Assembly: GCA_017395045.1 (NCBI GenBank)
Contig: JAFPWG010000014.1
Coordinates: forward strand, 95,481 to 159,480
Direction: 5' to 3'
From: Bacteroidales bacterium
GTDB taxonomy: Bacteria > Bacteroidota > Bacteroidia > Bacteroidales > UBA932
Length of the DNA: 64,000 bases
Each line of letters begins with the position of its first letter. Position 1 is the first letter of the stretch. This document shows positions 1 to 64,000 of the stretch, piece by piece. The notes beneath the pieces were generated by a model. It was not told where the DNA came from, did no database searches, and saw nothing but the letters and a program-made list of their open reading frames with translations. Position numbers and translations under genes: made by a program.

Positions 1-1599
1 GAACAGCTCGGGACGGAGGAAGGCCGCGCGATCGGCCTGCAGTATTTCCATACCCGCGGCCTGGAAGACGACACCATCGCCAAGTATGGCCTGGGATGGG
101 CTCCCAAATCCAAGAACGCCTTCACCGAGGCGGCCGTCAAGGCCGGCTACAAGGCAGAATACCTGACGGAAACCGGCCTTTGCGCCCAGTGGGACGACGG
201 CTCCCTGCACGACCGCTTCTACGACCGGGTGATGTTCCCGATCCACTCGGTGAGCGGACGCGTCATCGCCTTTGGCGGCCGCACGCTCCTCACGGACAAA
301 TCCGTTGCCAAGTACGTGAATTCCAAGGAGTCGGAGATCTATGTCAAGTCCCGCTCCCTGTACGGCATCTATTTCGCCAAGTCGGCCATCTCCAAGGCCG
401 ATAAATGCTATCTGGTGGAAGGCTACCTGGACGTCCTGTCGATGCACCAGCTGGGCATCGTCAACGTCGTGGCCTCCAGCGGCACCTCCCTCACGACGGA
501 GCAGATCCGCCTGATCAAGCGGTTCACCGAGAACGTGACCATCATGTACGACGGCGACCCGGCGGGCATCCATGCCGCCCTGCGCGGCATCGACATGATC
601 CTCCGGGAGGGCATGAACGTGAAGGTGGTCCTCATCCCAGACGGGGACGACCCGGACTCCTACGCCCGGAAACACACCCTGGAGGAGGTGGAGGCCTTCA
701 TCGCCGCGAACGAGCAGGACTTCATCGCCTTCAAGGCGGACCTCCTGCTGGGCGAAGCGGGCAACGACCCGCTGAAGCGGGCGAACCTCATCAACGACAT
801 CGCCGACACCGTCGCCGGCATCCCCGACGCGGTGAAACGGTCGGTGTATGTCGATGCGGTCTCCGATAAGTTCCGGGTGGAATCCGACATCCTGTTCGAC
901 CGGATCCGTCGGACCCGGGAAGGCATACGCGAAGAGGAAAGGGCGCAGGTGCGGCGTGAGGCGGTCCAGTCCCGCTACCGGGAGGAGACTCCGGCCGCGG
1001 AGCAGCAGTACATTCCCGTTGCCAACGAACTCCGGGCCCTGGAGACGCAGAACCCCCTGGTCGCCGCCTCCGAGCGCGAGCTCCTGGGCTTCCTTCTGAC
1101 GGACGGCTGTTCCCGGCTGGAATTCGAGTCCGATTCGGAGTTCTATGACCCCGAGGGCGCCCAGACGGTGGCTGAATTCATCGACACGGCTCTCGCCGGC
1201 GACGGCATCTCCTTCCTGAACGAGGCCTACCGGCGCACCTACGACAGCTATTTCGCCCTTTACGACGAAGGAAAGCCGCAGGACGCGATCGTCCGCGACC
1301 TCCTGAACGGGGCCGACGATACCGTCCGCTTTGTCGCCGCCCAGTTATCGGAAGACAAGTATGAACTGACCGTCAAGAACTTCCAGGCGGCCCTCACCAC
1401 CCGCGCGTCCTGGCTCGTGAACTTCGTCCCGAAGGCCATCCTGGCCTATCACGACAAGCGGCTCCAGTCGGACCAGCTGGTCCTGACGAAGGAACTGGCC
1501 ACGGCCGACCCCGCCCGCCAGATGGAGATTTTCGCCCGTCTGTCACGCATCAACGAACTCAAGAAAAAGATCAATATCAAGTTAGGCAGACTCAAATGA
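1..1599 (+). CDS. dnaG: DNA primase DnaG (5' end outside the window)
   Basis: DnaG makes the RNA primers for chromosomal replication. The frame is open from the first base, so the N-terminal zinc-finger domain and part of the RNAP-like core are missing. The visible part starts inside the primase core: the FYDRVMFPI segment, then the IAFGGR motif, then the Toprim domain with EGYLDVLS (acidic catalytic residue) and MYDGDPAG (metal-binding DGD). The C-terminal DnaB-binding helicase-interaction region follows, with 456 codons after the first internal ATG at 229. The stop codon overlaps the metG start (ATGA), indicating co-transcription and coupled translation. Identification is from motifs and order; nothing is unusual. 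Confidence 0.95.
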
Positions 1600-3770
1600 A
1601 CGACCACAAGAGAACCCTCGTGACCTGTGCGCTTCCGTACGCCAACGGTCCCGTCCATATCGGCCATCTGGCCGGTGCGTATATTCCCGGCGACATCTAC
1701 GTCCGTTACCTCCGGCTCCGGGGGGAGGACGTCGTCTTCGTGTGCGGGTCCGACGAACACGGCGTTCCCATCACCATCAAGGCCCGGGCCCAGGGGGTTA
1801 CCCCGCAGGACATCGTGGACAAGTACCACCAGGTGATGAAGGATGCCTTCACGGGTTTGGGCATCAACTTCGACATCTACTCCAGAACCACTTCGAAGGT
1901 CCACGACGAGAATGCGTCGGAGTTCTTCCGCAAGCTGTATGACGACGACAAGTTCATCACCCGGGAGACCGAGCAGTATTACGACGAGGAGGCGAAGACT
2001 TTCCTCGCAGACCGTTATATCGTGGGAACGTGCCCCAAGTGCGGCAATCCCGGCGCTTACGGTGACCAGTGCGAGAAATGCGGTTCCACGCTGAGCCCGG
2101 AAGAGCTGATCGACCCGCGCTCCGCGCTGTCCGGTTCTACGCCCAAGAAGGTGAAGACCAAGCACTGGTACCTGCCGCTGGACCAGTACGAGCCCTGGCT
2201 TCGGGACTGGATCCTGGAGCAGCACAAGGAGTGGAAGACGAATGTGTATGGCCAGTGCAAGAGCTGGCTGGACGGCGGCCTGCAGCCCCGCGCCGTGAGC
2301 CGCGACCTGGACTGGGGCGTCCCGGTGCCCGTGGAAGGCGCTGAAGGAAAGGTCCTGTATGTCTGGTTCGACGCGCCCATCGGCTATATCTCCAACACCA
2401 AGGAACTCCTTCCGGAAAGCTGGGAGAAATGGTGGAAGGATCCGGAAACCCGCCTCGTCCATTTCATCGGCAAGGACAATATCGTGTTCCACTGCATCGT
2501 GTTCCCGTCCATGCTCAAGGCCTACGGCGACTACGTCCTTCCGGAGAACGTCCCTGCCAATGAGTTCCTGAACCTCGAGGGCGACAAGATCTCCACTTCC
2601 CGCAACTGGGCCGTCTGGGTCCATGAGTATGAGGAACAGTTTCCCGGCCAGGAGGACGTGCTCCGGTACGTGCTTACCGCCAATGCTCCTGAGACCAAGG
2701 ATAACGACTTCACCTGGAAAGACTTCCAGCAGCGCAACAACAGCGAGCTCGTCGCGGTGTTCGGCAACTTCGTGAACCGCGCCGCCGTGCTCACGCACAA
2801 GTATTTCGGCGGGATGGTGCCCGAGAACCGGAAGCCCCAGCCCGTCGATGCGGAAACCCTCGCTTCCATCATTCCCTGCAAGGAAGCCCTGGAAAGATAC
2901 ATCGAGACGTTCCATTTCCGCGAGGCCCTGAAAGAGGCGATGAACATCGCCCGCATCGGCAACAAGTACATCTCCGACATGGAGCCCTGGAAGGTGGCGA
3001 AGGAAGACCTGGACCGTACGGCCTCCATCCTGTACACCTGCCTGCAGATCTGCGCGGACCTCGCCATCGCTTTCGAGCCCTTTACCCCGTTCAGTGCGGA
3101 GAAGCTCCGGAGCATCCTCCGCGTGGGCATCGACGCCGGTACCGACCATCGCGCCGGTGAGGGTGTCCCCACCGTGAACTTCTACAAGCCCGGAGAGGGG
3201 AAGGCGCTGCATACGGGGTCAGTGCCTTCCGAAGGCATCGTCCTGAGCTGGCCGATGCTCGGCGCGCCGGAACTCCTGCCGGCCGGTCACGCCCTCGGCG
3301 AAGCCGTCCTGCTGTTCCAGAAGATCGAAGACAGCGTCGTGGACGCCCAGATCGCCCGCCTCGCGGCCATCAAGGCCGAGCGGGAAGCCGCCGAGGCCGC
3401 CAAGGCCGCGGAAGAGGCTGCGAAGAAGGTGGAGCCGCAGAAGGCCGAAGTGACCTTCGACCAGTTCGGCGCCATGGATATCCGCACTGCCACGGTCCTC
3501 GCGGCAGAACGTGTCCCCAAGACCGACAAGCTCCTGAAACTCACCATCGACACGGGTATCGACACCCGTACCATCGTGTCCGGCATCGCTGAGTACTACA
3601 GCCCCGAAGACATGCTGGGCAAGCAGATCTGCATCCTGGCGAACCTCGCCCCGCGTACCATCCGGGGAATCGAGTCCAAGGGCATGATCCTGATGGCGAA
3701 GCAGGGCGACGGCAAGATGCGCTTCATCACGCCGCAGGAAGTGGTTGCCAACGGCGCTCAGATCGGGTAG
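1596..3770 (+). CDS. metG: Methionyl-tRNA synthetase with C-terminal tRNA-binding domain
   Basis: Charges tRNA-Met with methionine in the cytoplasm. The 724-residue protein has the class I HIGH signature at residues 21-24 (after PYANGPV), a zinc knuckle with CPKC and CEKC pairs near residues 146-162, and a KMSKS-equivalent loop read as KISTSR near residue 332. A helical Ala/Glu/Lys linker near residues 585-615 joins the catalytic part to a C-terminal EMAP/Trbp111-type tRNA-binding domain (about 620-724), the long dimeric form of the enzyme. The start ATG overlaps the dnaG stop by four bases. The following gene converges from the other strand with only 15 bases between stop codons. Confidence 0.96.
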
Positions 3771-3785
3771 TCGTACAGACCGGTC

Positions 3786-4655
3786 CTATTTGCTCAGATT
3801 GATGAACGGCAGGGCGTTCGACCCGTTGTAGGTCGGGAGCTCGCCGTTCCATTTTTCAATGGCGTACTGCTGGACGAGCAGGGCGTTGAGGGAGGCGGCG
3901 ACCACGCGGTTGTAGTAAGCCTCACCGTCGCCCTGGATCTTCTGGGCTTCGGCCTCACCTTTCGCCTTGGCGATGGCGATCTTCGCCTCGGCCTCGGCTT
4001 CCTTCACTTTGTTCTCGGCCTTGAGGGCGTTCTGGACGGCCTCGTTCTTGGCGTTGATGGCTTCGGTCAGGGATGCCGGCGGGTCGATCTTCGTCGTGAA
4101 TTCGCGGACGATGAAGCCTTCCCGGTTCATGGACTCGTCCAGGCGGGCGCGGACCTCGGTCTCGAACTTCGCGCGGTTGGCCATGAGTTCATCGGAGGTG
4201 TAGTTGTTCGCGCAGGTGCGGTAAGCTTCGAAGATACAGGTGTTTATGTAGCCCATCTCCAGTTCGCGCACCGGCTTGCGGTACTTCACGAAGATGTCCA
4301 CGGCCTTGTTCTCGTCGATTTGGTAGGCGAGGGTAGGGGTCATGGAGAAGATGGCGGCATCCTTGGGGTTCACCGTGAAGGGTTCGTAGGTAACGCGCTG
4401 GATATAAGTGGGATACTCGAAGATGCTTTCGGTGATGGGGTTGTACCAGACCCATCCGCGGCAGGTCCCTTCCACGCCGCCGCGGAGCTCGGCGTTGGAA
4501 GACCATTTCTTGAACTTGATGCCCACTGCCGCCGAGTCGATGGTAGTGCAGCAGGACGCCATCAGGATGATGACCAGGGTCGTGACTCCGAGGGAGATCC
4601 AGGTGGCCTTGCCCAGGGAGAATCTGTGGGGATTGATGGTTTTCGTTGCTTTCAT
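3786..4655 (-). CDS. SPFH/prohibitin-family membrane-anchored protein
   Basis: A 289-residue protein with one N-terminal transmembrane segment (about residues 15-35, ending in an MASCC stretch that could also be read as a lipobox). An SPFH/band-7 domain follows, then an alanine- and glutamate-rich coiled coil (about 205-250: KAENKVKEAEAEAK and so on) typical of prohibitin/stomatin proteins, which form large membrane-associated rings. In bacteria such proteins often chaperone membrane proteases or organise membrane domains; the exact role here is unknown. It is the last gene of a minus-strand unit, 20 bases downstream of the M16 peptidase, so co-expression with that peptidase is likely. Start chosen at the ATG just before the hydrophobic segment. 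Confidence 0.8.
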   Translation of the reverse strand: MKATKTINPHRFSLGKATWISLGVTTLVIILMASCCTTIDSAAVGIKFKKWSSNAELRGGVEGTCRGWVWYNPITESIFEYPTYIQRVTYEPFTVNPKDAAIFSMTPTLAYQIDENKAVDIFVKYRKPVRELEMGYINTCIFEAYRTCANNYTSDELMANRAKFETEVRARLDESMNREGFIVREFTTKIDPPASLTEAINAKNEAVQNALKAENKVKEAEAEAKIAIAKAKGEAEAQKIQGDGEAYYNRVVAASLNALLVQQYAIEKWNGELPTYNGSNALPFINLSK

Positions 4656-4675
4656 ATGCGTTGACTGTTAAATGA

Positions 4676-5914
4676 TTACAGATAGATCAGCCGGGAAAGG
4701 ACGTCCGGGGCGAACAGCCGGTGGGCCATCTCCTGAAGGGCTTCCGGCGTGACGGCCTCGATGCGGGCGCGGGTTTCTGCGCAGGTGTCGATCCTGCCCC
4801 AGGCGAGGAGGCTCTTGCCCATGGACAGGCACTGCGCCTCACCGTTGTCGGAGGCGATGGCAAGCTGTCCGAGGAGCTGTTTCCTGGCCGCTTTCAGGGT
4901 ACGGGCGGAGAGGGGCTCTTCCTGAAGGCGCCGGAGAATGCGGTCGATGCCGGCGATGCAGCGCTCGAGGTTGGGCTTGTCACAGCCGAAACTGATGGCG
5001 ACGCTGCCGGTTTCGGCGTACTGGGTGTAGGTGCATTCCACGTTGTACACCCATCCGTGCTTTTCCCGCAACTCGCGGCCGAGCAGGGAGTTCGACCCCG
5101 GCCCGCCCAGGATATTGCAGAGCAGGGCCGCCGTAATCCGGTCCTTCTGGTCGTACAGGGACGGGGCGCGGCTGCCGAGGACGGCGTTCACCTCATGATG
5201 CCGCTTGTCCACAGTCTTGGAAAAGGGAGGGAGGGGCTCCAGGGAGGGGAGGGACTGTCGCTCTTCCCCGGATTGTCCCGGGCCCTCGTCCCCGAAAACC
5301 TTCTCTACCAGTGCCAAGGCCCTCTTTTCCAGGATCTTCTCGTCGATGTCGGCGACCAGGGTGAAGGCCATCCTCTCCGGGACGAAAAAGGTCCGGACGA
5401 AACGGCGGAGGTCATCTGGGGTGATGCGTTTCACGGTAGCGGCGGTTCCCAGGATGGGCTTCCCCAGGGGATGACCGTCGAAGAGCATGCCCTCGAACCG
5501 GTCGTAAACGTCCTCGTAGGGATTGTCCTTGTAGGAGATGATTTCGTCCAGCACCACGCCGCGCTCGGTCTCGATTTCGGCGTCGGGGAAGGTGGCCTGC
5601 GTCGCGAGTTCGAACAGCAGGCGGGCGGCCTTGCCCAGGTCCTCTTTCAGGACCGTGGCGTGGATGACGATCTCTTCCTTGGTGGTGTAGGCGTTCAGCT
5701 CGCCGCCCAGGCGGTCCAGATAACTGTTTATGACAGAGGCGCTTTTCCGCTTCGTGCCGCGGAAGATGGTATGTTCGGCAAAGTGGGCGATGCCACCCGG
5801 GAAGCCGGCTTCGTCCCGCGTTCCGCAGCGGATGCTCAGGGCGCAATAACCCACGGAGGAGCCGCTTCGCCGGACGGCGTAGCGCAGTCCGGAGGGTGCC
5901 GTCCCGCTGCGCAT
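4676..5914 (-). CDS. M16-family zinc metallopeptidase
   Basis: A processing-peptidase-like protein of 412 residues. The inverted zinc motif HxxEH is present as HFAEH at residues 44-48, with the distal zinc ligand expected in VLDEI near residue 124; a second M16 half follows, including the GGPGSNSLLGRELREKHGWVY-like glycine-rich substrate segment. Family members cleave peptides, often signal or damaged peptides; no secretion signal is visible, so a cytoplasmic role is likely. The start at 5914 is supported by the TAATG junction with the upstream gene, implying translational coupling. A longer upstream frame exists but would lie inside the preceding gene. Confidence 0.9.
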   Translation of the reverse strand: MRSGTAPSGLRYAVRRSGSSVGYCALSIRCGTRDEAGFPGGIAHFAEHTIFRGTKRKSASVINSYLDRLGGELNAYTTKEEIVIHATVLKEDLGKAARLLFELATQATFPDAEIETERGVVLDEIISYKDNPYEDVYDRFEGMLFDGHPLGKPILGTAATVKRITPDDLRRFVRTFFVPERMAFTLVADIDEKILEKRALALVEKVFGDEGPGQSGEERQSLPSLEPLPPFSKTVDKRHHEVNAVLGSRAPSLYDQKDRITAALLCNILGGPGSNSLLGRELREKHGWVYNVECTYTQYAETGSVAISFGCDKPNLERCIAGIDRILRRLQEEPLSARTLKAARKQLLGQLAIASDNGEAQCLSMGKSLLAWGRIDTCAETRARIEAVTPEALQEMAHRLFAPDVLSRLIYL

Positions 5915-6750
5915 TACCGTTTCCTGGCCATCCGCTTCAGGTCGTCGACGGTGAAGCCGGCGCCGGAACGGGCGGAAACCTTGTGTTTCCGGAGATAGAA
6001 CAGTGTGTCGGTATCGGCCTCGAAGAGCATCTGGTAGCTCCAGGTGCCGGCGGACACGGTGTAACTCACCAGGGTGTTGAAGGTGCGGTCGGTATAGACC
6101 TTGTCGGCTTCGTCGGCCTCGCAAAGGATGATGTCTTCGTCCAGATACTTGTCCCGGTCCTTGGCGGAGACCCCTTCAAAGAGGTCCTCCACGGCCAGGT
6201 AAATGCGCTTGATGCGGCCTTTCCGGTCGTAATTGTCGTTGAACCAGCCGGAACCGAGATAGGCGACCTTCTCGGATTCCATCGCCCGGAGGGTGAAGTC
6301 CTGGATCCCCTTCACCAGGGCCGGCAGGAACACCAGTTCGCGGCCGTCGCTGCCTTCCACCGGACACAGGGGAAGGGAAAGGACCTCCGTGCGGAGGACG
6401 GCTTTCTCGCCGGTTTCGGCACCGCCTTTCTCCAGCGTGAGGAACCGGACCATGGGCGCTTCTTCGCCTTTTGCACGGCCGGATGTCACCAGCAGGAAAT
6501 AGTAGGCGTCCGATCCCTTCAGCGTCTCGTATTCGTCCAGGGAGCAGAACTCGAAGGGGGATGCGGTCCACCGGTCCACGACTTCCTGCCGCAGGGCGGC
6601 GTCGAGGACTTCTCCTCCGCTCATCACCACCTTGGTGATCTTGTCGGTGAAGTCGGAGAACTTGTATTTGCGGGTGGTCACTTTGCCCTGCTGGGCCAGT
6701 GCGGCGGTGCAGATCCAGAGCACGGCCAGGATGACAGTCAATCGCTTCAT
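5914..6750 (-). CDS. Exported protein of unknown function
   Basis: A 278-residue protein with a clear signal peptide (residues 1-20, cleavage after ALA-Q). The mature part has no motif I recognise; it is a mixed alpha/beta sequence with several aromatic-rich strands and no lipobox, so it is probably periplasmic or surface-associated. It is first in a minus-strand unit with the M16 peptidase and the SPFH protein, and its stop codon overlaps the peptidase start. A TATATTTG -7 box lies four bases upstream of the ATG (6755-6762), so the transcript would be nearly or fully leaderless. Function cannot be assigned from sequence. Confidence 0.75.
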   Translation of the reverse strand: MKRLTVILAVLWICTAALAQQGKVTTRKYKFSDFTDKITKVVMSGGEVLDAALRQEVVDRWTASPFEFCSLDEYETLKGSDAYYFLLVTSGRAKGEEAPMVRFLTLEKGGAETGEKAVLRTEVLSLPLCPVEGSDGRELVFLPALVKGIQDFTLRAMESEKVAYLGSGWFNDNYDRKGRIKRIYLAVEDLFEGVSAKDRDKYLDEDIILCEADEADKVYTDRTFNTLVSYTVSAGTWSYQMLFEADTDTLFYLRKHKVSARSGAGFTVDDLKRMARKR

Positions 6751-6754
6751 GCTG

Positions 6755-6762
6755 CAAATATA
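6755..6762 (-). promoter_or_regulatory. -7 promoter box TATATTTG for the exported-protein/M16/SPFH unit
   Basis: Matches the Bacteroidota TAnnTTTG element on the minus strand, four bases before the ATG at 6750. It is back-to-back with the dnaX promoter. Confidence 0.6.
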
Positions 6763-6793
6763 ATGTTCCGGCCCATTTTTTCAAAAGAATTCT

Positions 6794-6801
6794 TATCTTT
6801 G
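6794..6801 (+). promoter_or_regulatory. -7 promoter box TATCTTTG of dnaX
   Basis: Matches TAnnTTTG and ends six bases before the dnaX ATG at 6808, so the mRNA start should fall at or next to the start codon. Confidence 0.65.
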
Positions 6802-6807
6802 TAAGCT

Positions 6808-8574
6808 ATGAGTCAGTATATCGTATCGGCACGCAAATACAGGCCGGACTCCTTCGAGACCCTGCTGGGCCAGGATGTCATCGCCCGGACCCTGTCGAAC
6901 TCCATCAAGCGGGGGCAGCTCGCCCACGCCTATCTTTTCTGCGGCCCGCGCGGGGTGGGAAAGACCACCACGGCGCGCATTTTCGCGAAAATGATCAACT
7001 GCGCCCATCCCGGGCCGGACATGGAGCCGTGCGGACAGTGCGAGTCGTGCGTTTCTTTCCAGGAGGGTCGCTCCTACTGCATCCATGAGCTGGACGCCGC
7101 GTCCAACAACAGCGTGGAGGACATCAAGGCCCTGATGGAAAAGGTTCAGGTGCCGCCGCAGGTGGGAAAGTACAGCGTGTACATCATCGACGAGGTCCAC
7201 ATGCTTTCGCAGGCTGCCTTCAATGCCTTCCTCAAGACGCTGGAGGAGCCGCCGGCACATGCCATCTTCATCCTGGCGACCACCGAGAAGCACAAGATCC
7301 TGCCCACGATCCTGTCCCGCTGCCAGACATACGACTTCAACCGCATCGGCATTGCGGACATGGTGAAGAACCTCCGCGGCATCGCCTCCAGGGAGGGTGT
7401 CACCATCGACGACGAATCCCTCCACGTCATCGCCTCCAAGGCCGACGGCGCGATGCGGGATGCCCTCACGATCTTCGACCAGACCGTCGCCTTCTGCGGC
7501 ACCGAAATCCGGTACGAGGACGTGATCCGTAACCTGAACGTCCTGGACTACGAATACAGTTTCTCCATGGTGGAGGATTTCCTCGCCGGTGACTACGGTG
7601 CGGCCTTGAAGACTTTTGACGAGGTGCTTGCCAAGGGCTTCAACGCCCTGCATTTCGTGGCGGCCCTGAGCACGCATTTCCGCGATCTGGTCGTCGCCCG
7701 CACCGCCGGACTGGACGCCTTGCTGCAGCTCCCGGATTCGCTGAAGAAGCGTTACCGTGAGCAGGCGGAGAAGTGCTCCCTGCAGTTCCTCTACGAGGCC
7801 TTGAACGTTACCACTGCCTGCGAAGCCGGTTACAAGGCGGCCGTGAATCCCCGTCTCCACATCGAGTTCGCCTTGATGAAACTGGCCTTCCTGACCGGGA
7901 ATCAGGCTGTTCCGCAGGCAGCGCCCGCCGCGAAGCCTGCTCCTGCCGCAAAACCGGCTCCGGCCGTGAAGCCGGCACCCGCGGTGGAACCTGCCCCTGT
8001 CACGGCTCCCGCGCCTGCCGACAAGACGGCTGTCGCGCCGAAACCGGTGCCGGAGACCCCGGCGGAACCGACCGCCGTCCAGGCGCCCGAACGCAGGCGG
8101 CGTACGCCGAAAACCGGATCGGCCCTTTCGATGACCGCCATCCTGGAGGAGAAGGAGGAGAAGCCGGCGGAGGAAGCCCCGGTGCAGGTGGTCGATGCCC
8201 TTCCGGACGAAGAGGCCATCCTCGATAAGTGGAAGACCCTGTCGGGGAAATATGCCTCGCGTCCCCGTCTCGCGAACGCCCTTGCCCAGTCCAAGCTCCG
8301 GATCGTGGAGGAAAATGGCGTGAAGTCCGTTTTCTTCTCCGTCTCGAATGCCGCCCAGAAGCAGTGGATCGAAGACAAGCTGCTCCGTGAGCTGGAGAAT
8401 TCCTTCCGGGAACTGCTTTCCTGCGTGAAGGTGAATCTCCACGTGGACGACGTTCCGGAGGAAGAGACCGGCGAGAAGATTCCCTACATGCCCGAGGAGA
8501 AAGCCCGGGCATTGATGGAACAGAACCCTGAAGTCAGAGCGATCGTGGCCGACCTCGGCCTCGATACCAAATAG
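6808..8574 (+). CDS. dnaX: DNA polymerase III subunit gamma/tau
   Basis: Clamp-loader ATPase of the replicative polymerase, 588 residues. The N-terminal AAA+ module shows Walker A (GPRGVGKTT, residues 46-54), a four-cysteine zinc site (C65, C75, C78, C81), a DEVH Walker B and an SRC sensor motif. A proline/alanine/lysine-rich low-complexity linker (about 370-440, PAAKPAPA-type repeats) separates the clamp-loader core from a C-terminal tau-like domain. I see no obvious slippery heptamer of the kind that produces gamma in E. coli, so only the long form may be made. It has its own near-leaderless promoter and is followed after six bases by lptB. Confidence 0.95.
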   Translation: MSQYIVSARKYRPDSFETLLGQDVIARTLSNSIKRGQLAHAYLFCGPRGVGKTTTARIFAKMINCAHPGPDMEPCGQCESCVSFQEGRSYCIHELDAASNNSVEDIKALMEKVQVPPQVGKYSVYIIDEVHMLSQAAFNAFLKTLEEPPAHAIFILATTEKHKILPTILSRCQTYDFNRIGIADMVKNLRGIASREGVTIDDESLHVIASKADGAMRDALTIFDQTVAFCGTEIRYEDVIRNLNVLDYEYSFSMVEDFLAGDYGAALKTFDEVLAKGFNALHFVAALSTHFRDLVVARTAGLDALLQLPDSLKKRYREQAEKCSLQFLYEALNVTTACEAGYKAAVNPRLHIEFALMKLAFLTGNQAVPQAAPAAKPAPAAKPAPAVKPAPAVEPAPVTAPAPADKTAVAPKPVPETPAEPTAVQAPERRRRTPKTGSALSMTAILEEKEEKPAEEAPVQVVDALPDEEAILDKWKTLSGKYASRPRLANALAQSKLRIVEENGVKSVFFSVSNAAQKQWIEDKLLRELENSFRELLSCVKVNLHVDDVPEEETGEKIPYMPEEKARALMEQNPEVRAIVADLGLDTK

Positions 8575-8580
8575 CAGCCT

Positions 8581-9414
8581 ATGAAGTTACGCGCAGAAAA
8601 CCTTGTGAAGAAATACGGCGTCCGCACGGTCGTGAAGGGCGTGTCCATGGAAGTGAACCAGGGCGAAATCGTCGGTTTCCTGGGCCCGAACGGCGCCGGC
8701 AAGACCACCAGTTTCTATATGATCACCGGCCAGATCGTCCCGAACGAGGGCCGCATCTTCATCGACGACGAGGAACTCACCAACCTGCCGATGTACAAGC
8801 GCTCCCAGAAGGGCGTCGGCTACCTGCCGCAGGAAGCCTCCGTTTTCCGGAAGATGTCCGTGGAGGACAATATCCTGTCCGTGATGGAGATGACCAGGAT
8901 GACCCGCGCGGAGCGGGAGGAGCGCCTGGAACGGCTCATCGACGAATTCAACCTCTCCAAGGTCCGCAAGTCCCTGGGCATCCAGCTCTCCGGCGGTGAG
9001 CGCCGCCGCTGCGAGATCGCCCGCGCGCTCGCCGTGGATCCGAAGTTCATCCTCCTGGACGAACCGTTCGCCGGTGTGGACCCGATCGCCGTGGAGGACA
9101 TCCAGTACATCATCGCCAAGCTCAAATACCGGAACATCGGCGTCATCATCACCGACCATAACGTCGGCGAGACCCTCGCCATCACGGACCGTGCCTACCT
9201 CCTGTATGAAGGGACCATCCTTCAGGAAGGTACGCCGGAGGAGCTTGCCGCCGACGAAGACGTCCGCACCAAATACCTCGGTTCCGGGTTCCGGCTCAAG
9301 CGATCCGTCAGCGTGGAGCGCGCGCGCCGCGAAGCGGAGGCGGACGCCGCCCGCGCTGCGGCCGAAGCCGCCAGGGCTGCGGAATCTTCCGAAAAAGAAG
9401 TTCCCGCCGAATAG
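8581..9414 (+). CDS. lptB: LPS export ABC transporter ATP-binding protein
   Basis: ATPase that powers lipopolysaccharide extraction from the inner membrane together with LptF/LptG. Of 277 residues, the first ~240 match LptB closely: Walker [11 protein letters not shown]-loop [12 protein letters not shown] signature LSGGERRR, Walker [14 protein letters not shown] and H-loop TDHNV. A 30-residue alanine/arginine/glutamate-rich helical tail (from about 245) extends beyond the usual end of the family. It lies six bases after dnaX and is presumably transcribed with it. The membrane partners are not in this window. Confidence 0.92.
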
Positions 9415-9484
9415 TTTGGCACACCGCTTGTATTATACTAAGCCGGTTAGTTTTTAAGTTGGTTTAGTTAATAAGGTACAATAA

Positions 9485-9506
9485 AGGCGAGTCGAAAGAC
9501 CCGCCT
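9485..9506. terminator. Bidirectional terminator between lptB and ispH
   Basis: Hairpin AGGCG-a-GTC, loop GAAA, GAC-c-CGCCT (one internal mismatch). T-rich tracts on both sides serve the converging lptB and cmk-ispH transcripts. Confidence 0.6.
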
Positions 9507-9514
9507 CTGTTGTT

Positions 9515-10381
9515 TTATATCTTCCGTACGGCCCCGGCCACCTGTTCCAGCAGCCATTTCGGCGTGGAGGTGGCTCCACAGATACCGACGCGGTCTCCGT
9601 CACGGATCCAGTCGGGGTCGATGTCGTCCATGGATCCGATGCGGTAGGTGCGCGGGTTCGCGCTGCGGCACAGTTCGAACAGGACCTTGCCGTTGGAACT
9701 GGTCTCTCCGGCGACGAACAGGATCAGGTCGTGCGTACGGGCGAAGGCTTCCAGATGTTCGTGCCGGTTCGCCACCTGCGCGCAAATGGTATCGTGGACC
9801 GTCACCCGGGATCCGAGGGACTGGATCCGGGCGCAGATTTCCGCGTATTCCGAAGGACTTTTCGTGGTCTGGGAGAATATCTCCACGGGCTGGGAGAAGT
9901 CGAGGGAGGGGAGGACCTCCTCCAGCATGGACAGGTTCTCCACCACGATGGCGTCCCCGTCCACCTGGCCCAGCAGGCCCAGGACCTCGGCATGGCCGAT
10001 TTTCCCGAAGATGATCAGGATGCCCCGCTGGCCGTCCTCGTGCAGGCGGACATAGGCCTCGCGGATCCGCCGCTGGAGCTGCAGCACGACGGGGCAGGTG
10101 CAGTCGATGACCGTGAGGCCGCGGCGGCGTGCCTCGGCATAGGTGGAGGGAGGCTCTCCGTGGGCCCGGATGAGGACGGTTTCCCCGGCAGGGACGTCGG
10201 CGGCGGAATCGACGGGCCGGAGCCCTTCCGCTCCCAGGCGGTCGAGCTCGGCTTCGTTGTGCACGATGGCACCGAGGGAATAGAGGTGGTCCCGTCCGTC
10301 GAGGAAACGCTCCGCTTGGGAAATGGCGCGGATGACGCCCCCGCAGAAACCGGAGCCGGGGTCGATTTCGACGCTTACCAT
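9515..10381 (-). CDS. ispH: 4-hydroxy-3-methylbut-2-enyl diphosphate reductase
   Basis: Last enzyme of the non-mevalonate isoprenoid pathway, a [4Fe-4S] reductase yielding IPP and DMAPP; 288 residues. All expected landmarks are visible: first cluster cysteine in GFCGGV (C13), second in DCTCPVV, third in DTICAQ, with the active-site segments VHNEAEL, RAHGEP, GHAEV, QTTKS and SSNGKV. The chosen ATG at 10381 gives the canonical N-terminus (VEIDPGSGFCGG) and overlaps the end of cmk by seven bases, so the two are co-translated. A frame extending further upstream would lie inside cmk and is not used. Confidence 0.94.
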   Translation of the reverse strand: MVSVEIDPGSGFCGGVIRAISQAERFLDGRDHLYSLGAIVHNEAELDRLGAEGLRPVDSAADVPAGETVLIRAHGEPPSTYAEARRRGLTVIDCTCPVVLQLQRRIREAYVRLHEDGQRGILIIFGKIGHAEVLGLLGQVDGDAIVVENLSMLEEVLPSLDFSQPVEIFSQTTKSPSEYAEICARIQSLGSRVTVHDTICAQVANRHEHLEAFARTHDLILFVAGETSSNGKVLFELCRSANPRTYRIGSMDDIDPDWIRDGDRVGICGATSTPKWLLEQVAGAVRKI

Positions 10382-11100
10382 TGCAGGGCCGGCGCCTCGA
10401 GGATGCCGAACTTGCCCTGGATCACGCCCAGTACCCACACCAGCTCCTCGTGGAGGGTCATGTGGGTGTTGTCCATCACATAGGCATCCTCCGGCTGGCG
10501 GAGAGGCGAGGTTTCGCGATGGGAATCGATATAGTCGCGTTCCGCGAGGTTCTTGACGATGTCTTCGAAGACGGGAGTATCTCCCTTGGCCACCATCTCG
10601 TCGTAGCGGCGCTGGGCGCGGACCTGCTCGTCGGCCACCATGAAGACCTTCAGCTCGGCGTTCGGGAATACGGTCGTTCCGATGTCGCGGCCGTCCATGA
10701 TCACGCGTCCGCCCTCGGAGAATGCGCGGAGCTTGCGGTCCACGTACTTGCGGACGAACGGGATCGCGGACACCGGGCTTACGTGGGACGAGACCGCGAG
10801 GGTGCGGATCTCCGTCTCGATGCAGCGGTCGCCGAGGTACAGGCGCGTGGCGCCGTCGTCATTGCGGAAATGCAGGTCCAGCCCCTCCACGACGGGCTTC
10901 AGGGCCGCTTCGTCGATGGTGCCGTCCTCCGCGACCATGCCCTCCTCCATCGCGAAAAGGGTGACGCCGCGGTACATCGCGCCGCTGTCCAGGTATAGGA
11001 AACCGAATTCCTTCGCGACCATCTTGGCGAAGGTGCTCTTGCCGGTGGCCGAGAAGCCGTCGACGGCAATGATGATGTCCGGAACGTTCATATCTTTCAT
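10375..11100 (-). CDS. cmk: Cytidylate kinase
   Basis: Phosphorylates CMP/dCMP for nucleotide metabolism. The 241-residue protein begins with the P-loop GFSATGKST, followed by the GAMYRG substrate segment and MDGRDIGTTVFP, all diagnostic of Cmk. Cmk and ispH are adjacent in many bacteria, and here they overlap. An alternative start three codons downstream (11091, MNVPD) is equally possible. A CAAAAATA (TATTTTTG on the minus strand) -7 box lies 12 bases upstream, next to the divergent response regulator promoter. Confidence 0.93.
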   Translation of the reverse strand: MKDMNVPDIIIAVDGFSATGKSTFAKMVAKEFGFLYLDSGAMYRGVTLFAMEEGMVAEDGTIDEAALKPVVEGLDLHFRNDDGATRLYLGDRCIETEIRTLAVSSHVSPVSAIPFVRKYVDRKLRAFSEGGRVIMDGRDIGTTVFPNAELKVFMVADEQVRAQRRYDEMVAKGDTPVFEDIVKNLAERDYIDSHRETSPLRQPEDAYVMDNTHMTLHEELVWVLGVIQGKFGILEAPALQW

Positions 11101-11112
11101 CTGTCAAGGTTA

Positions 11113-11120
11113 CAAAAATA
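11113..11120 (-). promoter_or_regulatory. -7 promoter box TATTTTTG of cmk-ispH
   Basis: TAnnTTTG match on the minus strand, 12 bases before the cmk ATG. A weaker plus-strand version (GATATTTG, 11133-11140) faces the response regulator gene. Confidence 0.5.
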
Positions 11121-11158
11121 GAAAAAAAGTCCGATATTTGCACAAAAGATGCGCAACC

Positions 11159-12307
11159 ATGAAGATTCTGATTGTTGACGACGAACGCTCCATCCGCAAC
11201 TCCCTGAAGGAGATTCTGGAGATGGAAGGCTACCAGGTGGACACGGCCGAAAACGGGGCCTCCGCCTGCGAGATGGCGGAGAAGGAGAAATACGATGCGA
11301 TATTCTGTGACATCAAGATGCCCGGCATGGACGGGACGGAGGTGCTGCAGAAACTGGTGGAGGACGGTGTGGAAACGCCGGTCATCATGATTTCCGGACA
11401 CGCCGACATCGACACCGCCGTGAAGTGCATCAAGGACGGCGCCTTCGATTTCATCGGCAAGCCGCTGGACCTGAACCGCATCCTCATCACCATCAAGAAC
11501 GCCACCGACAAGGCGAACCTCGTCACCCAGACGAAGATCCTCAAGAAAAAGGTGTACGGGCAGGAGATGGTAGGCCAGTCCGAGGGCATCCGCCATATCC
11601 GCGAGATGATCGACAAGGTGGCCCCCACCGACGCCAGCGTCCTGATCTGCGGCCCCAACGGGTCCGGAAAGGAACTCGTCGCCCGGAGCCTCCACCAGCT
11701 TTCGCAAAGGTCCATGATGCCGTACGTGGAGGTGAACTGCGCCGCCATTCCGTCGGAACTCATTGAAAGCGAGCTCTTCGGCCACGAGAAGGGATCATTC
11801 ACGTCGGCCATCAAGCAGCACAAGGGGAAGTTCGAGCAGGCCGACGGCGGCACCCTCTTCCTGGACGAGATCGGAGACATGTCCCTCGCCGCCCAGGCCA
11901 AGGTCCTCCGGGTCCTTCAGGAACGCAAGATCTCCCGCGTGGGCTCCGACAAGGACATCACCGTGAACGTCCGGGTGGTTTCCGCAACGAACAAGAACCT
12001 CGCCGAGGAAATCAAGAAGGGCACTTTCCGCGAAGACCTTTATCACCGTCTCAGCGTCATCGTCATCAAGGTCCCTACCCTGGACGAACGCAAGGACGAC
12101 ATCCCTCTGCTGATCAACCACTTCCTGGACCAGATCTGCTCCGAGACCGCGATGCCCCGGAAGGAGTTCTCGCAGGAGGCCGTGGACCTGCTCGTGCAGA
12201 AATCCTGGACCGGCAACATCCGCGAACTCCGAAACGTCGTGGAACGCCTCCTGATCCTGGGCGGAAACCCCGTGAGTGCGAAGGACATCGAGGATTACGT
12301 GATCTAG
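11159..12307 (+). CDS. Sigma-54 activator-type response regulator lacking the Fis DNA-binding domain
   Basis: A 382-residue NtrC/NtrX-class regulator. The receiver domain has the acidic pair D7/D8, phospho-acceptor D51, S79 and K101. The AAA+ sigma-54 interaction domain has Walker A (GPNGSGKE, about 163-171), Walker B FLDEIGDM, and the sigma-54-contacting loop, which reads GSFTSA (about 211-216) instead of the classical GAFTGA. The protein ends at residue 382, right after the AAA+ helical lid, so the usual C-terminal Fis-type helix-turn-helix is absent and it may act without direct DNA binding. The NtrY-like kinase at 13954 and rpoN at 42723 are plausible partners. Start chosen at MKILIVDDE; an upstream extension would lie inside cmk on the other strand. 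Confidence 0.9.
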   Translation: MKILIVDDERSIRNSLKEILEMEGYQVDTAENGASACEMAEKEKYDAIFCDIKMPGMDGTEVLQKLVEDGVETPVIMISGHADIDTAVKCIKDGAFDFIGKPLDLNRILITIKNATDKANLVTQTKILKKKVYGQEMVGQSEGIRHIREMIDKVAPTDASVLICGPNGSGKELVARSLHQLSQRSMMPYVEVNCAAIPSELIESELFGHEKGSFTSAIKQHKGKFEQADGGTLFLDEIGDMSLAAQAKVLRVLQERKISRVGSDKDITVNVRVVSATNKNLAEEIKKGTFREDLYHRLSVIVIKVPTLDERKDDIPLLINHFLDQICSETAMPRKEFSQEAVDLLVQKSWTGNIRELRNVVERLLILGGNPVSAKDIEDYVI

Positions 12308-12328
12308 ACAGCATCCGGAAACACGAAA

Positions 12329-12356
12329 AAACCGGCCCCAGTTTCGGGGCCGGTTT
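12329..12356. terminator. Bidirectional terminator between the response regulator and efp
   Basis: Perfect 11-bp stem AAACCGGCCCC / GGGGCCGGTTT with a six-base loop. A-rich bases before and T-rich bases after serve both converging transcripts. Confidence 0.85.
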
Positions 12357-12376
12357 CCGTTCTCCGGGGAGATGTC

Positions 12377-12946
12377 TTACTTCACGCGCTGGCCGTAGGA
12401 GCGGTCGGTGGTGTTCACGGTGATGACTTCGCCGGTCTCGATGAAAAGCGGGACCATGATCTTGGCGCCGGTCTCCAGGGTGACCTCCTTCAGGGCGGAG
12501 GTGGAGGCGGTGTTGCCCTTCACGGCGGGTTCGCTGTAGGTGACTTCGAGGGTCACGTAGGTGGGAAGCTCGCAGGTGAGGCAGCGCTCTTCGGGTTCGG
12601 TGAGGAACATCATCTCCACGCGCTGGCCTTCCTTCATGAGGTCGGCGTTTTCAACGACGTCGTGGGGAAGGGTGATCTGCTCGTAGGTCTCTTCGTGCAT
12701 GAAGTTGAAAGCCTCGCCATCATCGTAAAGATACTGGTAGGGACGACGTTCTACACTGATGGTGTCGAGCTTGACGCCTGCGGTGAAGGTGTTTTCGAGG
12801 ATACGGCCGTTTTCAAGGTTGCGGAGCTTCGTCTTGACGAAGGCGGGTCCCTTGCCGGGTTTCACGTGCTGGAAATACACCACGACGCAGGGTTTGCCAT
12901 TGAACATGATGTACATTCCGTTCTTGAGATCAGCTGTTGTTGCCAT
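12377..12946 (-). CDS. efp: Elongation factor P
   Basis: Relieves ribosome stalling at polyproline stretches. The 189-residue length is normal and all three EF-P domains are present. The tip loop reads KPGKGPAF, with the lysine that is post-translationally modified in many bacteria; no modification enzyme is visible here. It is monocistronic: the terminator at 12329-12356 lies downstream, and a TATTTTTG -7 box (12985-12992) is 38 bases upstream of the ATG. Confidence 0.96.
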   Translation of the reverse strand: MATTADLKNGMYIMFNGKPCVVVYFQHVKPGKGPAFVKTKLRNLENGRILENTFTAGVKLDTISVERRPYQYLYDDGEAFNFMHEETYEQITLPHDVVENADLMKEGQRVEMMFLTEPEERCLTCELPTYVTLEVTYSEPAVKGNTASTSALKEVTLETGAKIMVPLFIETGEVITVNTTDRSYGQRVK

Positions 12947-12984
12947 ATGAAAATGAGTTAATCGTTATTTCGCGGTTCAGTCCG

Positions 12985-12992
12985 CAAAAATA
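12985..12992 (-). promoter_or_regulatory. -7 promoter box TATTTTTG of efp
   Basis: TAnnTTTG match on the minus strand, 38 bases before the efp ATG. Confidence 0.5.
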
Positions 12993-13021
12993 GCGATTTG
13001 CCTGGTTTTCTGCAAATTTTG

Positions 13022-13435
13022 TTAATAAACCTCCGTCTGGCGGTCGATCTTGAGCTGCTGGATCTGATAGGTTCCGTCGGCCTTGGAGGAAACGAAGATG
13101 GTGACGATGAACACCTCGCCGCCCGCGTTCATCTGGCCCAGGGCGTATTTCATGTTGGCCCGGGAGGCCCTGTGGGAGATGGTGAAGGAGCGGGGGGTAT
13201 AGGCCTCAAAGAAAGTCTTGACGATCTGGCGGGCCTGGGTCTTGGAGCAGTTGCGGGTGGAAGAGATGATGGAGACCTCCAGGTTGTCGGAGAACCAGGC
13301 GGAGAGGCTGGCGGCATCTCCCTGGGCTATGTATTTGCCGATGGGGACGAAGACATCGTAGCCTTTGTCCTGGGCGGAAAGCCCCGAAAGGGAGAGCAGC
13401 AGGATTGCCGCAACCGTGGTCAAGAACCGTTTCAT
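13022..13435 (-). CDS. Exported DUF4783-type (NTF2-like) protein
   Basis: A 137-residue protein with an N-terminal signal peptide (residues 1-19, cleavage near LSA-Q). The mature part resembles DUF4783, a Bacteroidota family with an NTF2-like fold: FVPIGKYIAQGDAASLSAWFSDN at the N-terminus and a sheet-forming C-terminus ending QIQQLKIDRQ. No catalytic residues are recognised. The chosen start at 13435 gives a good signal peptide; the frame extends upstream, but that would overlap the rlmH promoter. It is divergent from rlmH with 52 bases between start codons. Function unknown; assignment is by remembered family pattern. Confidence 0.7.
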   Translation of the reverse strand: MKRFLTTVAAILLLSLSGLSAQDKGYDVFVPIGKYIAQGDAASLSAWFSDNLEVSIISSTRNCSKTQARQIVKTFFEAYTPRSFTISHRASRANMKYALGQMNAGGEVFIVTIFVSSKADGTYQIQQLKIDRQTEVY

Positions 13436-13471
13436 CGGCTTCCGTTTCTTGCAAATACCGCGCCGAAAGAT

Positions 13472-13479
13472 TATCTTTG
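13472..13479 (+). promoter_or_regulatory. -7 promoter box TATCTTTG of rlmH
   Basis: Matches TAnnTTTG, eight bases before the rlmH ATG; a very short leader or none is expected. It would start the long run of plus-strand genes. Confidence 0.6.
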
Positions 13480-13487
13480 TGACCAAG

Positions 13488-13961
13488 ATGGAAGTGAAAC
13501 TCGTCACGGTGGGGAAGACCGACGTTCCCTGGGTGAAAGAGGGCCTGGAACTGTATGTTTCCCGGCTCCGGCACTACGTCCCTTTCTCCCTGGTGGAGAT
13601 TCCCCAGCTGAAGAACGCATCGGCTCTCTCGCAGGAGCAGATCAGGGAGAAGGAGGGCGAGCTGGTCCTGAAACAGGTGGCTCCCGGCGATACGGTGGTT
13701 CTCCTGGACGAACGCGGAAAGGAATACCGCTCCGTGGAATGGGCCGACTGGATCGGCCGGCAACTCGCCCGGGGCGGGAAGGGACTGGTCTTCGTCGTAG
13801 GCGGGGCGTACGGCTTTTCGCAGAAAGTGTACGACCGGGCAGAGTCCCTGGTTTCCCTCTCCCGGATGACGTTCTCCCACCAGATGGTGAGAACGATTTT
13901 TGCAGAACAGCTGTACCGGGCTTTCACGATCCTGAAGGGGGAGCCCTATCATCATGAGTAA
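13488..13961 (+). CDS. rlmH: 23S rRNA (pseudouridine1915-N3)-methyltransferase
   Basis: SPOUT-class methyltransferase that modifies helix 69 of 23S rRNA in the assembled ribosome; 157 residues, normal for the family. The knotted SAM-binding site is visible as VFVVGGAYGFS, and the C-terminus shows MTFSHQMVRTIFAEQLYRA and ends ILKGEPYHHE, both typical of RlmH. The start at 13488 agrees with the promoter just upstream; longer forms would run into the divergent DUF4783 gene. The last eight bases overlap the start of the histidine kinase gene. Confidence 0.95.
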   Translation: MEVKLVTVGKTDVPWVKEGLELYVSRLRHYVPFSLVEIPQLKNASALSQEQIREKEGELVLKQVAPGDTVVLLDERGKEYRSVEWADWIGRQLARGGKGLVFVVGGAYGFSQKVYDRAESLVSLSRMTFSHQMVRTIFAEQLYRAFTILKGEPYHHE

Positions 13962-16900
13962 GGCGTTGCGCATACGGCTGTGGTCCGGAGTGGCGGTACT
14001 GTCCGTCGCCCTGGTGCTCATCGTGGCCTCCCTCCTGACCACCCGGTCGCATCCGGACACCGCCTCCGCGGCCAGTGACCTCGGAAAGCGGGTGGAACGG
14101 CGGGTGGACGTACTGGAAAGCTACGTCCGGCGTGCGCTGGAGGCCGATCCGGACTCCTGGCTGCGTCTGGAGGGACTGCCGGAAGACATGGTCGTGTACC
14201 GTTACCGGGAAGACACGCTCCAGTCGTGGGCCCACCAGTTCCCCCTCCGGAACGACGACATCCGCGGCCGCACGGTCGTGCAGCGGCTGGGCGACGGCCG
14301 GGGGGAATCGGTCTCCCCGCTTGCACAGCTGACGGAAACGTTCACATTCGTCAATTACGGTCCGAAATGGTACCTGGCCCGCTCCGTCCGGGAAGGGGAC
14401 CTGACCGTCATCTCCGGCCTGGAACTGGTCAATGAATTGAAATCCAGTTCCTTCAACGGCATCAATCCCCGCTTGCACCTCGGCGACCGGTATTCGGTCC
14501 AGCCCCTGACAGGAAGCATCGGCGTCCCCGTGGAAATCTATGGGACGCCGCTTTTCAAGATCACATCCGAGAACGCCTCCGAACCGGAGAGGCATAATTC
14601 CCTGCTGTTCTGGCTGGGTATCCTGCTGTTCCTGGCAGGTACGCTGGCCGTCCTGTCGGCCCATACGACTCTGGGAGCGGCGGGAATCGCCATCGCGGTG
14701 CAGGGGCTCTTCCTGGCCGGCCTGTACTTCTACGGCCGCGGCCTGGGCCCGGTTTCCCAACTGTTCTCCCCGTTGCTGTATGCCGACGGGGCTTTCCGCT
14801 ATTCGCTGGGAGCCGTCGTCATCCTGAACCTCCTGTTCACGATGGTGGTCCTGGACCTGTACGTGGTGCGACGGGCTCTCCTGCGCCTTTTCCAGGACGG
14901 CGTTTCAAAGGTGGTCAAAGCTTCTGTCGCGGCCCTGCTGCTGGCTGGGATCGCGTTTATCTGCATCCATATCCACATTACCTTCCGGAGCATCGTCTTC
15001 AACTCGGGCATCTGCCTGGAACTGTTCAAGGTAAGCCTGCTGGATGGCTATACGGCGGTGGTGTACGCGTCTTTCCTGGCGCTGGCTCTCACCATTCCGC
15101 TGCTGCTCCATCTGCTTTCGCCGCTGCTCAGGGATCTGGTCGGACTCAGGTACAATGTGTTCTCGCGCACGGGACGTCTCATCTTCGCGGTGCTTACGGC
15201 GGCGTATTTCGTGTTCGTGTCTTCGCTCCTGGGCTTCCATAAGGAGGAGAACCGGGTGGAAGTATGGGCGAACCGCCTGGCGATGGACCGGGACATCTCC
15301 CTGGAAATCCAGCTCCGCGCCGTGGAAGCCTCCATCGCCGCGGATCCGGTGATCGGCACCCTCTCCGTGCTGGAGAACAGTCACGAGATGATCCGGGGCC
15401 GGCTGGTGAATTCCTACATGAACCGGCTGTCGCAGGATTACGACATATCTGCCGTCATTCCTACGCCGTCTTCGGCGATGGACGACCTGTTCAACGAGCG
15501 GATCCGCAGCGGCGTGCGCCTGGCGGAGAATTCGCATTTCTTCTACAGCCCCGGAACGAACGGCCGCGCCCGCTATTCGGGCCTGTTCTCCTATTATACC
15601 CCCGATTACGGCGCTTCCTCCGTCCTGGTCCTGGTGGAGCCCAAATCCAACCGCGAGGACCGCGGCTACCTGAGCCTGCTGGGCGTTTCCGAGCCCGGCC
15701 GGGTCGTCCTGCCGCCCGCCTATTCCTACGCGAAGTACGTTTCCAACCGGCTGGTCATCTACAAGGGCGATTTCGCCTATCCCACCCTGGTCTCCGACCG
15801 CCTCGGGAACCTGGTGACCGACCATCCGAACGGGCACCTGGTGCTGGAGGACTACATGCATTTCGTGCAGAACATCTCCGATGACGAGATGATCGTGGTG
15901 TCCCGGGCGAAGACCGAATGGCTGAACTATATCGTGGAGGGGGTCCTTTTCGCGCTCGTGGCCTATCTGCTGGCCAGCCTGGCTGGTTTCCGTTTCCGGC
16001 GCCAGCGGGCGGGCGAGCGGCACTATTACCGGACGAGGATCAGCGTCGTGCTGTATGTGTCCCTCATCATCACCCTCGTGGCGATGGCTGCATTCAGCGT
16101 GTACTTCGTGTACCGCCGCAACAACGCCGACCTGCAGAACATCATGACCTCCCGAATCACGGCGCTCCAGTCGATGCTGCAGGGAAGCCTGCGCGGGGCG
16201 GTGACCGGCGACGACCTCCGTTCCCAGGCCGCGAAGGCGGCGGTGGAGGATGCCGGCAACGACCTCAAATGCGACATCACCCTGTTCACGCCCGACGGCC
16301 GGATGGTTCTGTCCACCACTCCGGAAATCTACGACCGGAAGGTGGCGGGCTGCCGGATCGCCGAGGATGCGTACTATAGTATCGTGCTGGCGCACAGACG
16401 GTTCAGCATCCAGCGGGAACGGCTGGGCAATCGCAGGTATTATGCCCTGTATGCGCCCATCATCAATGCCGCCGGCGAGATGGTCGCGATTGCCTCCACT
16501 CCGTACACCGAACAGAGCTATGACTTCGAAGATGAGGCCCTGGTGCACATCGCCTCCATCCTCACGGTCTTCCTGCTTCTGCTGATGATCACCCGGGTGG
16601 TGACGGAGGAGGTGATCGGCAGGATGTTCCGGCCGCTCAGCGAGATGGGCCGCAAGATGAAGGTGTCCGACGTGGACCACCTCGAATACATCGTCTATGA
16701 CCAGGACGACGAGCTTTCCTCCCTGGTCAGGGCCTACAACCTGATGGTGCACGACCTGTCGGATTCCACCCGGCAGCTGGCCCAGGCCGAGCGCGACAAG
16801 GCCTGGAGCGCGATGGCCCGCCAGGTGGCGCACGAGATCAAGAATCCGCTCACCCCGATCAAGCTCAAGCTCCAGATGCTCATCCGGATGAAGCAGTCGG

Positions 16901-17469
16901 GCAATCCCGCCTGGGAGGACAAGTTCGACGAGGTGTCGTCCGCCGTCCTCGAGCATATCGACATCCTGGCCGATACCGCCACGGAATTCTCCACGTTCGC
17001 CAAACTGTACTCCGAGGAGCCCGTACGCATCGACCTGGACGCCCTGGTCCGGGAGGAAGTGCAGATGTTCGATGCGCGGGACGACGTGTCCCTGACCTAT
17101 TACGGACTGGAGGGCGCCGTCGTCTCTGGCCCGAAGCCGCAGCTCACGCGGGTGCTCGTGAACCTGATTACGAACGCCATCCAGGCCCTGGACGGCCGCG
17201 AGAACGGGCAGGTGGTCGTCTCTCTCCGGAACTCCGGCCGGGACGGTTTCTACGACATCGTCGTGGAGGACAACGGCCCCGGCGTCAAGGAGGAGAACCG
17301 CGGGAAACTGTTCACGCCGGACTTCACCACAAAGTCGCACGGAACGGGTCTCGGGCTCGCCATCTGCCGCAACATCATCGACCGTTGCGGGGGCGAGATT
17401 TCCTATTCGAAATCTTTCTCGCTGGGCGGCGCCTGTTTCACGGTCCGATACCCCAAATTGTCGAAATAA
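13954..17469 (+). CDS. NtrY-like multi-pass membrane sensor histidine kinase
   Basis: A very large kinase (1171 residues). It has one membrane helix at residues 8-28, an extracytoplasmic segment of about 180 residues, and a block of about six hydrophobic helices (about 210-430). A second extracytoplasmic region, a further helix near 665, a third sensor segment and a helix near 870 (TVFLLLLMITRVV) follow. A HAMP-like linker leads to the kinase core: H-box HEIKNPLTPIKLKL with phospho-acceptor H960, N-box NLITNAIQAL near 1070, G1 DNGPGV and G2 GTGLGLA near 1131. The HEIKNPLTPI form is that of NtrY/NtrB-type kinases working with sigma-54 regulators, so the regulator at 11159 is the natural candidate partner. 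The signal sensed is unknown. Confidence 0.85.
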   Translation: MSKALRIRLWSGVAVLSVALVLIVASLLTTRSHPDTASAASDLGKRVERRVDVLESYVRRALEADPDSWLRLEGLPEDMVVYRYREDTLQSWAHQFPLRNDDIRGRTVVQRLGDGRGESVSPLAQLTETFTFVNYGPKWYLARSVREGDLTVISGLELVNELKSSSFNGINPRLHLGDRYSVQPLTGSIGVPVEIYGTPLFKITSENASEPERHNSLLFWLGILLFLAGTLAVLSAHTTLGAAGIAIAVQGLFLAGLYFYGRGLGPVSQLFSPLLYADGAFRYSLGAVVILNLLFTMVVLDLYVVRRALLRLFQDGVSKVVKASVAALLLAGIAFICIHIHITFRSIVFNSGICLELFKVSLLDGYTAVVYASFLALALTIPLLLHLLSPLLRDLVGLRYNVFSRTGRLIFAVLTAAYFVFVSSLLGFHKEENRVEVWANRLAMDRDISLEIQLRAVEASIAADPVIGTLSVLENSHEMIRGRLVNSYMNRLSQDYDISAVIPTPSSAMDDLFNERIRSGVRLAENSHFFYSPGTNGRARYSGLFSYYTPDYGASSVLVLVEPKSNREDRGYLSLLGVSEPGRVVLPPAYSYAKYVSNRLVIYKGDFAYPTLVSDRLGNLVTDHPNGHLVLEDYMHFVQNISDDEMIVVSRAKTEWLNYIVEGVLFALVAYLLASLAGFRFRRQRAGERHYYRTRISVVLYVSLIITLVAMAAFSVYFVYRRNNADLQNIMTSRITALQSMLQGSLRGAVTGDDLRSQAAKAAVEDAGNDLKCDITLFTPDGRMVLSTTPEIYDRKVAGCRIAEDAYYSIVLAHRRFSIQRERLGNRRYYALYAPIINAAGEMVAIASTPYTEQSYDFEDEALVHIASILTVFLLLLMITRVVTEEVIGRMFRPLSEMGRKMKVSDVDHLEYIVYDQDDELSSLVRAYNLMVHDLSDSTRQLAQAERDKAWSAMARQVAHEIKNPLTPIKLKLQMLIRMKQSGNPAWEDKFDEVSSAVLEHIDILADTATEFSTFAKLYSEEPVRIDLDALVREEVQMFDARDDVSLTYYGLEGAVVSGPKPQLTRVLVNLITNAIQALDGRENGQVVVSLRNSGRDGFYDIVVEDNGPGVKEENRGKLFTPDFTTKSHGTGLGLAICRNIIDRCGGEISYSKSFSLGGACFTVRYPKLSK

Positions 17470-17474
17470 TTTCC

Positions 17475-17482
17475 TATCTTTG
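17475..17482 (+). promoter_or_regulatory. -7 promoter box TATCTTTG of engB
   Basis: Matches TAnnTTTG, 23 bases before the chosen engB ATG. It supports the ATG at 17506 over an earlier GTG, and an internal promoter in the long gene run. Confidence 0.55.
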
Positions 17483-17505
17483 TGCCGGAAATCAGGGAGC
17501 GACCC

Positions 17506-18102
17506 ATGAAAATCAAGACAGCCATATTTTCCGGCAGCAGCACGAAGGTGGAACAGAAGCCCGCACGGAAGTTGCCGGAATTCGCTTTCATCGGGCGCTC
17601 GAACGTGGGCAAGTCCTCCCTCATCAACACCCTTACCGGCCAGTCCAAGCTGGCCAAGACCTCCCAGACCCCGGGTAAGACCCAGCTGGTGAACCATTTC
17701 CTGATCAATGACAAATGGTATCTCGTGGACCTTCCGGGCTACGGGTACGCCCGTCTGCCGGACAAGGAACGCGCCAAGCTCCGCCACATCATCTGGGACT
17801 ACATCAACCGGTCGGAGGAGCTGGTGATGCTCTTCGTGCTGCTGGACTCCCGTCATGACATGCAGGAGGTGGACCTCCGTTTCATCGCCGAGCTGGGGGA
17901 GAAGGGGATTCCCTTCGGACTCATCTTCACCAAGGCGGACAAGCAGGGGACCACCGTCACTTCCGCCCAGGTGGAGAAGAACAAGGCGCGCCTGCTGGAG
18001 GAGTGGGAGGAACTACCGCCGGTGTTCGTGAGCTCCTCGGTGAGCGGGCAGGGAAAGGACGCGATCATCGATTACATTGGAACCGTACTTCAAAGCTTAT
18101 GA
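17506..18102 (+). CDS. engB: Ribosome biogenesis GTPase EngB/YsxC
   Basis: Small essential GTPase for 50S subunit assembly, 198 residues. G1 is GRSNVGKSS (residues 30-38), G2 lies in SQTPGKTQ, G3 is DLPGYGYA, G4 is TKAD and G5 is in SSVSG, the set expected for EngB. A purine-rich stretch (CAGGGAGC) lies about eight bases upstream of the chosen ATG. The stop codon overlaps the prs start (ATGA). Confidence 0.95.
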   Translation: MKIKTAIFSGSSTKVEQKPARKLPEFAFIGRSNVGKSSLINTLTGQSKLAKTSQTPGKTQLVNHFLINDKWYLVDLPGYGYARLPDKERAKLRHIIWDYINRSEELVMLFVLLDSRHDMQEVDLRFIAELGEKGIPFGLIFTKADKQGTTVTSAQVEKNKARLLEEWEELPPVFVSSSVSGQGKDAIIDYIGTVLQSL

Positions 18103-19094
18103 TAAACGACGTTCACAAGCACAGGATGGCCATTTTCACCTGTGAAGCCACCCGGTATTTCGCCGAAAAGGTGGTTGCGGCCATGAACCGGATGAAAAGT
18201 CCGGACGAACCGGACGTAGTGCTCGGTCCGCTCGAGGTTACCCACTTCAGCGATGGCGAGTTCGTGCCTTTCTTCGCGGAAAGCGTGCGCGGCGCCACCT
18301 GCTTCATCCTCCAGTCCACCTTCCCTCCTACGGACAACCTGATGGAGCTCCTGCTGACCATCGATGCGGCGAAGCGTGCTTCCGCCAACAAGGTGATCGC
18401 CGTCCTCCCGTATTTCGGATGGGCCCGCCAGGACCGCAAGGACAAGCCGCGCGTGTCCATCGGCGCCAAGCTGGTGGCCAACATGCTCAAGACGGCCGGC
18501 ACGGACGCTCTGATGACCTGCGACCTCCATGCGGACCAGATCCAGGGTTTCTTCGACCTGCCGGTGAATCACCTGTACGCGAGCTACGACTTCCTGGACA
18601 TCCTCCGGAAGATGCAGAAGGCCGACCCGGAACGCTTCACGATCGCCGCTCCCGACATGGGCGGCGCGAAACGCGCCAACGCCTATGCGAAGAACCTGCA
18701 CTGCCCGGTGGTCATCTGCCACAAGACCCGTGCGAAGGCCAACGTGGTGGAGCGCATCGTCCCCATCGGCGAGGTGGAAGGCCGTGACATCGTGATCATC
18801 GACGACATCATCGACACCGCCGGCACCCTGACCGCCGCGGCGAACGAGCTGGTGAAACGGGGCGCCCGCAGCGTCCGGGCCTTTGCCACGCACGCCGTCC
18901 TGTCCGGTCCCGCCTACGAGCGGATCGACGCCTCCGCCCTGTCCGAGGTGTACGTGACCGATACCATCCCCCTGAATCCCGAGAAGAAGGCCCTCCAGGG
19001 CAAGATCCGCGTGGTCTCCCTGGCCGAAACCTTCGCCCGGATGATCCTGAGGGTGTACAATTATGAACCCATCTCTTCCGAATTCCCGCTCTGA
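18099..19094 (+). CDS. prs: Ribose-phosphate pyrophosphokinase
   Basis: Makes PRPP from ribose 5-phosphate and ATP for nucleotide, histidine and tryptophan synthesis. The 331-residue protein has the ATP-binding flexible-loop region YFGWARQDRKDKPR, the DLHADQIQGFF segment, and the PRPP-binding loop IIDDIIDTAGTL. The N-terminus reads HRMAIFTCEATRYFAEKV rather than the usual LFAG-type start, as in the divergent Prs proteins of Bacteroidales. The start overlaps engB by four bases and the stop overlaps the next gene by one base (TGATG). Confidence 0.93.
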   Translation: MINDVHKHRMAIFTCEATRYFAEKVVAAMNRMKSPDEPDVVLGPLEVTHFSDGEFVPFFAESVRGATCFILQSTFPPTDNLMELLLTIDAAKRASANKVIAVLPYFGWARQDRKDKPRVSIGAKLVANMLKTAGTDALMTCDLHADQIQGFFDLPVNHLYASYDFLDILRKMQKADPERFTIAAPDMGGAKRANAYAKNLHCPVVICHKTRAKANVVERIVPIGEVEGRDIVIIDDIIDTAGTLTAAANELVKRGARSVRAFATHAVLSGPAYERIDASALSEVYVTDTIPLNPEKKALQGKIRVVSLAETFARMILRVYNYEPISSEFPL

Positions 19095-19348
19095 TGAAAG
19101 TGTTCCTCGCCGCCATCGTCTTCGTGGGGCTCGCCGTGCTGCTGCTCGGGGTGAATATCTTCTTTTTCCACCGTCCTTTCCCGGACGGGGAGATATCTTC
19201 CAATCCCGAGATGCGGAAGCTGGGCATCAAGTGCGCGAAGCAGGAGGAGATGGAACTGCTGAGATCCCGGAAGGGGAAGAAAGGCTGCACCGGAACATAC
19301 AGTGATGCCTGCTCCGGCTGCGCTTTGTATCCATACGAAAAAAAGTAG
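19094..19348 (+). CDS. Small single-pass membrane protein with four cysteines
   Basis: An 84-residue protein with an N-terminal transmembrane helix (residues 3-24) followed by a short cytoplasmic or periplasmic tail with four cysteines (GIKCAK, KGCTG, DACSGC). The cysteine pattern could bind a metal or an Fe-S cluster, but this is inference. Similar tiny cysteine-containing membrane proteins with PFPxxHI/EIS-like segments occur in other Bacteroidales; I cannot name a function. It sits tightly between prs (one-base overlap) and der (three-base gap). Confidence 0.75.
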   Translation: MKVFLAAIVFVGLAVLLLGVNIFFFHRPFPDGEISSNPEMRKLGIKCAKQEEMELLRSRKGKKGCTGTYSDACSGCALYPYEKK

Positions 19349-19351
19349 ATT

Positions 19352-20659
19352 ATGGCACTAGTTGCAATCGTGGGACGGCCGAACGTGGGCAAGTCCACCT
19401 TATTCAACCGCCTGGTGGGCATGCGCCAGGCCATCGTCGACGAGACCGCCGGCGTGACCCGGGACCGGCACTACGGCAAGTGCGAGTGGTGCGGGACCGA
19501 GTTCTCGGTGGTGGACACCGGCGGCTACACCTCCAATTCGGACGACGTCTTCGAAGACGCCATCCGGCGCCAGGTGGTCATCGCCGTGGAAGAGGCCGAC
19601 GTGGTCCTGTTCATGTGCGAGGCCGCAACCGGCATCACCGACTACGACGAGGAGATCGCGGACCTGCTCCGCCGGTCGAAGAAACCCGTCGTCCTGTGCG
19701 TGAACAAGGTCGATTCCGGCGAGAAGATGTACGACGCGTACGACTTTTACGGGCTGGGACTCGGCGAGGTGTGGAGCATTTCCGCAGCCAACGGTTCCGG
19801 CACGGGGGACCTCCTGGACGAGATCGTCCGCGTGCTTCCGGAGGAGTCGGCGGAGGAGGAAGACCACTCCGACATCCCGCACATCGCCATCGTGGGACGT
19901 CCGAACGTGGGCAAGTCCTCGCTGACGAATGCCCTTCTGGGCGAAGAACGGAACATCGTTACGCCGGTTGCCGGCACCACGCGCGACTCCATATCCACTT
20001 ACTATAACAAGTTCGGTCACGAGTTCATGCTGGTGGACACCGCCGGCATGCGCAAGCGGGCGAAGGTCACCGAGGACCTGGAATTCTATTCCGTCCTCCG
20101 GGCCATGCGCACGATCGAGCATTCGGACGTGTGCATCCTCATGATCGACGCCACGCTGGGCATGGAGGCGCAGGACATGAACATCTTCAACATCATCCAG
20201 AAGAACCGCAAGGGCTGCGTCATCGTCGTGAACAAGTGGGACCTCTTCGAGAAGGAGTCCAACACGATGCGCGACTACATCGTGGCCCTGAAGTCCCGCC
20301 TGGCTCCGTTCAACGACATTCCGATCGTGTTCACGTCCGTGATCAACAAGCAGCGCATCCTGGAGGTGCTGAATGCCGCCGCCCACGTGGCGGAGAACAT
20401 GAAGCGCCGCATCCCCACATCCGAGCTGAACGACGCGATGCTTCCCGAGATCGAGAACTATCCGCCGCCGGCCTGGAAGGGGAAGTATATCAAGATCAAG
20501 TACGCCACGCAGCTTCCTACGCGCACGCCGCAGTTCGCTTTCTTCTGCAACCTGCCCCAGTGGGTGAAGGACCCGTACAAGCGGTTCCTGGAGAACAAGC
20601 TCCGCGAGCATTTCGACTTCACCGGCTGCCCCATCCAGGTGTATGCCCGTGCGAAATAA
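19352..20659 (+). CDS. der: Double-domain ribosome assembly GTPase Der/EngA
   Basis: Essential GTPase in 50S assembly with two G domains in tandem and a C-terminal KH-like domain; 435 residues, normal length. The first G1 motif is GRPNVGKST (8-16) with G3 DTGGY and G4 NKVD; the second is GRPNVGKSS near residue 179 with DTAGM and NKWD. The C-terminal KH-like part includes [19 protein letters not shown]. Its last 17 bases overlap the chosen xseA start. Confidence 0.97.
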
Positions 20660-21857
20660 AACCGTGGCAAGGGATTACCTGGAGTTGTCTGAGCTGCTCG
20701 CCAGGGTGAAGGAAGGGGTCGAGGACGCCTTCCCCGACCGGTATTGGGTAAAGGGCGAGATCAGCTCCTGGAGTCCCAGGGCCAATGGCCACTGCTACCT
20801 GAACCTGTCCCAGAGCGTGGACGGGAAGCAGGTGGCGGACATCCGGGCGATGATCTGGAAATGGCAGTACCCCCAGCTGAAGGTCTTTTTCGAGGATACG
20901 ACGGGACAGGAACTCCGGGCCGGCATCACCGTGCTGGTCCGGGTACAGGTGAGTTTCAGCGAACTGTACGGGATTTCCCTGTTCATCGACGATATCGACC
21001 CGGCCTTTACCGTAGGGGAGCAGGCCCTGGCGAAGAAGAAGGCCATCGAGAAACTGACGAAAAGCGGCTATCTGGATATGCAGCAGGAACTTGCGCTGCC
21101 CAGGCTGCCCTATGCCCTGGCCGTCATTACGTCGAAGACGGCCGCGGGGTACGGCGATTTCCGCCGTCACTTGCTGGAGAACGGGGCGGGATATGCCTTC
21201 CGGCTGGACCTGTTCGAAGCCCTGATGCAAGGGGAACAGGCTCCTGCTTCTATCATTTCGGCCCTGCTGGAGGCGCAGGAGCACCCCTACGACGCCATCC
21301 TGATCCTTCGCGGCGGAGGTTCGGAGATGGATCTTTCCTGTTTTGACGATTACGACCTGGCCGTAGCCATCGCCACCTGCCCGGTTCCGGTGATAACCGC
21401 CATCGGTCATGACAGGGATTATCATATCGCCGACATGGTGGCGAACCGCTACGTAAAGACGCCCACCGCCCTGGCGGACCTTTTCCTGGACGCCTATGCG
21501 GAGGAAGACGCCACCCTGGATATGCTGGAGGCGCGGGTGCGGAAGGCCGTCTCCGACCGTCTGGCCGGCATGACCCGGACGGTAGATGCCGCCGTGGCGC
21601 GGCTCCGTTTCGCCGTGGAAATGCGTCTCAGGCAGGCCGAATCGGCCCTGGCCCTGCAGGAAGCACTCATCGCCAAGTCCGACCCGCGCAGCATCCTGCG
21701 GCTGGGCTACGTGCTGGTGACCGGCGGGGACGGAAAGGTCCTCAAGACCGCCGCCCGGGTGCGGGCGGGAGACCGGATCGGCGTGCGTTTCGCCGACGGG
21801 GCGCTGACGGCGACGGTGGATGAAGTGAAACAAGATGCCCGGCCGGGCCGGGCTTGA
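20643..21857 (+). CDS. xseA: Exodeoxyribonuclease VII large subunit
   Basis: Catalytic subunit of a single-strand-specific exonuclease used in repair and recombination; 404 residues. An N-terminal OB-fold ([21 protein letters not shown]) leads to the catalytic core, with [33 protein letters not shown] and [18 protein letters not shown], all conserved in XseA. A helical C-terminal region binds multiple small subunits, encoded next. The start overlaps der; a later start is possible, but the OB-fold begins within the first 30 residues. Confidence 0.94.
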
Positions 21858-21868
21858 CGAAGAGGGAT

Positions 21869-22063
21869 ATGGAAGAGAAATTCGATTACGCGAAAGCGGT
21901 GGCGGAACTGGAGAAGATCGCCGCCAAGGTGGAGGATCCGGCGACGAAACTGGACGACATCGATGCGCTCGTGGTGCGCAGCAACGCCCTCCTGAAAGGC
22001 TGTCGGGCGTATCTGAGGACCGTGAGGGAAAAGATTGACAAACTGGACACTGACCAAGCATAG
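21869..22063 (+). CDS. xseB: Exodeoxyribonuclease VII small subunit
   Basis: A 64-residue helical-hairpin protein that packs on XseA. The FDYAKAVAELEKIAAKVED start and the DDIDALVVRSNALLKGCRAYL stretch are typical. An AGAGGG sequence lies just upstream of the ATG at 21869; an upstream TTG at 21854 in the same frame would overlap xseA. It is followed almost directly by the branching enzyme gene. Confidence 0.9.
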   Translation: MEEKFDYAKAVAELEKIAAKVEDPATKLDDIDALVVRSNALLKGCRAYLRTVREKIDKLDTDQA

Positions 22064-22064
22064 T

Positions 22065-24062
22065 ATGAAGAAACTTTACGAAACCGATCCGTACCTGCTG
22101 CCCTACAGGGCGGCGATCGAGGCGCGGCACGAGCGCATCCTGGGAATGAAGCGGCACATCGCGGGCGACGGCCTGCTGAAGGATGCCGTGAACAACCACA
22201 TGTACTATGGCCTGCACCGCTGTGACGACGGGTCGTGGGTGTTCCGCGAATGGGCCCCGAACGCCACGAAGATCTACCTCGTGGGCGATTTCAACAACTG
22301 GAAGCGCACGGATGCCTATGCTCTGAAACCTACCGGCAAAGGCAACTGGGAGATCACCCTCCCGTCCTTCTTCCTGAACCACGGCGAGCTGTACAAGCTG
22401 TACATCGAGTGGCCGGGCGGGGCGGGGGAACGCCTTCCTTCCTACGTGACGCGCGTCGTCCAGGATGAAACGACGAAAGTCTTCTCCGCCCAGGTGTGGG
22501 ATCCGGCCGAAAAATACGTCTGGAAGCACTCCCGGGCCGGGAAGCGGCCGCATCCGATGATCTACGAATGCCACATCGGCATGTCCTCCGAGCAGGAGAA
22601 AGTGGCTTCCTTCGAGGATTTCCGCAAGACGGTCCTTCCGAAGGTGAAGAAACTGGGTTACGACACCCTCCAGATCATGGCCCTGCAGGAGCACCCCTAC
22701 TACGGTTCCTTCGGCTATCAGGTTTCCAACTTCTTCGCCCTGAGCTCCCGCTTCGGCACGCCCGAAGAGTTCAAGCGCCTGGTGGACGACGCCCACGGGA
22801 AGGGCATCGCCGTGGTGATGGACATCGTCCACAGCCACAGCGTGGACAACGAGGCGGAGGGTCTGTCGAACTTCGACGGCACCGACCACCTGTACTTCTA
22901 TTCCGGTCCCCAGGGCCATCATCCCGCCTGGGGATCCCGCTGTTTCGACTACGGGAAGGACGAAACGAAGTATTTCCTGCTGTCCAACGTGAAATACTGG
23001 ATGGAGGAGTACCATATCGACGGTTTCCGCTTCGATGGGGTGACCTCGATGCTGTACTGGGACCACGGCCTCGGAAAGGATTTCGTGGGCTATGACAACT
23101 ATTTCAACGGGGGGGTCGATGAGAACGCGGTAACTTACCTCGCCCTGGCGAACATCCTGGTCCGGGAGATGGACCCGAACGCCTTCACCATCGCCGAGGA
23201 CGTCTCCGGCATGGCCGGCCTGGCCGCCCCGCTGGCGGCCGGCGGCGTGGGTTTCGATTTCCGGATGTCGATGGGCGTCGCCGACCACTGGATCAAGTGG
23301 ATCAAGGAACTCTCCGACGAGCAGTGGTCCGTGGGCGAGATCTGGTGGCAGCTCACCAACAAGCGGGACGATGAGAAGACCATCTCCTACGCCGAATGCC
23401 ACGATCAGGCGCTGGTAGGGGACAAGACACTGATATTCAGACTGATGGACAAGGAGATGTATTTCTCCATGAACACGGAGTCCCGGAATCCGGTCGTAGA
23501 CCGGGGCATCGCCCTCCACAAGATGATCCGCCTGGTGACCGCCGCTACGGCGGGCGACGGCTATCTGAACTTCATGGGCAACGAGTTCGGTCATCCCGAA
23601 TGGATCGACTTCCCGCGGGAGGGGAACGGCTGGTCCTACAAGCACGCCCGCCGGCAGTGGTCGCTGGCCGACCCGGACTATCTCCGGTACGGTTTCCTGC
23701 GGAATTTCGACGAGGCGATGGTGCATCTTGTCCGTTCAGAGCGTGTGCTTTATGCCCGTCCGGAACTTCTTGTGCAGGACGAGCAGAAGAAAATCTTGAT
23801 TTTCAGACGCAAAAACTGTATCTTTGCGCTGAATTTCTCGGCGTCGGGTTCCTATGCGGATTACGGGTTCGCGGCACCCGCGGGAGAATGGGTGGATGTC
23901 CTTGACACAGATGAAGCCAGGTTCAACGGCTTCAGCCGCATCGTGTCCGGGGAACACCATTTCACCGTGCCCGAAAAATCACCCAACGGCAATCCGCGGT
24001 ACGGAGATACCCTGTACCTCTATCTCCCCGCCCGCAGCGCTGTCGTACTGAAGAAATTATAA
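22065..24062 (+). CDS. glgB: 1,4-alpha-glucan branching enzyme (GH13, eukaryote-like type)
   Basis: Introduces alpha-1,6 branches into glycogen; 665 residues. A CBM48-type domain (about 45-150, with GDFNNWKR) precedes the (beta/alpha)8 catalytic domain. The catalytic residues fall in DGFRFDGVTSM (nucleophile Asp), TIAEDVSG (acid/base Glu) and AECHDQAL (stabilising Asp). The MYYGLHR, EYHIDGFRFDGVTSMLY and FGHPEWIDFPREGNGWSYKHARRQW motifs are those of the eukaryotic-type enzyme used by Bacteroidota. It opens the glycogen cluster and ends in a TAATG junction with the debranching enzyme. An upstream GTG in frame lies inside xseB. Confidence 0.94.
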   Translation: MKKLYETDPYLLPYRAAIEARHERILGMKRHIAGDGLLKDAVNNHMYYGLHRCDDGSWVFREWAPNATKIYLVGDFNNWKRTDAYALKPTGKGNWEITLPSFFLNHGELYKLYIEWPGGAGERLPSYVTRVVQDETTKVFSAQVWDPAEKYVWKHSRAGKRPHPMIYECHIGMSSEQEKVASFEDFRKTVLPKVKKLGYDTLQIMALQEHPYYGSFGYQVSNFFALSSRFGTPEEFKRLVDDAHGKGIAVVMDIVHSHSVDNEAEGLSNFDGTDHLYFYSGPQGHHPAWGSRCFDYGKDETKYFLLSNVKYWMEEYHIDGFRFDGVTSMLYWDHGLGKDFVGYDNYFNGGVDENAVTYLALANILVREMDPNAFTIAEDVSGMAGLAAPLAAGGVGFDFRMSMGVADHWIKWIKELSDEQWSVGEIWWQLTNKRDDEKTISYAECHDQALVGDKTLIFRLMDKEMYFSMNTESRNPVVDRGIALHKMIRLVTAATAGDGYLNFMGNEFGHPEWIDFPREGNGWSYKHARRQWSLADPDYLRYGFLRNFDEAMVHLVRSERVLYARPELLVQDEQKKILIFRRKNCIFALNFSASGSYADYGFAAPAGEWVDVLDTDEARFNGFSRIVSGEHHFTVPEKSPNGNPRYGDTLYLYLPARSAVVLKKL

Positions 24063-26011
24063 TGCTGACGCATATGGCTTTTTTGAAATTCAACAAGTCC
24101 GAGCTCGTCAACCTGTCCTACTCGCTGAAGCGGGAGATTCTCCTCGCGAGCAAGACGGGCGCTTTCTGCAACACGTCCATCGTCACTTGCAACACGCGCC
24201 GCTACCACGGCCTTCTGGCCGTTCCGGTGGAGCTTTTCGGGGGCTACAGGCACATGCTCCTGTCCTCCCTGGACGAGAGCCTGACCCTCCGGGGGAAGCG
24301 GTTCAACCTGGGCATCCACTGCTACGGGGACGTGTACGAACCGCGCGGACACAAGTACATCGTGGACTTCGACGCCGATCCGGTCCCGATGGTCACCTAC
24401 AAGATCGGCGAGATCCTTTTCCGCAAATCCCTCGCTCTCACGCCGGACAAGAACCAGCTCCTCATCAAGTACGAACTGGTGCAGGCGCCCGCGAAGGTGA
24501 AGCTGGAACTGAAACCTTTCCTGTCCTTCCGCCGCGTGCATGACCTGACGCACCAGAATGCGGAAGCCCGGACCGAGGCGAAGGCCATCGAAGGCGGTGT
24601 CGCCTTCAACCTCTATGAAGGCTTCCCCGACCTGAACCTGCAGGTCAGCGGTACGTCCGCGTTCAAGTCGGCCCCGTGCTGGTACAACGACGTCACCTAT
24701 TCCGACGAGATGCGCCGTGGTTTCGACTGCCGCGAGGACCTCTTCGTCCCGGGCAACTTCGAACTGACGCTGAATCCCGGCGATTCCGTGGTCTTCTCCG
24801 CCAGCGCCGACGGCCCGGTCGCGAAGGCCGGCCTCAAGCGCCGTTTCGAGACCACGGTGGGCAAGATCGGTCCCATCACATCCTTCCGCGACCAGCTCGT
24901 GCGGGACGCCGACCTGCTGATCCGGGACGGAAACGGCCATAAGCAGGTCGTTGCGGGTTATTCCTGGCTGCTCACCGGCCTCCTGCGCGAGACGCTTTAT
25001 TCCCTCGCCGGCCTCACCCTGTACGGCAAGGACGATCCGAAGGAGTTCGAGGAAATCCTGGACAACCTCATCGCCGACGAGCAGGAGCGCCTGTTCCGCC
25101 GCACGACGCAGGTGGAGGCGCCGCTCTATATGACCGTCACCCTGCAGCAGTACATCGCCTATGCCGGCAATGAGAAGCATATCTGGACCAAGTACGGCGA
25201 TACCCTGAAGGGCATCCTGGCCAGCTATCTGCCGGGCCGCCGCAAGGAAGTGGCCATGCAGCCGAACGGTCTCCTGTGGGCCCAGGTGGACGGCGTCGCC
25301 CTCTCCTGGATGAACGCCTACATCAACGGCCGTGCGGTGAACGAGCGCCCTGGTTACCAGGTGGAAACGAACGCGATGTGGTACAACGCCATCTGCTTCG
25401 CCCTGGACATGGAAGCCAGGTACGGACCCAGGAACAGCGCGTTCGTAAAGGAATGGACTCCTATCAAGGCGCTGGTGGACAATAACTTCCAGTCCACTTT
25501 CTGGAATGCGGAATTCGGCTTCCTCGCCGACTATGTGGACGGCTACGGCCAGAACCTGGACCTCCGTCCGAACCAGCTGTGGGCCGTCTCCCTGGATTAC
25601 AAGGCGGTTTCCGACGAGGTGATCGGTTCCGTGATGCGCGTGGTGAACAACGAACTGGTCACCCGTCGCGGCATCCGCACCCTCTCTCCCCGTGACAGCA
25701 AGTACAAGGGTGTGTACGAAGGCAACCAGATCGAGCGCGATCTCGCCTATACGAACGGTTGCACCTGGATTTTCCTCCTGGCGCAGTACTGCTATGCGAG
25801 CTTCAACATGATGGGCAAGAACTTCGTCAAGCGCGCCCAGTGGCTTACGGAAGGCTTCTACGAGGACCTCTCCAAGCACGGCGTGGGTCACTTCTCCGAA
25901 CTGTACGACGGCGACCCGCCCCACGAGCCGCACGGAGCCGTATCTTCGGCTACGGCAACGTCCGCCCTGCTGATTATCAACTGGTTGATCGATAAATACA
26001 TGGAGGAATAA
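24062..26011 (+). CDS. Glycogen debranching enzyme (amylo-alpha-1,6-glucosidase type)
   Basis: A 649-residue two-domain protein. The N-terminal domain has the archaeal/bacterial-type signature KTGAFCNTSIVTCNTRRYHGLLA; the C-terminal (alpha/alpha)6 GDE_C domain (about 270-649) carries motifs such as GYSWLLTG, MWYNAICFALDMEARYG, LRPNQLWAVSL and SPRDSKYKGVYEGNQIERDLAYTNGCTW. It removes alpha-1,6 branch points so that phosphorylase or amylase can continue. The ATG at 24062 overlaps the branching enzyme stop; MAFLKF (24074) is an alternative start. Co-translated with its neighbours in the glycogen cluster. Confidence 0.9.
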   Translation: MLTHMAFLKFNKSELVNLSYSLKREILLASKTGAFCNTSIVTCNTRRYHGLLAVPVELFGGYRHMLLSSLDESLTLRGKRFNLGIHCYGDVYEPRGHKYIVDFDADPVPMVTYKIGEILFRKSLALTPDKNQLLIKYELVQAPAKVKLELKPFLSFRRVHDLTHQNAEARTEAKAIEGGVAFNLYEGFPDLNLQVSGTSAFKSAPCWYNDVTYSDEMRRGFDCREDLFVPGNFELTLNPGDSVVFSASADGPVAKAGLKRRFETTVGKIGPITSFRDQLVRDADLLIRDGNGHKQVVAGYSWLLTGLLRETLYSLAGLTLYGKDDPKEFEEILDNLIADEQERLFRRTTQVEAPLYMTVTLQQYIAYAGNEKHIWTKYGDTLKGILASYLPGRRKEVAMQPNGLLWAQVDGVALSWMNAYINGRAVNERPGYQVETNAMWYNAICFALDMEARYGPRNSAFVKEWTPIKALVDNNFQSTFWNAEFGFLADYVDGYGQNLDLRPNQLWAVSLDYKAVSDEVIGSVMRVVNNELVTRRGIRTLSPRDSKYKGVYEGNQIERDLAYTNGCTWIFLLAQYCYASFNMMGKNFVKRAQWLTEGFYEDLSKHGVGHFSELYDGDPPHEPHGAVSSATATSALLIINWLIDKYMEE

Positions 26012-26014
26012 GCG

Positions 26015-27304
26015 ATGAGAGTCCTTATGTTCGGCTGGGAGTTTCCTCCCCATATCGCAGGCGGTCTGGGTACGGCCTGCGAGGGCATCGTCAAGGGTCT
26101 CGCCTACAACGGCGTGGAAACCCTCTTCGTGATGCCGTCCGCCTCCGGCGACGAAGACCAGAGCGCCACGACCATCATCAACGCCAGCGACGTGGAGGTG
26201 GATACGGTGTCCGAGTCCGTCGAGGAGTATCTGGACAAGGTCAAGTTCATCCACATCGGCACCAACATGGTTCCTTACGCCGACCCGGAGGAGTTCTCCC
26301 GCCTGGTCGAGGAGGACCGTAGGCGCCAGGTCAAGGATTTCTCCGTGAGCTACGGCCAGAAATACAAGTTCTCCGGCAAGTACGGCGCCAACCTGATGGA
26401 AGAGGTCGCCCGCTATGCGATGGTAGGCGGTACGATCGCCATGCAGCGCAAGAACGACTTCGACGTCATCCACGCGCACGACTGGCTTACCTATTACGCT
26501 GGCATCGCCGCGAAGGAACTCACCGGCAAGCCGCTGGTGATCCACGTGCACGCCACTTCCTTCGACCGCGGCAGCGTGGACAACATCGACACGCGCGTTT
26601 TTGCGATCGAGCAGAAAGGCATGCAGATGGCCGACCGCGTGGTCACGGTGTCCAACCTCACCCGCAACATCGTCATCAACCGCTATGGTATCGACCCGGC
26701 GAAGGTCGTTACGGTGCATAACGCCGTGGACTTCAGCGGCCGGGAGAACCTGGTGGTCGAGCGCGGCGTGAAGGAGAAGGTAGTCACCTTCCTGGGCCGC
26801 ATCACCTACCAGAAAGGCCCCGAGTACTTCATCGAGGCCGCCGCGAAGGTGCTCAAGCGCACCAAGAACGTCCGGTTCGTGATGGCCGGCAGCGGTGACA
26901 TGATGAACCGCAGCATCCGCCACGCCGCCCGGCTGGGCATTTCCGACCGTTTCCACTTCACGGGCTTCCTCCGCGGTGCGGACGTCCAGAAGATGTTCGC
27001 CCTCTCCGACGTGTACATCATGCCGTCCATCTCCGAACCCTTCGGCATTTCGCCCCTGGAGGCGATGCGCACGGGAGTTCCGTCCATCATCTCCAAGCAG
27101 TCCGGTGCCGCCGAGGTGCTCAAGTACGCCTTCAAGGTGGACTTCTGGGATGTGGACGCGATGGCCGACGAGATCTATGCCCTCCTGAATTATCCCGCTC
27201 TCGCGAACTTCTCCGCGCGCGCCGGATACGACGAGGTGAACACCCTCAAGTGGAACGGCGCTACGGCCAAGCTCAAGCAAGTGTACGAATCAGTTGTAAA
27301 GTAG
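26015..27304 (+). CDS. Glycogen-cluster GT4-type glycosyltransferase
   Basis: A 429-residue GT-B fold glycosyltransferase. The N-terminus RVLMFGWEFPPHIAGGLGTA has the glycine-rich acceptor loop of glycogen-synthase-like enzymes; the C-terminal half has the nucleotide-sugar site with LGRITYQKGPEYF and the ExxE-type motif SEPFGISPLEAMRTG. It sits between the debranching enzyme and GH57 amylase, an arrangement found in other Bacteroidales, so an alpha-glucan elongating role is likely. The donor sugar cannot be read from the sequence. Confidence 0.85.
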   Translation: MRVLMFGWEFPPHIAGGLGTACEGIVKGLAYNGVETLFVMPSASGDEDQSATTIINASDVEVDTVSESVEEYLDKVKFIHIGTNMVPYADPEEFSRLVEEDRRRQVKDFSVSYGQKYKFSGKYGANLMEEVARYAMVGGTIAMQRKNDFDVIHAHDWLTYYAGIAAKELTGKPLVIHVHATSFDRGSVDNIDTRVFAIEQKGMQMADRVVTVSNLTRNIVINRYGIDPAKVVTVHNAVDFSGRENLVVERGVKEKVVTFLGRITYQKGPEYFIEAAAKVLKRTKNVRFVMAGSGDMMNRSIRHAARLGISDRFHFTGFLRGADVQKMFALSDVYIMPSISEPFGISPLEAMRTGVPSIISKQSGAAEVLKYAFKVDFWDVDAMADEIYALLNYPALANFSARAGYDEVNTLKWNGATAKLKQVYESVVK

Positions 27305-27325
27305 AAAAGCATAAACAATATCGAT

Positions 27326-28609
27326 ATGGCGACCAAAAGTATCTGCCTGTATTTCCAGGTCCATCAGCCCACCCGGCTCAGACTCTACAGATTCTTCGAT
27401 ATCGGCAAGGATTCCCATTACTATGACGACTTCGCGAACCGGACCATCCTCCGGCGCATCGCCCAGAAGTGCTATCTGCCGATGAATGCGCAGCTCCTCG
27501 AGCAGATCAAGCAGGGCAAGGGCAAGTTCAAGGTGGCCTTCTCCATCTCCGGTTCCGCCCTGGAGCAGTTCCAGCGCTTCGCCCCGGAGGTGATCGACAG
27601 CTTCCGCGCCCTCGCCGAAACCGGCTGCGTGGAATTCCTGTGCGAGACCTATTACCATTCGCTGGCCTCCCTGGCCTCCGAGTCCGAATTCGAGCACCAG
27701 GTGGCCAAGCACAAGAAAGCCATCGAGGACCTGTTCGGTGTCACCCCGACGACGTTCCGCAATACCGAGCTCATTTATTCCAACGCCATCGGCGAATATG
27801 TCTATGGCCTGGGCTTCAAGACGATGCTCACCGAGGGCGCCCGCCACATCATGGGCTGGCAGAGCCCGAACTTCGTGTATTCCTGCGAGACGCAGCCCAA
27901 GCTGAAGCTCCTCCTCCGCAATTCCGGCCTTTCCGACGACATCGCCTTCCGGTTCTCCAACCGGAGTTGGGACATGTGGCCCCTCACGGCCGATAAATAC
28001 CTCACCTGGGTGAAGGAATCCGCCAAGGACGACGACATCGTGAACCTGTTCATGGACTATGAGACCTTCGGCGAGCACCAGAGTGCCGCCAGCGGTATCT
28101 TCGACTTCATGAAGGCCCTTCCGGAGGCCGTGATTGCCGACGGAACCTTCTCCTTCGTGACTCCCTCCGAGGCTGCGAAGAAGCTCAAACCCGTTGGCGA
28201 ACTGGATGTTCCGGACGCCATCTCCTGGGCCGATGAGGAGCGTGACGTCACCGCCTGGCTGGGCAACGAACTCCAGCAGGAGGCCTTCAACAAGGTGTAT
28301 GCGATGACCGAGAAGCTCTCCATCGTGGGCGATCCCGACCTCTGGGAGGACTTCGGTCACCTGCAGGAAAGCGACCACTTCTATTACATGTGCACCAAGT
28401 TCTTCTCCGACGGGGAAGTTCACAAGTATTTCAACCCGTACGACACGCCGTACGAGGCGTTCATCAACTTCATGAACGTCCTTTCCGACTTCCAGATCCG
28501 GCTCGACGAGAAGCGCGCCGCCCTGGACGTGAAGGAGGCTGCCGTCCAGGAGGTGCAGGCCGCGCCCGTCAAGAAAAAGACAACCCGGAAAACTGTCAAG
28601 AAGAAATAA
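27326..28609 (+). CDS. GH57-family alpha-amylase/glucanotransferase
   Basis: A 427-residue GH57 protein, expected to hydrolyse or transfer alpha-1,4-glucans in the cytoplasm (no signal peptide). The N-terminal CLYFQVHQPTRL is GH57 motif 1, the nucleophile glutamate lies in TFRNTELIYSN (about residue 150), and the acid/base aspartate in MDYETFGEH (about 244). The last ~25 residues form a lysine-rich tail (VKKKTTRKTVKKK) not needed for the fold. It is directly followed by the fused synthase-phosphorylase. The exact specificity (amylase, branching or transferase) cannot be decided here. Confidence 0.88.
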   Translation: MATKSICLYFQVHQPTRLRLYRFFDIGKDSHYYDDFANRTILRRIAQKCYLPMNAQLLEQIKQGKGKFKVAFSISGSALEQFQRFAPEVIDSFRALAETGCVEFLCETYYHSLASLASESEFEHQVAKHKKAIEDLFGVTPTTFRNTELIYSNAIGEYVYGLGFKTMLTEGARHIMGWQSPNFVYSCETQPKLKLLLRNSGLSDDIAFRFSNRSWDMWPLTADKYLTWVKESAKDDDIVNLFMDYETFGEHQSAASGIFDFMKALPEAVIADGTFSFVTPSEAAKKLKPVGELDVPDAISWADEERDVTAWLGNELQQEAFNKVYAMTEKLSIVGDPDLWEDFGHLQESDHFYYMCTKFFSDGEVHKYFNPYDTPYEAFINFMNVLSDFQIRLDEKRAALDVKEAAVQEVQAAPVKKKTTRKTVKKK

Positions 28610-31600
28610 ATGAACGATCATATCATCAATCCGGACTACCTGTTCGAGGTCAGTTGGGAGGTCTGCAACAAGGTAGGCGGCATCTATACCGTCATCGCGA
28701 CCAAGGCCCTTCACTTGAAGTCCCAGCTGGGACGGCATCACATCCTCATCGGACCGGACGTCTGGATGCACCGGGCGAGCAATCCCGATTTCATCGAGGA
28801 TCCGCTCCTGTTCCGGTCGTGGCGGCAGCAGGCGGCTTCGGAAGGTATCCGGCTGCGTGTGGGCAAGTGGAACATTCCCGGTACCCCCGTCGCCGTGCTG
28901 GTGGATTACAAGGCATTCCTCCCGCAGAGCGACAAGATCCTCACGGATTTCTGGACGTCCTTCGGGGTGGATTCCATCACGGGCAACTGGGATTACAAGG
29001 AAGCGGCCGTGTTCGGCTACGTCGCCGGCAAGGTGATCGAGAGCTTCTATAACTACAACCTCTCCAGCGCCGACCACGCCGTGGCCCAGTTCCACGAGTG
29101 GCAGACCGGTGCGGGTCTCCTGCAGGTCAAGCGTTGCAACATCCCGGTCGCGACCGTGTTCACCACGCACGCGACGGTGGTGGGCCGTTGCCTGGCGGGC
29201 AACAACCTGCGCCTGTACGACGACATGGCCTCCTTCAACGGAGACGAGATGGCCCAGCGCTTCGGCGTCGTCGCCCTCCATTCCCTGGAGAAGATGGCGG
29301 CCCAGCAGGCCGACGTGTTCACGACCGTGAGCGAGATCACCGCCAAGGAGTGCGCCCAGTTCCTGGAGCGCCCCGTGGACGTGGTCACGCCCAACGGGTT
29401 CGAGAACAGTTTCACGCCTGCGACGGACGAGGAGTATGAGCGGCTGCACGATGCGGCCCGCCGGCGCCTCGTGGAGGTGGCCACGGCGATGTCCGCCGAG
29501 GAAGTGCCCTCCAATGCCGTGTTCATCGGCATCGGCGGCCGGTACGAGTTCCGCAACAAAGGCATCGATGTGTTCATCGACGCCCTGGACCGGATCAACC
29601 AGTCCAATTTCGAAGGCCGCAGCATCCAGGCCTTCATCATGATTCCGTCGGGGCATCACGGTCCCGACCGCGCCCTGGTCTCGAAATTGTCGGGTGAAGG
29701 CGACCCGCAGTACCAGACGCAGACGAGCCATTACCTGATGAACGCCGAGTACGACATCATCACCCGCCGCTTCCGCGAGATCGGGCTGAACAATGCCATC
29801 GGCGACAAGGTGAAGGTGTATTTCATCCCGTCCTACCTGAACGGCAACGACGGCGTGTTCAACATGCCGTACTACGACCTGCTGTGCGGGCTGGACCTGG
29901 CCCTGTTCCCTTCCTACTACGAGCCGTGGGGTTATACGCCGCTGGAGGCCCTGGCCTTCCGCGTGCCTACCCTCACGACCACCCTGGCCGGATTCGGCCT
30001 TTGGGTGCGCTCGCATTACAAGGGAAAGCATCCCGGCATCACCGTCCTGGACCGCAGCGACTCCAACTACCACGAAGTGGTGGACGGGGTCGTGGACCGT
30101 GTCCGCGAGATCGCCGGACTGGACCTGGATGTGCGCAACCAGTATCGCGAAAACGCCCGTGAGGTAGCGCAGATCGCCCTGTGGGACAATCAGATCGCCT
30201 ATTATAAGGAAGCATATTCCGTAGCGTTGGGCAAAGTGCGTGACGCCATGCCCTCTTACAAAGTGAAAGAAAAGACTATTCAGTACATGAAATCCGAACT
30301 CAACAATCCGAGCTGGCGGACCGTCTTGGTGACGCGCCACCTGCCCGCAAAACTGTCCCCCCTCGAAAGACTGGCCAAGAACCTGTGGTGGTGCTGGAAC
30401 GAAAGCGCCAAGCAGCTGTTCCGCTCCATCGATCCGGACGTATGGCATACCTCCGGACATAACCCGCTGGCGGTGCTCGATACCGTGAGCATCAAGCGTT
30501 TCCAGCAGCTGTCCGAGGATGCGGCCTTCGTCTCCCGGATGAATGCCGTCTTGAAGGAATTCGACACCTATATGGCCGCGAAGGCCGAGCGTACCTCTCC
30601 GTCCATCGCGTACTTCTGCATGGAGTACGGCCTGGACACTTCGCTGAAGATCTACTCCGGCGGCCTGGGTATCCTCGCCGGCGACTATCTGAAGGAGACC
30701 TCCGACATGAACGTGAACCTCGTGGCGGTGGGCTTTCTGTACCGTTTCGGCTACTTCAACCAGGTCATCTCCGGACAGGGTTACCAGGTGGCCCAGTACG
30801 ACGCACAGGACTTCCTGAAGACTCCCGCCACGCCTGTGACCGACGCCGACGGCAACTGGGTGACCACGCAGGTGGCTTTCCCCGGCCGCACCATCACCGC
30901 CCGCCTGTGGAAGGTGTCGGTAGGCCGTACCGACCTGTACCTGATGGATACCGACTATGAGGCCAACATCCCCGAGGACCGCGAGGTGACCTATCATCTG
31001 TACGGCGGAAACTGGGAGAACCGTCTCAAGCAGGAACTCCTGCTGGGCGTGGGCGGCATCCGCGCCCTGCGCAAGCTGGGCATCGACACCCAGGTGTACC
31101 ATTGCAACGAGGGCCACGCCGCCTTTACCGGCCTGGAGCGCCTTCGCGAGTATATCGAGAAGGACAACCTCGACTTCTCCGAAGCCCTGGAGGTCGTCCG
31201 CGCTTCCTCCCTCTTCACGACGCACACCCCGGTTCCCGCCGGGCACGACGCTTTCGAGGAAGGCATGCTGCGCCAGTACATCGGCCACTATCCGAGCCGC
31301 CTGAAAGTGGACTGGGAAACGCTGATGTCCCTGGGAAAGGACAACCCGCTGGACCCGAACGAGAAGTTCTCCATGTCCAACCTTGCCGCGAACATCTCCC
31401 AGAACGTGAACGGCGTGTCCATGCTGCATGGAAAGGTGAGCCAGGACATCTTCTCCCATATGTATCCGGGCTACCTGCCGGAGGAACTCTTCGTGAGCTA
31501 CGTCACCAACGGCGTACATTACCCGACCTGGTGCGCCCCCGAGTGGAAGCCTGTGCATGCGAAGGTGTTCGGTGAGGCTTTCAAGACCCATCACTACGAC

Positions 31601-32842
31601 AAGAAGTGCTTCGAAGGCATCTATGAGGTGTCCGACCAGGAGGTCTGGGACACCAAGAAAGTGCTGAAGAAGAAACTGGTCAAGTTCGTGTGCGAGCGCC
31701 TGCAGGACAAGCGCATCTCCAACCATTATTCCCCGTCGGAACTGGTGACCATCCTGGAGAACCTCCGGGACGACGTCCTCACGATCGGCTTCGCCCGCCG
31801 TTTCGCCACCTACAAGCGGGCCACCCTGCTGTTCCGCGACCTGGACCGTCTGGACGCGATCGTCAACGATCCCAAGCGTCCGGTGCAGTTCCTCTTCGCC
31901 GGCAAGGCCCATCCGGCCGACAAGGCCGGCCAGGACCTGATCAAGCAGATCGTGGGCATTTCCAAGGATCCCCGTTTCATCGGCAAGATCGTCTTCGTCC
32001 CGGGCTATGACATCACGCTTGCGAAGCGGATGGTCCAGGGCGTGGACGTTTGGATGAACAACCCGACCCGTCCCCAGGAAGCCTCCGGTACGTCCGGCGA
32101 GAAGGCCGCGATGAACGGAACGATGCATTTCTCCGTCCTGGACGGCTGGTGGGTGGAAGGCTACAAGGAAGGCGCCGGCTGGGCCCTCCCGATGGAGCGC
32201 ACGTACGACGACCAGGGTTTCCAGAACGAACTGGATGCCGCCACGATCTACCAGATCCTGGAGAACGACATCGCTCCGGCCTACTACGACATCGACGCTG
32301 CCACAGGCCGTTCCCACGAGTGGATCGGCTACATCAAGAACACGATTGCGAAGGTAGCCTGCGACTTCACCACCAACCGGATGCTTACCGATTACATGAA
32401 CCAGTACTACGTCCCGCAGGCGGAGCGCGCTTCCCTGGTTTCTGCCGACGACTTCAAGGTCGCCCGCGAGATCGCAGCCTGGAAGAAGCATGTCCGCCGC
32501 AGCTGGGACGACGTGCAGGTGGTGTCCCGTTCCGAACCGCAGCCTTCCTACGACATCTCCGAGAAGAATCCGCTGCATAGCGAGATCGTCCTGAATATCG
32601 GCGACTTGGAGCCTGAATACGTGGGCGTGGAACTGGTGTTCGCCCAGACCGACGTCCACGGGCAGCTGCACATCGACCAGGTGAACGAACTCGAAGTGGT
32701 GGAGAATGCCGACGGCCTGTGCAAGTATGCGACCGACGTGATGCCCGGCACGACCGGTGCCTATCAGGTGGGACACCGCATCTTTGCGAAACACCCGCTC
32801 CTCCCGCACCGTCAGGACTTCGAATGCGTGAAGTGGATCTAG
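28610..32842 (+). CDS. Fused glycogen synthase (GT3) - alpha-glucan phosphorylase (GT35)
   Basis: A 1410-residue two-enzyme chain. Residues 1 to ~545 match eukaryote-like GT3 glycogen synthase (EVSWEVCNKVGGIYTVIATK, FTTHATVVGR, FPSYYEPWGYTPLEALA). From about residue 560 a short-type alpha-glucan phosphorylase begins with its DUF3417-like N-terminus (LAKNLWWCWNESA) and contains AYFCMEYGLDTSLKIYSGGLGILAGDYLK, YHCNEGHAAF, and the PLP-lysine region GTSGEKAAMNGT with K~1165. Synthesis and phosphorolysis of glycogen would therefore be covalently linked. Fusions of this length occur in other Bacteroidota, so this is not a frameshift artefact; no internal stop is present. Confidence 0.92.
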   Translation: MNDHIINPDYLFEVSWEVCNKVGGIYTVIATKALHLKSQLGRHHILIGPDVWMHRASNPDFIEDPLLFRSWRQQAASEGIRLRVGKWNIPGTPVAVLVDYKAFLPQSDKILTDFWTSFGVDSITGNWDYKEAAVFGYVAGKVIESFYNYNLSSADHAVAQFHEWQTGAGLLQVKRCNIPVATVFTTHATVVGRCLAGNNLRLYDDMASFNGDEMAQRFGVVALHSLEKMAAQQADVFTTVSEITAKECAQFLERPVDVVTPNGFENSFTPATDEEYERLHDAARRRLVEVATAMSAEEVPSNAVFIGIGGRYEFRNKGIDVFIDALDRINQSNFEGRSIQAFIMIPSGHHGPDRALVSKLSGEGDPQYQTQTSHYLMNAEYDIITRRFREIGLNNAIGDKVKVYFIPSYLNGNDGVFNMPYYDLLCGLDLALFPSYYEPWGYTPLEALAFRVPTLTTTLAGFGLWVRSHYKGKHPGITVLDRSDSNYHEVVDGVVDRVREIAGLDLDVRNQYRENAREVAQIALWDNQIAYYKEAYSVALGKVRDAMPSYKVKEKTIQYMKSELNNPSWRTVLVTRHLPAKLSPLERLAKNLWWCWNESAKQLFRSIDPDVWHTSGHNPLAVLDTVSIKRFQQLSEDAAFVSRMNAVLKEFDTYMAAKAERTSPSIAYFCMEYGLDTSLKIYSGGLGILAGDYLKETSDMNVNLVAVGFLYRFGYFNQVISGQGYQVAQYDAQDFLKTPATPVTDADGNWVTTQVAFPGRTITARLWKVSVGRTDLYLMDTDYEANIPEDREVTYHLYGGNWENRLKQELLLGVGGIRALRKLGIDTQVYHCNEGHAAFTGLERLREYIEKDNLDFSEALEVVRASSLFTTHTPVPAGHDAFEEGMLRQYIGHYPSRLKVDWETLMSLGKDNPLDPNEKFSMSNLAANISQNVNGVSMLHGKVSQDIFSHMYPGYLPEELFVSYVTNGVHYPTWCAPEWKPVHAKVFGEAFKTHHYDKKCFEGIYEVSDQEVWDTKKVLKKKLVKFVCERLQDKRISNHYSPSELVTILENLRDDVLTIGFARRFATYKRATLLFRDLDRLDAIVNDPKRPVQFLFAGKAHPADKAGQDLIKQIVGISKDPRFIGKIVFVPGYDITLAKRMVQGVDVWMNNPTRPQEASGTSGEKAAMNGTMHFSVLDGWWVEGYKEGAGWALPMERTYDDQGFQNELDAATIYQILENDIAPAYYDIDAATGRSHEWIGYIKNTIAKVACDFTTNRMLTDYMNQYYVPQAERASLVSADDFKVAREIAAWKKHVRRSWDDVQVVSRSEPQPSYDISEKNPLHSEIVLNIGDLEPEYVGVELVFAQTDVHGQLHIDQVNELEVVENADGLCKYATDVMPGTTGAYQVGHRIFAKHPLLPHRQDFECVKWI

Positions 32843-32843
32843 G

Positions 32844-33716
32844 ATGATTGCCACGACCGGCTTTTTCGACGGTGTCCACTATGGGCACCGTCTCGTGATA
32901 GAGAGACTCGTCTCCGAAGCGCGCAGGCGCGGGGACGAGTCGCTGGTCGTGACATTCTGGCCGCATCCGCGGGCGGTTCTCCAGGACGGGGCCCGCGAGC
33001 TCCGTCTCCTTACGACGCTGGAGGAGAAAAAGGCCTTGCTGACGGCCTTGGGCGTGGACCGGATCGAAGTCCTCGATTTCACCCGGGCCTTCGCCACCCT
33101 GTCGGCTGAACGGTATCTGCGGGAAATCCTTCAGGGCCGTTTCGGTGTCACCACCCTCCTGATGGGCTACGACAACCGCCTCGGCTCCGACCATCTCACC
33201 GTCGGTTCGTTGAGGCCCGTGGCCGAAAGGATCGGCCTGGAACTCCTGGAGGCGGAGCCTTTGGATGGGGCGATGGGCAATCCCGTTTCATCGACTGCAA
33301 TCCGGAAGGCGCTGGCGGCCGGAAGGGTGGGGGATGCCGCCGGCATGCTGGGGTATCCCTATGCCTTGGAAGGTGTGGTGGTGGCCGGGAACAGGCTGGG
33401 GAGGACCATCGGTTTCCCCACGGCGAACATGAAGCTGTACGAGCCTTTGAAACTGGTGCCCGAAAATGGAGTGTATGCCGTTGATGTCCAGGTACTTGGG
33501 CAGACATATCGGGGGATGACGAACATCGGTACCCGCCCCACCGTAGGCGGTACCTTCACCACCATCGAGACGCATATCCTGGACTTTGACGAGGATATCT
33601 ACGGTCTTCCCCTCCGCATCACTTTCCTCCGCCGCATCCGCGACGAGGTCCATTTCCCTTCCCTGGAGGTCTTGAAGGAGCAACTGGAAAGGGACCGGGA
33701 GGCCTGCAGAAAGTAG
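32844..33716 (+). CDS. ribF: Bifunctional riboflavin kinase / FAD synthetase
   Basis: Converts riboflavin to FMN and FAD; 290 residues. The N-terminal FAD synthetase half has TGFFDGVHYGHR (nucleotidyltransferase HxGH) and the SSTAIRKALAAG motif. The C-terminal riboflavin kinase half has GNRLGRTIGFPTANMK, NGVYAV and GMTNIGTRPT. The N-terminus is short, with only five residues before the GFFDGVH strand, but no better upstream start exists outside glgP. It starts one base after the synthase-phosphorylase stop. Confidence 0.94.
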   Translation: MIATTGFFDGVHYGHRLVIERLVSEARRRGDESLVVTFWPHPRAVLQDGARELRLLTTLEEKKALLTALGVDRIEVLDFTRAFATLSAERYLREILQGRFGVTTLLMGYDNRLGSDHLTVGSLRPVAERIGLELLEAEPLDGAMGNPVSSTAIRKALAAGRVGDAAGMLGYPYALEGVVVAGNRLGRTIGFPTANMKLYEPLKLVPENGVYAVDVQVLGQTYRGMTNIGTRPTVGGTFTTIETHILDFDEDIYGLPLRITFLRRIRDEVHFPSLEVLKEQLERDREACRK

Positions 33717-33754
33717 TTTTTCCCTGAAAAAACGTGCAATTCCAAAATAATTGC

Positions 33755-33762
33755 TATCTTTG
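33755..33762 (+). promoter_or_regulatory. -7 promoter box TATCTTTG of greA
   Basis: Matches TAnnTTTG, 80 bases upstream of the greA ATG, leaving a leader of about 70-75 bases. Confidence 0.6.
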
Positions 33763-33775
33763 CGGATAGAGAAGG

Positions 33776-33808
33776 CGGCGACCGGTATTCGGTCGTCGGC
33801 TGCTTTTT
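33776..33808 (+). promoter_or_regulatory. Terminator-like hairpin in the greA leader
   Basis: Nine-bp stem CGGCGACCG / CGGTCGTCG (one G-U pair) with loop GTATT, followed by GCTGCTTTTT. It lies between the greA -7 box and the start codon, so it could attenuate greA, end a short leader RNA, or simply stabilise the 5' end. Confidence 0.45.
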
Positions 33809-33842
33809 AATCACGCTGAAACAATAAAATATTTATAAAAGT

Positions 33843-34310
33843 ATGGCATTCGAGTACATGACCCAGGCGGGTTACGACAAACTCAAGAAAGAACTGGCCG
33901 ACGCCCTTGCACAGCGGCCGGTGATCTCCGCAGCGATTGCGGAGGCGCGGGAGAAGGGCGACCTTTCCGAAAATGCGGAATACGATGCGGCGCGCGATGC
34001 GCAGGGCCTTCTGGAGGTCAAGATCGCCCGCCTCAAGGAGAAAGTGGCGAATGCCCGTGTGATCGACGAGTCCAAGCTCTCGGCCGACACGGTCCAGCTG
34101 CTCTCCAAGGTGCAGGTGGAGAACCTCGCCAACAAGATGAAGATGCAGTTCCAGGTCGTGGGCGAGTCCGAGGCTGATTTCTCCAAGGGCCTCCTCTCCG
34201 CTTCCACCCCGATCGGCAAGGCCCTGATGGGCCACGCCAAGGGCGAGGTCGTGGAGGCGAAGGTGCCCAGCGGCGTCATGAAGTTCAAGATCCTTGACAT
34301 TTCCCTCTAG
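33843..34310 (+). CDS. greA: Transcription elongation factor GreA
   Basis: Rescues backtracked RNA polymerase by stimulating transcript cleavage. The 155-residue protein has the usual antiparallel coiled coil with acidic tip (GDLSENAEYDAARDAQ) and a C-terminal FKBP-like domain ending SPIGKALMGHAKGEVVEAKVPSG-like. Spaced three bases from the HIT gene. Its own promoter and an unusual hairpin leader lie upstream. Confidence 0.96.
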   Translation: MAFEYMTQAGYDKLKKELADALAQRPVISAAIAEAREKGDLSENAEYDAARDAQGLLEVKIARLKEKVANARVIDESKLSADTVQLLSKVQVENLANKMKMQFQVVGESEADFSKGLLSASTPIGKALMGHAKGEVVEAKVPSGVMKFKILDISL

Positions 34311-34313
34311 CGT

Positions 34314-34718
34314 ATGGCCACCATCTTTACCCGGATCGCCAACGGCGAGATCCCGTCCTGGAAATGCGCCGAGAACGATGATTTCTATGCGTTCCTGGAC
34401 ATCGCCCCGCTTGCGAAGGGCCACACCCTCGTGATTCCCAAGCATGTGGAGGACGACTACCTGTTCCACCTGGACGAGAAAACCTACGAAGGCCTGATGG
34501 CTTTCGCCCGCGAGGTCGCCATCGCCCTCAAGAAGGCCGTCCCGTGCCAGCGGGTGGGCGTCGCCGTCCTGGGGATGGAAGTTCCCCACACCCACATCCA
34601 CCTGGTTCCCCTCCAGACCGAGGCTGACCTGGACTTCCGGAAACCGAAGCTCCAGCTTGCCCCCGAGGAGATGAAACGCATTGCCGACGCCGTTCTCGAA
34701 GCTTATGAAAACCGTTAG
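34314..34718 (+). CDS. HIT-family nucleotide-binding hydrolase
   Basis: A 134-residue histidine-triad protein; the signature HxHxHxx reads HTHIHLVP near the C-terminus, after the IANGEIPSWKCAEND start common to Hint/HinT-like proteins. These enzymes hydrolyse nucleoside phosphoramidates or aminoacyl-adenylates. The usual zinc cysteines are absent. It ends 14 bases inside the next gene, so the trio greA-HIT-lipoprotein is probably one transcript. Confidence 0.9.
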   Translation: MATIFTRIANGEIPSWKCAENDDFYAFLDIAPLAKGHTLVIPKHVEDDYLFHLDEKTYEGLMAFAREVAIALKKAVPCQRVGVAVLGMEVPHTHIHLVPLQTEADLDFRKPKLQLAPEEMKRIADAVLEAYENR

Positions 34719-35820
34719 AATCCTTGCCGCCGCCGTGGCGGCCCTCATGCTCGCCGCCTGCGGACAGAAGACCGTCATCGATGGAAACCTGGCCGGCAAG
34801 GCCGATGCCCCCGTTATCGTCAAACTCCTGGATATCAACAAGTACCAGGTCCTTGACACCGTCCTTACCAGCGCGACGGGCGCCTTCCGCTACAACGTGG
34901 ACATCGAAAAGGACCGTCCCGAATTCATCTATCTGTTCTACGGTGACAGGAAGGTCGCATCGCTCCTCCTGCATCAGGGAGACCATGTGAAGGTGAATGC
35001 CGACACCCTCGGCAACTACACGGTCGAAGGCTCTCCGGAGTCGCAGCTTCTCCAGGACGTGGAGAACGACTATGCCCAGTTCCTCGTGGACATGGACCGT
35101 CTGGCCGCCAGTGACGCGCCCGACGCAAACCAGGAGCTCAGCCGCCGGTATGTGGACTATTATCGCCGCAGCATGCGCTATGTCATCGAGCATCCCAAGT
35201 CCCTTACCGTCGTCCCGGTGCTGTTCCAGCAGGTCAACGACGGCCTGAGCGTTTTCGACCAGCCGACCGACGCCATCCTGTTCCGCAGTGTCTGTGATTC
35301 GTTGAATTCCGTATATCCCGAATCCCGCTATGTCAAGGCGCTCCAGCGCGAGTCGGCCCGCCGCAACCAGGTCCTGAACCTGAGCCAGCAGCTCCAGGTC
35401 GCCGGCGAGGTCGGTTATTTCGACATCAAGCTTCCCACGATGGACGGATCCGATGCGAGCCTCTCCCAGGTGGTGGAGAACAAGGTGGTGATGCTGTATT
35501 TCTGGGCGACAACCGCCGAGCAGAAGATGTTCAACCTGGATGCCCTCCTGCCCATCTACAACGACTTCCACGGCCGCGGCTTCGAGATCTATGCCGTGTC
35601 CCTGGACGTGGACAAGACGGCCTGGGCCTCCGCCGTCCGGAACCAGAAACTCCCTTGGGTCAACGTTTGCGATACCCGCGGATCGGATTCCCCGTACGTG
35701 AACCTGTATGGCCTGTCCAGTCTCCCTTCCGCCTTCTTCGTGGTGAACGGCGACCTGGACGGCGACGCGGTCGTCAGCGACGCCGCGTCCATCCGGAAGT
35801 ATCTGCAGTCGAAGCTTTAG
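34705..35820 (+). CDS. Thioredoxin-fold (TlpA-like) lipoprotein without the CxxC active site
   Basis: A 371-residue lipoprotein: signal MKTVRILAAAVAALMLAAC with lipobox LAAC. The N-terminal half resembles the DUF4369 beta domain that precedes thioredoxin-like domains in Bacteroidota; the C-terminal half (about 235-371) is a TlpA/AhpC-type thioredoxin fold with VVMLYFWATTAEQ and GLSSLPSAFFV (cis-proline loop). Where active members have WCxxC, this one has TTAEQ, so disulfide exchange is not expected. Its TAG stop overlaps the TAA of tsaB on the other strand. Confidence 0.85.
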   Translation: MKTVRILAAAVAALMLAACGQKTVIDGNLAGKADAPVIVKLLDINKYQVLDTVLTSATGAFRYNVDIEKDRPEFIYLFYGDRKVASLLLHQGDHVKVNADTLGNYTVEGSPESQLLQDVENDYAQFLVDMDRLAASDAPDANQELSRRYVDYYRRSMRYVIEHPKSLTVVPVLFQQVNDGLSVFDQPTDAILFRSVCDSLNSVYPESRYVKALQRESARRNQVLNLSQQLQVAGEVGYFDIKLPTMDGSDASLSQVVENKVVMLYFWATTAEQKMFNLDALLPIYNDFHGRGFEIYAVSLDVDKTAWASAVRNQKLPWVNVCDTRGSDSPYVNLYGLSSLPSAFFVVNGDLDGDAVVSDAASIRKYLQSKL

Positions 35821-36509
35821 AACAGCTTCTTGCGGCTCACGGTCGCAACGAAGTCTTTCAGATAGAACGGTTCGAAGTACGCGATGTCTTCGAACCGCTT
35901 TTCGTTGAATGCGGTTTCAGCAAGGGGCGCCATGGCCATGGCGGTAGGGAAGGCCTCGGCAAAGAAGGCGTTCTCCGAGACGAGGGACTCCCGGCATTTG
36001 AGGGCGCCGTCGCCGATGAAGAGGACCGGCCCTTCGGCGCGTTCTGCGGCGAAGCTTTCCGCGTCCACGATGACGGGTTCCGTTGCGGTCAGCTGGCGGC
36101 CGTCCGGCGTAAATACGGCGGCATAAACCTCCATCCGGCGCGCATCGACCATGGGCACGATGTACCGGCATCCTTCCGGCACGGCCCCCAGCCGGTGCGC
36201 CTCGCTGACCAGGACGTCCAGCGTCCCGGCGGAAAGGAGCGGGATCCCGGCGCCGAAACAGAGTCCCTTGGCTGTGGAAACACCCACCCTCAAGCCCGTA
36301 TACGACCCCGGCCCCTTACCCACGCAAACGGCATCCAGGTCCTTGACGGTCAATCCTTTCCCGTTTAGAACCTCCTTTACGAAGGGGGCGGTGAGGGAAG
36401 CCTGCATCCGGGGTTCGCCCGAGGTGCGCGAAGCAGCGACGAGTCCGTCTTCCGCCAGGGCGACGGAAAGCTGGGCGGTGGAGGTTTCAATGAGGAGGAT
36501 GCGGGCCAT
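35817..36509 (-). CDS. tsaB: tRNA threonylcarbamoyladenosine synthesis protein TsaB
   Basis: Non-catalytic ASKHA-fold subunit needed with TsaD and TsaE for the t6A modification of ANN-decoding tRNAs; 230 residues. The N-terminus ILLIETSTAQLSVAL and the GKGPGSYTGLRVGVSTAKGL segment are diagnostic. Start chosen at 36509 from the TAATG junction with cvpA. Its stop codon interlocks with that of the convergent lipoprotein gene. Confidence 0.93.
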   Translation of the reverse strand: MARILLIETSTAQLSVALAEDGLVAASRTSGEPRMQASLTAPFVKEVLNGKGLTVKDLDAVCVGKGPGSYTGLRVGVSTAKGLCFGAGIPLLSAGTLDVLVSEAHRLGAVPEGCRYIVPMVDARRMEVYAAVFTPDGRQLTATEPVIVDAESFAAERAEGPVLFIGDGALKCRESLVSENAFFAEAFPTAMAMAPLAETAFNEKRFEDIAYFEPFYLKDFVATVSRKKLF

Positions 36510-37003
36510 TATTGCTTGAAGAACAGTTCTTTCAGGTAGGGGAAGACAAAGTAGGAGAGGTCCCTGAGGCTGGTGTACACGATGGACCCGTCCAGGACTT
36601 CCGGCTTCACGAAACCGAACTTGACGTTCACGGTGTCGAACATGATTACGATCACGCCGATGATGAGGGCGTTCACCGCGAGGGCGAACACCAGTCCCAG
36701 CACTCTGTTGACCCACCCGAGCATGGCCATTTCCGCAACCTTGGTGAGGAGTTTCGCGAGCAGGAGGACGGCGAGGGAAATGGCGATGAGGATGATGACG
36801 AAGGCGATGACGTTCAGCGCCCGTTCCGAGATGTCGAAATACGGCTTCAGCCAGCCGCAGACAAGGGCGGAGAAATGAAAGGCTGCCCATACGCTAAGCA
36901 CCACACCTGCAAGGGCTAACGCCTGCTCCAGGAATCCCTTGGAAATCCCGCGGATAATACCCGGAACGAAGCAGATGAGAAGGATAATGTCCAGTGTTGT
37001 CAT
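36509..37003 (-). CDS. CvpA-family membrane protein
   Basis: A 164-residue protein with four predicted membrane helices (about 5-25, 28-48, 62-85, 100-125) and the CvpA start TTLDIILLICFVPGIIRGISKGF. The family is linked to colicin V production and, more broadly, to membrane-stress and bile tolerance; the mechanism is unclear. It is coupled to tsaB through a one-base stop/start overlap and diverges from ileS. Confidence 0.88.
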   Translation of the reverse strand: MTTLDIILLICFVPGIIRGISKGFLEQALALAGVVLSVWAAFHFSALVCGWLKPYFDISERALNVIAFVIILIAISLAVLLLAKLLTKVAEMAMLGWVNRVLGLVFALAVNALIIGVIVIMFDTVNVKFGFVKPEVLDGSIVYTSLRDLSYFVFPYLKELFFKQ

Positions 37004-37019
37004 TGTTCTTTAAAATGCT

Positions 37020-37027
37020 TATCTTTG
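37020..37027 (+). promoter_or_regulatory. -7 promoter box TATCTTTG of the ileS operon
   Basis: Matches TAnnTTTG, 36 bases before the ileS ATG. Confidence 0.6.
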
Positions 37028-37063
37028 CAGCCTTAAATTGTGATGCAAAATTAGTCAAAAAAT

Positions 37064-40000
37064 ATGACATTCAAAGAATACAAGGGTCTTGATCTGGTGT
37101 CGACGGGGAACGTCATCCTGGAAAGGTGGCTCCGCAACCGCGCTTTCGAGAAGTCCCTGGAGCTGCGTGAAGGCGCTCCGGAGTTCATCTTCTTCGAAGG
37201 CCCGCCGTCGGCCAACGGCATGCCCGGCATCCACCACGTGATGGCGCGTTCCATCAAGGATGCCATCTGCCGCTACAAGACCCAGACGGGATACCAGGTT
37301 CACCGCCGCGCTGGATGGGACACCCACGGCCTGCCGGTGGAACTGGGCGTGGAGAAGAAACTGGGCATCACCAAGGCCGACATCGGTACGAAGATCTCGG
37401 TGGCCGAGTATAACGCCACCTGCCGCAAGGAGGTGATGAAATATACGAAGGAATGGGAGGCCCTCACCCAGCGCATCGGCTACTGGGTGGACATGGACGA
37501 TCCCTACATCACCTACGACAACCGGTATATAGAGACCCTGTGGTACCTCCTGAAGGACATTTACGACAAGGGACTCCTGTACAAGGGATATACGATCCAG
37601 CCTTATTCCCCGACCGACGGCACCGGTCTGAGTTCCCACGAACTCAACCAGCCCGGCTGCTACCGGGACGTGACCGACACCACCGCCACCGTCCAGTTCG
37701 AGGTGGTCAAGGACGGTCTTTCCCAGCCGCTGTTCGGCACGGGAACGCTCCCGGTGTACATCCTGGCCTGGACCACGACTCCGTGGACGCTTCCGTCCAA
37801 CACGGCCCTTTGCGTGGGCCCGGAGATCGAGTATGTCCGCGTGCTTTCGTTCAACCCTTATACCGGCGAACCGGCCGTGTATGTGGTTGCGAAGGCCCTC
37901 GTGGGCGCCTGGTTCAACCCGAAGGGAGCGGACCTCCCGCTGGAGGGCTATCAGAAGGGCGACAAGGTCGTTCCCTACAAGATCCTGGACGGGACCATGA
38001 AGGGAACGGAGCTTGTGGGCATCCGCTACCGCCAGCTCATCCCGTGGTTCAAGCCGGACGGCGACGCCTTCCGCGTGATTCCGGGCGACTATGTGACCAC
38101 CGAGGACGGTACCGGCATCGTCCACATCGCCCCCACCTTCGGCGCCGACGACAAGCGCGTCGCCGCTGCAGCGGGCATCGCGGGCATCATGCCGGTGGAC
38201 AAGGACGGCAACCTGCAGGCGCAGGTGGACCGCCAGGGCCGCTTCTTCCGCCTGGAAGACATGGACCCGGCCTATGCCGCCTCCGTGGACCCGTCCTACG
38301 GCCCGTATTCCGGCCGCTACGTAAAGACGGATTTCAAGGAGTATTTCGAAGGGGAGACCGAGGAAACGTCGCTGGACGTGGACCTGTGCCTCGAGATGAA
38401 GGCCGACGGCCGCCTGTTCAAGATGCAGAAGCACGTGCACAGCTATCCGCACAGCTGGCGCACCGACCGTCCGGTCCTCTACTATCCGCTGGACTCCTGG
38501 TTCATCAAGGCTACGGCCGTGAAGGACCAGATGGTGGCCCTGAACAAGCAGATCCGCTGGAAGCCGGAATCCACCGGCACCGGCCGCTTCGGCGTCTGGC
38601 TGGAGAATATCCAGGACTGGAACCTCTCCCGCAGCCGTTTCTGGGGCACTCCGCTCCCGATCTGGCGCACCGAGGACGGGAAGGAAGAGAAGTGCATCGG
38701 CACCGCCGCCGAGCTCTTCGCGGAGCTGGACAAGGCCGTTGCCGCCGGCTTCATGGCTTCCAACCCGCTGAGGGACAAGGGTTTCGACCCGGCTGACATG
38801 AGTCTGGAGAACTATGACAAGATAGACCTGCACCGTCCGTATGTGGACGATATGTTCCTGGTGTCCGACTCCGGGAAGAAGATGGTCCGCGAGAGCGACC
38901 TCATCGACGTGTGGTTCGACTCCGGCGCCATGCCGTATGCGCAGGAAGGCCTCCGCGGCCTTCACGGCGGCAAGTTCGGCGCCACCGCCGATTTCATCGC
39001 CGAAGGCGTGGACCAGACCCGCGGCTGGTTCTACACCCTGCACGCCATCCATACGATGGTTAGCGGCACCCCTGCCTTCAAGCGCGTGATCTCCAACGGT
39101 CTCGTGCTGGACAAGAACGGCAACAAGATGTCCAAGCGCCTGGGCAACGCCGTGGATCCGTTCTATGCGATGGACAAGTACGGTTCCGACGCCCTCCGCT
39201 GGTATATGCTCACCAACGCCGAACCTTGGGACAACCTCAAGTTCGACGAGAACGGTGTGGACGAGGTGCGCCGCAAGTTCTTCGGCACCCTGTATAACAC
39301 CTACTCCTTCTTCGCCCTGTACGCGAACCTGGAGAAGTTCGACCCGGCCTCTGCGGCGACGCCGCTCTCCGCTCGTCCCGAGATCGACCGCTGGATCATC
39401 TCCCGCCTGAACACCCTCATCCGGGAGGCGAAGGCCGCTTATGAAGACTACGACGTGAAGAGCGCCGGCCGTCTCATCGAGACGTTCGTGTGCGACCACG
39501 TCTCCAACTGGTACGTGCGCCTGAACCGTTCCCGTTTCTGGAACGGCGACAGGGACGCGTTTTATACCCTCCACGAAGTCCTGAAGCAGGTGGCGGTCCT
39601 GGCGGCCCCCATCGCTCCGTTCTTCATGGACCAGCTTTACCTGGACCTCGGCGGCGAGTCCGAGTCCGTCCACTACGTCCTGATGCCCGAGGCCGACGCT
39701 TCCGTCATCGACCGGGAACTGGAAGAGCGGATGGAACTGGCCCAGCAGGCCACGTCCATGGTCCTTGCCCTTCGCAAGAAGGTGGGCATCCCGGTGCGCC
39801 AGCCGCTCGGCCGGATGCTGGTCCCCGTCATCTCCGACGCGGTCCGCGCCCGTCTGGAGGCCGTCAAAGACCTGATCCTCACCGAGGTGAACGTGAAGCA
39901 GATGGAGTTCGTCGTGGACACCACCGGCATCATCACCAAGAAGATCAAGCCCAACTTCAAGACCCTGGGCAAGGTATACGGCGCCCGGATGAAGGAGATT

Positions 40001-40477
40001 GCCGCCGCCTTCGCGAACCTGGGCCAGGCGGAAATCACCGCCATCCAGAACGCGGAGACCGCAGGCATCGCCTGCACCCTGGACCTCCCGGGCGGTGAAG
40101 TGGTCCTGAATCCCGGCGACTACCAGATTTCCTCCGAGGACATGCCCGGCTGGCTGGTGGCTTCCGAGGGGACGCTGACCATCGCCCTGGACGTGGAACT
40201 CACCGACGCCCTGCGCCAGGAAGGCGCCGCCCGCGAACTGGTGAACCGCATCCAGAACCTGAGAAAGACCGCCGGTTTCGAAGTGACCGACCGCATCGAC
40301 ACCGTGGTCTATGCCGACAACTATGAGATTTCCGCCGCCCTTGCCGCCTTCGGCGAATGGATCGGCGCACAGACCCTTTCCCGCACCGTTGTGCTGAAGC
40401 CGGCCGCCGAGGCCCCGGAAGCCGCGCGTGAGGTGGAGTGGACCGAAGGCACCATCAGAATTGAAGTGAAACGTTAA
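37064..40477 (+). CDS. ileS: Isoleucyl-tRNA synthetase
   Basis: Charges tRNA-Ile, with editing of misactivated valine; 1137 residues. The HIGH-equivalent is in PPSANGMPGIHHV and the KMSKS loop is GNKMSKRLGN. The CP1 editing domain includes AWTTTPWTLPSN and GTGIVHIAPTFG. The length and motifs fit the longer eukaryote-like IleS of Bacteroidota. First gene of an ileS - DksA-like - lspA - tRNA-Ser unit. Confidence 0.96.
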   Translation: MTFKEYKGLDLVSTGNVILERWLRNRAFEKSLELREGAPEFIFFEGPPSANGMPGIHHVMARSIKDAICRYKTQTGYQVHRRAGWDTHGLPVELGVEKKLGITKADIGTKISVAEYNATCRKEVMKYTKEWEALTQRIGYWVDMDDPYITYDNRYIETLWYLLKDIYDKGLLYKGYTIQPYSPTDGTGLSSHELNQPGCYRDVTDTTATVQFEVVKDGLSQPLFGTGTLPVYILAWTTTPWTLPSNTALCVGPEIEYVRVLSFNPYTGEPAVYVVAKALVGAWFNPKGADLPLEGYQKGDKVVPYKILDGTMKGTELVGIRYRQLIPWFKPDGDAFRVIPGDYVTTEDGTGIVHIAPTFGADDKRVAAAAGIAGIMPVDKDGNLQAQVDRQGRFFRLEDMDPAYAASVDPSYGPYSGRYVKTDFKEYFEGETEETSLDVDLCLEMKADGRLFKMQKHVHSYPHSWRTDRPVLYYPLDSWFIKATAVKDQMVALNKQIRWKPESTGTGRFGVWLENIQDWNLSRSRFWGTPLPIWRTEDGKEEKCIGTAAELFAELDKAVAAGFMASNPLRDKGFDPADMSLENYDKIDLHRPYVDDMFLVSDSGKKMVRESDLIDVWFDSGAMPYAQEGLRGLHGGKFGATADFIAEGVDQTRGWFYTLHAIHTMVSGTPAFKRVISNGLVLDKNGNKMSKRLGNAVDPFYAMDKYGSDALRWYMLTNAEPWDNLKFDENGVDEVRRKFFGTLYNTYSFFALYANLEKFDPASAATPLSARPEIDRWIISRLNTLIREAKAAYEDYDVKSAGRLIETFVCDHVSNWYVRLNRSRFWNGDRDAFYTLHEVLKQVAVLAAPIAPFFMDQLYLDLGGESESVHYVLMPEADASVIDRELEERMELAQQATSMVLALRKKVGIPVRQPLGRMLVPVISDAVRARLEAVKDLILTEVNVKQMEFVVDTTGIITKKIKPNFKTLGKVYGARMKEIAAAFANLGQAEITAIQNAETAGIACTLDLPGGEVVLNPGDYQISSEDMPGWLVASEGTLTIALDVELTDALRQEGAARELVNRIQNLRKTAGFEVTDRIDTVVYADNYEISAALAAFGEWIGAQTLSRTVVLKPAAEAPEAAREVEWTEGTIRIEVKR

Positions 40478-40491
40478 AACCACATTGTATT

Positions 40492-40893
40492 ATGGAAGAG
40501 ACCACCAAGACCCGTTATTCCGACGAAGAACTCGAAGAGTTCCGCGGAATTATCAACGAGATGCTGGACAAGGCCCGTGCAGAGTATGCGACTCTCCGTA
40601 ATGTGATCATGCATGCCGGCGGCAACGACATCCTCGATACCGCCCCCACCTTCAAGACCGTCGAGGACGACGGTGCGTTCCAGCTTTCCAAGGAGGAAGC
40701 GAGCGCCCTCGCCCAGCGTCAGTACAAGTTCATCCAGAACCTCGAGGCCGCCCTCGTGCGCATCGAGAACAAGACCTACGGCATCTGCCGCGTGACCGGC
40801 AAGCTCATCCCCAAGGAGCGCCTGCGCCTGGTCCCGCACGCCACCACCACCGTGGAAGGCAAGGCCATCCTGGAGAAGACCGGACGGAAGTAG
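40492..40893 (+). CDS. TraR/DksA-type zinc-finger protein with a degenerate finger
   Basis: A 133-residue protein: helical N-terminal region, then a DksA/TraR-like C-terminus with YGICRVTGKLIPKERLRLVPHAT. DksA-family proteins bind the RNA polymerase secondary channel. Only one of the four zinc cysteines remains (C in YGIC); T, P and H/A occupy the others, as in the common Bacteroidota form. It lies 14 bases after ileS and four before lspA, an arrangement also seen in related genomes. Confidence 0.88.
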   Translation: MEETTKTRYSDEELEEFRGIINEMLDKARAEYATLRNVIMHAGGNDILDTAPTFKTVEDDGAFQLSKEEASALAQRQYKFIQNLEAALVRIENKTYGICRVTGKLIPKERLRLVPHATTTVEGKAILEKTGRK

Positions 40894-40897
40894 GTCT

Positions 40898-41497
40898 ATG
40901 AAGGATAAAAGGGGCAGGTTCCTGCTGATCCTGGGCATCGCCCTGGTGGTCATCGATCAGGTCATCAAGGTCCTGGTCAAGACCAACATGTCCCTCGGGG
41001 AGCATTTCAACGTCCTGGGCGAATGGTTCCAGATCCTGTTCATCGAGAACAAGGGGATGGCCTTCGGGATGTCTTTTGGCGGGGTAATCGGAAAGTACGC
41101 CCTCACCGCCTTCCGGATCATCCTGTTCATCGCCCTGACCATCTGGATTTCCAGACTGCTCAAGCGCGGGAAACGCGTCCCTACGGGCGTCCTCGTGGGC
41201 CTGACGCTCATTACGGCCGGGGCCCTGGGCAACATCTTTGACTGTCTCTTCTACGGTCTGGTATTTACGGAGTCCGCTCCCGGCGTGGTCGCCACCCTGG
41301 GTCACTACGCACCCTTCATGCAGGGCAAGGTGGTGGACATGTTCTATTTCCCGCTCTGGACCTGGCCCGACTGGGTTCCCCTTGTGGGTGGAGACATTTT
41401 CTTCGAACCGGTGTTCAACTTCGCGGACAGCTGTGTTACGGTAGGGGCAATCTACCTGATCCTGTTCCAGTGGAAATTCTTTTCGAAGGACGAATAG
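40898..41497 (+). CDS. lspA: Lipoprotein signal peptidase
   Basis: Inner-membrane aspartyl protease that removes signal peptides from prolipoproteins, of which this window encodes several. The 199-residue protein has four membrane helices; the catalytic aspartates are in [10 protein letters not shown] and FNFADSCV, and the N-terminal [10 protein letters not shown] and ENKGMAFGM segments are typical. The ~30-residue insert between the two catalytic regions ([15 protein letters not shown]) is usual in Bacteroidota. tRNA-Ser begins six bases after its stop. Confidence 0.94.
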
Positions 41498-41503
41498 ATA
41501 TTT

Positions 41504-41588
41504 GGAGGATTGGCCGAGTGGTCGATGGCGGCAGTCTTGAAAACTGTTGATCCGCAAGGGTCCGGGGGTTCGAATCCCTCATCCTCCG
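41504..41588 (+). tRNA. tRNA-Ser (anticodon UGA)
   Basis: Class II cloverleaf. Acceptor GGAGGAT (41504-41510) pairs with ATCCTCC (41581-41587), discriminator G at 41588. The D arm contains TGGCCGAGTGGTCGA. Anticodon stem GCAGT/ACTGT holds loop CTTGAAA, with anticodon TGA at 41538-41540. A long variable arm follows, and the T arm is GGGGG-TTCGAAT-CCCTC. CCA is not encoded. It reads UCA serine codons and is probably processed from the lspA transcript. Confidence 0.97.
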
Positions 41589-41600
41589 CAGAAGATAGCG

Positions 41601-41638
41601 AAAAAACAGCACCAAGCTAGCTTGAGTGCTGTTTTTTT
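41601..41638 (+). terminator. Strong terminator after tRNA-Ser
   Basis: Long stem: AAAAAACAGCAC with GTGCTGTTTTTT, continued inside by CAAGC/GCTTG around a two-base apex with one bulged A, ending in seven T. It closes the ileS-lspA-tRNA unit. Confidence 0.9.
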
Positions 41639-41654
41639 GATAGCTTCTGCTTCG

Positions 41655-41698
41655 CCCCGCCGCAGGCGGGGAGGGATGCCGCCGAAAGGCGGAATCCC
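41655..41698. repeat. Two adjacent GC-rich hairpins downstream of the terminator
   Basis: Hairpin 1: CCCCGCC-gca-GGCGGGG (41655-41671). Hairpin 2: GGGAT-g-CCGCC-gaaa-GGCGG-a-ATCCC (41673-41698) with a GNRA-type GAAA tetraloop. No coding function and no T-run; it looks like a REP/intergenic repeat element or an RNA structure. Confidence 0.5.
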
Positions 41699-41738
41699 GG
41701 GAGGATGAGGGAGTGTGGGGATTTTCCTAAATAATTGT

Positions 41739-41746
41739 TATCTTTG
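41739..41746 (+). promoter_or_regulatory. -7 promoter box TATCTTTG of the lipoprotein/rpoN/miaB/glp run
   Basis: Matches TAnnTTTG, 10 bases before the ATG at 41757. It rules out a longer frame starting at 41715. Confidence 0.6.
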
Positions 41747-41756
41747 TAAACTAACA

Positions 41757-42242
41757 ATGCTGGACAGAATGAAAGGATGGCGGAAAATAGGGCTCCTGTG
41801 CCTGTTGGTGGCGGCCACGCTGGCCGTCACGGGTTGCGGCGTCGCCAAGATCCGGCAGATCCGCGTGACCTCCGTGGGCGTGAAATATCTCGTACCCACG
41901 TCGTCCCGGTCGATGGATGCCGTGCTGCTCCTGGGCCTGGACAATCCCTCCATTTCCTTCACTGTCGAAGATGTCCGCGGAACGGTCAAGTACTATGACC
42001 GGGAACTGGTCCATTTTACCGCCGGCGAGGTGCCGGTGCAGGCACGCAGCGTCCAGGTATACGAGCTGCCCTGCACGGCCGTCCTGGCGGAGAAGGTGTC
42101 TCTCCTGGACCTTCTCGCCATGGGCGCCAAGCGGTCTATGGAAGGCATGACCGCGGACGTCAAACTACGTGTCAAACTTAAAAGCGGGGCAGGTACTACC
42201 TTGAATTTCAAGGATATCGACCTGTCCTCCTTCAGTCAGTAA
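41757..42242 (+). CDS. Small lipoprotein, LEA-type-2-like
   Basis: A 161-residue lipoprotein with signal sequence and lipobox AVTGC (lipid cysteine about residue 28). The mature part (VTSVGVKYLVPTSSRSMDAVLLLGLDNPSISFTVEDV and so on) resembles the immunoglobulin-like LEA14/WHy fold, in which a strand with an LxxDNPS motif is characteristic; this is a pattern match, not a proof. MKGWRK (41769) is an alternative start. First gene of the rpoN-miaB-glpKF run. Confidence 0.7.
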   Translation: MLDRMKGWRKIGLLCLLVAATLAVTGCGVAKIRQIRVTSVGVKYLVPTSSRSMDAVLLLGLDNPSISFTVEDVRGTVKYYDRELVHFTAGEVPVQARSVQVYELPCTAVLAEKVSLLDLLAMGAKRSMEGMTADVKLRVKLKSGAGTTLNFKDIDLSSFSQ

Positions 42243-42248
42243 GCTTGT

Positions 42249-42716
42249 ATGAAGAAATTCCTGATACTCCTTCTCCTGCTCGTTTCCGGAGTCACTCTCC
42301 GGGCGCAGGAATACCGGGTGGACAGCCTCAGGACATCCGAGGTGGACAGCACCCTGGTCGGCCGCAGCATCCTGTCGGTGCTGGGCGGCGGCGTGACGGT
42401 GAACCAGTCTCCGTCGATGCGGGCCGCCTTCGACCGCTATCTGGCGGGCAATGCCGCCAAGAAGATGTCCGGCTACCGCATCCGTGTGTATTTCGACAAC
42501 GGACAGAGCGCACGGAACCGCTCCGAGGCCATCGCCCGTTCCATCTCCTATTCCTTCCCCGGGATCGGCGTGTACCGGACCTTTGCCAGTCCGAACTTCA
42601 AGGTGAGCGTCGGGGACTTCCGGACCAAGGATGAGGCGCTGAAGGTATATCAGGCCCTGAAGGCAACCTATCCGACGGCCCTTATCCTCAAGGAAACCAT
42701 CAATTACCCGCGGTAA
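42249..42716 (+). CDS. Exported SPOR-like protein
   Basis: A 155-residue protein with a signal peptide (residues 1-20, cleaved before QEYRV). The C-terminal ~75 residues resemble a SPOR peptidoglycan-binding domain (YRIRVYFDNGQSARNRSEAIA then FKVSVGDFRTKDEALKVYQALKATYPTALIL). A role at the septum or cell wall is expected from the family. No lipobox. It sits between the small lipoprotein and rpoN. Confidence 0.78.
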   Translation: MKKFLILLLLLVSGVTLRAQEYRVDSLRTSEVDSTLVGRSILSVLGGGVTVNQSPSMRAAFDRYLAGNAAKKMSGYRIRVYFDNGQSARNRSEAIARSISYSFPGIGVYRTFASPNFKVSVGDFRTKDEALKVYQALKATYPTALILKETINYPR

Positions 42717-42722
42717 CGTAGT

Positions 42723-44189
42723 ATGGCGACGGTCAAACAGGGACTAGAACAAAAGCTTCAGCAGAAGCTCTCGCCGCTCCAGATCCAGACCATCAAGCTG
42801 ATCGAGATGCCGGTGCAGGCGCTCGAGCAGCATGTCCGCGAAGTCCTGAACGACAATCCCGTCATCGACGACGACGCCCCTGCCCAGGGCGGATCCTCCG
42901 ATGAGCCCCGCGACATGTCCATCTCCGAGATGGAGGACCGGGAGAACAGCGGCGGATCCCTGGAGGAGAACTATTCCTCCTATACCGACGACGACCCTAC
43001 CCCGTACTACAACCGGTCCGTGAAGAACTGGGGCCCGGACGAGCGTCCCGAATACAATACCTTCTCGGTCAAGCAGAGCTTTACGCAGAGCCTGATGGAG
43101 CAACTGGGCTACCGGAACCTTACCGAACACGAGCGTGCCGTCGCCACGTTCATCATCGGCAGCCTGGACGACGACGGCTATCTGCGCCGCGACATCGAGT
43201 CCCTGGTGGACGACCTCGCTTTCCGTGCCGGCATCGAAACCGACGCGGAGGAGGTGGAGCGGATGCTGAAGGTGGTCCAGGAGTTCGAGCCTTCCGGCGT
43301 GGGTGCCCGCGACCTTCGGGAATGCCTGCTCCTCCAGCTGGAGGACAAGAAACAGACGCCCGCGGTGCGGAACGCCATCCGCGTGCTCCGCGACGGGTTC
43401 GACGAGTTCAAGGGACGCCATTTCAACCGGCTGATGAACCGTCTCCACCTGGATGCCGACGAGCTCAAGACCGTCCTGGACGAGATCCGGAAGCTCAATC
43501 CGGCACCCGGCGGCCAAATCGACGACAGCTACTCCGACCAGGCCCAGCAGATCGTTCCCGATTTCCGGCTGGACTACGAGAACGGCGAGCTGATCCTGTC
43601 CATGCCGCGCTTCTCCATCCCCGAACTCCGCATCAACCGCAAGTATGAGGAAATCATGGAGAACAGCCGTTATACGAACGACCGTTCCCAGAAGGAGGCC
43701 GCCGTGTTCGTCAAGCAGAAACTGGATTCCGCCAAGTGGTTCATCGAGGCCCTCCGCCAGCGCCAGAACACGCTGGAAAGCACGATGCGGGCTATTATCG
43801 AGTACCAGCACGACTATTTCATCGACGGGGATGAATCCTCCCTGCGGCCGATGGTCCTGAAGGACATCGCCGAAAAGACCGGATTCGACATCTCCACCAT
43901 CTCCCGCGTGGTGAACAGCAAATGGATCGAGACGCATTTCGGGATCTTTCCGCTGAAGTATTTCTTCTCCGAGGGTTTGGAGAACAGCGAGGGCGAGGAA
44001 GTGTCCACGCGCGAGATCAAGAAGGTCCTTCGCGAGTTGGTGGACGCGGAAGACAAGCATAACCCCCTCACCGACGACGACCTTGTGGACGCCCTCACGG
44101 CAAAGGGATACAAGGTCGCCCGCCGCACCATCGCCAAATACCGCGCCCAGCTGGACATCCCCAAGGCGCGTCTCCGCCGGGAACTCTAG
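42723..44189 (+). CDS. rpoN: RNA polymerase sigma-54 factor
   Basis: A 488-residue sigma-54 factor, which recognises -24/-12 promoters and needs an AAA+ activator. The N-terminal glutamine/leucine-rich activator-binding region (LEQKLQQKLSPLQIQTIKLIEMP) is present, followed by an acidic linker and the core-binding domain; the DNA-binding domain contains FDISTISRVVNSKWIETHFGIFPLKYFFSEG and ends with the RpoN box ARRTIAKYR. The activator-type regulator (11159) and NtrY-like kinase (13954) in the same window are its likely circuit. Confidence 0.96.
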   Translation: MATVKQGLEQKLQQKLSPLQIQTIKLIEMPVQALEQHVREVLNDNPVIDDDAPAQGGSSDEPRDMSISEMEDRENSGGSLEENYSSYTDDDPTPYYNRSVKNWGPDERPEYNTFSVKQSFTQSLMEQLGYRNLTEHERAVATFIIGSLDDDGYLRRDIESLVDDLAFRAGIETDAEEVERMLKVVQEFEPSGVGARDLRECLLLQLEDKKQTPAVRNAIRVLRDGFDEFKGRHFNRLMNRLHLDADELKTVLDEIRKLNPAPGGQIDDSYSDQAQQIVPDFRLDYENGELILSMPRFSIPELRINRKYEEIMENSRYTNDRSQKEAAVFVKQKLDSAKWFIEALRQRQNTLESTMRAIIEYQHDYFIDGDESSLRPMVLKDIAEKTGFDISTISRVVNSKWIETHFGIFPLKYFFSEGLENSEGEEVSTREIKKVLRELVDAEDKHNPLTDDDLVDALTAKGYKVARRTIAKYRAQLDIPKARLRREL

Positions 44190-44191
44190 CC

Positions 44192-45508
44192 ATGAAGAAA
44201 GCATACATCGAGACATACGGGTGCCAGATGAACGTGAACGACACCGAAGTCATCTTTTCCATCCTCGCGAAGGAGGGATACGGGCGGACGGAGTCGATGG
44301 AGGAGGCGGACCTGATCATGGCGAATACCTGTTCGGTCCGGGACAATGCCGAACAGCGCATCTGGGGAAGGATCGAACAGTTCAACCTGCAGCGCCGCAA
44401 GCGCCCCGGCGTGGTCGTGGGCATCGTGGGCTGCATGGCGGAACGCCTGAAGGACAAGCTGTTGGAGACGCGGAAAGTGGACCTGGTCGTGGGACCGGAC
44501 GCCTATCGTTCGCTGCCGCGTCTGCTGGAGGCGCTGACTCCGGATAACCCGCAGATCGACGTCCTCCTGTCCCGGGACGAGACTTACGCGGACATCAACC
44601 CGGTCCGGACGGACAGGAACGGCGTGTCGGCCTTCATCTCCATCATGCGGGGCTGCAACAACGTTTGCTCCTACTGCGTGGTGCCCTATACCCGGGGCGT
44701 CGAGCGCTCCCGCGATCCGCATTCCATCGTCCGTGAGGCCTGCGACGTGTTCTCGAAGGGCTACAGGGAGGTGACGCTCCTGGGCCAGAACGTGGACAGT
44801 TACCTGTGGAAGACCGCTGAAGAAACCGTGAACTTCGCGGAGCTGCTCCGGCGCGTGGTGTCGGTAAGCCCCGAACTGAGGGTCCGATTCGCCACTTCGC
44901 ATCCGAAAGACATCAGCGACGAGGTCATCGAAACGATGGCTGCGTACGACAATATCTGCAAGCATATCCATCTTCCCGTGCAGTCCGGCAGTTCCCGGAT
45001 GCTGGAGAAGATGCGCCGGAAATATGACCGGGAATGGTATCTGGAGCGGGTCCGGAAGATCCGCAGCGTGATGCCCGACTGCGGCCTGACGACCGACGTC
45101 ATCGCCGGTTTTTGCTCCGAAACGGAGGAGGATCACGCCGAGACGCTGAGCCTGATGGAGGAGGTGGGCTTCGACTGGGCCTTCATGTTCGCCTATTCGG
45201 AGCGCCCCGGCACCCTGGCCGCCCGGAACTATCCCGACGACGTGCCGCCGGAGGTGAAGACGCGCCGGTTGAACGAAATCATCGACCTGCAGAACCGGAA
45301 GTCGCTGGAAAGTTATCGCAGGGACATCGGCAAGCGCTTCCGCGTGCTGGTCGAGGGACCGTCCAAGCGGAATCCCGATGACCTGTGCGGCCGCGCTTCC
45401 AACAGCAAGATGTGCGTATTCCCCGGCGGCGGCCACCGTACGGGGGAGTACGTGGACGTGGAGGTTGTGGACTGCACCAGCGCTACGCTCATTTGCAAAT
45501 TGATCTAA
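44192..45508 (+). CDS. miaB: tRNA-2-methylthio-N6-dimethylallyladenosine synthase
   Basis: Radical SAM methylthiotransferase for A37 of tRNAs reading UNN codons (such as the tRNA-Ser(UGA) nearby). The 438-residue protein has the MTTase domain with three cluster cysteines (YGCQMN, ANTCSV, VGCMAE), the radical SAM triad CNNVCSYC, and a C-terminal TRAM domain. It starts two bases after rpoN. Confidence 0.96.
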
Positions 45509-45519
45509 ACCACATAGTT

Positions 45520-46992
<1,473 letters not shown>

Positions 46993-46995
46993 ACT

Positions 46996-47733
46996 ATGAA
47001 TGCGTATATCTTTGAATTCATCGGGACCCTCGTGCTGGTCCTCTTCGGTGACGGCGTATGCGCCGCCACGTCGTTGAACAAGTCCAAGGCGAAAGGCGGC
47101 GGATGGGTGGTGATCGCCCTCGCATGGGGCTTCGCCGTGATGATGGGCGTGCTCATCGCCGGCCCGGTTTCCGGTGCGCACCTGAATCCGGCCGTCACCC
47201 TGGGCCTGGCCATCGCCGGCAAATTCGCCTGGTCTTCCGTCCTGGGCTATATCGTCGCCCAGATGCTGGGTGGCTTTGTGGGCGGATTGCTCGTGTATGT
47301 GTTCTATAAGGACCATTACGATGCCACGGCCGACGAACCCGACACGATGCTCGGAACCTTCTGCACCATGCCGGCCATCTGGAATCCGTGGAGGAATTTC
47401 CTCTCCGAATTCATCGCCACTTGCCTGCTGGTGTTCATCATCCTGGCCATCGGCTTCGAGGGCAATGCCTTCCAGGTGGGCCCTGTGGCCGCTTCCACCG
47501 GCGCTATCGGCGCCTGGCCTGTCACCTGCCTGATCATGGCCCTGGGCATGTCCCTCGGCGGTACCACCGGCTACGCGATGAACCCCGCCCGCGACCTCTC
47601 CCCGCGCTGTGCCCACGCTGTCCTGCCCATCAAGGGCAAACGCGACAGCGGCTGGTCCTACAGCTGGGTCCCGGTCGCCGGCCCGATGCTCGGCGCCTGC
47701 CTGGCCGCCGGCCTGTTCCTGCTGGTTTTCTAA
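46996..47733 (+). CDS. glpF: Glycerol facilitator (aquaglyceroporin)
   Basis: A 245-residue MIP-family channel with six membrane helices. The two half-helix motifs are SGAHLNPAVT and GYAMNPARDLSPR; the Asp after the second NPAR is characteristic of glycerol-type channels. Paired with glpK three bases upstream. A strong hairpin terminator follows. Confidence 0.94.
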   Translation: MNAYIFEFIGTLVLVLFGDGVCAATSLNKSKAKGGGWVVIALAWGFAVMMGVLIAGPVSGAHLNPAVTLGLAIAGKFAWSSVLGYIVAQMLGGFVGGLLVYVFYKDHYDATADEPDTMLGTFCTMPAIWNPWRNFLSEFIATCLLVFIILAIGFEGNAFQVGPVAASTGAIGAWPVTCLIMALGMSLGGTTGYAMNPARDLSPRCAHAVLPIKGKRDSGWSYSWVPVAGPMLGACLAAGLFLLVF

Positions 47734-47758
47734 CCAGCCGGCCCGAATACTCCTTACC

Positions 47759-47791
47759 ACCGGAGTGCGGATAACCGTACTCCGGTTTTTT
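47759..47791 (+). terminator. Terminator of the glpK-glpF run
   Basis: Twelve-bp stem ACCGGAGTGCGG / CCGTACTCCGGT (one G-U pair) with loop ATAA, then six T. The T-run merges into the first palindrome of the RAYT module. Confidence 0.9.
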
Positions 47792-47816
47792 GTGCAAAAC
47801 AGGTCGTTTTGCACAA
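47790..47816. repeat. RAYT-flanking palindrome 1
   Basis: Perfect 11-bp inverted repeat TTGTGCAAAAC / GTTTTGCACAA with loop AGGTC. Almost identical to palindrome 4 (49031-49061) beyond the other side of the transposase gene. Confidence 0.85.
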
Positions 47817-47835
47817 TTTTCTGCCAGAACGGTGT

Positions 47836-47870
47836 ATAATTGTGCAGGACAGGCCGTTTTACACAATTAT
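47836..47870. repeat. RAYT-flanking palindrome 2
   Basis: Imperfect 15-bp inverted repeat ATAATTGTGCAGGAC / GTTTTACACAATTAT with loop AGGCC, 19 bases after palindrome 1 and 16 bases from the transposase stop codon. Confidence 0.8.
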
Positions 47871-47886
47871 TAACCTTAACAAGGAA

Positions 47887-48858
47887 CTATTCTCTGTTTT
47901 GCTTGGCGCTCATAGGGAAAAAAGCGTCCACGACCTGTTGCTCCAGCCTGGCGATTCTCGCCACTTGGCCATTGGAGGCGCCCCATTTGTTTTTCAGGAT
48001 GATGGCCAGTTCTTTCCGCTGTTGCAGGGGGAGTTCCCTCACGCTGTCGTAGCCGAATTGGGATTTGCTGAGCTGTTGGGCCGTGATAAAGAGTTCATCG
48101 TCGTTCAGGTTGGGGCGTTCTCCCAACCGGTTTGACACTTCGCACTGGGCTTCGACATTCTTGAACACCCACCAGGTAAATCTCCGGGCATTGGGAAACA
48201 GCCGCTCAACCAGTTGATAATCAACAAAACTTTCCGGAGCGATCATATGGTCCCGAATCCGAAATGACGAATCCAGTTCCGGGTTTGGGGAGCGAGTGAT
48301 CTCCCGTTTCTCTTTGTAAGTCAGTTCTTCTGGATTCTTCGATACGAGGCAGGGCAGTAAGGGATTGAAATAAAGGAAGCCGCTGCACCAGGGATAGGCC
48401 AGGGGGTTGACATTGACCTGGACCACATAGGGATTTCGGATGACATAGGCTATCTCATTCCGGAACTGGGTCAAGCTCTCAATCGGCGGTGTGTCCGGAT
48501 TCACTTGGGACATGTCCAATATGCCGGTGCGCCCGCGTCTGGAAAGATAGTTGGACAGCCTTTTCCTCAATCGGTTGAAGAAGGCCAGGCCATCCACCAG
48601 CTCTCCCTGGATGATGAAATGGAAGTGGTTGCTCATCAGGGCATAAGCAAGAATGTCGACGTGGAATTCCTTTGCAGTGGTGGCGATCAGGTTGATGGCG
48701 ACCTTCCGCTCTTCGTCATTCTCAAAGATCAGCCCGTCTTCGAGCGGTTTAGTGTGCAGATGATAAAATGGACCGGATTCCTGGAATAAACGCACTTGCA
48801 TCCATTCGACCTGCCGCTCGGTCAACGGCTTGGGTTGGGGTCTGACATACTGTTCCAT
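47887..48858 (-). CDS. REP-associated tyrosine transposase (Y1/HUH, IS200-like)
   Basis: A 323-residue Y1_Tnp-family protein. The metal-binding HUH motif is H78-F-H80 in SNHFHFII, and the nucleophilic tyrosine is expected at Y138 in AYVIRNP. A C-terminal ~110-residue extension ends in a helix-turn-helix-like part (KNKWGASNGQVARIARL). These enzymes nick and rejoin single-stranded palindromic ends; domesticated RAYTs act on REP sequences rather than moving themselves. Two palindromes lie on each side of this gene. A TAGGTTTG -7 box lies 24 bases upstream of the ATG. The frame is intact, so the protein may be active. Confidence 0.85.
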   Translation of the reverse strand: MEQYVRPQPKPLTERQVEWMQVRLFQESGPFYHLHTKPLEDGLIFENDEERKVAINLIATTAKEFHVDILAYALMSNHFHFIIQGELVDGLAFFNRLRKRLSNYLSRRGRTGILDMSQVNPDTPPIESLTQFRNEIAYVIRNPYVVQVNVNPLAYPWCSGFLYFNPLLPCLVSKNPEELTYKEKREITRSPNPELDSSFRIRDHMIAPESFVDYQLVERLFPNARRFTWWVFKNVEAQCEVSNRLGERPNLNDDELFITAQQLSKSQFGYDSVRELPLQQRKELAIILKNKWGASNGQVARIARLEQQVVDAFFPMSAKQNRE

Positions 48859-48882
48859 CGCTTCAAATCAATCATGTACCTG

Positions 48883-48890
48883 CAAACCTA
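48883..48890 (-). promoter_or_regulatory. -7 promoter box TAGGTTTG of the RAYT gene
   Basis: TAnnTTTG match on the minus strand, 24 bases before the ATG; it lies inside the module, between the gene and palindrome 3. Confidence 0.45.
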
Positions 48891-48980
48891 TGAAATCCCT
48901 TCCTGAAATCAATGGGTTGGCATGTTGTCTCAGGTGGATTTTAATGATTCTTGCTTTTTTTTTTACGTTTTTTTGGAAAT

Positions 48981-49011
48981 AACTGTGTAAAATGGGCCGT
49001 ATTACACAGTT
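48981..49011. repeat. RAYT-flanking palindrome 3
   Basis: Inverted repeat AACTGTGTAA(aat) / (gta)TTACACAGTT around loop GGGCC; resembles palindrome 2. Confidence 0.8.
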
Positions 49012-49030
49012 TCCTGCCTATACAACGAAT

Positions 49031-49061
49031 AATTGTGCAAAACAGGTTGTTTTGCACAATT
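49031..49061. repeat. RAYT-flanking palindrome 4
   Basis: Perfect 13-bp inverted repeat AATTGTGCAAAAC / GTTTTGCACAATT with loop AGGTT, 19 bases after palindrome 3. It ends 45 bases from the upp stop. Confidence 0.85.
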
Positions 49062-49105
49062 ACCGTTGTTCGGAAAGGGCGGGAGGGAGGAGCCGTAGGT
49101 GGGGT

Positions 49106-49759
49106 CTACAGCTTTTCTCCGAAGGCGAGGTCGCCGGCGTCGCCGATGCCGGGGATGATGTAGCTGCGGCCGGTGAGCTCCTCGTCGACGGCGGCGACCC
49201 AGAGGGTGACGTTGTCGCCGTAGCGGATGGACAGCTGTTCCACGGCATAACTGCTTGCGATGGGGGCGATGAGGTGGATGGAGGCGGGTTCACCGCCATC
49301 CTCGACGAGCTTGTCGATGCACACTTCCATGGAGGCGCCCGTGGCGATCAGGGTATCGGCGACCACGAGGGCCTTGCCCTCGAGCGACGGTGTGGAGCAG
49401 TAGTCCACCCGAAGCTCGAAGTAGTCGCCTTTGCCGTACTTCCGGTAGGTGGCCAGGAATCCCGATTCGGCATGGTCGAAGAAGGAGAGGAAGCCCTTCT
49501 GCAGCGGGAGGGCGGCCCGGAGGATGCTGGCGATGACGACCGGCGTGTCGCACGTTTCCACCGTGGCGATGCCAAGCGGTGTCTTGACCTGCTTGGGGGA
49601 GTAGGAAAGAACCTTGGACAGTTCCAGGGCGAAAACCTCTCCGACCCGTTCGAGGTTGACGCGGAAACGCAGACGGTCTTTCTGGATGGACGCATCGCGC
49701 AGTTCCGCGAGGAAGGTATTGAGAACGGACGGTTTCTCTCCGAGATTGACGATCTTCAT
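49106..49759 (-). CDS. upp: Uracil phosphoribosyltransferase
   Basis: Salvages uracil to UMP with PRPP; 217 residues. The PRPP-binding loop is VVADTLIATGAS and the uracil-binding C-terminus includes SYIIPGIGDAGDLAFG. The chosen start (49759, MKIVNLG) gives the typical N-terminus; an in-frame upstream extension overlaps the promoter (TATATTTG, 49786-49793). Its 3' end faces the RAYT module. Confidence 0.94.
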   Translation of the reverse strand: MKIVNLGEKPSVLNTFLAELRDASIQKDRLRFRVNLERVGEVFALELSKVLSYSPKQVKTPLGIATVETCDTPVVIASILRAALPLQKGFLSFFDHAESGFLATYRKYGKGDYFELRVDYCSTPSLEGKALVVADTLIATGASMEVCIDKLVEDGGEPASIHLIAPIASSYAVEQLSIRYGDNVTLWVAAVDEELTGRSYIIPGIGDAGDLAFGEKL

Positions 49760-49785
49760 GGCTATCGACGGTTGGGTTAGGACTA

Positions 49786-49793
49786 CAAATATA
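49786..49793 (-). promoter_or_regulatory. -7 promoter box TATATTTG of upp
   Basis: TAnnTTTG match on the minus strand, 26 bases before the upp ATG. Confidence 0.55.
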
Positions 49794-49808
49794 AGCAATT
49801 CTGCGGAT

Positions 49809-50501
49809 TTACAAGCGCTCCGTCGGGCGGCAGCGCTCGTCCTGGAAGGAATACCAGGCGCCGTCGGAAAGGATTACGTGGTCGAACAGTTTGACGTCCA
49901 GCGCCTTGAGAGCCTGCCGCAGCCGCTGCGTCTCCCGGATGTCCGCCTCGCCGGGCCGGGGACTGCCGGAAGGGTGGTTGTGGACCAGGATGACGGCTTT
50001 CGCCTGATGGCCGATGACACCTCGCAGGACGAACTTCGGGTCGATGAGCGTGGCGTCGGCCGTTCCGGACGTGAGCCGCTCCCGCCCCGTCACATGGTTG
50101 GAACGGTTCAGGTACAGCACCCAGCATTCCTCGTGGTCCAGCCCCTTCAGCAGCGGCAGCATCAGGCGCACCACATCCTCCGGCCCCGTGACGACGGGCG
50201 GGCCCGCGGACGCTTCGGAGAAGTAGCGCCGTCCCAGTTCCAGGGCGGCGGCGATGGTGACGGCCCGCGCGGGGCCTACGGACCGGGCTTTCATCAACTC
50301 TTTCGGAGTCCGTTTGCAGAGTTCCGTGAGCCGGCCTCCCGCCGAGGAGAGCAGCGCCTGCGCTGCCTCTACGGCGTTCGTCCCCGGCGTCCCGGAGGAA
50401 ATGAATATGGCCAGCAGTTCGGCATTGCCCAGGGCTCCTGGCCCTAGCCGGAGCAATTTTTCCCGGGGGCGCTCGTCCCGGTCCCAATCCAACAGCTTCA
50501 T
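49809..50501 (-). CDS. radC: RadC-like JAMM-domain protein
   Basis: A 230-residue RadC-family protein: N-terminal helix-hairpin-helix part (LLRLGPGALGNAELLAIFISSG) and a JAB/MPN (JAMM) domain with VHNHPSGSPRPGEAD, the metal-binding HxHx(n)D signature. The name comes from an old repair phenotype; the biochemical role is unsettled. Start set by the canonical MKLLDWDRDERPREKLL; a TATCTTTG box ends five bases upstream, so the message is near-leaderless. Confidence 0.92.
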   Translation of the reverse strand: MKLLDWDRDERPREKLLRLGPGALGNAELLAIFISSGTPGTNAVEAAQALLSSAGGRLTELCKRTPKELMKARSVGPARAVTIAAALELGRRYFSEASAGPPVVTGPEDVVRLMLPLLKGLDHEECWVLYLNRSNHVTGRERLTSGTADATLIDPKFVLRGVIGHQAKAVILVHNHPSGSPRPGEADIRETQRLRQALKALDVKLFDHVILSDGAWYSFQDERCRPTERL

Positions 50502-50506
50502 GCGCC

Positions 50507-50514
50507 CAAAGATA
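50507..50514 (-). promoter_or_regulatory. -7 promoter box TATCTTTG of radC
   Basis: TAnnTTTG match on the minus strand, five bases before the radC ATG. Confidence 0.6.
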
Positions 50515-50530
50515 GGGTATGGAAAAGAAA

Positions 50531-50562
50531 AACAACACAAGCTGTTGATAACTTGTGTTGTT
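50531..50562 (-). terminator. Terminator of the carboxyltransferase gene
   Basis: Perfect 11-bp stem AACAACACAAG / CTTGTGTTGTT. On the minus strand it is followed by TTTTCTTTTC. It lies just downstream of the gene ending at 50585. Confidence 0.85.
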
Positions 50563-50584
50563 TCAGGGGGTAAATTAATCTTTT

Positions 50585-52369
50585 TTACTGGACGAAGGCC
50601 ACGATTTCGTTCTTGGCCACATTGTCGCCCTGCTTTCCGAGCACGGCAACGATCCGGCCGTCCACGGCGGCGACGATTTCCTCCATGCCGTACCAGGCCT
50701 GCACGTGGCCGATCACCTGACCCGCCTTCACGGCCGTTCCCACGGCGGGAGCGGCGGAGGTGTCGTCCACATCGACCTGCCACAGGAGCTGGCCCTTGAC
50801 GGGTACCTGCACCGGCGTGGCCTTCGGGTACTTGGCCACATATTCGTCGACGGAGAACTTGGGCATCTCCACGACCGGGCGGGTGACCACGATGGGGGCG
50901 CCGGCCTTGGCCTTCAGGTCGGCCAGGTCCTTGTTGAAGCGCTCCTTGGCGATGCCGCTGCGGTAGTCGCGGTACTGACGCTCGAACATGGCCATGTTCA
51001 GGAGTTCCTCGTCGTCCTCGCCGCAGTCCCAGCCTTCTTCCTTCATCATCTCGCGAAACTTCGGAAGCTCGTTGGGATACATGTCCTGCGGGTTTCCGGT
51101 GTAGAACTCCATGCCCTTTTCCTTGGCCAGGGCCACGATCTCCGGATCCAGCTCGCCAGGCAGTTTGCCCATCTTGCCCAGGATCATGCCCCAGGCGTCC
51201 TTATCGATGGAAGCCCAGCGCGGCTTGTCGTTGAGCATGTTGAACAGGTTCATCAGCGCGATGTTCTTCACGTACTGGCTGAACGGGGTCACGAGCGGCG
51301 GATAGCCGAGGCGCGGCCATACGTATTCGACCTCTTCGAAGAGCTTCACCATCAGCGTGTCGAGGCTCATCTCCGGCCGGCCGTGTGAGCGCTGGGCGGC
51401 GTTGATCGCGCCCTGGAAGCCTCTCAGGTCGGCCATCATGGAACCCATCATGCCGCCGGGCAGGCCGCAGCCCACCAGCAGGGAGGACATCTGGGAATTG
51501 GCCGGAAGGATCCAGTAACCCAGGAAGTCGTCGATGAACTCCTGCGTGAGGCGGCGCACCTCCATGTAGGCGTCCATGTTGACGTCTTTCACCAGAAAGC
51601 CGTCGGCCTTCATCATCTGCTGCATGGATATCACGTCGGGATGGACCTTGCCCCAGGAGAGGGGTTCGACGGCGCAGTCCAGGTAGTCCGCGCCGGCGCG
51701 GGCCACTTCCAGCATGGAGGCCGGAGAGAAGCCGGGGCCGGTATGGCCATGGTACTGGACCTTGATGTGCGGATATTTCTTCTTGATGCCGGCCACGAGC
51801 TGACCGAGCTCGGTCGGACGACCGACACCGGCCATGTCCTTGAGGCAGATTTCATCAGTGCCGTACTCGACCAGCTTGTCCACGACGCCCAGATAGTATT
51901 CCACCGTGTGTACGGGGGAGTGGGTGATGGACAGGGCCGCCTGCGAAATCATGCCTGCCTTCTTCGCATATTCGATGGAGAGCTTGAGGTTGCGGTGGTC
52001 GTTGAGGCCGCAGAAAGAGCGGGCGATATCGGTTCCCTGCTTTTTCTTCACCTTGAACATCAGTTCACGGACGTCCGCGGGGACGGGATACATGCGGATA
52101 GCGTTCAGGCCGCGCTCCAGCATATGGGTCTGGATTCCCGCCTTGCGGAGGGGAGCCGTCCATTTGCGCACGGAGACGTTGGGATTCTCGCCGTAGAGCA
52201 GGTTCACCTGCTCGAAGGCGCCGCCGTTGGTTTCCACCCGGTCGAAGCATCCCATGTCCACGATGGCGGGAGCCACCCGTACCAGCTGGTCCACACGCGG
52301 TTGATACCTGCCGGAACTCTGCCACATATCCCTATATACCAGGGAGAACTTGATTTCACGTTTTGCCAT
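50585..52369 (-). CDS. Carboxyltransferase subunit (oxaloacetate decarboxylase alpha / PycB-like) with a lysine-less biotinyl domain
   Basis: A 594-residue protein with a TIM-barrel carboxyltransferase domain (SLVYRDMWQSSGRYQ, DMAGVGRP, YHGHTGPG with metal-binding histidines), a conserved carboxylase domain (about 300-480), and a C-terminal lipoyl/biotinyl-fold domain. It should move a carboxyl group between biotin and pyruvate/oxaloacetate. However, the biotin attachment site, normally EAMKM, reads QAWYGMEEI: the lysine is replaced by tyrosine, so it cannot be biotinylated there. A separate biotin carrier would be needed, or the protein has another role. No partner subunit is adjacent. A TATATTTG box lies 21 bases upstream and a hairpin terminator follows. 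Confidence 0.85.
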   Translation of the reverse strand: MAKREIKFSLVYRDMWQSSGRYQPRVDQLVRVAPAIVDMGCFDRVETNGGAFEQVNLLYGENPNVSVRKWTAPLRKAGIQTHMLERGLNAIRMYPVPADVRELMFKVKKKQGTDIARSFCGLNDHRNLKLSIEYAKKAGMISQAALSITHSPVHTVEYYLGVVDKLVEYGTDEICLKDMAGVGRPTELGQLVAGIKKKYPHIKVQYHGHTGPGFSPASMLEVARAGADYLDCAVEPLSWGKVHPDVISMQQMMKADGFLVKDVNMDAYMEVRRLTQEFIDDFLGYWILPANSQMSSLLVGCGLPGGMMGSMMADLRGFQGAINAAQRSHGRPEMSLDTLMVKLFEEVEYVWPRLGYPPLVTPFSQYVKNIALMNLFNMLNDKPRWASIDKDAWGMILGKMGKLPGELDPEIVALAKEKGMEFYTGNPQDMYPNELPKFREMMKEEGWDCGEDDEELLNMAMFERQYRDYRSGIAKERFNKDLADLKAKAGAPIVVTRPVVEMPKFSVDEYVAKYPKATPVQVPVKGQLLWQVDVDDTSAAPAVGTAVKAGQVIGHVQAWYGMEEIVAAVDGRIVAVLGKQGDNVAKNEIVAFVQ

Positions 52370-52390
52370 ATCTGTTTGTTTGTCAATTCA

Positions 52391-52398
52391 CAAATATA
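52391..52398 (-). promoter_or_regulatory. -7 promoter box TATATTTG of the carboxyltransferase gene
   Basis: TAnnTTTG match on the minus strand, 21 bases before the ATG. Confidence 0.55.
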
Positions 52399-52403
52399 AG
52401 AAA

Positions 52404-53348
52404 TTATTCCATTTCCCCAGCGAAAAAACGCACCATCGCATCACGAATTTCGTAAAACCGGGATGTATACTGCAGGTCGTCGTCCAAATGGAGCCGGTGA
52501 CGCGCTTCTTCACAAGGATGGTGCTCGGCCCGGAGGCCGATGGAAACCGCTTTCCCGTAAATGGCATGCGTTCCGTACATCTTGTCCGACAGCAGTTTGC
52601 CGGCGAACCCGAGCGGATAGCCGCCGTCATAGGGCATCACCGGGTCGGCGACGGACTGGAAGGACAGGATGGGTACGGAAGCGTTCTCCAGGACGGAGAG
52701 GTCGTGGACGGACCCCCATAGGTTCGCGACGGCCCGGATGCGGAAGTCCTCCCGGTGGAGCCGGGGCCGGACTTCTTTCATCGGCCCGTTCCCATAGAGC
52801 CGGAAAGCCAGATTCAGGGCGGTCATTGCTCCCGCACTCGTTCCGGCGAGGAACACGCGGTCCTTGTCAATATGCAGATCCTCCCGTCCGAACAGATATT
52901 CCAGGGCGGTGTCGGCATCTTCCAGGGCGCGGTATTCGGCCTGCCGGATCTCCTTCTTCGTGGCGTGGAATCCGAGCCGGTAGTCGATGGACACGGCGAC
53001 GTATCCGAGGGAGGCGAAATACTCGCACCATCCGGCCTGACCCGGTTCGGTCTTGTGGCCGATGAAAAAGGATCCCCCGTGCATCATCAGCAGAAGCGGC
53101 CGCGGCTCGTTCCCGTCGTCGGAAGGACGGTAGATATCCATCTCCAAGGTGACGGGCTTCGGGATCCCGGAATGGAACAGCAGCCGGACCGTGGACTGTT
53201 TGTCCCCCACGGGGGCGTGGGTGTAGTATCCCTTCACCGTGGCGTAGGAGACATCCCGTTCCACTTTCACTTCGTGTACGGGCTCGGTATGTTTCTCCGG
53301 AGAAGCGAGGGCCATCGTGCAGGCGACCAGAAGGGTGAACAAGCTCAT
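52404..53348 (-). CDS. Exported alpha/beta-hydrolase (esterase-like)
   Basis: A 314-residue protein with a short N-terminal signal sequence (about residues 1-16) and an esterase/lipase fold. The oxyanion loop is MHGGSFF, the nucleophile elbow is GTSAGAM, and a catalytic aspartate and histidine are expected near VADPVMPYDG and the C-terminal HH region. Related to carbohydrate-esterase-like or BD-FAE-type hydrolases; the substrate is unknown. It is two bases downstream of the flavodoxin-fold gene and probably co-transcribed. Confidence 0.8.
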   Translation of the reverse strand: MSLFTLLVACTMALASPEKHTEPVHEVKVERDVSYATVKGYYTHAPVGDKQSTVRLLFHSGIPKPVTLEMDIYRPSDDGNEPRPLLLMMHGGSFFIGHKTEPGQAGWCEYFASLGYVAVSIDYRLGFHATKKEIRQAEYRALEDADTALEYLFGREDLHIDKDRVFLAGTSAGAMTALNLAFRLYGNGPMKEVRPRLHREDFRIRAVANLWGSVHDLSVLENASVPILSFQSVADPVMPYDGGYPLGFAGKLLSDKMYGTHAIYGKAVSIGLRAEHHPCEEARHRLHLDDDLQYTSRFYEIRDAMVRFFAGEME

Positions 53349-53350
53349 TG

Positions 53351-53929
53351 TCAGAATGTTTCAGCCAGCCTGAGGCCGAAACGGGTGGCACTTTCGACCT
53401 TCTCTTCGATTTCTTCGGGAGTGGCGTAGTCCAGGTTCCAGGCGGCGACCGTGAGGATGATGCCCAGGTCCCACAGCCGGGACAGCGCCTGCAGATACGA
53501 AGACCCCTGTTCCCGGGGATCGCCCGTCGGGATATTCATTCCGCGCGTGGTCACATACATCACCTTCTCGCACTTGCAAAGGCCCACGCAGGAGTGCCCG
53601 TTGTCCGTGAACGTAATGTCGAACAGGGAAGTGTGCTCGAAGAATGTCTTCAGCACGGCGGGGAAGCTCATGTCCCAGAACGGCGCCGCAATCAGGATCC
53701 GGTCGGCCGCGGCGATGGTCCTGGCCGCTTCCAGAGCCCATTCGGGAATGATCCCGGCCGCCCTGTCGGCATAAGTCCTGGGTGTCAGGGGTTCCATCGG
53801 CATTTCCGTCAGGTCGTACCGGACGATTTCATATCGCTTGGCCAGCACCTGGATGATGGGGGCCGCAATCCGCCGGGTCCGGGATTCTTCCTCCCGGATG
53901 CAGGCGTCGATCACTACGAGTTTCTTCAT
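53351..53929 (-). CDS. Flavodoxin-fold NAD(P)H-dependent oxidoreductase (azoreductase-like)
   Basis: A 192-residue protein of the AzoR/NQO family. The N-terminal strand is MKKLVVIDACIREEESRT, a Ser/Arg-rich FMN phosphate loop, followed by AAPFWDMSFPAVLKTFFEH, typical of these FMN enzymes. Extra cysteines (CVGLCKCEK) sit in the middle. Likely reduces quinones, azo or nitro compounds. A TATCTTTG box lies 17 bases upstream. Confidence 0.82.
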   Translation of the reverse strand: MKKLVVIDACIREEESRTRRIAAPIIQVLAKRYEIVRYDLTEMPMEPLTPRTYADRAAGIIPEWALEAARTIAAADRILIAAPFWDMSFPAVLKTFFEHTSLFDITFTDNGHSCVGLCKCEKVMYVTTRGMNIPTGDPREQGSSYLQALSRLWDLGIILTVAAWNLDYATPEEIEEKVESATRFGLRLAETF

Positions 53930-53946
53930 GTTTCCGTTCTTTTATG

Positions 53947-53954
53947 CAAAGATA
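53947..53954 (-). promoter_or_regulatory. -7 promoter box TATCTTTG of the oxidoreductase-esterase pair
   Basis: TAnnTTTG match on the minus strand, 17 bases before the ATG. Confidence 0.55.
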
Positions 53955-54017
53955 GCAAAAGTCTCGTGCAAGATTCGGAGGAATAGGGAATTATATGGGA
54001 GGAAAATGATTGACGAC

Positions 54018-54515
54018 ATGAAAAAACTGATGATTCTGGCGGCTTTGTCCGCGTTGGCCTTCTCCTGTGGGAAAGAAGAAAAAGTATATACCGAAGATGA
54101 ACTGGGCGTAATCATAGAATGGAACAGCAGTGGCTGGAGTGAGGTCTATAATGACCTGGAGGGAACAGTGACGCTGGTAACCACCTATCCGGACATCCAT
54201 TTTTCGGAAAAGACGACAGAGAAGACATCCGTCATCGAGCCCGGCGATTTCGTCAAACTGGAGACGGGTGCATTCATGCCGGGCGTTTCCATCGGGGAGA
54301 GCCTTTCCGCGTCCATCAGACTTAGCGACGGTACCGAAATCCTGTGTACGCACGGGGCCGACAATGCCTGGTCCAAACGATTCTACGAGACCTTCACGCA
54401 GCGCCAGGAACAGGAGATCATTGATTTCCACGGAAAGAAGCTCCGCCATAACCTGGGCGTCCAGACCTATCACATCGACAGGACGCTCGTCGATCTGTGG
54501 CAGGCGGGACAGTAG
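54018..54515 (+). CDS. Lipoprotein of unknown function
   Basis: A 165-residue protein with lipoprotein signal MKKLMILAALSALAFSC. The mature part is acidic and beta-rich, with no recognised domain. An ATG at 54006, four codons earlier and close to a GGGAGG stretch, is an alternative start; the chosen one gives the cleanest signal peptide. Base composition is still mixed, but this gene opens the AT-richer accessory part of the window. Confidence 0.65.
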   Translation: MKKLMILAALSALAFSCGKEEKVYTEDELGVIIEWNSSGWSEVYNDLEGTVTLVTTYPDIHFSEKTTEKTSVIEPGDFVKLETGAFMPGVSIGESLSASIRLSDGTEILCTHGADNAWSKRFYETFTQRQEQEIIDFHGKKLRHNLGVQTYHIDRTLVDLWQAGQ

Positions 54516-54532
54516 ATTCCGAAAAGAATGAT

Positions 54533-54540
54533 TATCTTTG
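54533..54540 (+). promoter_or_regulatory. -7 promoter box TATCTTTG before a degraded gene
   Basis: Matches TAnnTTTG, four bases before the ATG at 54545. Confidence 0.5.
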
Positions 54541-54544
54541 ACTC

Positions 54545-54801
54545 ATGGGGAATAAGGATCGCCATTTTATGAAGAAGACAGTCATTCTACTTTTTTTAAG
54601 TACAGGCTGGGTGACGATATCTGGGACTTTTCATACACTTATAACAGGGAAACCGGAACCATTGACATGACGCGGGATGGCAGTGAAACCGTCATGACCA
54701 TCGAGGCATTGACAGATGAAGAACTCATTTTCCATTCTATGTCGGCTCTGGGCTCGCTTTTTTCGGCCAAATCGCAGGTCTTCTGTACCCGGGTGCAATA
54801 G
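54545..54801 (+). pseudogene. Broken exported lipocalin-like protein remnant
   Basis: The ATG at 54545 (or 54569) opens a signal-peptide-like stretch (MKKTVILLFLS), but this frame runs into unrelated residues and stops. A second frame from about 54600 to the TAG at 54799-54801 reads DDIWDFSYTYNRETG and TIEALTDEELIFHS, with the look of the conserved end of Bacteroidota lipocalin-like lipoproteins. The two parts fit a single gene that lost most of its middle and changed frame. Family assignment is by impression only. Confidence 0.45.
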
Positions 54802-54874
54802 GGCCGTAAGCATTTCGGCTCCAGGACACCGTTGGAATCGTGAAATGTTTGTCTGTTTTTGATGGTTGACAAAT

Positions 54875-55132
54875 ATGGGCAAAGCTTTTCATTCGAAATA
54901 CGAGTTTAAGAAACTTGCAGAAACGCTGAGTGTCAGGACAGCGAAAGCCATGGCATCCTGACATCCCGATGGTACGCGTGCGAAAGGTTTGAGAAAACAA
55001 TCACCGAACAAGATCCATATCGTAGATGACAGGAACCGGTTCGGCGATGCCTACGAAAAGAGTTCCAGGATGAGACGGATCCGACGATATCTCAAACATG
55101 CCGCCAGGCAAGTTAAACAGAATGGTTTTTAA
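54875..55132 (+). pseudogene. 86-codon frame interrupted by one in-frame TGA
   Basis: From the ATG at 54875 the frame reads 28 codons (MGKAFHSKYEFKKLAE and so on) to a TGA at 54959-54961, then continues open in the same frame to the TAA at 55130-55132. The second part is very basic (RMRRIRRYLKHAARQ near the end). A terminator starts at the stop codon. It may be a pseudogene by a Trp-to-stop change, two tiny genes, or a sequencing error. No family recognised. Confidence 0.4.
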
Positions 55133-55159
55133 CGCTCACCAATCCGGTGGGCGTTTTTT
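55132..55159 (+). terminator. Terminator after the interrupted 86-codon frame
   Basis: Nine-bp stem ACGCTCACC / GGTGGGCGT (one T-G pair), loop AATCC, then six T. Confidence 0.8.
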
Positions 55160-55207
55160 GTATAGGTGGAATTCGTGATTTGATGACGGAATAAACCTTG
55201 GAATTGC

Positions 55208-55215
55208 TATATTTG
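55208..55215 (+). promoter_or_regulatory. -7 promoter box TATATTTG of the leucine-rich-repeat gene
   Basis: Matches TAnnTTTG, 53 bases before the ATG at 55269. Confidence 0.55.
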
Positions 55216-55268
55216 TAAAGAATACCACGATAACCATTTTTATAGTCTTTGTATCATCTTTCAACGCT

Positions 55269-58130
55269 ATGATGAAACGAATCGGTGTTTTTTCATTTTT
55301 GTTTGTATTTGCTTCTTATCTAACATTTGGTCAGGGACTGGCCGTGAAGAAGGACTCGGATGTTTCTGATGAAACGCTTCGTAATGCCGAAGAGTGGTAT
55401 CAGAAGAAAAATAGGTCCAAAAAGAAAGTATTGTATATGACTTCCGACGGAGCCCCGCTCCAGATCGAGTCCGTATTCGTCAAGGAGAACGAAGTCGATA
55501 AGAAGGGAAGAGGTACGATTACTTTTAAGGATAATATCGAAGAGATACCTTCCGGATTCTTTAAAAATCAAACGAAACTGCTTGCCGTCGTCCTTCCCGA
55601 CTCGACGCCGACAATAGCAGCGGAGGCATTCATGGGTTGCTCCCGGTTAACTTATGTCAATCTGCCGGATGTGTTGGCTGAAATCGGCAACTCTGCATTT
55701 GAAGGATGCAGCAGTCTATGTGATTTGCAGATTCCAGCATCCTTGAAGGCGATAGGGGAAAGGGCATTTTCCAATTGCAAGTCTTTCAAGCAGTTTCAGA
55801 TTCCTGATGGCTTTATCTCCCTTTCTCCTGGTATTTTTGAGGGCTGTTCATCACTCAGCGATATCTCGATTCCGGAGAGTATCAAGGAAATTGGGGCTAA
55901 TGCATTTAAGGATTGTAGGATGTTAGGATCTGTTTCACTTCCCAAGGGTTTGACATCGTTGGGGGAAGCAGCATTTCAGAATTGTGCCCATCTCGCCGAA
56001 GTGACCATTCCTTCTGGTCTGGAATCCATACGGAAATACACCTTCAGCGGATGCAAAGACTTATCGGCCGTTGCATTGAACGATAAGCTCAAAGCAATTG
56101 AGGATTATGCTTTTGCAAACACCTCGTCTTTATCTGGAATCAAGTTCCCAGAAACGCTTGAGCGTTTGGAAAAAGGAGCGTTTGAGAATTCTGGAATATC
56201 TTCCGTCAGATTTCCTTCTCGATTGTCTTCTTTGGGAGAAAAAGCATTTGCAGGTTGTAAATTTTCCAGCATTGACATCCCGGCAACTTTGAACAGTGTT
56301 GCGGCTGATGCATTCGATTTTGCAAAAGCAACCAGTGTTTCCCTTTTATACCCTCAGCATGAGAATCTGCTTCGTGCTTTAAGCGGGGAGGAAGTTCCTT
56401 TACAGGTAAAGATTATGGATGGCACGGATGTCATCAAAAAGGAGGCATTCATGGGGTTGGGCGGTCTGCATTCCATATCTATTCCCGCCTCCGTGCGAAG
56501 AATTGAAGACGGAGGGTTCTATAGTTGCATGGGATTGACAACCGTTGAACTGAACGAGGGTTTGGAATATATTGGCAGCGGAGCTTTTAGCGAGGATCCT
56601 ATCACGTCGATTACGATTCCCAACTCAGTAACGACCATTGGATCATTTGCTTTTCATCGGTGTTCTGAATTGACCAAGGTCCAATTATCCAATCGCTTGA
56701 AGGTCATTCCTGAAGGTGCATTCGAAGAGTGTTTTTCCATGAAAGCCATTACTCTTCCCAATGGACTCGAAGAGATAGGTGATACGGCGTTTTCCCTTAC
56801 AGGGATTACCGGGATCATTCTTCCGGACTCGATAAAAAAGATCGGTCTTGAAGCATTTGCCGGGTGCTCCGATTTGAGGCAGATCAACCTCCCTTCTTCG
56901 ATTTCTTCGCTTGGTGAAGGTGCTTTTACCGGAGCGGGTCTTTATTCAGTAACGATTCCGGAGTCTATTACCCGGATTCCCGATAGGCTGTTTGATGGTT
57001 GTGAGAATCTTGAGTCTGTCACGCTTCCTTCGACGTTGGTTTCAATCGGGACGAATGCTTTTAGACACAGTCCCCAGTTGAGGGGCTTCGTCGCACCTGC
57101 CGGCCTTTCTTCGATCGGCAGCTCTGCATTTGAAGGCTGTAAGACGCTCATTGAAGTAAAATTCAATGACGGCCTTTATTATATAAATGACCGTGCTTTT
57201 TGCGATACCGGCATCAGGTCGTTGGTCATCCCTGCAGGAGTTCATCAGATTGGTTCTTCCGCCTTTGAAGATTGTGACTATTTGACAACTGTCCAGTTCA
57301 TGTCGGATGACTGTTCGATAGGAAAGGACGCTTTCAAGGCTTGCCCGGCTCTGGGCAAGATTGATTTGCCAAAACAATTGACAGAGATTCCTTCCAACCT
57401 GTTTGAGTCGTGTACGGGTTTGAAGTCCATAACGATTCCTGCGTCTGTTATCCGGATTGGATCCGATGCTTTCAAGAATTCCGGCTTGACAGCGGTAACC
57501 GTCCCTGCCTCCGTTCAGGAAATCGGGGATGCTTTCGCCAACTGTGGCAGTTTGCAGACCGCTAGCATTCCCTTCGGCCTGAAGGAGAGTTCGGGCAACT
57601 TTAGCAGTTCTACGACAGTCATTGTCAGGGATCCCTCCACCGCGGCAGAAAAAGAGTTGCTTCGGCAGCAGAAGGATGCGCAGAAGGCATTAGAGGAAAG
57701 GCAGAAACAAGAGAGGTTACTGGCCGAAAAGCAGGCGAAGGAAGAGGCGGCAGCTCGCGCTGCCGCAGCGACCCAGGCATTTACTGTCGAGTCTTTCTAT
57801 GGAACATACCATGTGGAGGACGATTATCATAACACAGTGTTTATCCTTAAACCCCAAAGTGAAAACGAATGGAGAAAGTATGGAGAGGACAGAAGCGATA
57901 ACTTGCGTTCTAAAGATTTCACGGGTAAATATGTCCGCGTTGACTCTCAATTACTTAGATGGACTTGGGACTTGAGTAAGGGTTTTGCCAGAGTTGAGTT
58001 TTACGGTTACACCATTTCTGAGAGGTACATCGTCGATTTAAGGGGAGGGAAGGTGTACTACAGTTGGGGGAATTATCTTGATAAAGAGAATGGTCACTCA
58101 TTTACAAAGGAGGCCGCGACAGAATGGTAG
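55269..58130 (+). CDS. BspA-type leucine-rich-repeat exported protein
   Basis: A 953-residue exported protein. Signal peptide at residues 1-22 (ends FGQ), then a short N-terminal domain, then roughly two dozen LRR_5 repeats of about 23 residues from about 100 to 780 (pattern IPxSxxxIGxxAFxxCxxLxxV). BspA-like repeats mediate adhesion to host or matrix proteins. After the repeats come a charged coiled coil (about 790-840, KELLRQQKDAQKALEERQK) and a ~115-residue beta-rich C-terminal domain (SFYGTYHVEDDYHNTVF and so on) that I do not recognise. No lipobox and no obvious type IX sorting tail. AT-richer than the housekeeping genes, consistent with transfer or different selection. Confidence 0.88.
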   Translation: MMKRIGVFSFLFVFASYLTFGQGLAVKKDSDVSDETLRNAEEWYQKKNRSKKKVLYMTSDGAPLQIESVFVKENEVDKKGRGTITFKDNIEEIPSGFFKNQTKLLAVVLPDSTPTIAAEAFMGCSRLTYVNLPDVLAEIGNSAFEGCSSLCDLQIPASLKAIGERAFSNCKSFKQFQIPDGFISLSPGIFEGCSSLSDISIPESIKEIGANAFKDCRMLGSVSLPKGLTSLGEAAFQNCAHLAEVTIPSGLESIRKYTFSGCKDLSAVALNDKLKAIEDYAFANTSSLSGIKFPETLERLEKGAFENSGISSVRFPSRLSSLGEKAFAGCKFSSIDIPATLNSVAADAFDFAKATSVSLLYPQHENLLRALSGEEVPLQVKIMDGTDVIKKEAFMGLGGLHSISIPASVRRIEDGGFYSCMGLTTVELNEGLEYIGSGAFSEDPITSITIPNSVTTIGSFAFHRCSELTKVQLSNRLKVIPEGAFEECFSMKAITLPNGLEEIGDTAFSLTGITGIILPDSIKKIGLEAFAGCSDLRQINLPSSISSLGEGAFTGAGLYSVTIPESITRIPDRLFDGCENLESVTLPSTLVSIGTNAFRHSPQLRGFVAPAGLSSIGSSAFEGCKTLIEVKFNDGLYYINDRAFCDTGIRSLVIPAGVHQIGSSAFEDCDYLTTVQFMSDDCSIGKDAFKACPALGKIDLPKQLTEIPSNLFESCTGLKSITIPASVIRIGSDAFKNSGLTAVTVPASVQEIGDAFANCGSLQTASIPFGLKESSGNFSSSTTVIVRDPSTAAEKELLRQQKDAQKALEERQKQERLLAEKQAKEEAAARAAAATQAFTVESFYGTYHVEDDYHNTVFILKPQSENEWRKYGEDRSDNLRSKDFTGKYVRVDSQLLRWTWDLSKGFARVEFYGYTISERYIVDLRGGKVYYSWGNYLDKENGHSFTKEAATEW

Positions 58131-58173
58131 TAAGTTTTAGATTATGAGTCAGCCTCGTTTTTTATCCACGAGG

Positions 58174-58290
58174 GCACAACGCGCTATACGTCCCAAATCT
58201 CGGGACGTATAGCGCGTTTTAGGCCTGTTTTTGACATATACGTCCCAATTTCAGGGACGTATAGCGCACGAGGGTTATCGGAAGAAATAG
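58174..58290. repeat. Twin-palindrome repeat, copy A
   Basis: Two hairpins. A1 is a perfect 17-bp stem (58178-58194 with 58202-58218; core GCGCTATACGTCCC) with a seven-base loop. A2 is a 10-bp stem TATACGTCCC / GGGACGTATA (58237-58246 with 58254-58263). The 89-base core (58181-58269) differs from copy B (62092-62180) at three positions, and weaker similarity extends to about 58290. No transposase gene is next to it. Confidence 0.9.
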
Positions 58291-58460
58291 GGAAAGCGTC
58301 ATATGGATAATCTCATCAAGACTGCCCCCTGTTTTCCCCTTTTCATCAATAAACAGAGTGCAGACTGCGGAATATCCAATTCGTCTGCAATGCTTCCAGA
58401 CGCTGCGATTGTACTCCAACCTGATAGATCTTTGTTATTTGTTAATCCGAGTGTATTTTC

Positions 58461-58468
58461 TATCTTTG
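58461..58468 (+). promoter_or_regulatory. -7 promoter box TATCTTTG of the fimbrillin-like lipoprotein unit
   Basis: Matches TAnnTTTG, 59 bases before the small frame at 58528 and 165 before the lipoprotein ATG. Confidence 0.5.
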
Positions 58469-58527
58469 TGATAACCTATTATTCAAGGCACTTCGTGAGC
58501 AATCAAGATCACATCAAAAGGCTCTAT

Positions 58528-58647
58528 ATGCCTCCCGGACTAGTCGTTCGGGAACTGATTCTCGAACTCTTCTGCTCGAGCGGAACGATAGACGGGTATG
58601 ATTATCAGGACGATTATGATTGGGGAGACGGTAATGGAGAAGGGTAG
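58528..58647 (+). CDS. Possible 39-residue peptide with one copy of the downstream repeat motif
   Basis: A small frame (MPPGLVVRELILELFCS and on) whose last residues SGTIDGYDYQDDYDW match the pattern S-G-x-I-D-x3-Y-x-D-D-x2-W found at the C-terminus of the next gene (SGDIDRQGYGDDNSW). Its end overlaps the lipoprotein start by 14 bases. It could be a genuine peptide or the 3' remnant of a paralogous lipoprotein gene; a GTG at 58495 would lengthen it by 11 residues. The same frame is open back to 58303, but the promoter lies inside that stretch. Confidence 0.4.
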   Translation: MPPGLVVRELILELFCSSGTIDGYDYQDDYDWGDGNGEG

Positions 58648-59680
58648 TCATATTTTTTTGCGAGTCATCTGCTTGAGCTTTGTACTCCTTCTTGGCTTCT
58701 TCCTGGGCTGTTCCGACCGGATAGACGTTCCAGTGGTGAAGACATATCAGGCCTATATCTCGAATTCCGTGCGGACAAGCATGGAGGATAATGGTGATGT
58801 GTCTTGGACGCAGGGCGACAACATTTGGTATTTCTGCCAGGATGGAGGCGAGTTGCGCAATTACGTGACAGAGGAAGGCGGAGCAAAGATCGATATTCCA
58901 TTGATTATCGCTCCGGATGCGACTTATGTCACAGCCATCTATGGTACCTCTATTATTTCGAACCATACTGGGGAAACCTTGAGTTTGGGCAACGTCGTTA
59001 AACCGGTTCAGGACGGTTCTTTTTTCGACGGGCATGTTGCCGTTGCCAGGCTGACCGATGTGGACGGTCCGACACTCCGTTTCCATAATCTGGTCAGTTA
59101 CATTATCTTCTCGACAGAATTGACCGGTATCGACCATGTCGTTTTCTCGGCAAGCGATGATACGTCCTTGCACTCCGATGGCAACGTCGATGTCCGTTTC
59201 GAAGACGATATCCCTGTTCCGTCCCTCAGTGGAAACGGGAAGAACAGTATCCGTATTAACCTCCATGGGGCCGGCACTTATTGCATAGCAGTGTTACCGG
59301 TCTCACTTTGTGAAGGCTTTACCCTCTTTTGTTACGATAGTGAGGAGAAACTGGTTGGAACGGCAACCGGCAGGAATGCCCTGGCTGTCCACAGAGGCTC
59401 CATCATAAGGTTGGGGAGGATAGACTCCCATCTTGTCGATGGGAATGGTATCCATCTCGGCGGTTACGATGACGACCATTCGTGGGACTATTCCGGCAAC
59501 ACGAACGGCGATATCGGTTTGGGCGGTTATCTGGATGATGTGAATTGGGGATCAGCCGGGAACAATCAGGGCTCATTTGGGATTGGTTGGTTCAGTGAGG
59601 ATTACAATTGGGATGACGGTCAGACTACAAGCGGGGACATTGATCGTCAAGGATACGGCGACGATAATAGTTGGAATTGA
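58634..59680 (+). CDS. Fimbrillin-like lipoprotein with C-terminal 21-residue repeats
   Basis: A 348-residue lipoprotein: signal with lipobox GFFLGC (lipid cysteine about residue 22). Residues ~30-265 have the layout of Bacteroidales fimbrillin-type proteins (SVRTSMEDNGDVSWTQGDNIWYF, then beta-rich segments). Residues 276-348 are 3.5 tandem repeats of exactly 21 residues, starting at 276, 297, 318 and 339, each with G-x-[YF]-x-[DE]-D-x2-W (GGYDDDHSW, GGYLDDVNW, GWFSEDYNW, QGYGDDNSW). The chosen ATG (58634) gives a proper signal; a longer frame begins at 58598. Followed after 22 bases by a related lipoprotein gene. Confidence 0.8.
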   Translation: MEKGSHIFLRVICLSFVLLLGFFLGCSDRIDVPVVKTYQAYISNSVRTSMEDNGDVSWTQGDNIWYFCQDGGELRNYVTEEGGAKIDIPLIIAPDATYVTAIYGTSIISNHTGETLSLGNVVKPVQDGSFFDGHVAVARLTDVDGPTLRFHNLVSYIIFSTELTGIDHVVFSASDDTSLHSDGNVDVRFEDDIPVPSLSGNGKNSIRINLHGAGTYCIAVLPVSLCEGFTLFCYDSEEKLVGTATGRNALAVHRGSIIRLGRIDSHLVDGNGIHLGGYDDDHSWDYSGNTNGDIGLGGYLDDVNWGSAGNNQGSFGIGWFSEDYNWDDGQTTSGDIDRQGYGDDNSWN

Positions 59681-59702
59681 AACAAGTATAAATCAGATAG
59701 TT

Positions 59703-61025
59703 ATGAGACAGTATCTCAGTGCAGCGGTTAAGATTGCAGCGTTCTTATTAGCCCTCTCGGCCTGCTCGAAAATCGAGAACGAACCGATTGCTGATGAACC
59801 TGCGAAAGGAACGTGCAAGATGTTTTTCGAAGGGAGGGTAGCCGGCTATGACAACACTGTCCTCCGTGACGGTATTTCGACTAAGGCGGCGTCTTCTTGG
59901 CAGGATGGAGATAAGGTGTACATTGTCTTTTACAAGGGAACGGAAATCGTTGTTGGCGAAGCACAGTACAGTGTAGCTGATGGATGGACGATTACTTTCG
60001 ACGGAGATCTCTCGGAAGGGAAGTCGTTGAAGTGCGAGGTCCGTTTCTTTGTTAATCCGACTTTTGCAAATGCTTACACCGTGAATCTCAATCCTCATAG
60101 CGAAATCTATGAGGATGTCAATGCGGAATATGATTATACCGGAGGCAACCTTCGAGTATCGGCTTCCTTGGTTCCAAAGGTCGGCCGGATTCGTTTTACA
60201 GGGAATGATGGTGAGATGATCTTCATTTCCGGTATAGAGACTTATTCGAATTATGCTCCGGCGACGAATTCTTTCTCATCAACCAAGGGCATGTTTCGTG
60301 AAACCATTGGAAGCGATGGAAGTACAGTGTATATCTATGGGTTTTGTTCCTATGCTGACCGGAAAGTCGGTGTTGTTGGAAGTGACTGTGCTTATACCAA
60401 GTATTTTGCAGAATCCATTTTTAAACAAGGAGAGAGCGGTTATATGGCTATCCCGACCACCAGCGCCCACAACGGTTGGAAGAGTGGCTTTTACGTCACT
60501 CTCGGAGATGTAGAATTTAAGATGATTGCTGTCCCAGGGTATGAGGGAGGCTTCTACCTTATTGGAGAGACGGAGGTAACGAATGCTATATACAATATGT
60601 CGTCATCAGTCAGTAATCCAATGACTCCGAAATCATTTTCATATAGCTCTGATTGCACGAGCTACATTTCCCGGATTAATTATGCAACGAATTTGAATTT
60701 CTATGTCCCTGATTTGTCCGAATGGCAATTTGCAGCAAAAGGAGGAGTGCATTCCCAGGGATATACTTATTCGGGTAGCGATAATCCTAATGACGTTGCC
60801 TGGTATTATGGTAATTCAGGGAATGCCCTTCATCCCGTTAAGCAACTGGCGCCTAACGAATTGGGTCTTTATGACATGAGTGGTAATATCTCGGAATGGA
60901 TCAACGAGAATGGTAATTGGTCTCTCTGTGGCGGTGATTATCGTAGTTATGAAAAAGATATAACTGTAACCAGCAATGGATTCTTTTACCAGTATGGCCT
61001 CCGTTTGGCTTTGAAGTGTGAGTAG
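59703..61025 (+). CDS. Fimbrillin-like lipoprotein fused to a formylglycine-generating-enzyme-like domain
   Basis: A 440-residue lipoprotein with signal and lipobox LALSAC. The N-terminal ~260 residues resemble fimbrillin-type domains (CKMFFEGRVAGYDNT, STKAASSWQDGDKVYIVFYK). The C-terminal ~165 residues have FGE/SUMF1 features: FYLIGETEVTNAIY, VPDLSEWQFAAKGG, ELGLYDMSGNISEW and a terminal GLRLALK. In FGE-type domains of this sort the enzyme function is often lost and the fold serves binding; I see no certain catalytic cysteine pair. Probably one transcript with the preceding gene. The frame upstream of the ATG belongs to the previous gene region and is not used. Confidence 0.75.
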   Translation: MRQYLSAAVKIAAFLLALSACSKIENEPIADEPAKGTCKMFFEGRVAGYDNTVLRDGISTKAASSWQDGDKVYIVFYKGTEIVVGEAQYSVADGWTITFDGDLSEGKSLKCEVRFFVNPTFANAYTVNLNPHSEIYEDVNAEYDYTGGNLRVSASLVPKVGRIRFTGNDGEMIFISGIETYSNYAPATNSFSSTKGMFRETIGSDGSTVYIYGFCSYADRKVGVVGSDCAYTKYFAESIFKQGESGYMAIPTTSAHNGWKSGFYVTLGDVEFKMIAVPGYEGGFYLIGETEVTNAIYNMSSSVSNPMTPKSFSYSSDCTSYISRINYATNLNFYVPDLSEWQFAAKGGVHSQGYTYSGSDNPNDVAWYYGNSGNALHPVKQLAPNELGLYDMSGNISEWINENGNWSLCGGDYRSYEKDITVTSNGFFYQYGLRLALKCE

Positions 61026-61115
61026 GCTTTTCTTTGAGGAATAGTTTTAACGGCTTCGTTTTGAACAACTCATTCGGGTTCCGGCCTGAGTTTCATTGTC
61101 GGTTATCCTCTGATT

Positions 61116-61241
61116 ATGTGGATCGGCGGCAAACTGGATTCGTGGGTGGATGCACTTCTGTGGGTGGGGGTAGGTCTAATCGTTTCCGTTGTGATGGTTT
61201 TTTTCTATGTCCTGGGTTCAAAGATTCCCAAGAAGGATTAG
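61116..61241 (+). CDS. Tiny membrane protein, possibly 5'-truncated
   Basis: A 41-residue frame (MWIGGKLDSWVD and on) with one strong membrane helix (about residues 13-35) and a basic tail. The same frame is open upstream and encodes another hydrophobic stretch (GLSFIVGYPLI) but without a plausible ATG, so the gene may have lost its 5' end. No family recognised. A different frame over the same bases (61034-61261) gives no membrane pattern. Confidence 0.4.
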   Translation: MWIGGKLDSWVDALLWVGVGLIVSVVMVFFYVLGSKIPKKD

Positions 61242-61250
61242 TATTGGATT

Positions 61251-61541
61251 ATGCAGTTTGAAATCCTTTTATTACTGATTAAGATATCGCTTGTTTTGGC
61301 CGTTCTTCTGGTCGTCTTCGGTATTATTCTTCTTTTTACCAAAGACGATAGCCGAATTGCCGGGTATAAGTCGGTGGTTAAAATCTGTCTGGGGACGCTT
61401 TGCTCAATTCTTTGTATCCTCTGGGTCATCCAATTGTTCTGGGGAGGCGGATGGAGGACGATGCATTTACTGTTTTTTCTCATCAGTACATCGATAGCAA
61501 TCGGATGCTTTATTTCTCTCCGGCGGAATATAAACAAGTAA
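61251..61541 (+). CDS. Small three-helix membrane protein
   Basis: A 96-residue hydrophobic protein with three predicted membrane helices (about residues 5-28, 43-62 and 70-88). No motif recognised. It lies nine bases after the previous tiny membrane gene and could belong with it. It ends just before a long hairpin (61559-61612). Confidence 0.6.
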   Translation: MQFEILLLLIKISLVLAVLLVVFGIILLFTKDDSRIAGYKSVVKICLGTLCSILCILWVIQLFWGGGWRTMHLLFFLISTSIAIGCFISLRRNINK

Positions 61542-61548
61542 GAAATAG

Positions 61549-61830
61549 ATGAGGAATAAAAAAGAACCGCTACCCAAATCTTCCTTCATGTTGGGCCCAA
61601 GCGGTTCTTTTTCATTGTACCACCCTTTGGCCATATCCCAGGCTATCTTCGCCTCCGATATGACCACCTACTACTGCCATACCCTCGAAGAAGCCTTGAG
61701 ACGAGCCAAAGCAGCCGGGAGAAGACCAGGTTATTGGTATGGTGGGATAACGTTGAAGTCCGGAAAGAGGGGGTTCGCCATCTATCGGGATGGGAAAGTG
61801 ATTGAGCAGTATTCGGTTATTGGGAGATAA
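61549..61830 (+). CDS. Hypothetical small protein whose 5' end lies in a hairpin
   Basis: The 93-codon frame starts at 61549, but its first 20 codons run through a 13-bp-stem hairpin that looks like a terminator. A second in-frame ATG at 61660 (MTTYYCHTLEEALRRAK), preceded by a promoter-like TATCTTCG, would give a 56-residue basic protein. The C-terminal part (GRRPGYWYGGITLKSGKRGFAIYRDGK) is short and beta-rich. No family recognised; start uncertain. Confidence 0.45.
   Translation: MRNKKEPLPKSSFMLGPSGSFSLYHPLAISQAIFASDMTTYYCHTLEEALRRAKAAGRRPGYWYGGITLKSGKRGFAIYRDGKVIEQYSVIGR
61559..61612 (+). terminator. Long hairpin, probable terminator of the small membrane genes
   Basis: Outer 13-bp stem AAAAAGAACCGCT / AGCGGTTCTTTTT with an inner CCCAA/TTGGG stem, T-rich on the 3' side. 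It overlaps the start of the 93-codon frame. Confidence 0.6.
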
Positions 61831-61864
61831 TCTCTATATTTAGGTCGATAAATTGGAATATGAA

Positions 61865-62056
61865 ATGAAGAATTACGTCATTGAAGCCCTTGTATCCGGG
61901 GTGCTTTATTGTATTGGCATCCTCGTTATAGATGCCATTTCCGGATCGTTCAAATCCTTTGGATTCTACCTATTATCCTCCATCATCTTCGGGCTGTTAT
62001 ACTCCTTGGTGATGGGATTGTTCCGTAAGATAACCAGCAAGAAGAAAGTCAAGTAG
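61865..62056 (+). CDS. Small two-helix membrane protein
   Basis: A 63-residue protein with two predicted membrane helices (about residues 8-26 and 33-52) and a lysine-rich tail. A TTG four codons upstream is in frame. A weak promoter-like TATATTTA lies about 25 bases upstream. No family recognised. It ends 28 bases before repeat copy B. Confidence 0.5.
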   Translation: MKNYVIEALVSGVLYCIGILVIDAISGSFKSFGFYLLSSIIFGLLYSLVMGLFRKITSKKKVK

Positions 62057-62084
62057 GTTAAAAAGAACTGCGGCCGGGAGTGCT

Positions 62085-62201
62085 GCACAGTGCGCTATAC
62101 GTCCCAAATCTTGGGACGTATAGCGCGTTTCAGGCCTGTTTTTGACATATACGTCCCAGTTTCAGGGACGTATAGCGCACCATGGCTATCGAGAGCAATG
62201 G
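62085..62201. repeat. Twin-palindrome repeat, copy B
   Basis: Same structure and orientation as copy A. B1 is a 14-bp stem GCGCTATACGTCCC (62092-62105 with 62113-62126); B2 is a 10-bp stem (62148-62157 with 62165-62174). The 3.9-kb segment between the copies holds the lipoprotein and small membrane genes. Confidence 0.9.
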
Positions 62202-62602
62202 GGGACCATAATGAATAGCGCCCCAGAATGCTTTCTGAGGCGCTTGGAGGGTGCTTGGTGCAAGGCAGAGTTGAACCGCCTGATGCCTTGGATTGAGAAG
62301 ATATGGGCGTTACGTCGGTACTTCCCAGAACCATCCAATTTATCGAGGATTTCGGTGCCATGTAACGGGCGGGATGATAGTTGAGGCATCTCCCCGGGGA
62401 AAGTGTATCTATACCGCCCCCTACCTCCCTATTCTCAATAACTTGCGGAAGTATCTTCCCTCGTTCTATCGGGGTATCCGGTCAGTAAGACCAGCAGGTT
62501 TAGGTCTGTTAGGCGTGTTGGATGGAGTCCGGCTCGTGAAATCCGTAATTTCCCTTTACTATTTCTTCCAATCCTACTATTTATAAGAAAATCAAATTCA
62601 CT
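62202..62602. other. Non-coding stretch before the Rep-like element
   Basis: No convincing gene. A hairpin AGCGCC-c-CAGAA / TTCTG-a-GGCGCT lies at 62217-62244 with a four-base loop and no T-run. Short frames occur on both strands (for example 62211-62384 plus) but have no recognisable product. It could hold the origin or attachment region of the adjacent element; nothing in the sequence proves it. Confidence 0.4.
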
Positions 62603-62806
62603 ATGGAGTATAAAAGACAATATCGAGACCTCCCAGATGAGGTCAAACAGAAAATCAGTGCCTCCACGAAAGGCAGAGCGAAATCCTATGACCACAAGCA
62701 GCACATCAGTCAAGGAATGAAGAAATACTGGTCCAGCGTTCCCAGCAGGGACAGGAACCAAAAGAATAATGAAGTCGAACCTTTAACCACAGATGGCAGC
62801 ATGTAA
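62603..62806 (+). CDS. NUMOD3-like small basic protein
   Basis: A 67-residue basic protein. The segment VKQKISASTKGRAKSYDHKQHISQGMKKYW has the look of the NUMOD3 DNA-binding motif (S-x-x-S-x-A-x-K-G ... HK-x-x-IS-x-x-M-K-x-Y-W). The last 14 bases overlap the Rep-like gene, so the two are coupled. A DNA-binding or accessory replication role is inferred from context. Confidence 0.55.
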   Translation: MEYKRQYRDLPDEVKQKISASTKGRAKSYDHKQHISQGMKKYWSSVPSRDRNQKNNEVEPLTTDGSM

Positions 62807-63653
62807 TCTTGAGACAACTATCATTGACTGCCTTGTCATCTGTTTTGTAGCGACTCCGGGGCTTCTTGTATCGTTACGGGAAATCCGGAAGCACTATCGA
62901 ATTGAAGATTTCTTTTTGATGCGAGCGGAGGGACGGTTCCACAGGCACTATTTCAACATCCAGAACCAATACGGCAAGGAACTCGGCAATCTATATTTCG
63001 ACCGATACGCCAGTGCTGGAAATGAACTCTACCTCTGGGTGAAGGTCGAGAACTCTGTCCTATATGACGGTTCCTTTCTCGAGATGATAAACCGGCTCTC
63101 GGGGCTGCTGGGACTGGAATTTCACGGAATCACTTCGCTGGACCTTGCTCGGGACTTCAACTATGACATCGCATCCCGGATTCGCTCCTTGATGCGACGG
63201 GAAGACCTTGCTGTCATTATCAACGGAAAGGAAGTGCGTGACCGGAACACGATGCTGAAAGGAATCGTTCGGTCTTGTGGGATGTCGTTGGCGAAGGACG
63301 GGAAGAAAGGACTGACCATCAAGCAAGCGAAAGCAGCGAAGAATAAACATCGGGGTATCACGCTCGACTGCTACGACAAGGCAGCGGAAATCAACAACTC
63401 GGGGAAGCGGTACATCCGTGATTTCTATGGTAACAGGAAGCGACTTCATCGGCTGGAATTGCGGATGAACTGCGAACAAATCAGAAGGGCGTTTGATTCA
63501 ACGTGGCTGACTCCCAGCCTCGAGTATCTCGAGAACCAGAAGGCTCTGGACTACCTTTTCATTTATGCCCTGAAGTCAGTGTTGAGGTTCCGCAAAGGAC
63601 GCACGGTTCAGCAGTGGGAAGACCTGTTCAAGATGCGGTGTCAGGTAATATAA
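62793..63653 (+). CDS. Putative replication initiation protein (phage/plasmid Rep-like)
   Basis: A 286-residue protein that resembles replication initiators of small plasmids or phages in Bacteroidales: an N-terminal TTIIDCLVICF strand, ITSLDLARDFN, IINGKEVRDRNTMLKGI, NKHRGITLDCYDKAAEINNS and RDFYGNRKRLHRLELRMN. I see no definite catalytic tyrosine motif, so the class is uncertain. With the NUMOD3-like gene it may mark a small integrated replicon of about 1-1.5 kb. No capsid, integrase or mobilisation gene is present. The first residues could be trimmed to a later start. Confidence 0.5.
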   Translation: MAACNLETTIIDCLVICFVATPGLLVSLREIRKHYRIEDFFLMRAEGRFHRHYFNIQNQYGKELGNLYFDRYASAGNELYLWVKVENSVLYDGSFLEMINRLSGLLGLEFHGITSLDLARDFNYDIASRIRSLMRREDLAVIINGKEVRDRNTMLKGIVRSCGMSLAKDGKKGLTIKQAKAAKNKHRGITLDCYDKAAEINNSGKRYIRDFYGNRKRLHRLELRMNCEQIRRAFDSTWLTPSLEYLENQKALDYLFIYALKSVLRFRKGRTVQQWEDLFKMRCQVI

Positions 63654-63754
63654 CAACATACCCTGCCACTGCATACTTCCTCACGATAAATCTGTGATTT
63701 TCGGGAGGAAGGAGAGTGTCAAAACCTCACTTGTGTCATTTTAAGGTTAAAAAC

Positions 63755-63787
63755 AAGGTGGCACACCGTCGCTGGATGTACCACCTT
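63755..63787. terminator. Hairpin between the Rep-like and DUF4180 genes
   Basis: Seven-bp stem AAGGTGG / CCACCTT extended by three more pairs after one mismatch. A/T-rich on both sides, fitting converging genes. Confidence 0.5.
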
Positions 63788-63822
63788 ATCATTTTGTGAT
63801 AAACTGCTCGATAAATTCGAAT

Positions 63823-64000
63823 TTACTTTGTCAGCATTTCGATTGCTTCTTCCTTGGTAGCAACAAAAAACACACTCTTCCCCTTATTGCTCTCATAGAT
63901 AAAATCTCTGAGAGGCTTGCTGGTATAGCGAGAGTAATCGCCATAAATTGCAATGCGTCCACCATAGTTGGTGTACTTTTGCAGAATCTCACCAGCAAGC
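63823..64000 (-). CDS. DUF4180-domain protein (N-terminal part outside the window)
   Basis: The last 58 codons of a minus-strand gene ending at 63823. The visible part reads LAGEILQKYTNYGGRIAIYGDYSRY, then LRDFIYESNKGKSVFFVATKEEAIEMLTK, which matches the C-terminal part of DUF4180 proteins as I remember them. Function unknown. The gene faces the Rep-like element and is probably host chromosomal. Confidence 0.7.
   Translation of the reverse strand, partial: LAGEILQKYTNYGGRIAIYGDYSRYTSKPLRDFIYESNKGKSVFFVATKEEAIEMLTK

Follow-up and report, generated by a model that had tools for sequence, protein, structure and literature searches.

A Y1 (HUH) transposase-like gene in a Bacteroidales genome and its probable partner, a head-to-tail 50-nt hairpin unit

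RAYTs and REPs have been studied mostly in Proteobacteria, and the ends of IS200/IS605 elements are known to carry hairpins in the same orientation on both sides. In PMC2817692, the RAYT gene is reported to be flanked by an inverted pair of REPs. REPs in tandem arrays, though spaced differently, are described for Pseudomonas in PMC3116915, so arrays as such are already known. The sections of PMC6006769 on TnpAY1 subclass 2.1 report it without REP-like sequences, name HTH_23 and HTH_28 for its C-termini, and link these C-termini to a DnaA-type domain, with the DnaA-box consensus quoted. For TIRYTs, the published features are terminal inverted repeats and a GGGGWSAS motif (PMC6006769, PMC3733652), and subclass 2.6 is listed in Table 1 of PMC6006769 with a median length of 179 residues and a WQ motif. 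No description of direct hairpin arrays of about 50 nt at Y1 genes of Bacteroidales was found in the literature searched, most subscription journals lying outside that search.

The window, i.e., the whole stretch of DNA analysed here, comprises 64,000 nucleotides from the genome of a Bacteroidales gut bacterium, assembled to 2.67 Mb in 42 contigs (96% complete). An earlier note on this DNA had described a Y1 transposase-like gene bracketed by four matching palindromes as a complete REP-type module. The features at this locus are as follows, in coordinates of the window.

44192..47733, + strand: miaB-glpK-glpF block; relatives differ in where it lies and which way it faces with respect to upp, rpoN and the RAYT-like gene
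47759..47786, + strand: terminator-like hairpin of glpF followed by a T run; it abuts the left of the element and is not part of it
47790..47816, - strand: outer hairpin unit on the 3' side of the gene, with 11-bp perfect arms (palindrome, pattern search, folding)
47840..47866, - strand: inner hairpin unit on the 3' side, 50 nt from the outer one (palindrome, pattern search)
47887..48858, - strand: Y1/HUH (RAYT-like) gene, 323 aa, with HUH at 78-80, Y138 and a YVIRNP motif (ORF, profile matches, alignment)
48983..49009, - strand: inner hairpin unit on the 5' side of the gene (palindrome, pattern search)
49033..49059, - strand: outer hairpin unit on the 5' side, with a 15-bp perfect stem including flanks, 50 nt from the inner one

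The gene is an intact frame of 323 codons with an ATG start, and its HUH motif reads H78-F79-H80 (NHFH), followed by a Y---NP motif with Y138 and N142. In an alignment of 69 family members, H78, Y138 and N142 stand in every row and H80 in 68, which bears out the Y1 transposase-like gene with HFH at 78-80 that had been proposed; after the Y motif stand NP (43 rows), NG (16) or other residues (10). No W, as in the W[EQ] that RAYTs carry between HUH and Y, occurs at residues 81-137 of the window protein. The kinship to RAYT/IS200-type Y1 proteins agrees with two profile matches that both lie below the cut-offs of their models, namely NCBIfam REP_Tyr_transpos (NF047646; E 1.8e-6, 27.9 bits, cut-off 80) and Pfam Y1_Tnp (PF01797; E 6e-4, 20.3 bits, cut-off 23). 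A profile built from the 69 relatives gave seven matches to solved chains at E up to 10, the best being IS200-type transposases (best E 0.086, a weak value), with E. coli TnpAREP 4er8 at a likewise weak E of 1.2 over positions 42-142; these matches fall on the HUH region. From these comparisons the product is predicted to be a distant relative of Y1 transposases. The length of 323 residues noted earlier stands, and for the helix-turn-helix-like C-terminal extension claimed with it the support is weak: no Pfam match to an HTH was obtained in the window protein, and single members among the 69 gave weak matches to HTH_23 (E 5e-4), an Xre-like HTH (5e-3), HTH_29 (0.011) and HTH_28 (0.038). No relatives of the window protein were found in viral contigs or in PHROGs.

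The outer palindromes, TTGTGCAAAAC and GTTTTGCACAA, carry the loops AGGTC and AGGTT, and the inner two are related to them and more degenerate, in agreement with the earlier description. On either side of the gene, the two palindromes of a pair are spaced by exactly 50 nt, and all four lie in one orientation, as defined by their asymmetric loop (RGGYY on the + strand). A search of the window for the core pattern, allowing up to 3 mismatches, returned 8 strand-matches, all of them at these four sites; 0.13 would be expected by chance and none of 100 dinucleotide shuffles reached 8, so the bracketing of the gene by a pair on each side is well above chance. Both pairs fold as single-stranded DNA better than any of 200 shuffles (z of −4.57 and −6.74). 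The flank repeats of the element score 58 in direct and 40 in inverted orientation, and a GT[AG]G head stands at the foot of none of the four hairpins. At the place matching the terminator-like hairpin of glpF, a hairpin is also present in G151, a relative that lacks the RAYT-like gene.

Beyond the locus, the window's own genome holds a small system of two units per side: the strict palindrome pattern with up to 3 mismatches finds sites at the gene only, and a relaxed pattern adds to these four a single stray with 3 mismatches on another contig. Among 149 genomes of the family, the palindrome at 2 mismatches or fewer was found nowhere outside the own genome, and at 3 mismatches it occurs as eight single sites in seven other genomes, compared with one match in each of four genomes for the palindrome read backwards.

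Two further observations were made in the own genome. A distant Y1 gene (L001, contig C24:55796-58963) is flanked by a repeat pair of its own, of about 103 nt, with a different palindrome. A second double-hairpin unit, TATACGTCCC..GGGACGTATA, consists of two hairpins 52 nt apart in one orientation and is dispersed in this genome (window 58178-58267 and 62090-62178; C30:25992-26070; C31:185-211); the sequences fetched around the C30 and C31 sites, both near contig ends, showed no Y1 frame.

Orthologues were sought in one genome for each of 84,980 species, yielding 40 loci, of which the seven best placed (L131-L137, 67-84% identical) were compared. Their MAGs bear the labels Bacteroidales, Bacteroidia and, once, Fibrobacter, and the source, where the title gives one, is goat, sheep or other gut. 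The gene resides vertically at one locus: rpoN, miaB, glpK, glpF, upp, radC and oadA surround it in all seven. Next to the gene there are 3 + 4 hairpin units in L131, 9 + 15 in L132 and 1-3 per side in L133-L136, compared with 2 + 2 in the window. In the window and six orthologues, with the third junction described below included, 42 of the 47 gaps that separate units measure exactly 50 nt and the remaining five 51, 51, 52, 73 and 100 nt. TGTG..CACA cores are common to the units of six of the seven orthologues. The motif of L137 differs (GAGCAAAA..GCTCAT, by eye) and is found at both flanks of its gene and at its far junction, which scores 68 against its own flanks and 20-52 against the flanks of the other seven loci.

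Outside the locus of the gene, the unit is present at 14 places (18 pattern matches) in four of the seven orthologue genomes, namely six in G207, four in G208 and two each in G209 and G210, with none for the backwards-read control; four pairs of these matches are exactly 50 nt apart. No Y1 match was found within the 5-kb stretch around any of the 14 places; at the place on contig C59 of G207, a Y1 relative lies about 2.6 kb away, just beyond the fetched stretch, and a distance of more than 12 kb from any listed Y1 match is not claimed for six hits. Six of the 14 places overlap the end of a script-called ORF of at least 100 aa, so an intergenic location is clear for eight. The unit pattern had no match in G211; G212 holds no dispersed copies, its sole match being the third junction, and G213 holds none either, its one match equalling its own control.

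A relative at E up to 0.001 is present in 75 of the 149 sampled family genomes, with up to 13 matches per genome. The elements compared were 75 reading frames taken among the top-scoring matches, some of them related to one another, and later also 23 of 24 frames from named genomes (L160 was left out for its broken frame); the more distant L001 was left out. Of the 74 elements that could be compared in this way, 47 have repeats common to the upstream and downstream flanks, at scores above the 99th percentile for 296 mismatched pairs. With the later frames included, orthologues among them, this holds for 60 of 97 elements, where the shared repeats are direct in 52, inverted in 4 and undecided in 4; the other 37 do not reach the threshold used. 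Within 350 nt of the gene, 59 of 192 flanks showed self-similarity of at least 75%, compared with 4 of 178 control stretches 950-1300 nt away; among these 59 flanks, 35 have their best lag at 50-52 nt and 10 at 102-104 nt. A period of about 50 nt corresponds to about five turns of B-DNA, which may be significant for binding of double-stranded DNA.

The motif itself follows the protein. Similar motifs were found in 72 of the 83 element pairs with protein identities of 60% or more and in 68 of the 4670 pairs with lower identity, near the background of 1%. Across this set the motif is private to each lineage, its letters changing between elements while the architecture stays. Of 184 hairpins near relatives, 9 have a GT[AG]G head. 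In G114, copies of one element's unit are spread over 19 sites on six other contigs, partly as 51-nt arrays, and in G118 15 of 25 unit matches lie on four other contigs, all near contig ends, with controls of zero in both genomes. No Y1 frame was found in the stretches fetched around these sites, those of G118 being cut by contig ends.

The G118 arrays (L118-L121 on contigs C22, C45, C8 and C20) lie near contig ends as if breaking the assembly. The 51-nt arrays of G114 are accompanied by other short tandem repeats with periods of 38 and 22 nt (e.g., GAGATTCCCGCTTTCGCGGGAATGACGG; L112:1736-1876 and L112:5011-5369). Two other identities for the repeats were considered and rejected. The arm TTTTGCACA fits the DnaA-box consensus, and this reading was rejected because of the unrelated motifs of other elements; a CRISPR reading of the inspected arrays was rejected because the stretches between the hairpins repeat too.

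Thus, the description as a complete REP-type module holds in part. The palindromes belong to the gene and are dispersed in four of seven orthologue genomes; dispersal in the own genome, the GT[AG]G head and the inverted flanking pair did not hold. The absence of further copies in genomes carrying the gene, together with equal abundance of the palindrome in genomes lacking it, had been named as speaking against such a module, and the first half of this was found for the own genome, which is without further palindrome copies. Because the GT[AG]G head and the inverted pair are missing, the window element is REP-like in behaviour rather than a canonical REP module. We consider it likely that the gene encodes a divergent RAYT-like nuclease and that this enzyme co-evolves with a hairpin unit of its own, arranged head to tail. 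The product would be a single-strand nuclease of the Y1 (HUH) type that has a long extension at its C-terminus, and its putative cognate DNA a unit of about 50 nt, composed of one hairpin and a spacer, repeated head to tail in one orientation on both sides of the gene. The protein would bind its own hairpins as single strands, e.g., on the lagging-strand template. For the steps after recognition, we infer that the bound hairpins could be nicked by the protein, and that strand joining could lengthen or shorten the arrays and occasionally seed one to three units elsewhere. The gene with its arrays and stray copies points to a little-described branch within a known class of domesticated transposases.

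The order of genes beside the element exists in three versions among nine related genomes. From upp, arrangement A (the window and L131) reads upp, RAYT-like gene, glpF-glpK-miaB reversed and rpoN reversed; arrangement B (L132, L133 and L134) reads upp, RAYT-like gene, miaB-glpK-glpF and rpoN reversed; and in arrangement C (L135, L136 and L137) the RAYT-like gene sits between miaB and rpoN. G151 has arrangement A without gene or hairpins, its glpF adjoining upp. The internal order of miaB-glpK-glpF and of upp-radC-oadA is constant in all nine. The far end of the block, i.e., the third junction, also bears hairpin units in all six genomes of B and C (in L137 partly by eye), and the miaB-rpoN junction of arrangement A is short (2 nt in the window) and has no hairpin units. 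On a tree of five neighbouring genes (node supports 71-100), which the tree of the RAYT-like gene largely follows, the arrangements need at least 5 changes, no fewer than with shuffled labels (5 or more in 3110 of 5000 shuffles). Elsewhere in the window, a long hairpin with a 25-bp stem and 4 mismatches lies upstream of rpoN (window 41589-41649).

It is conceivable, if rather unlikely, that the nuclease and its hairpin arrays actively rearrange these neighbours, the arrays serving as cut-and-join sites for local inversion and relocation. Such a causal role would come in addition to the dispersal of a helically phased unit of about 50 nt, with G151 having lost gene and hairpins together. An inversion of the block between inverted arrays is not borne out by the orientation scores of the third array, which in L132 are higher in the same orientation and in the others close; in L134 the inverted score is higher, with another repeat inside the aligned stretch. 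The third junction best matches the flanks of its own RAYT-like gene in only two of six rows (L134 and L137), and those of L132, L133, L135 and L136 match another locus of the group better. That RAYT loci rearrange in general is not borne out, since three other sets of loci with shared order (3, 2 and 2 genomes) show no rearrangement.

These same three sets would also suit a view in which the repeats are passive, the nuclease is uninvolved and the gene orders reflect assembly errors or chance intergenic recombination, as would the fact that all genomes are MAGs and that the block has shifted as well in G182, G203 and G200, more distant genomes in which no adjacent orthologue was found. However, the arrays are enriched at Y1 genes, the motif follows the gene and each arrangement is common to two or three independent MAGs, and we regard this view as unlikely. 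Misassembly in particular is an unlikely source of the gene orders, because exact matches of the third junction to the flanks of the gene extend over 9-16 nt at most, too short to mislead an assembler. In G200, CCGTCC-type hairpins were seen at both ends of the shifted block (L174:3200-3412 and L174:6961-7060), where no RAYT-like gene adjoins.

The hairpins in one orientation on both sides of the gene, and the glpF of G151 beside upp without gene or hairpins, would both fit a self-mobile IS200-like insertion sequence with the hairpins as its left and right ends. However, the own genome contains no near-identical second copy, a trait of IS200/IS605: its six further Y1 relatives at E up to 0.1 are 24-30% identical, the next best at 27%. 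Moreover, the neighbourhood is the same in seven of seven orthologue genomes and the gene tree largely tracks the five neighbours. The empty site of G151 was rejected as proof of insertion; because G151 adjoins L134 in the five-neighbour tree (support 81; 100 with L133), it is better read as a loss, and no orthologue was found elsewhere in G151 (best 28%). An insertion sequence of this kind is therefore highly doubtful. It is equally doubtful that the palindromes serve the gene as ordinary operators or terminators, to which its product would bind with the C-terminal domain in autoregulation, a reading in keeping with units both upstream and downstream, with a spacing of about five helical turns that would suit binding of double-stranded DNA from one face and with the weak HTH matches of some relatives. 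More than an operator would explain are the long arrays of up to 15 units downstream as well as upstream, the unit copies far from Y1 genes and the rapid turnover of the motif. Autoregulation could exist in addition to a RAYT-like role.

The locus suggests that a lineage of Bacteroidales uses another grammar of cognate DNA for a RAYT-like nuclease, with no GT[AG]G guide, one orientation on both sides and a repeat of about 50 nt. As the motif changes while the architecture stays, the elements form a natural set of matched protein-hairpin pairs, useful for the study of DNA recognition by such nucleases and of the origin of REP families, and with the arrays it can be tested directly whether they change the order of genes. 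What is new here is the direct grammar of about 50 nt without GT[AG]G, its breadth in the family and the plastic gene order at one locus.

Compared with the published descriptions of RAYT/TnpAREP and its REPs or REPINs (PMC2817692, PMC3116915, PMC8266576), the system shares a Y1 HUH protein with palindromes beside its gene, single divergent copies rather than identical families, a motif that co-varies with the gene and units dispersed as singles, pairs and clusters. In contrast to these descriptions, the GT[AG]G head is absent from the window hairpins and rare near relatives (9/184), the flank repeats are direct (52/60) rather than inverted, the unit of about 50 nt is head to tail, the proteins have about 300 residues and the window protein lacks W between HUH and Y. 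With TnpAY1 subclass 2.1/TIRYT as described in PMC6006769 and PMC3733652, it shares long Y1 proteins in several divergent copies per genome and an NHVH or NH[YF]H motif; to the C-terminal HTH-like domains named there correspond, in the present family, weak matches in single members and none in the window protein. Its hairpin arrays are direct and its motifs are others. Subclass 2.6, compared by its published description only (PMC6006769), differs by its shorter proteins and its WQ motif, set against about 300 residues here and a window protein without W, and resembles the present system in being mostly from Bacteroidetes and in having atypical secondary structures without GT[AG]G beside the gene, with copies elsewhere in the genome.
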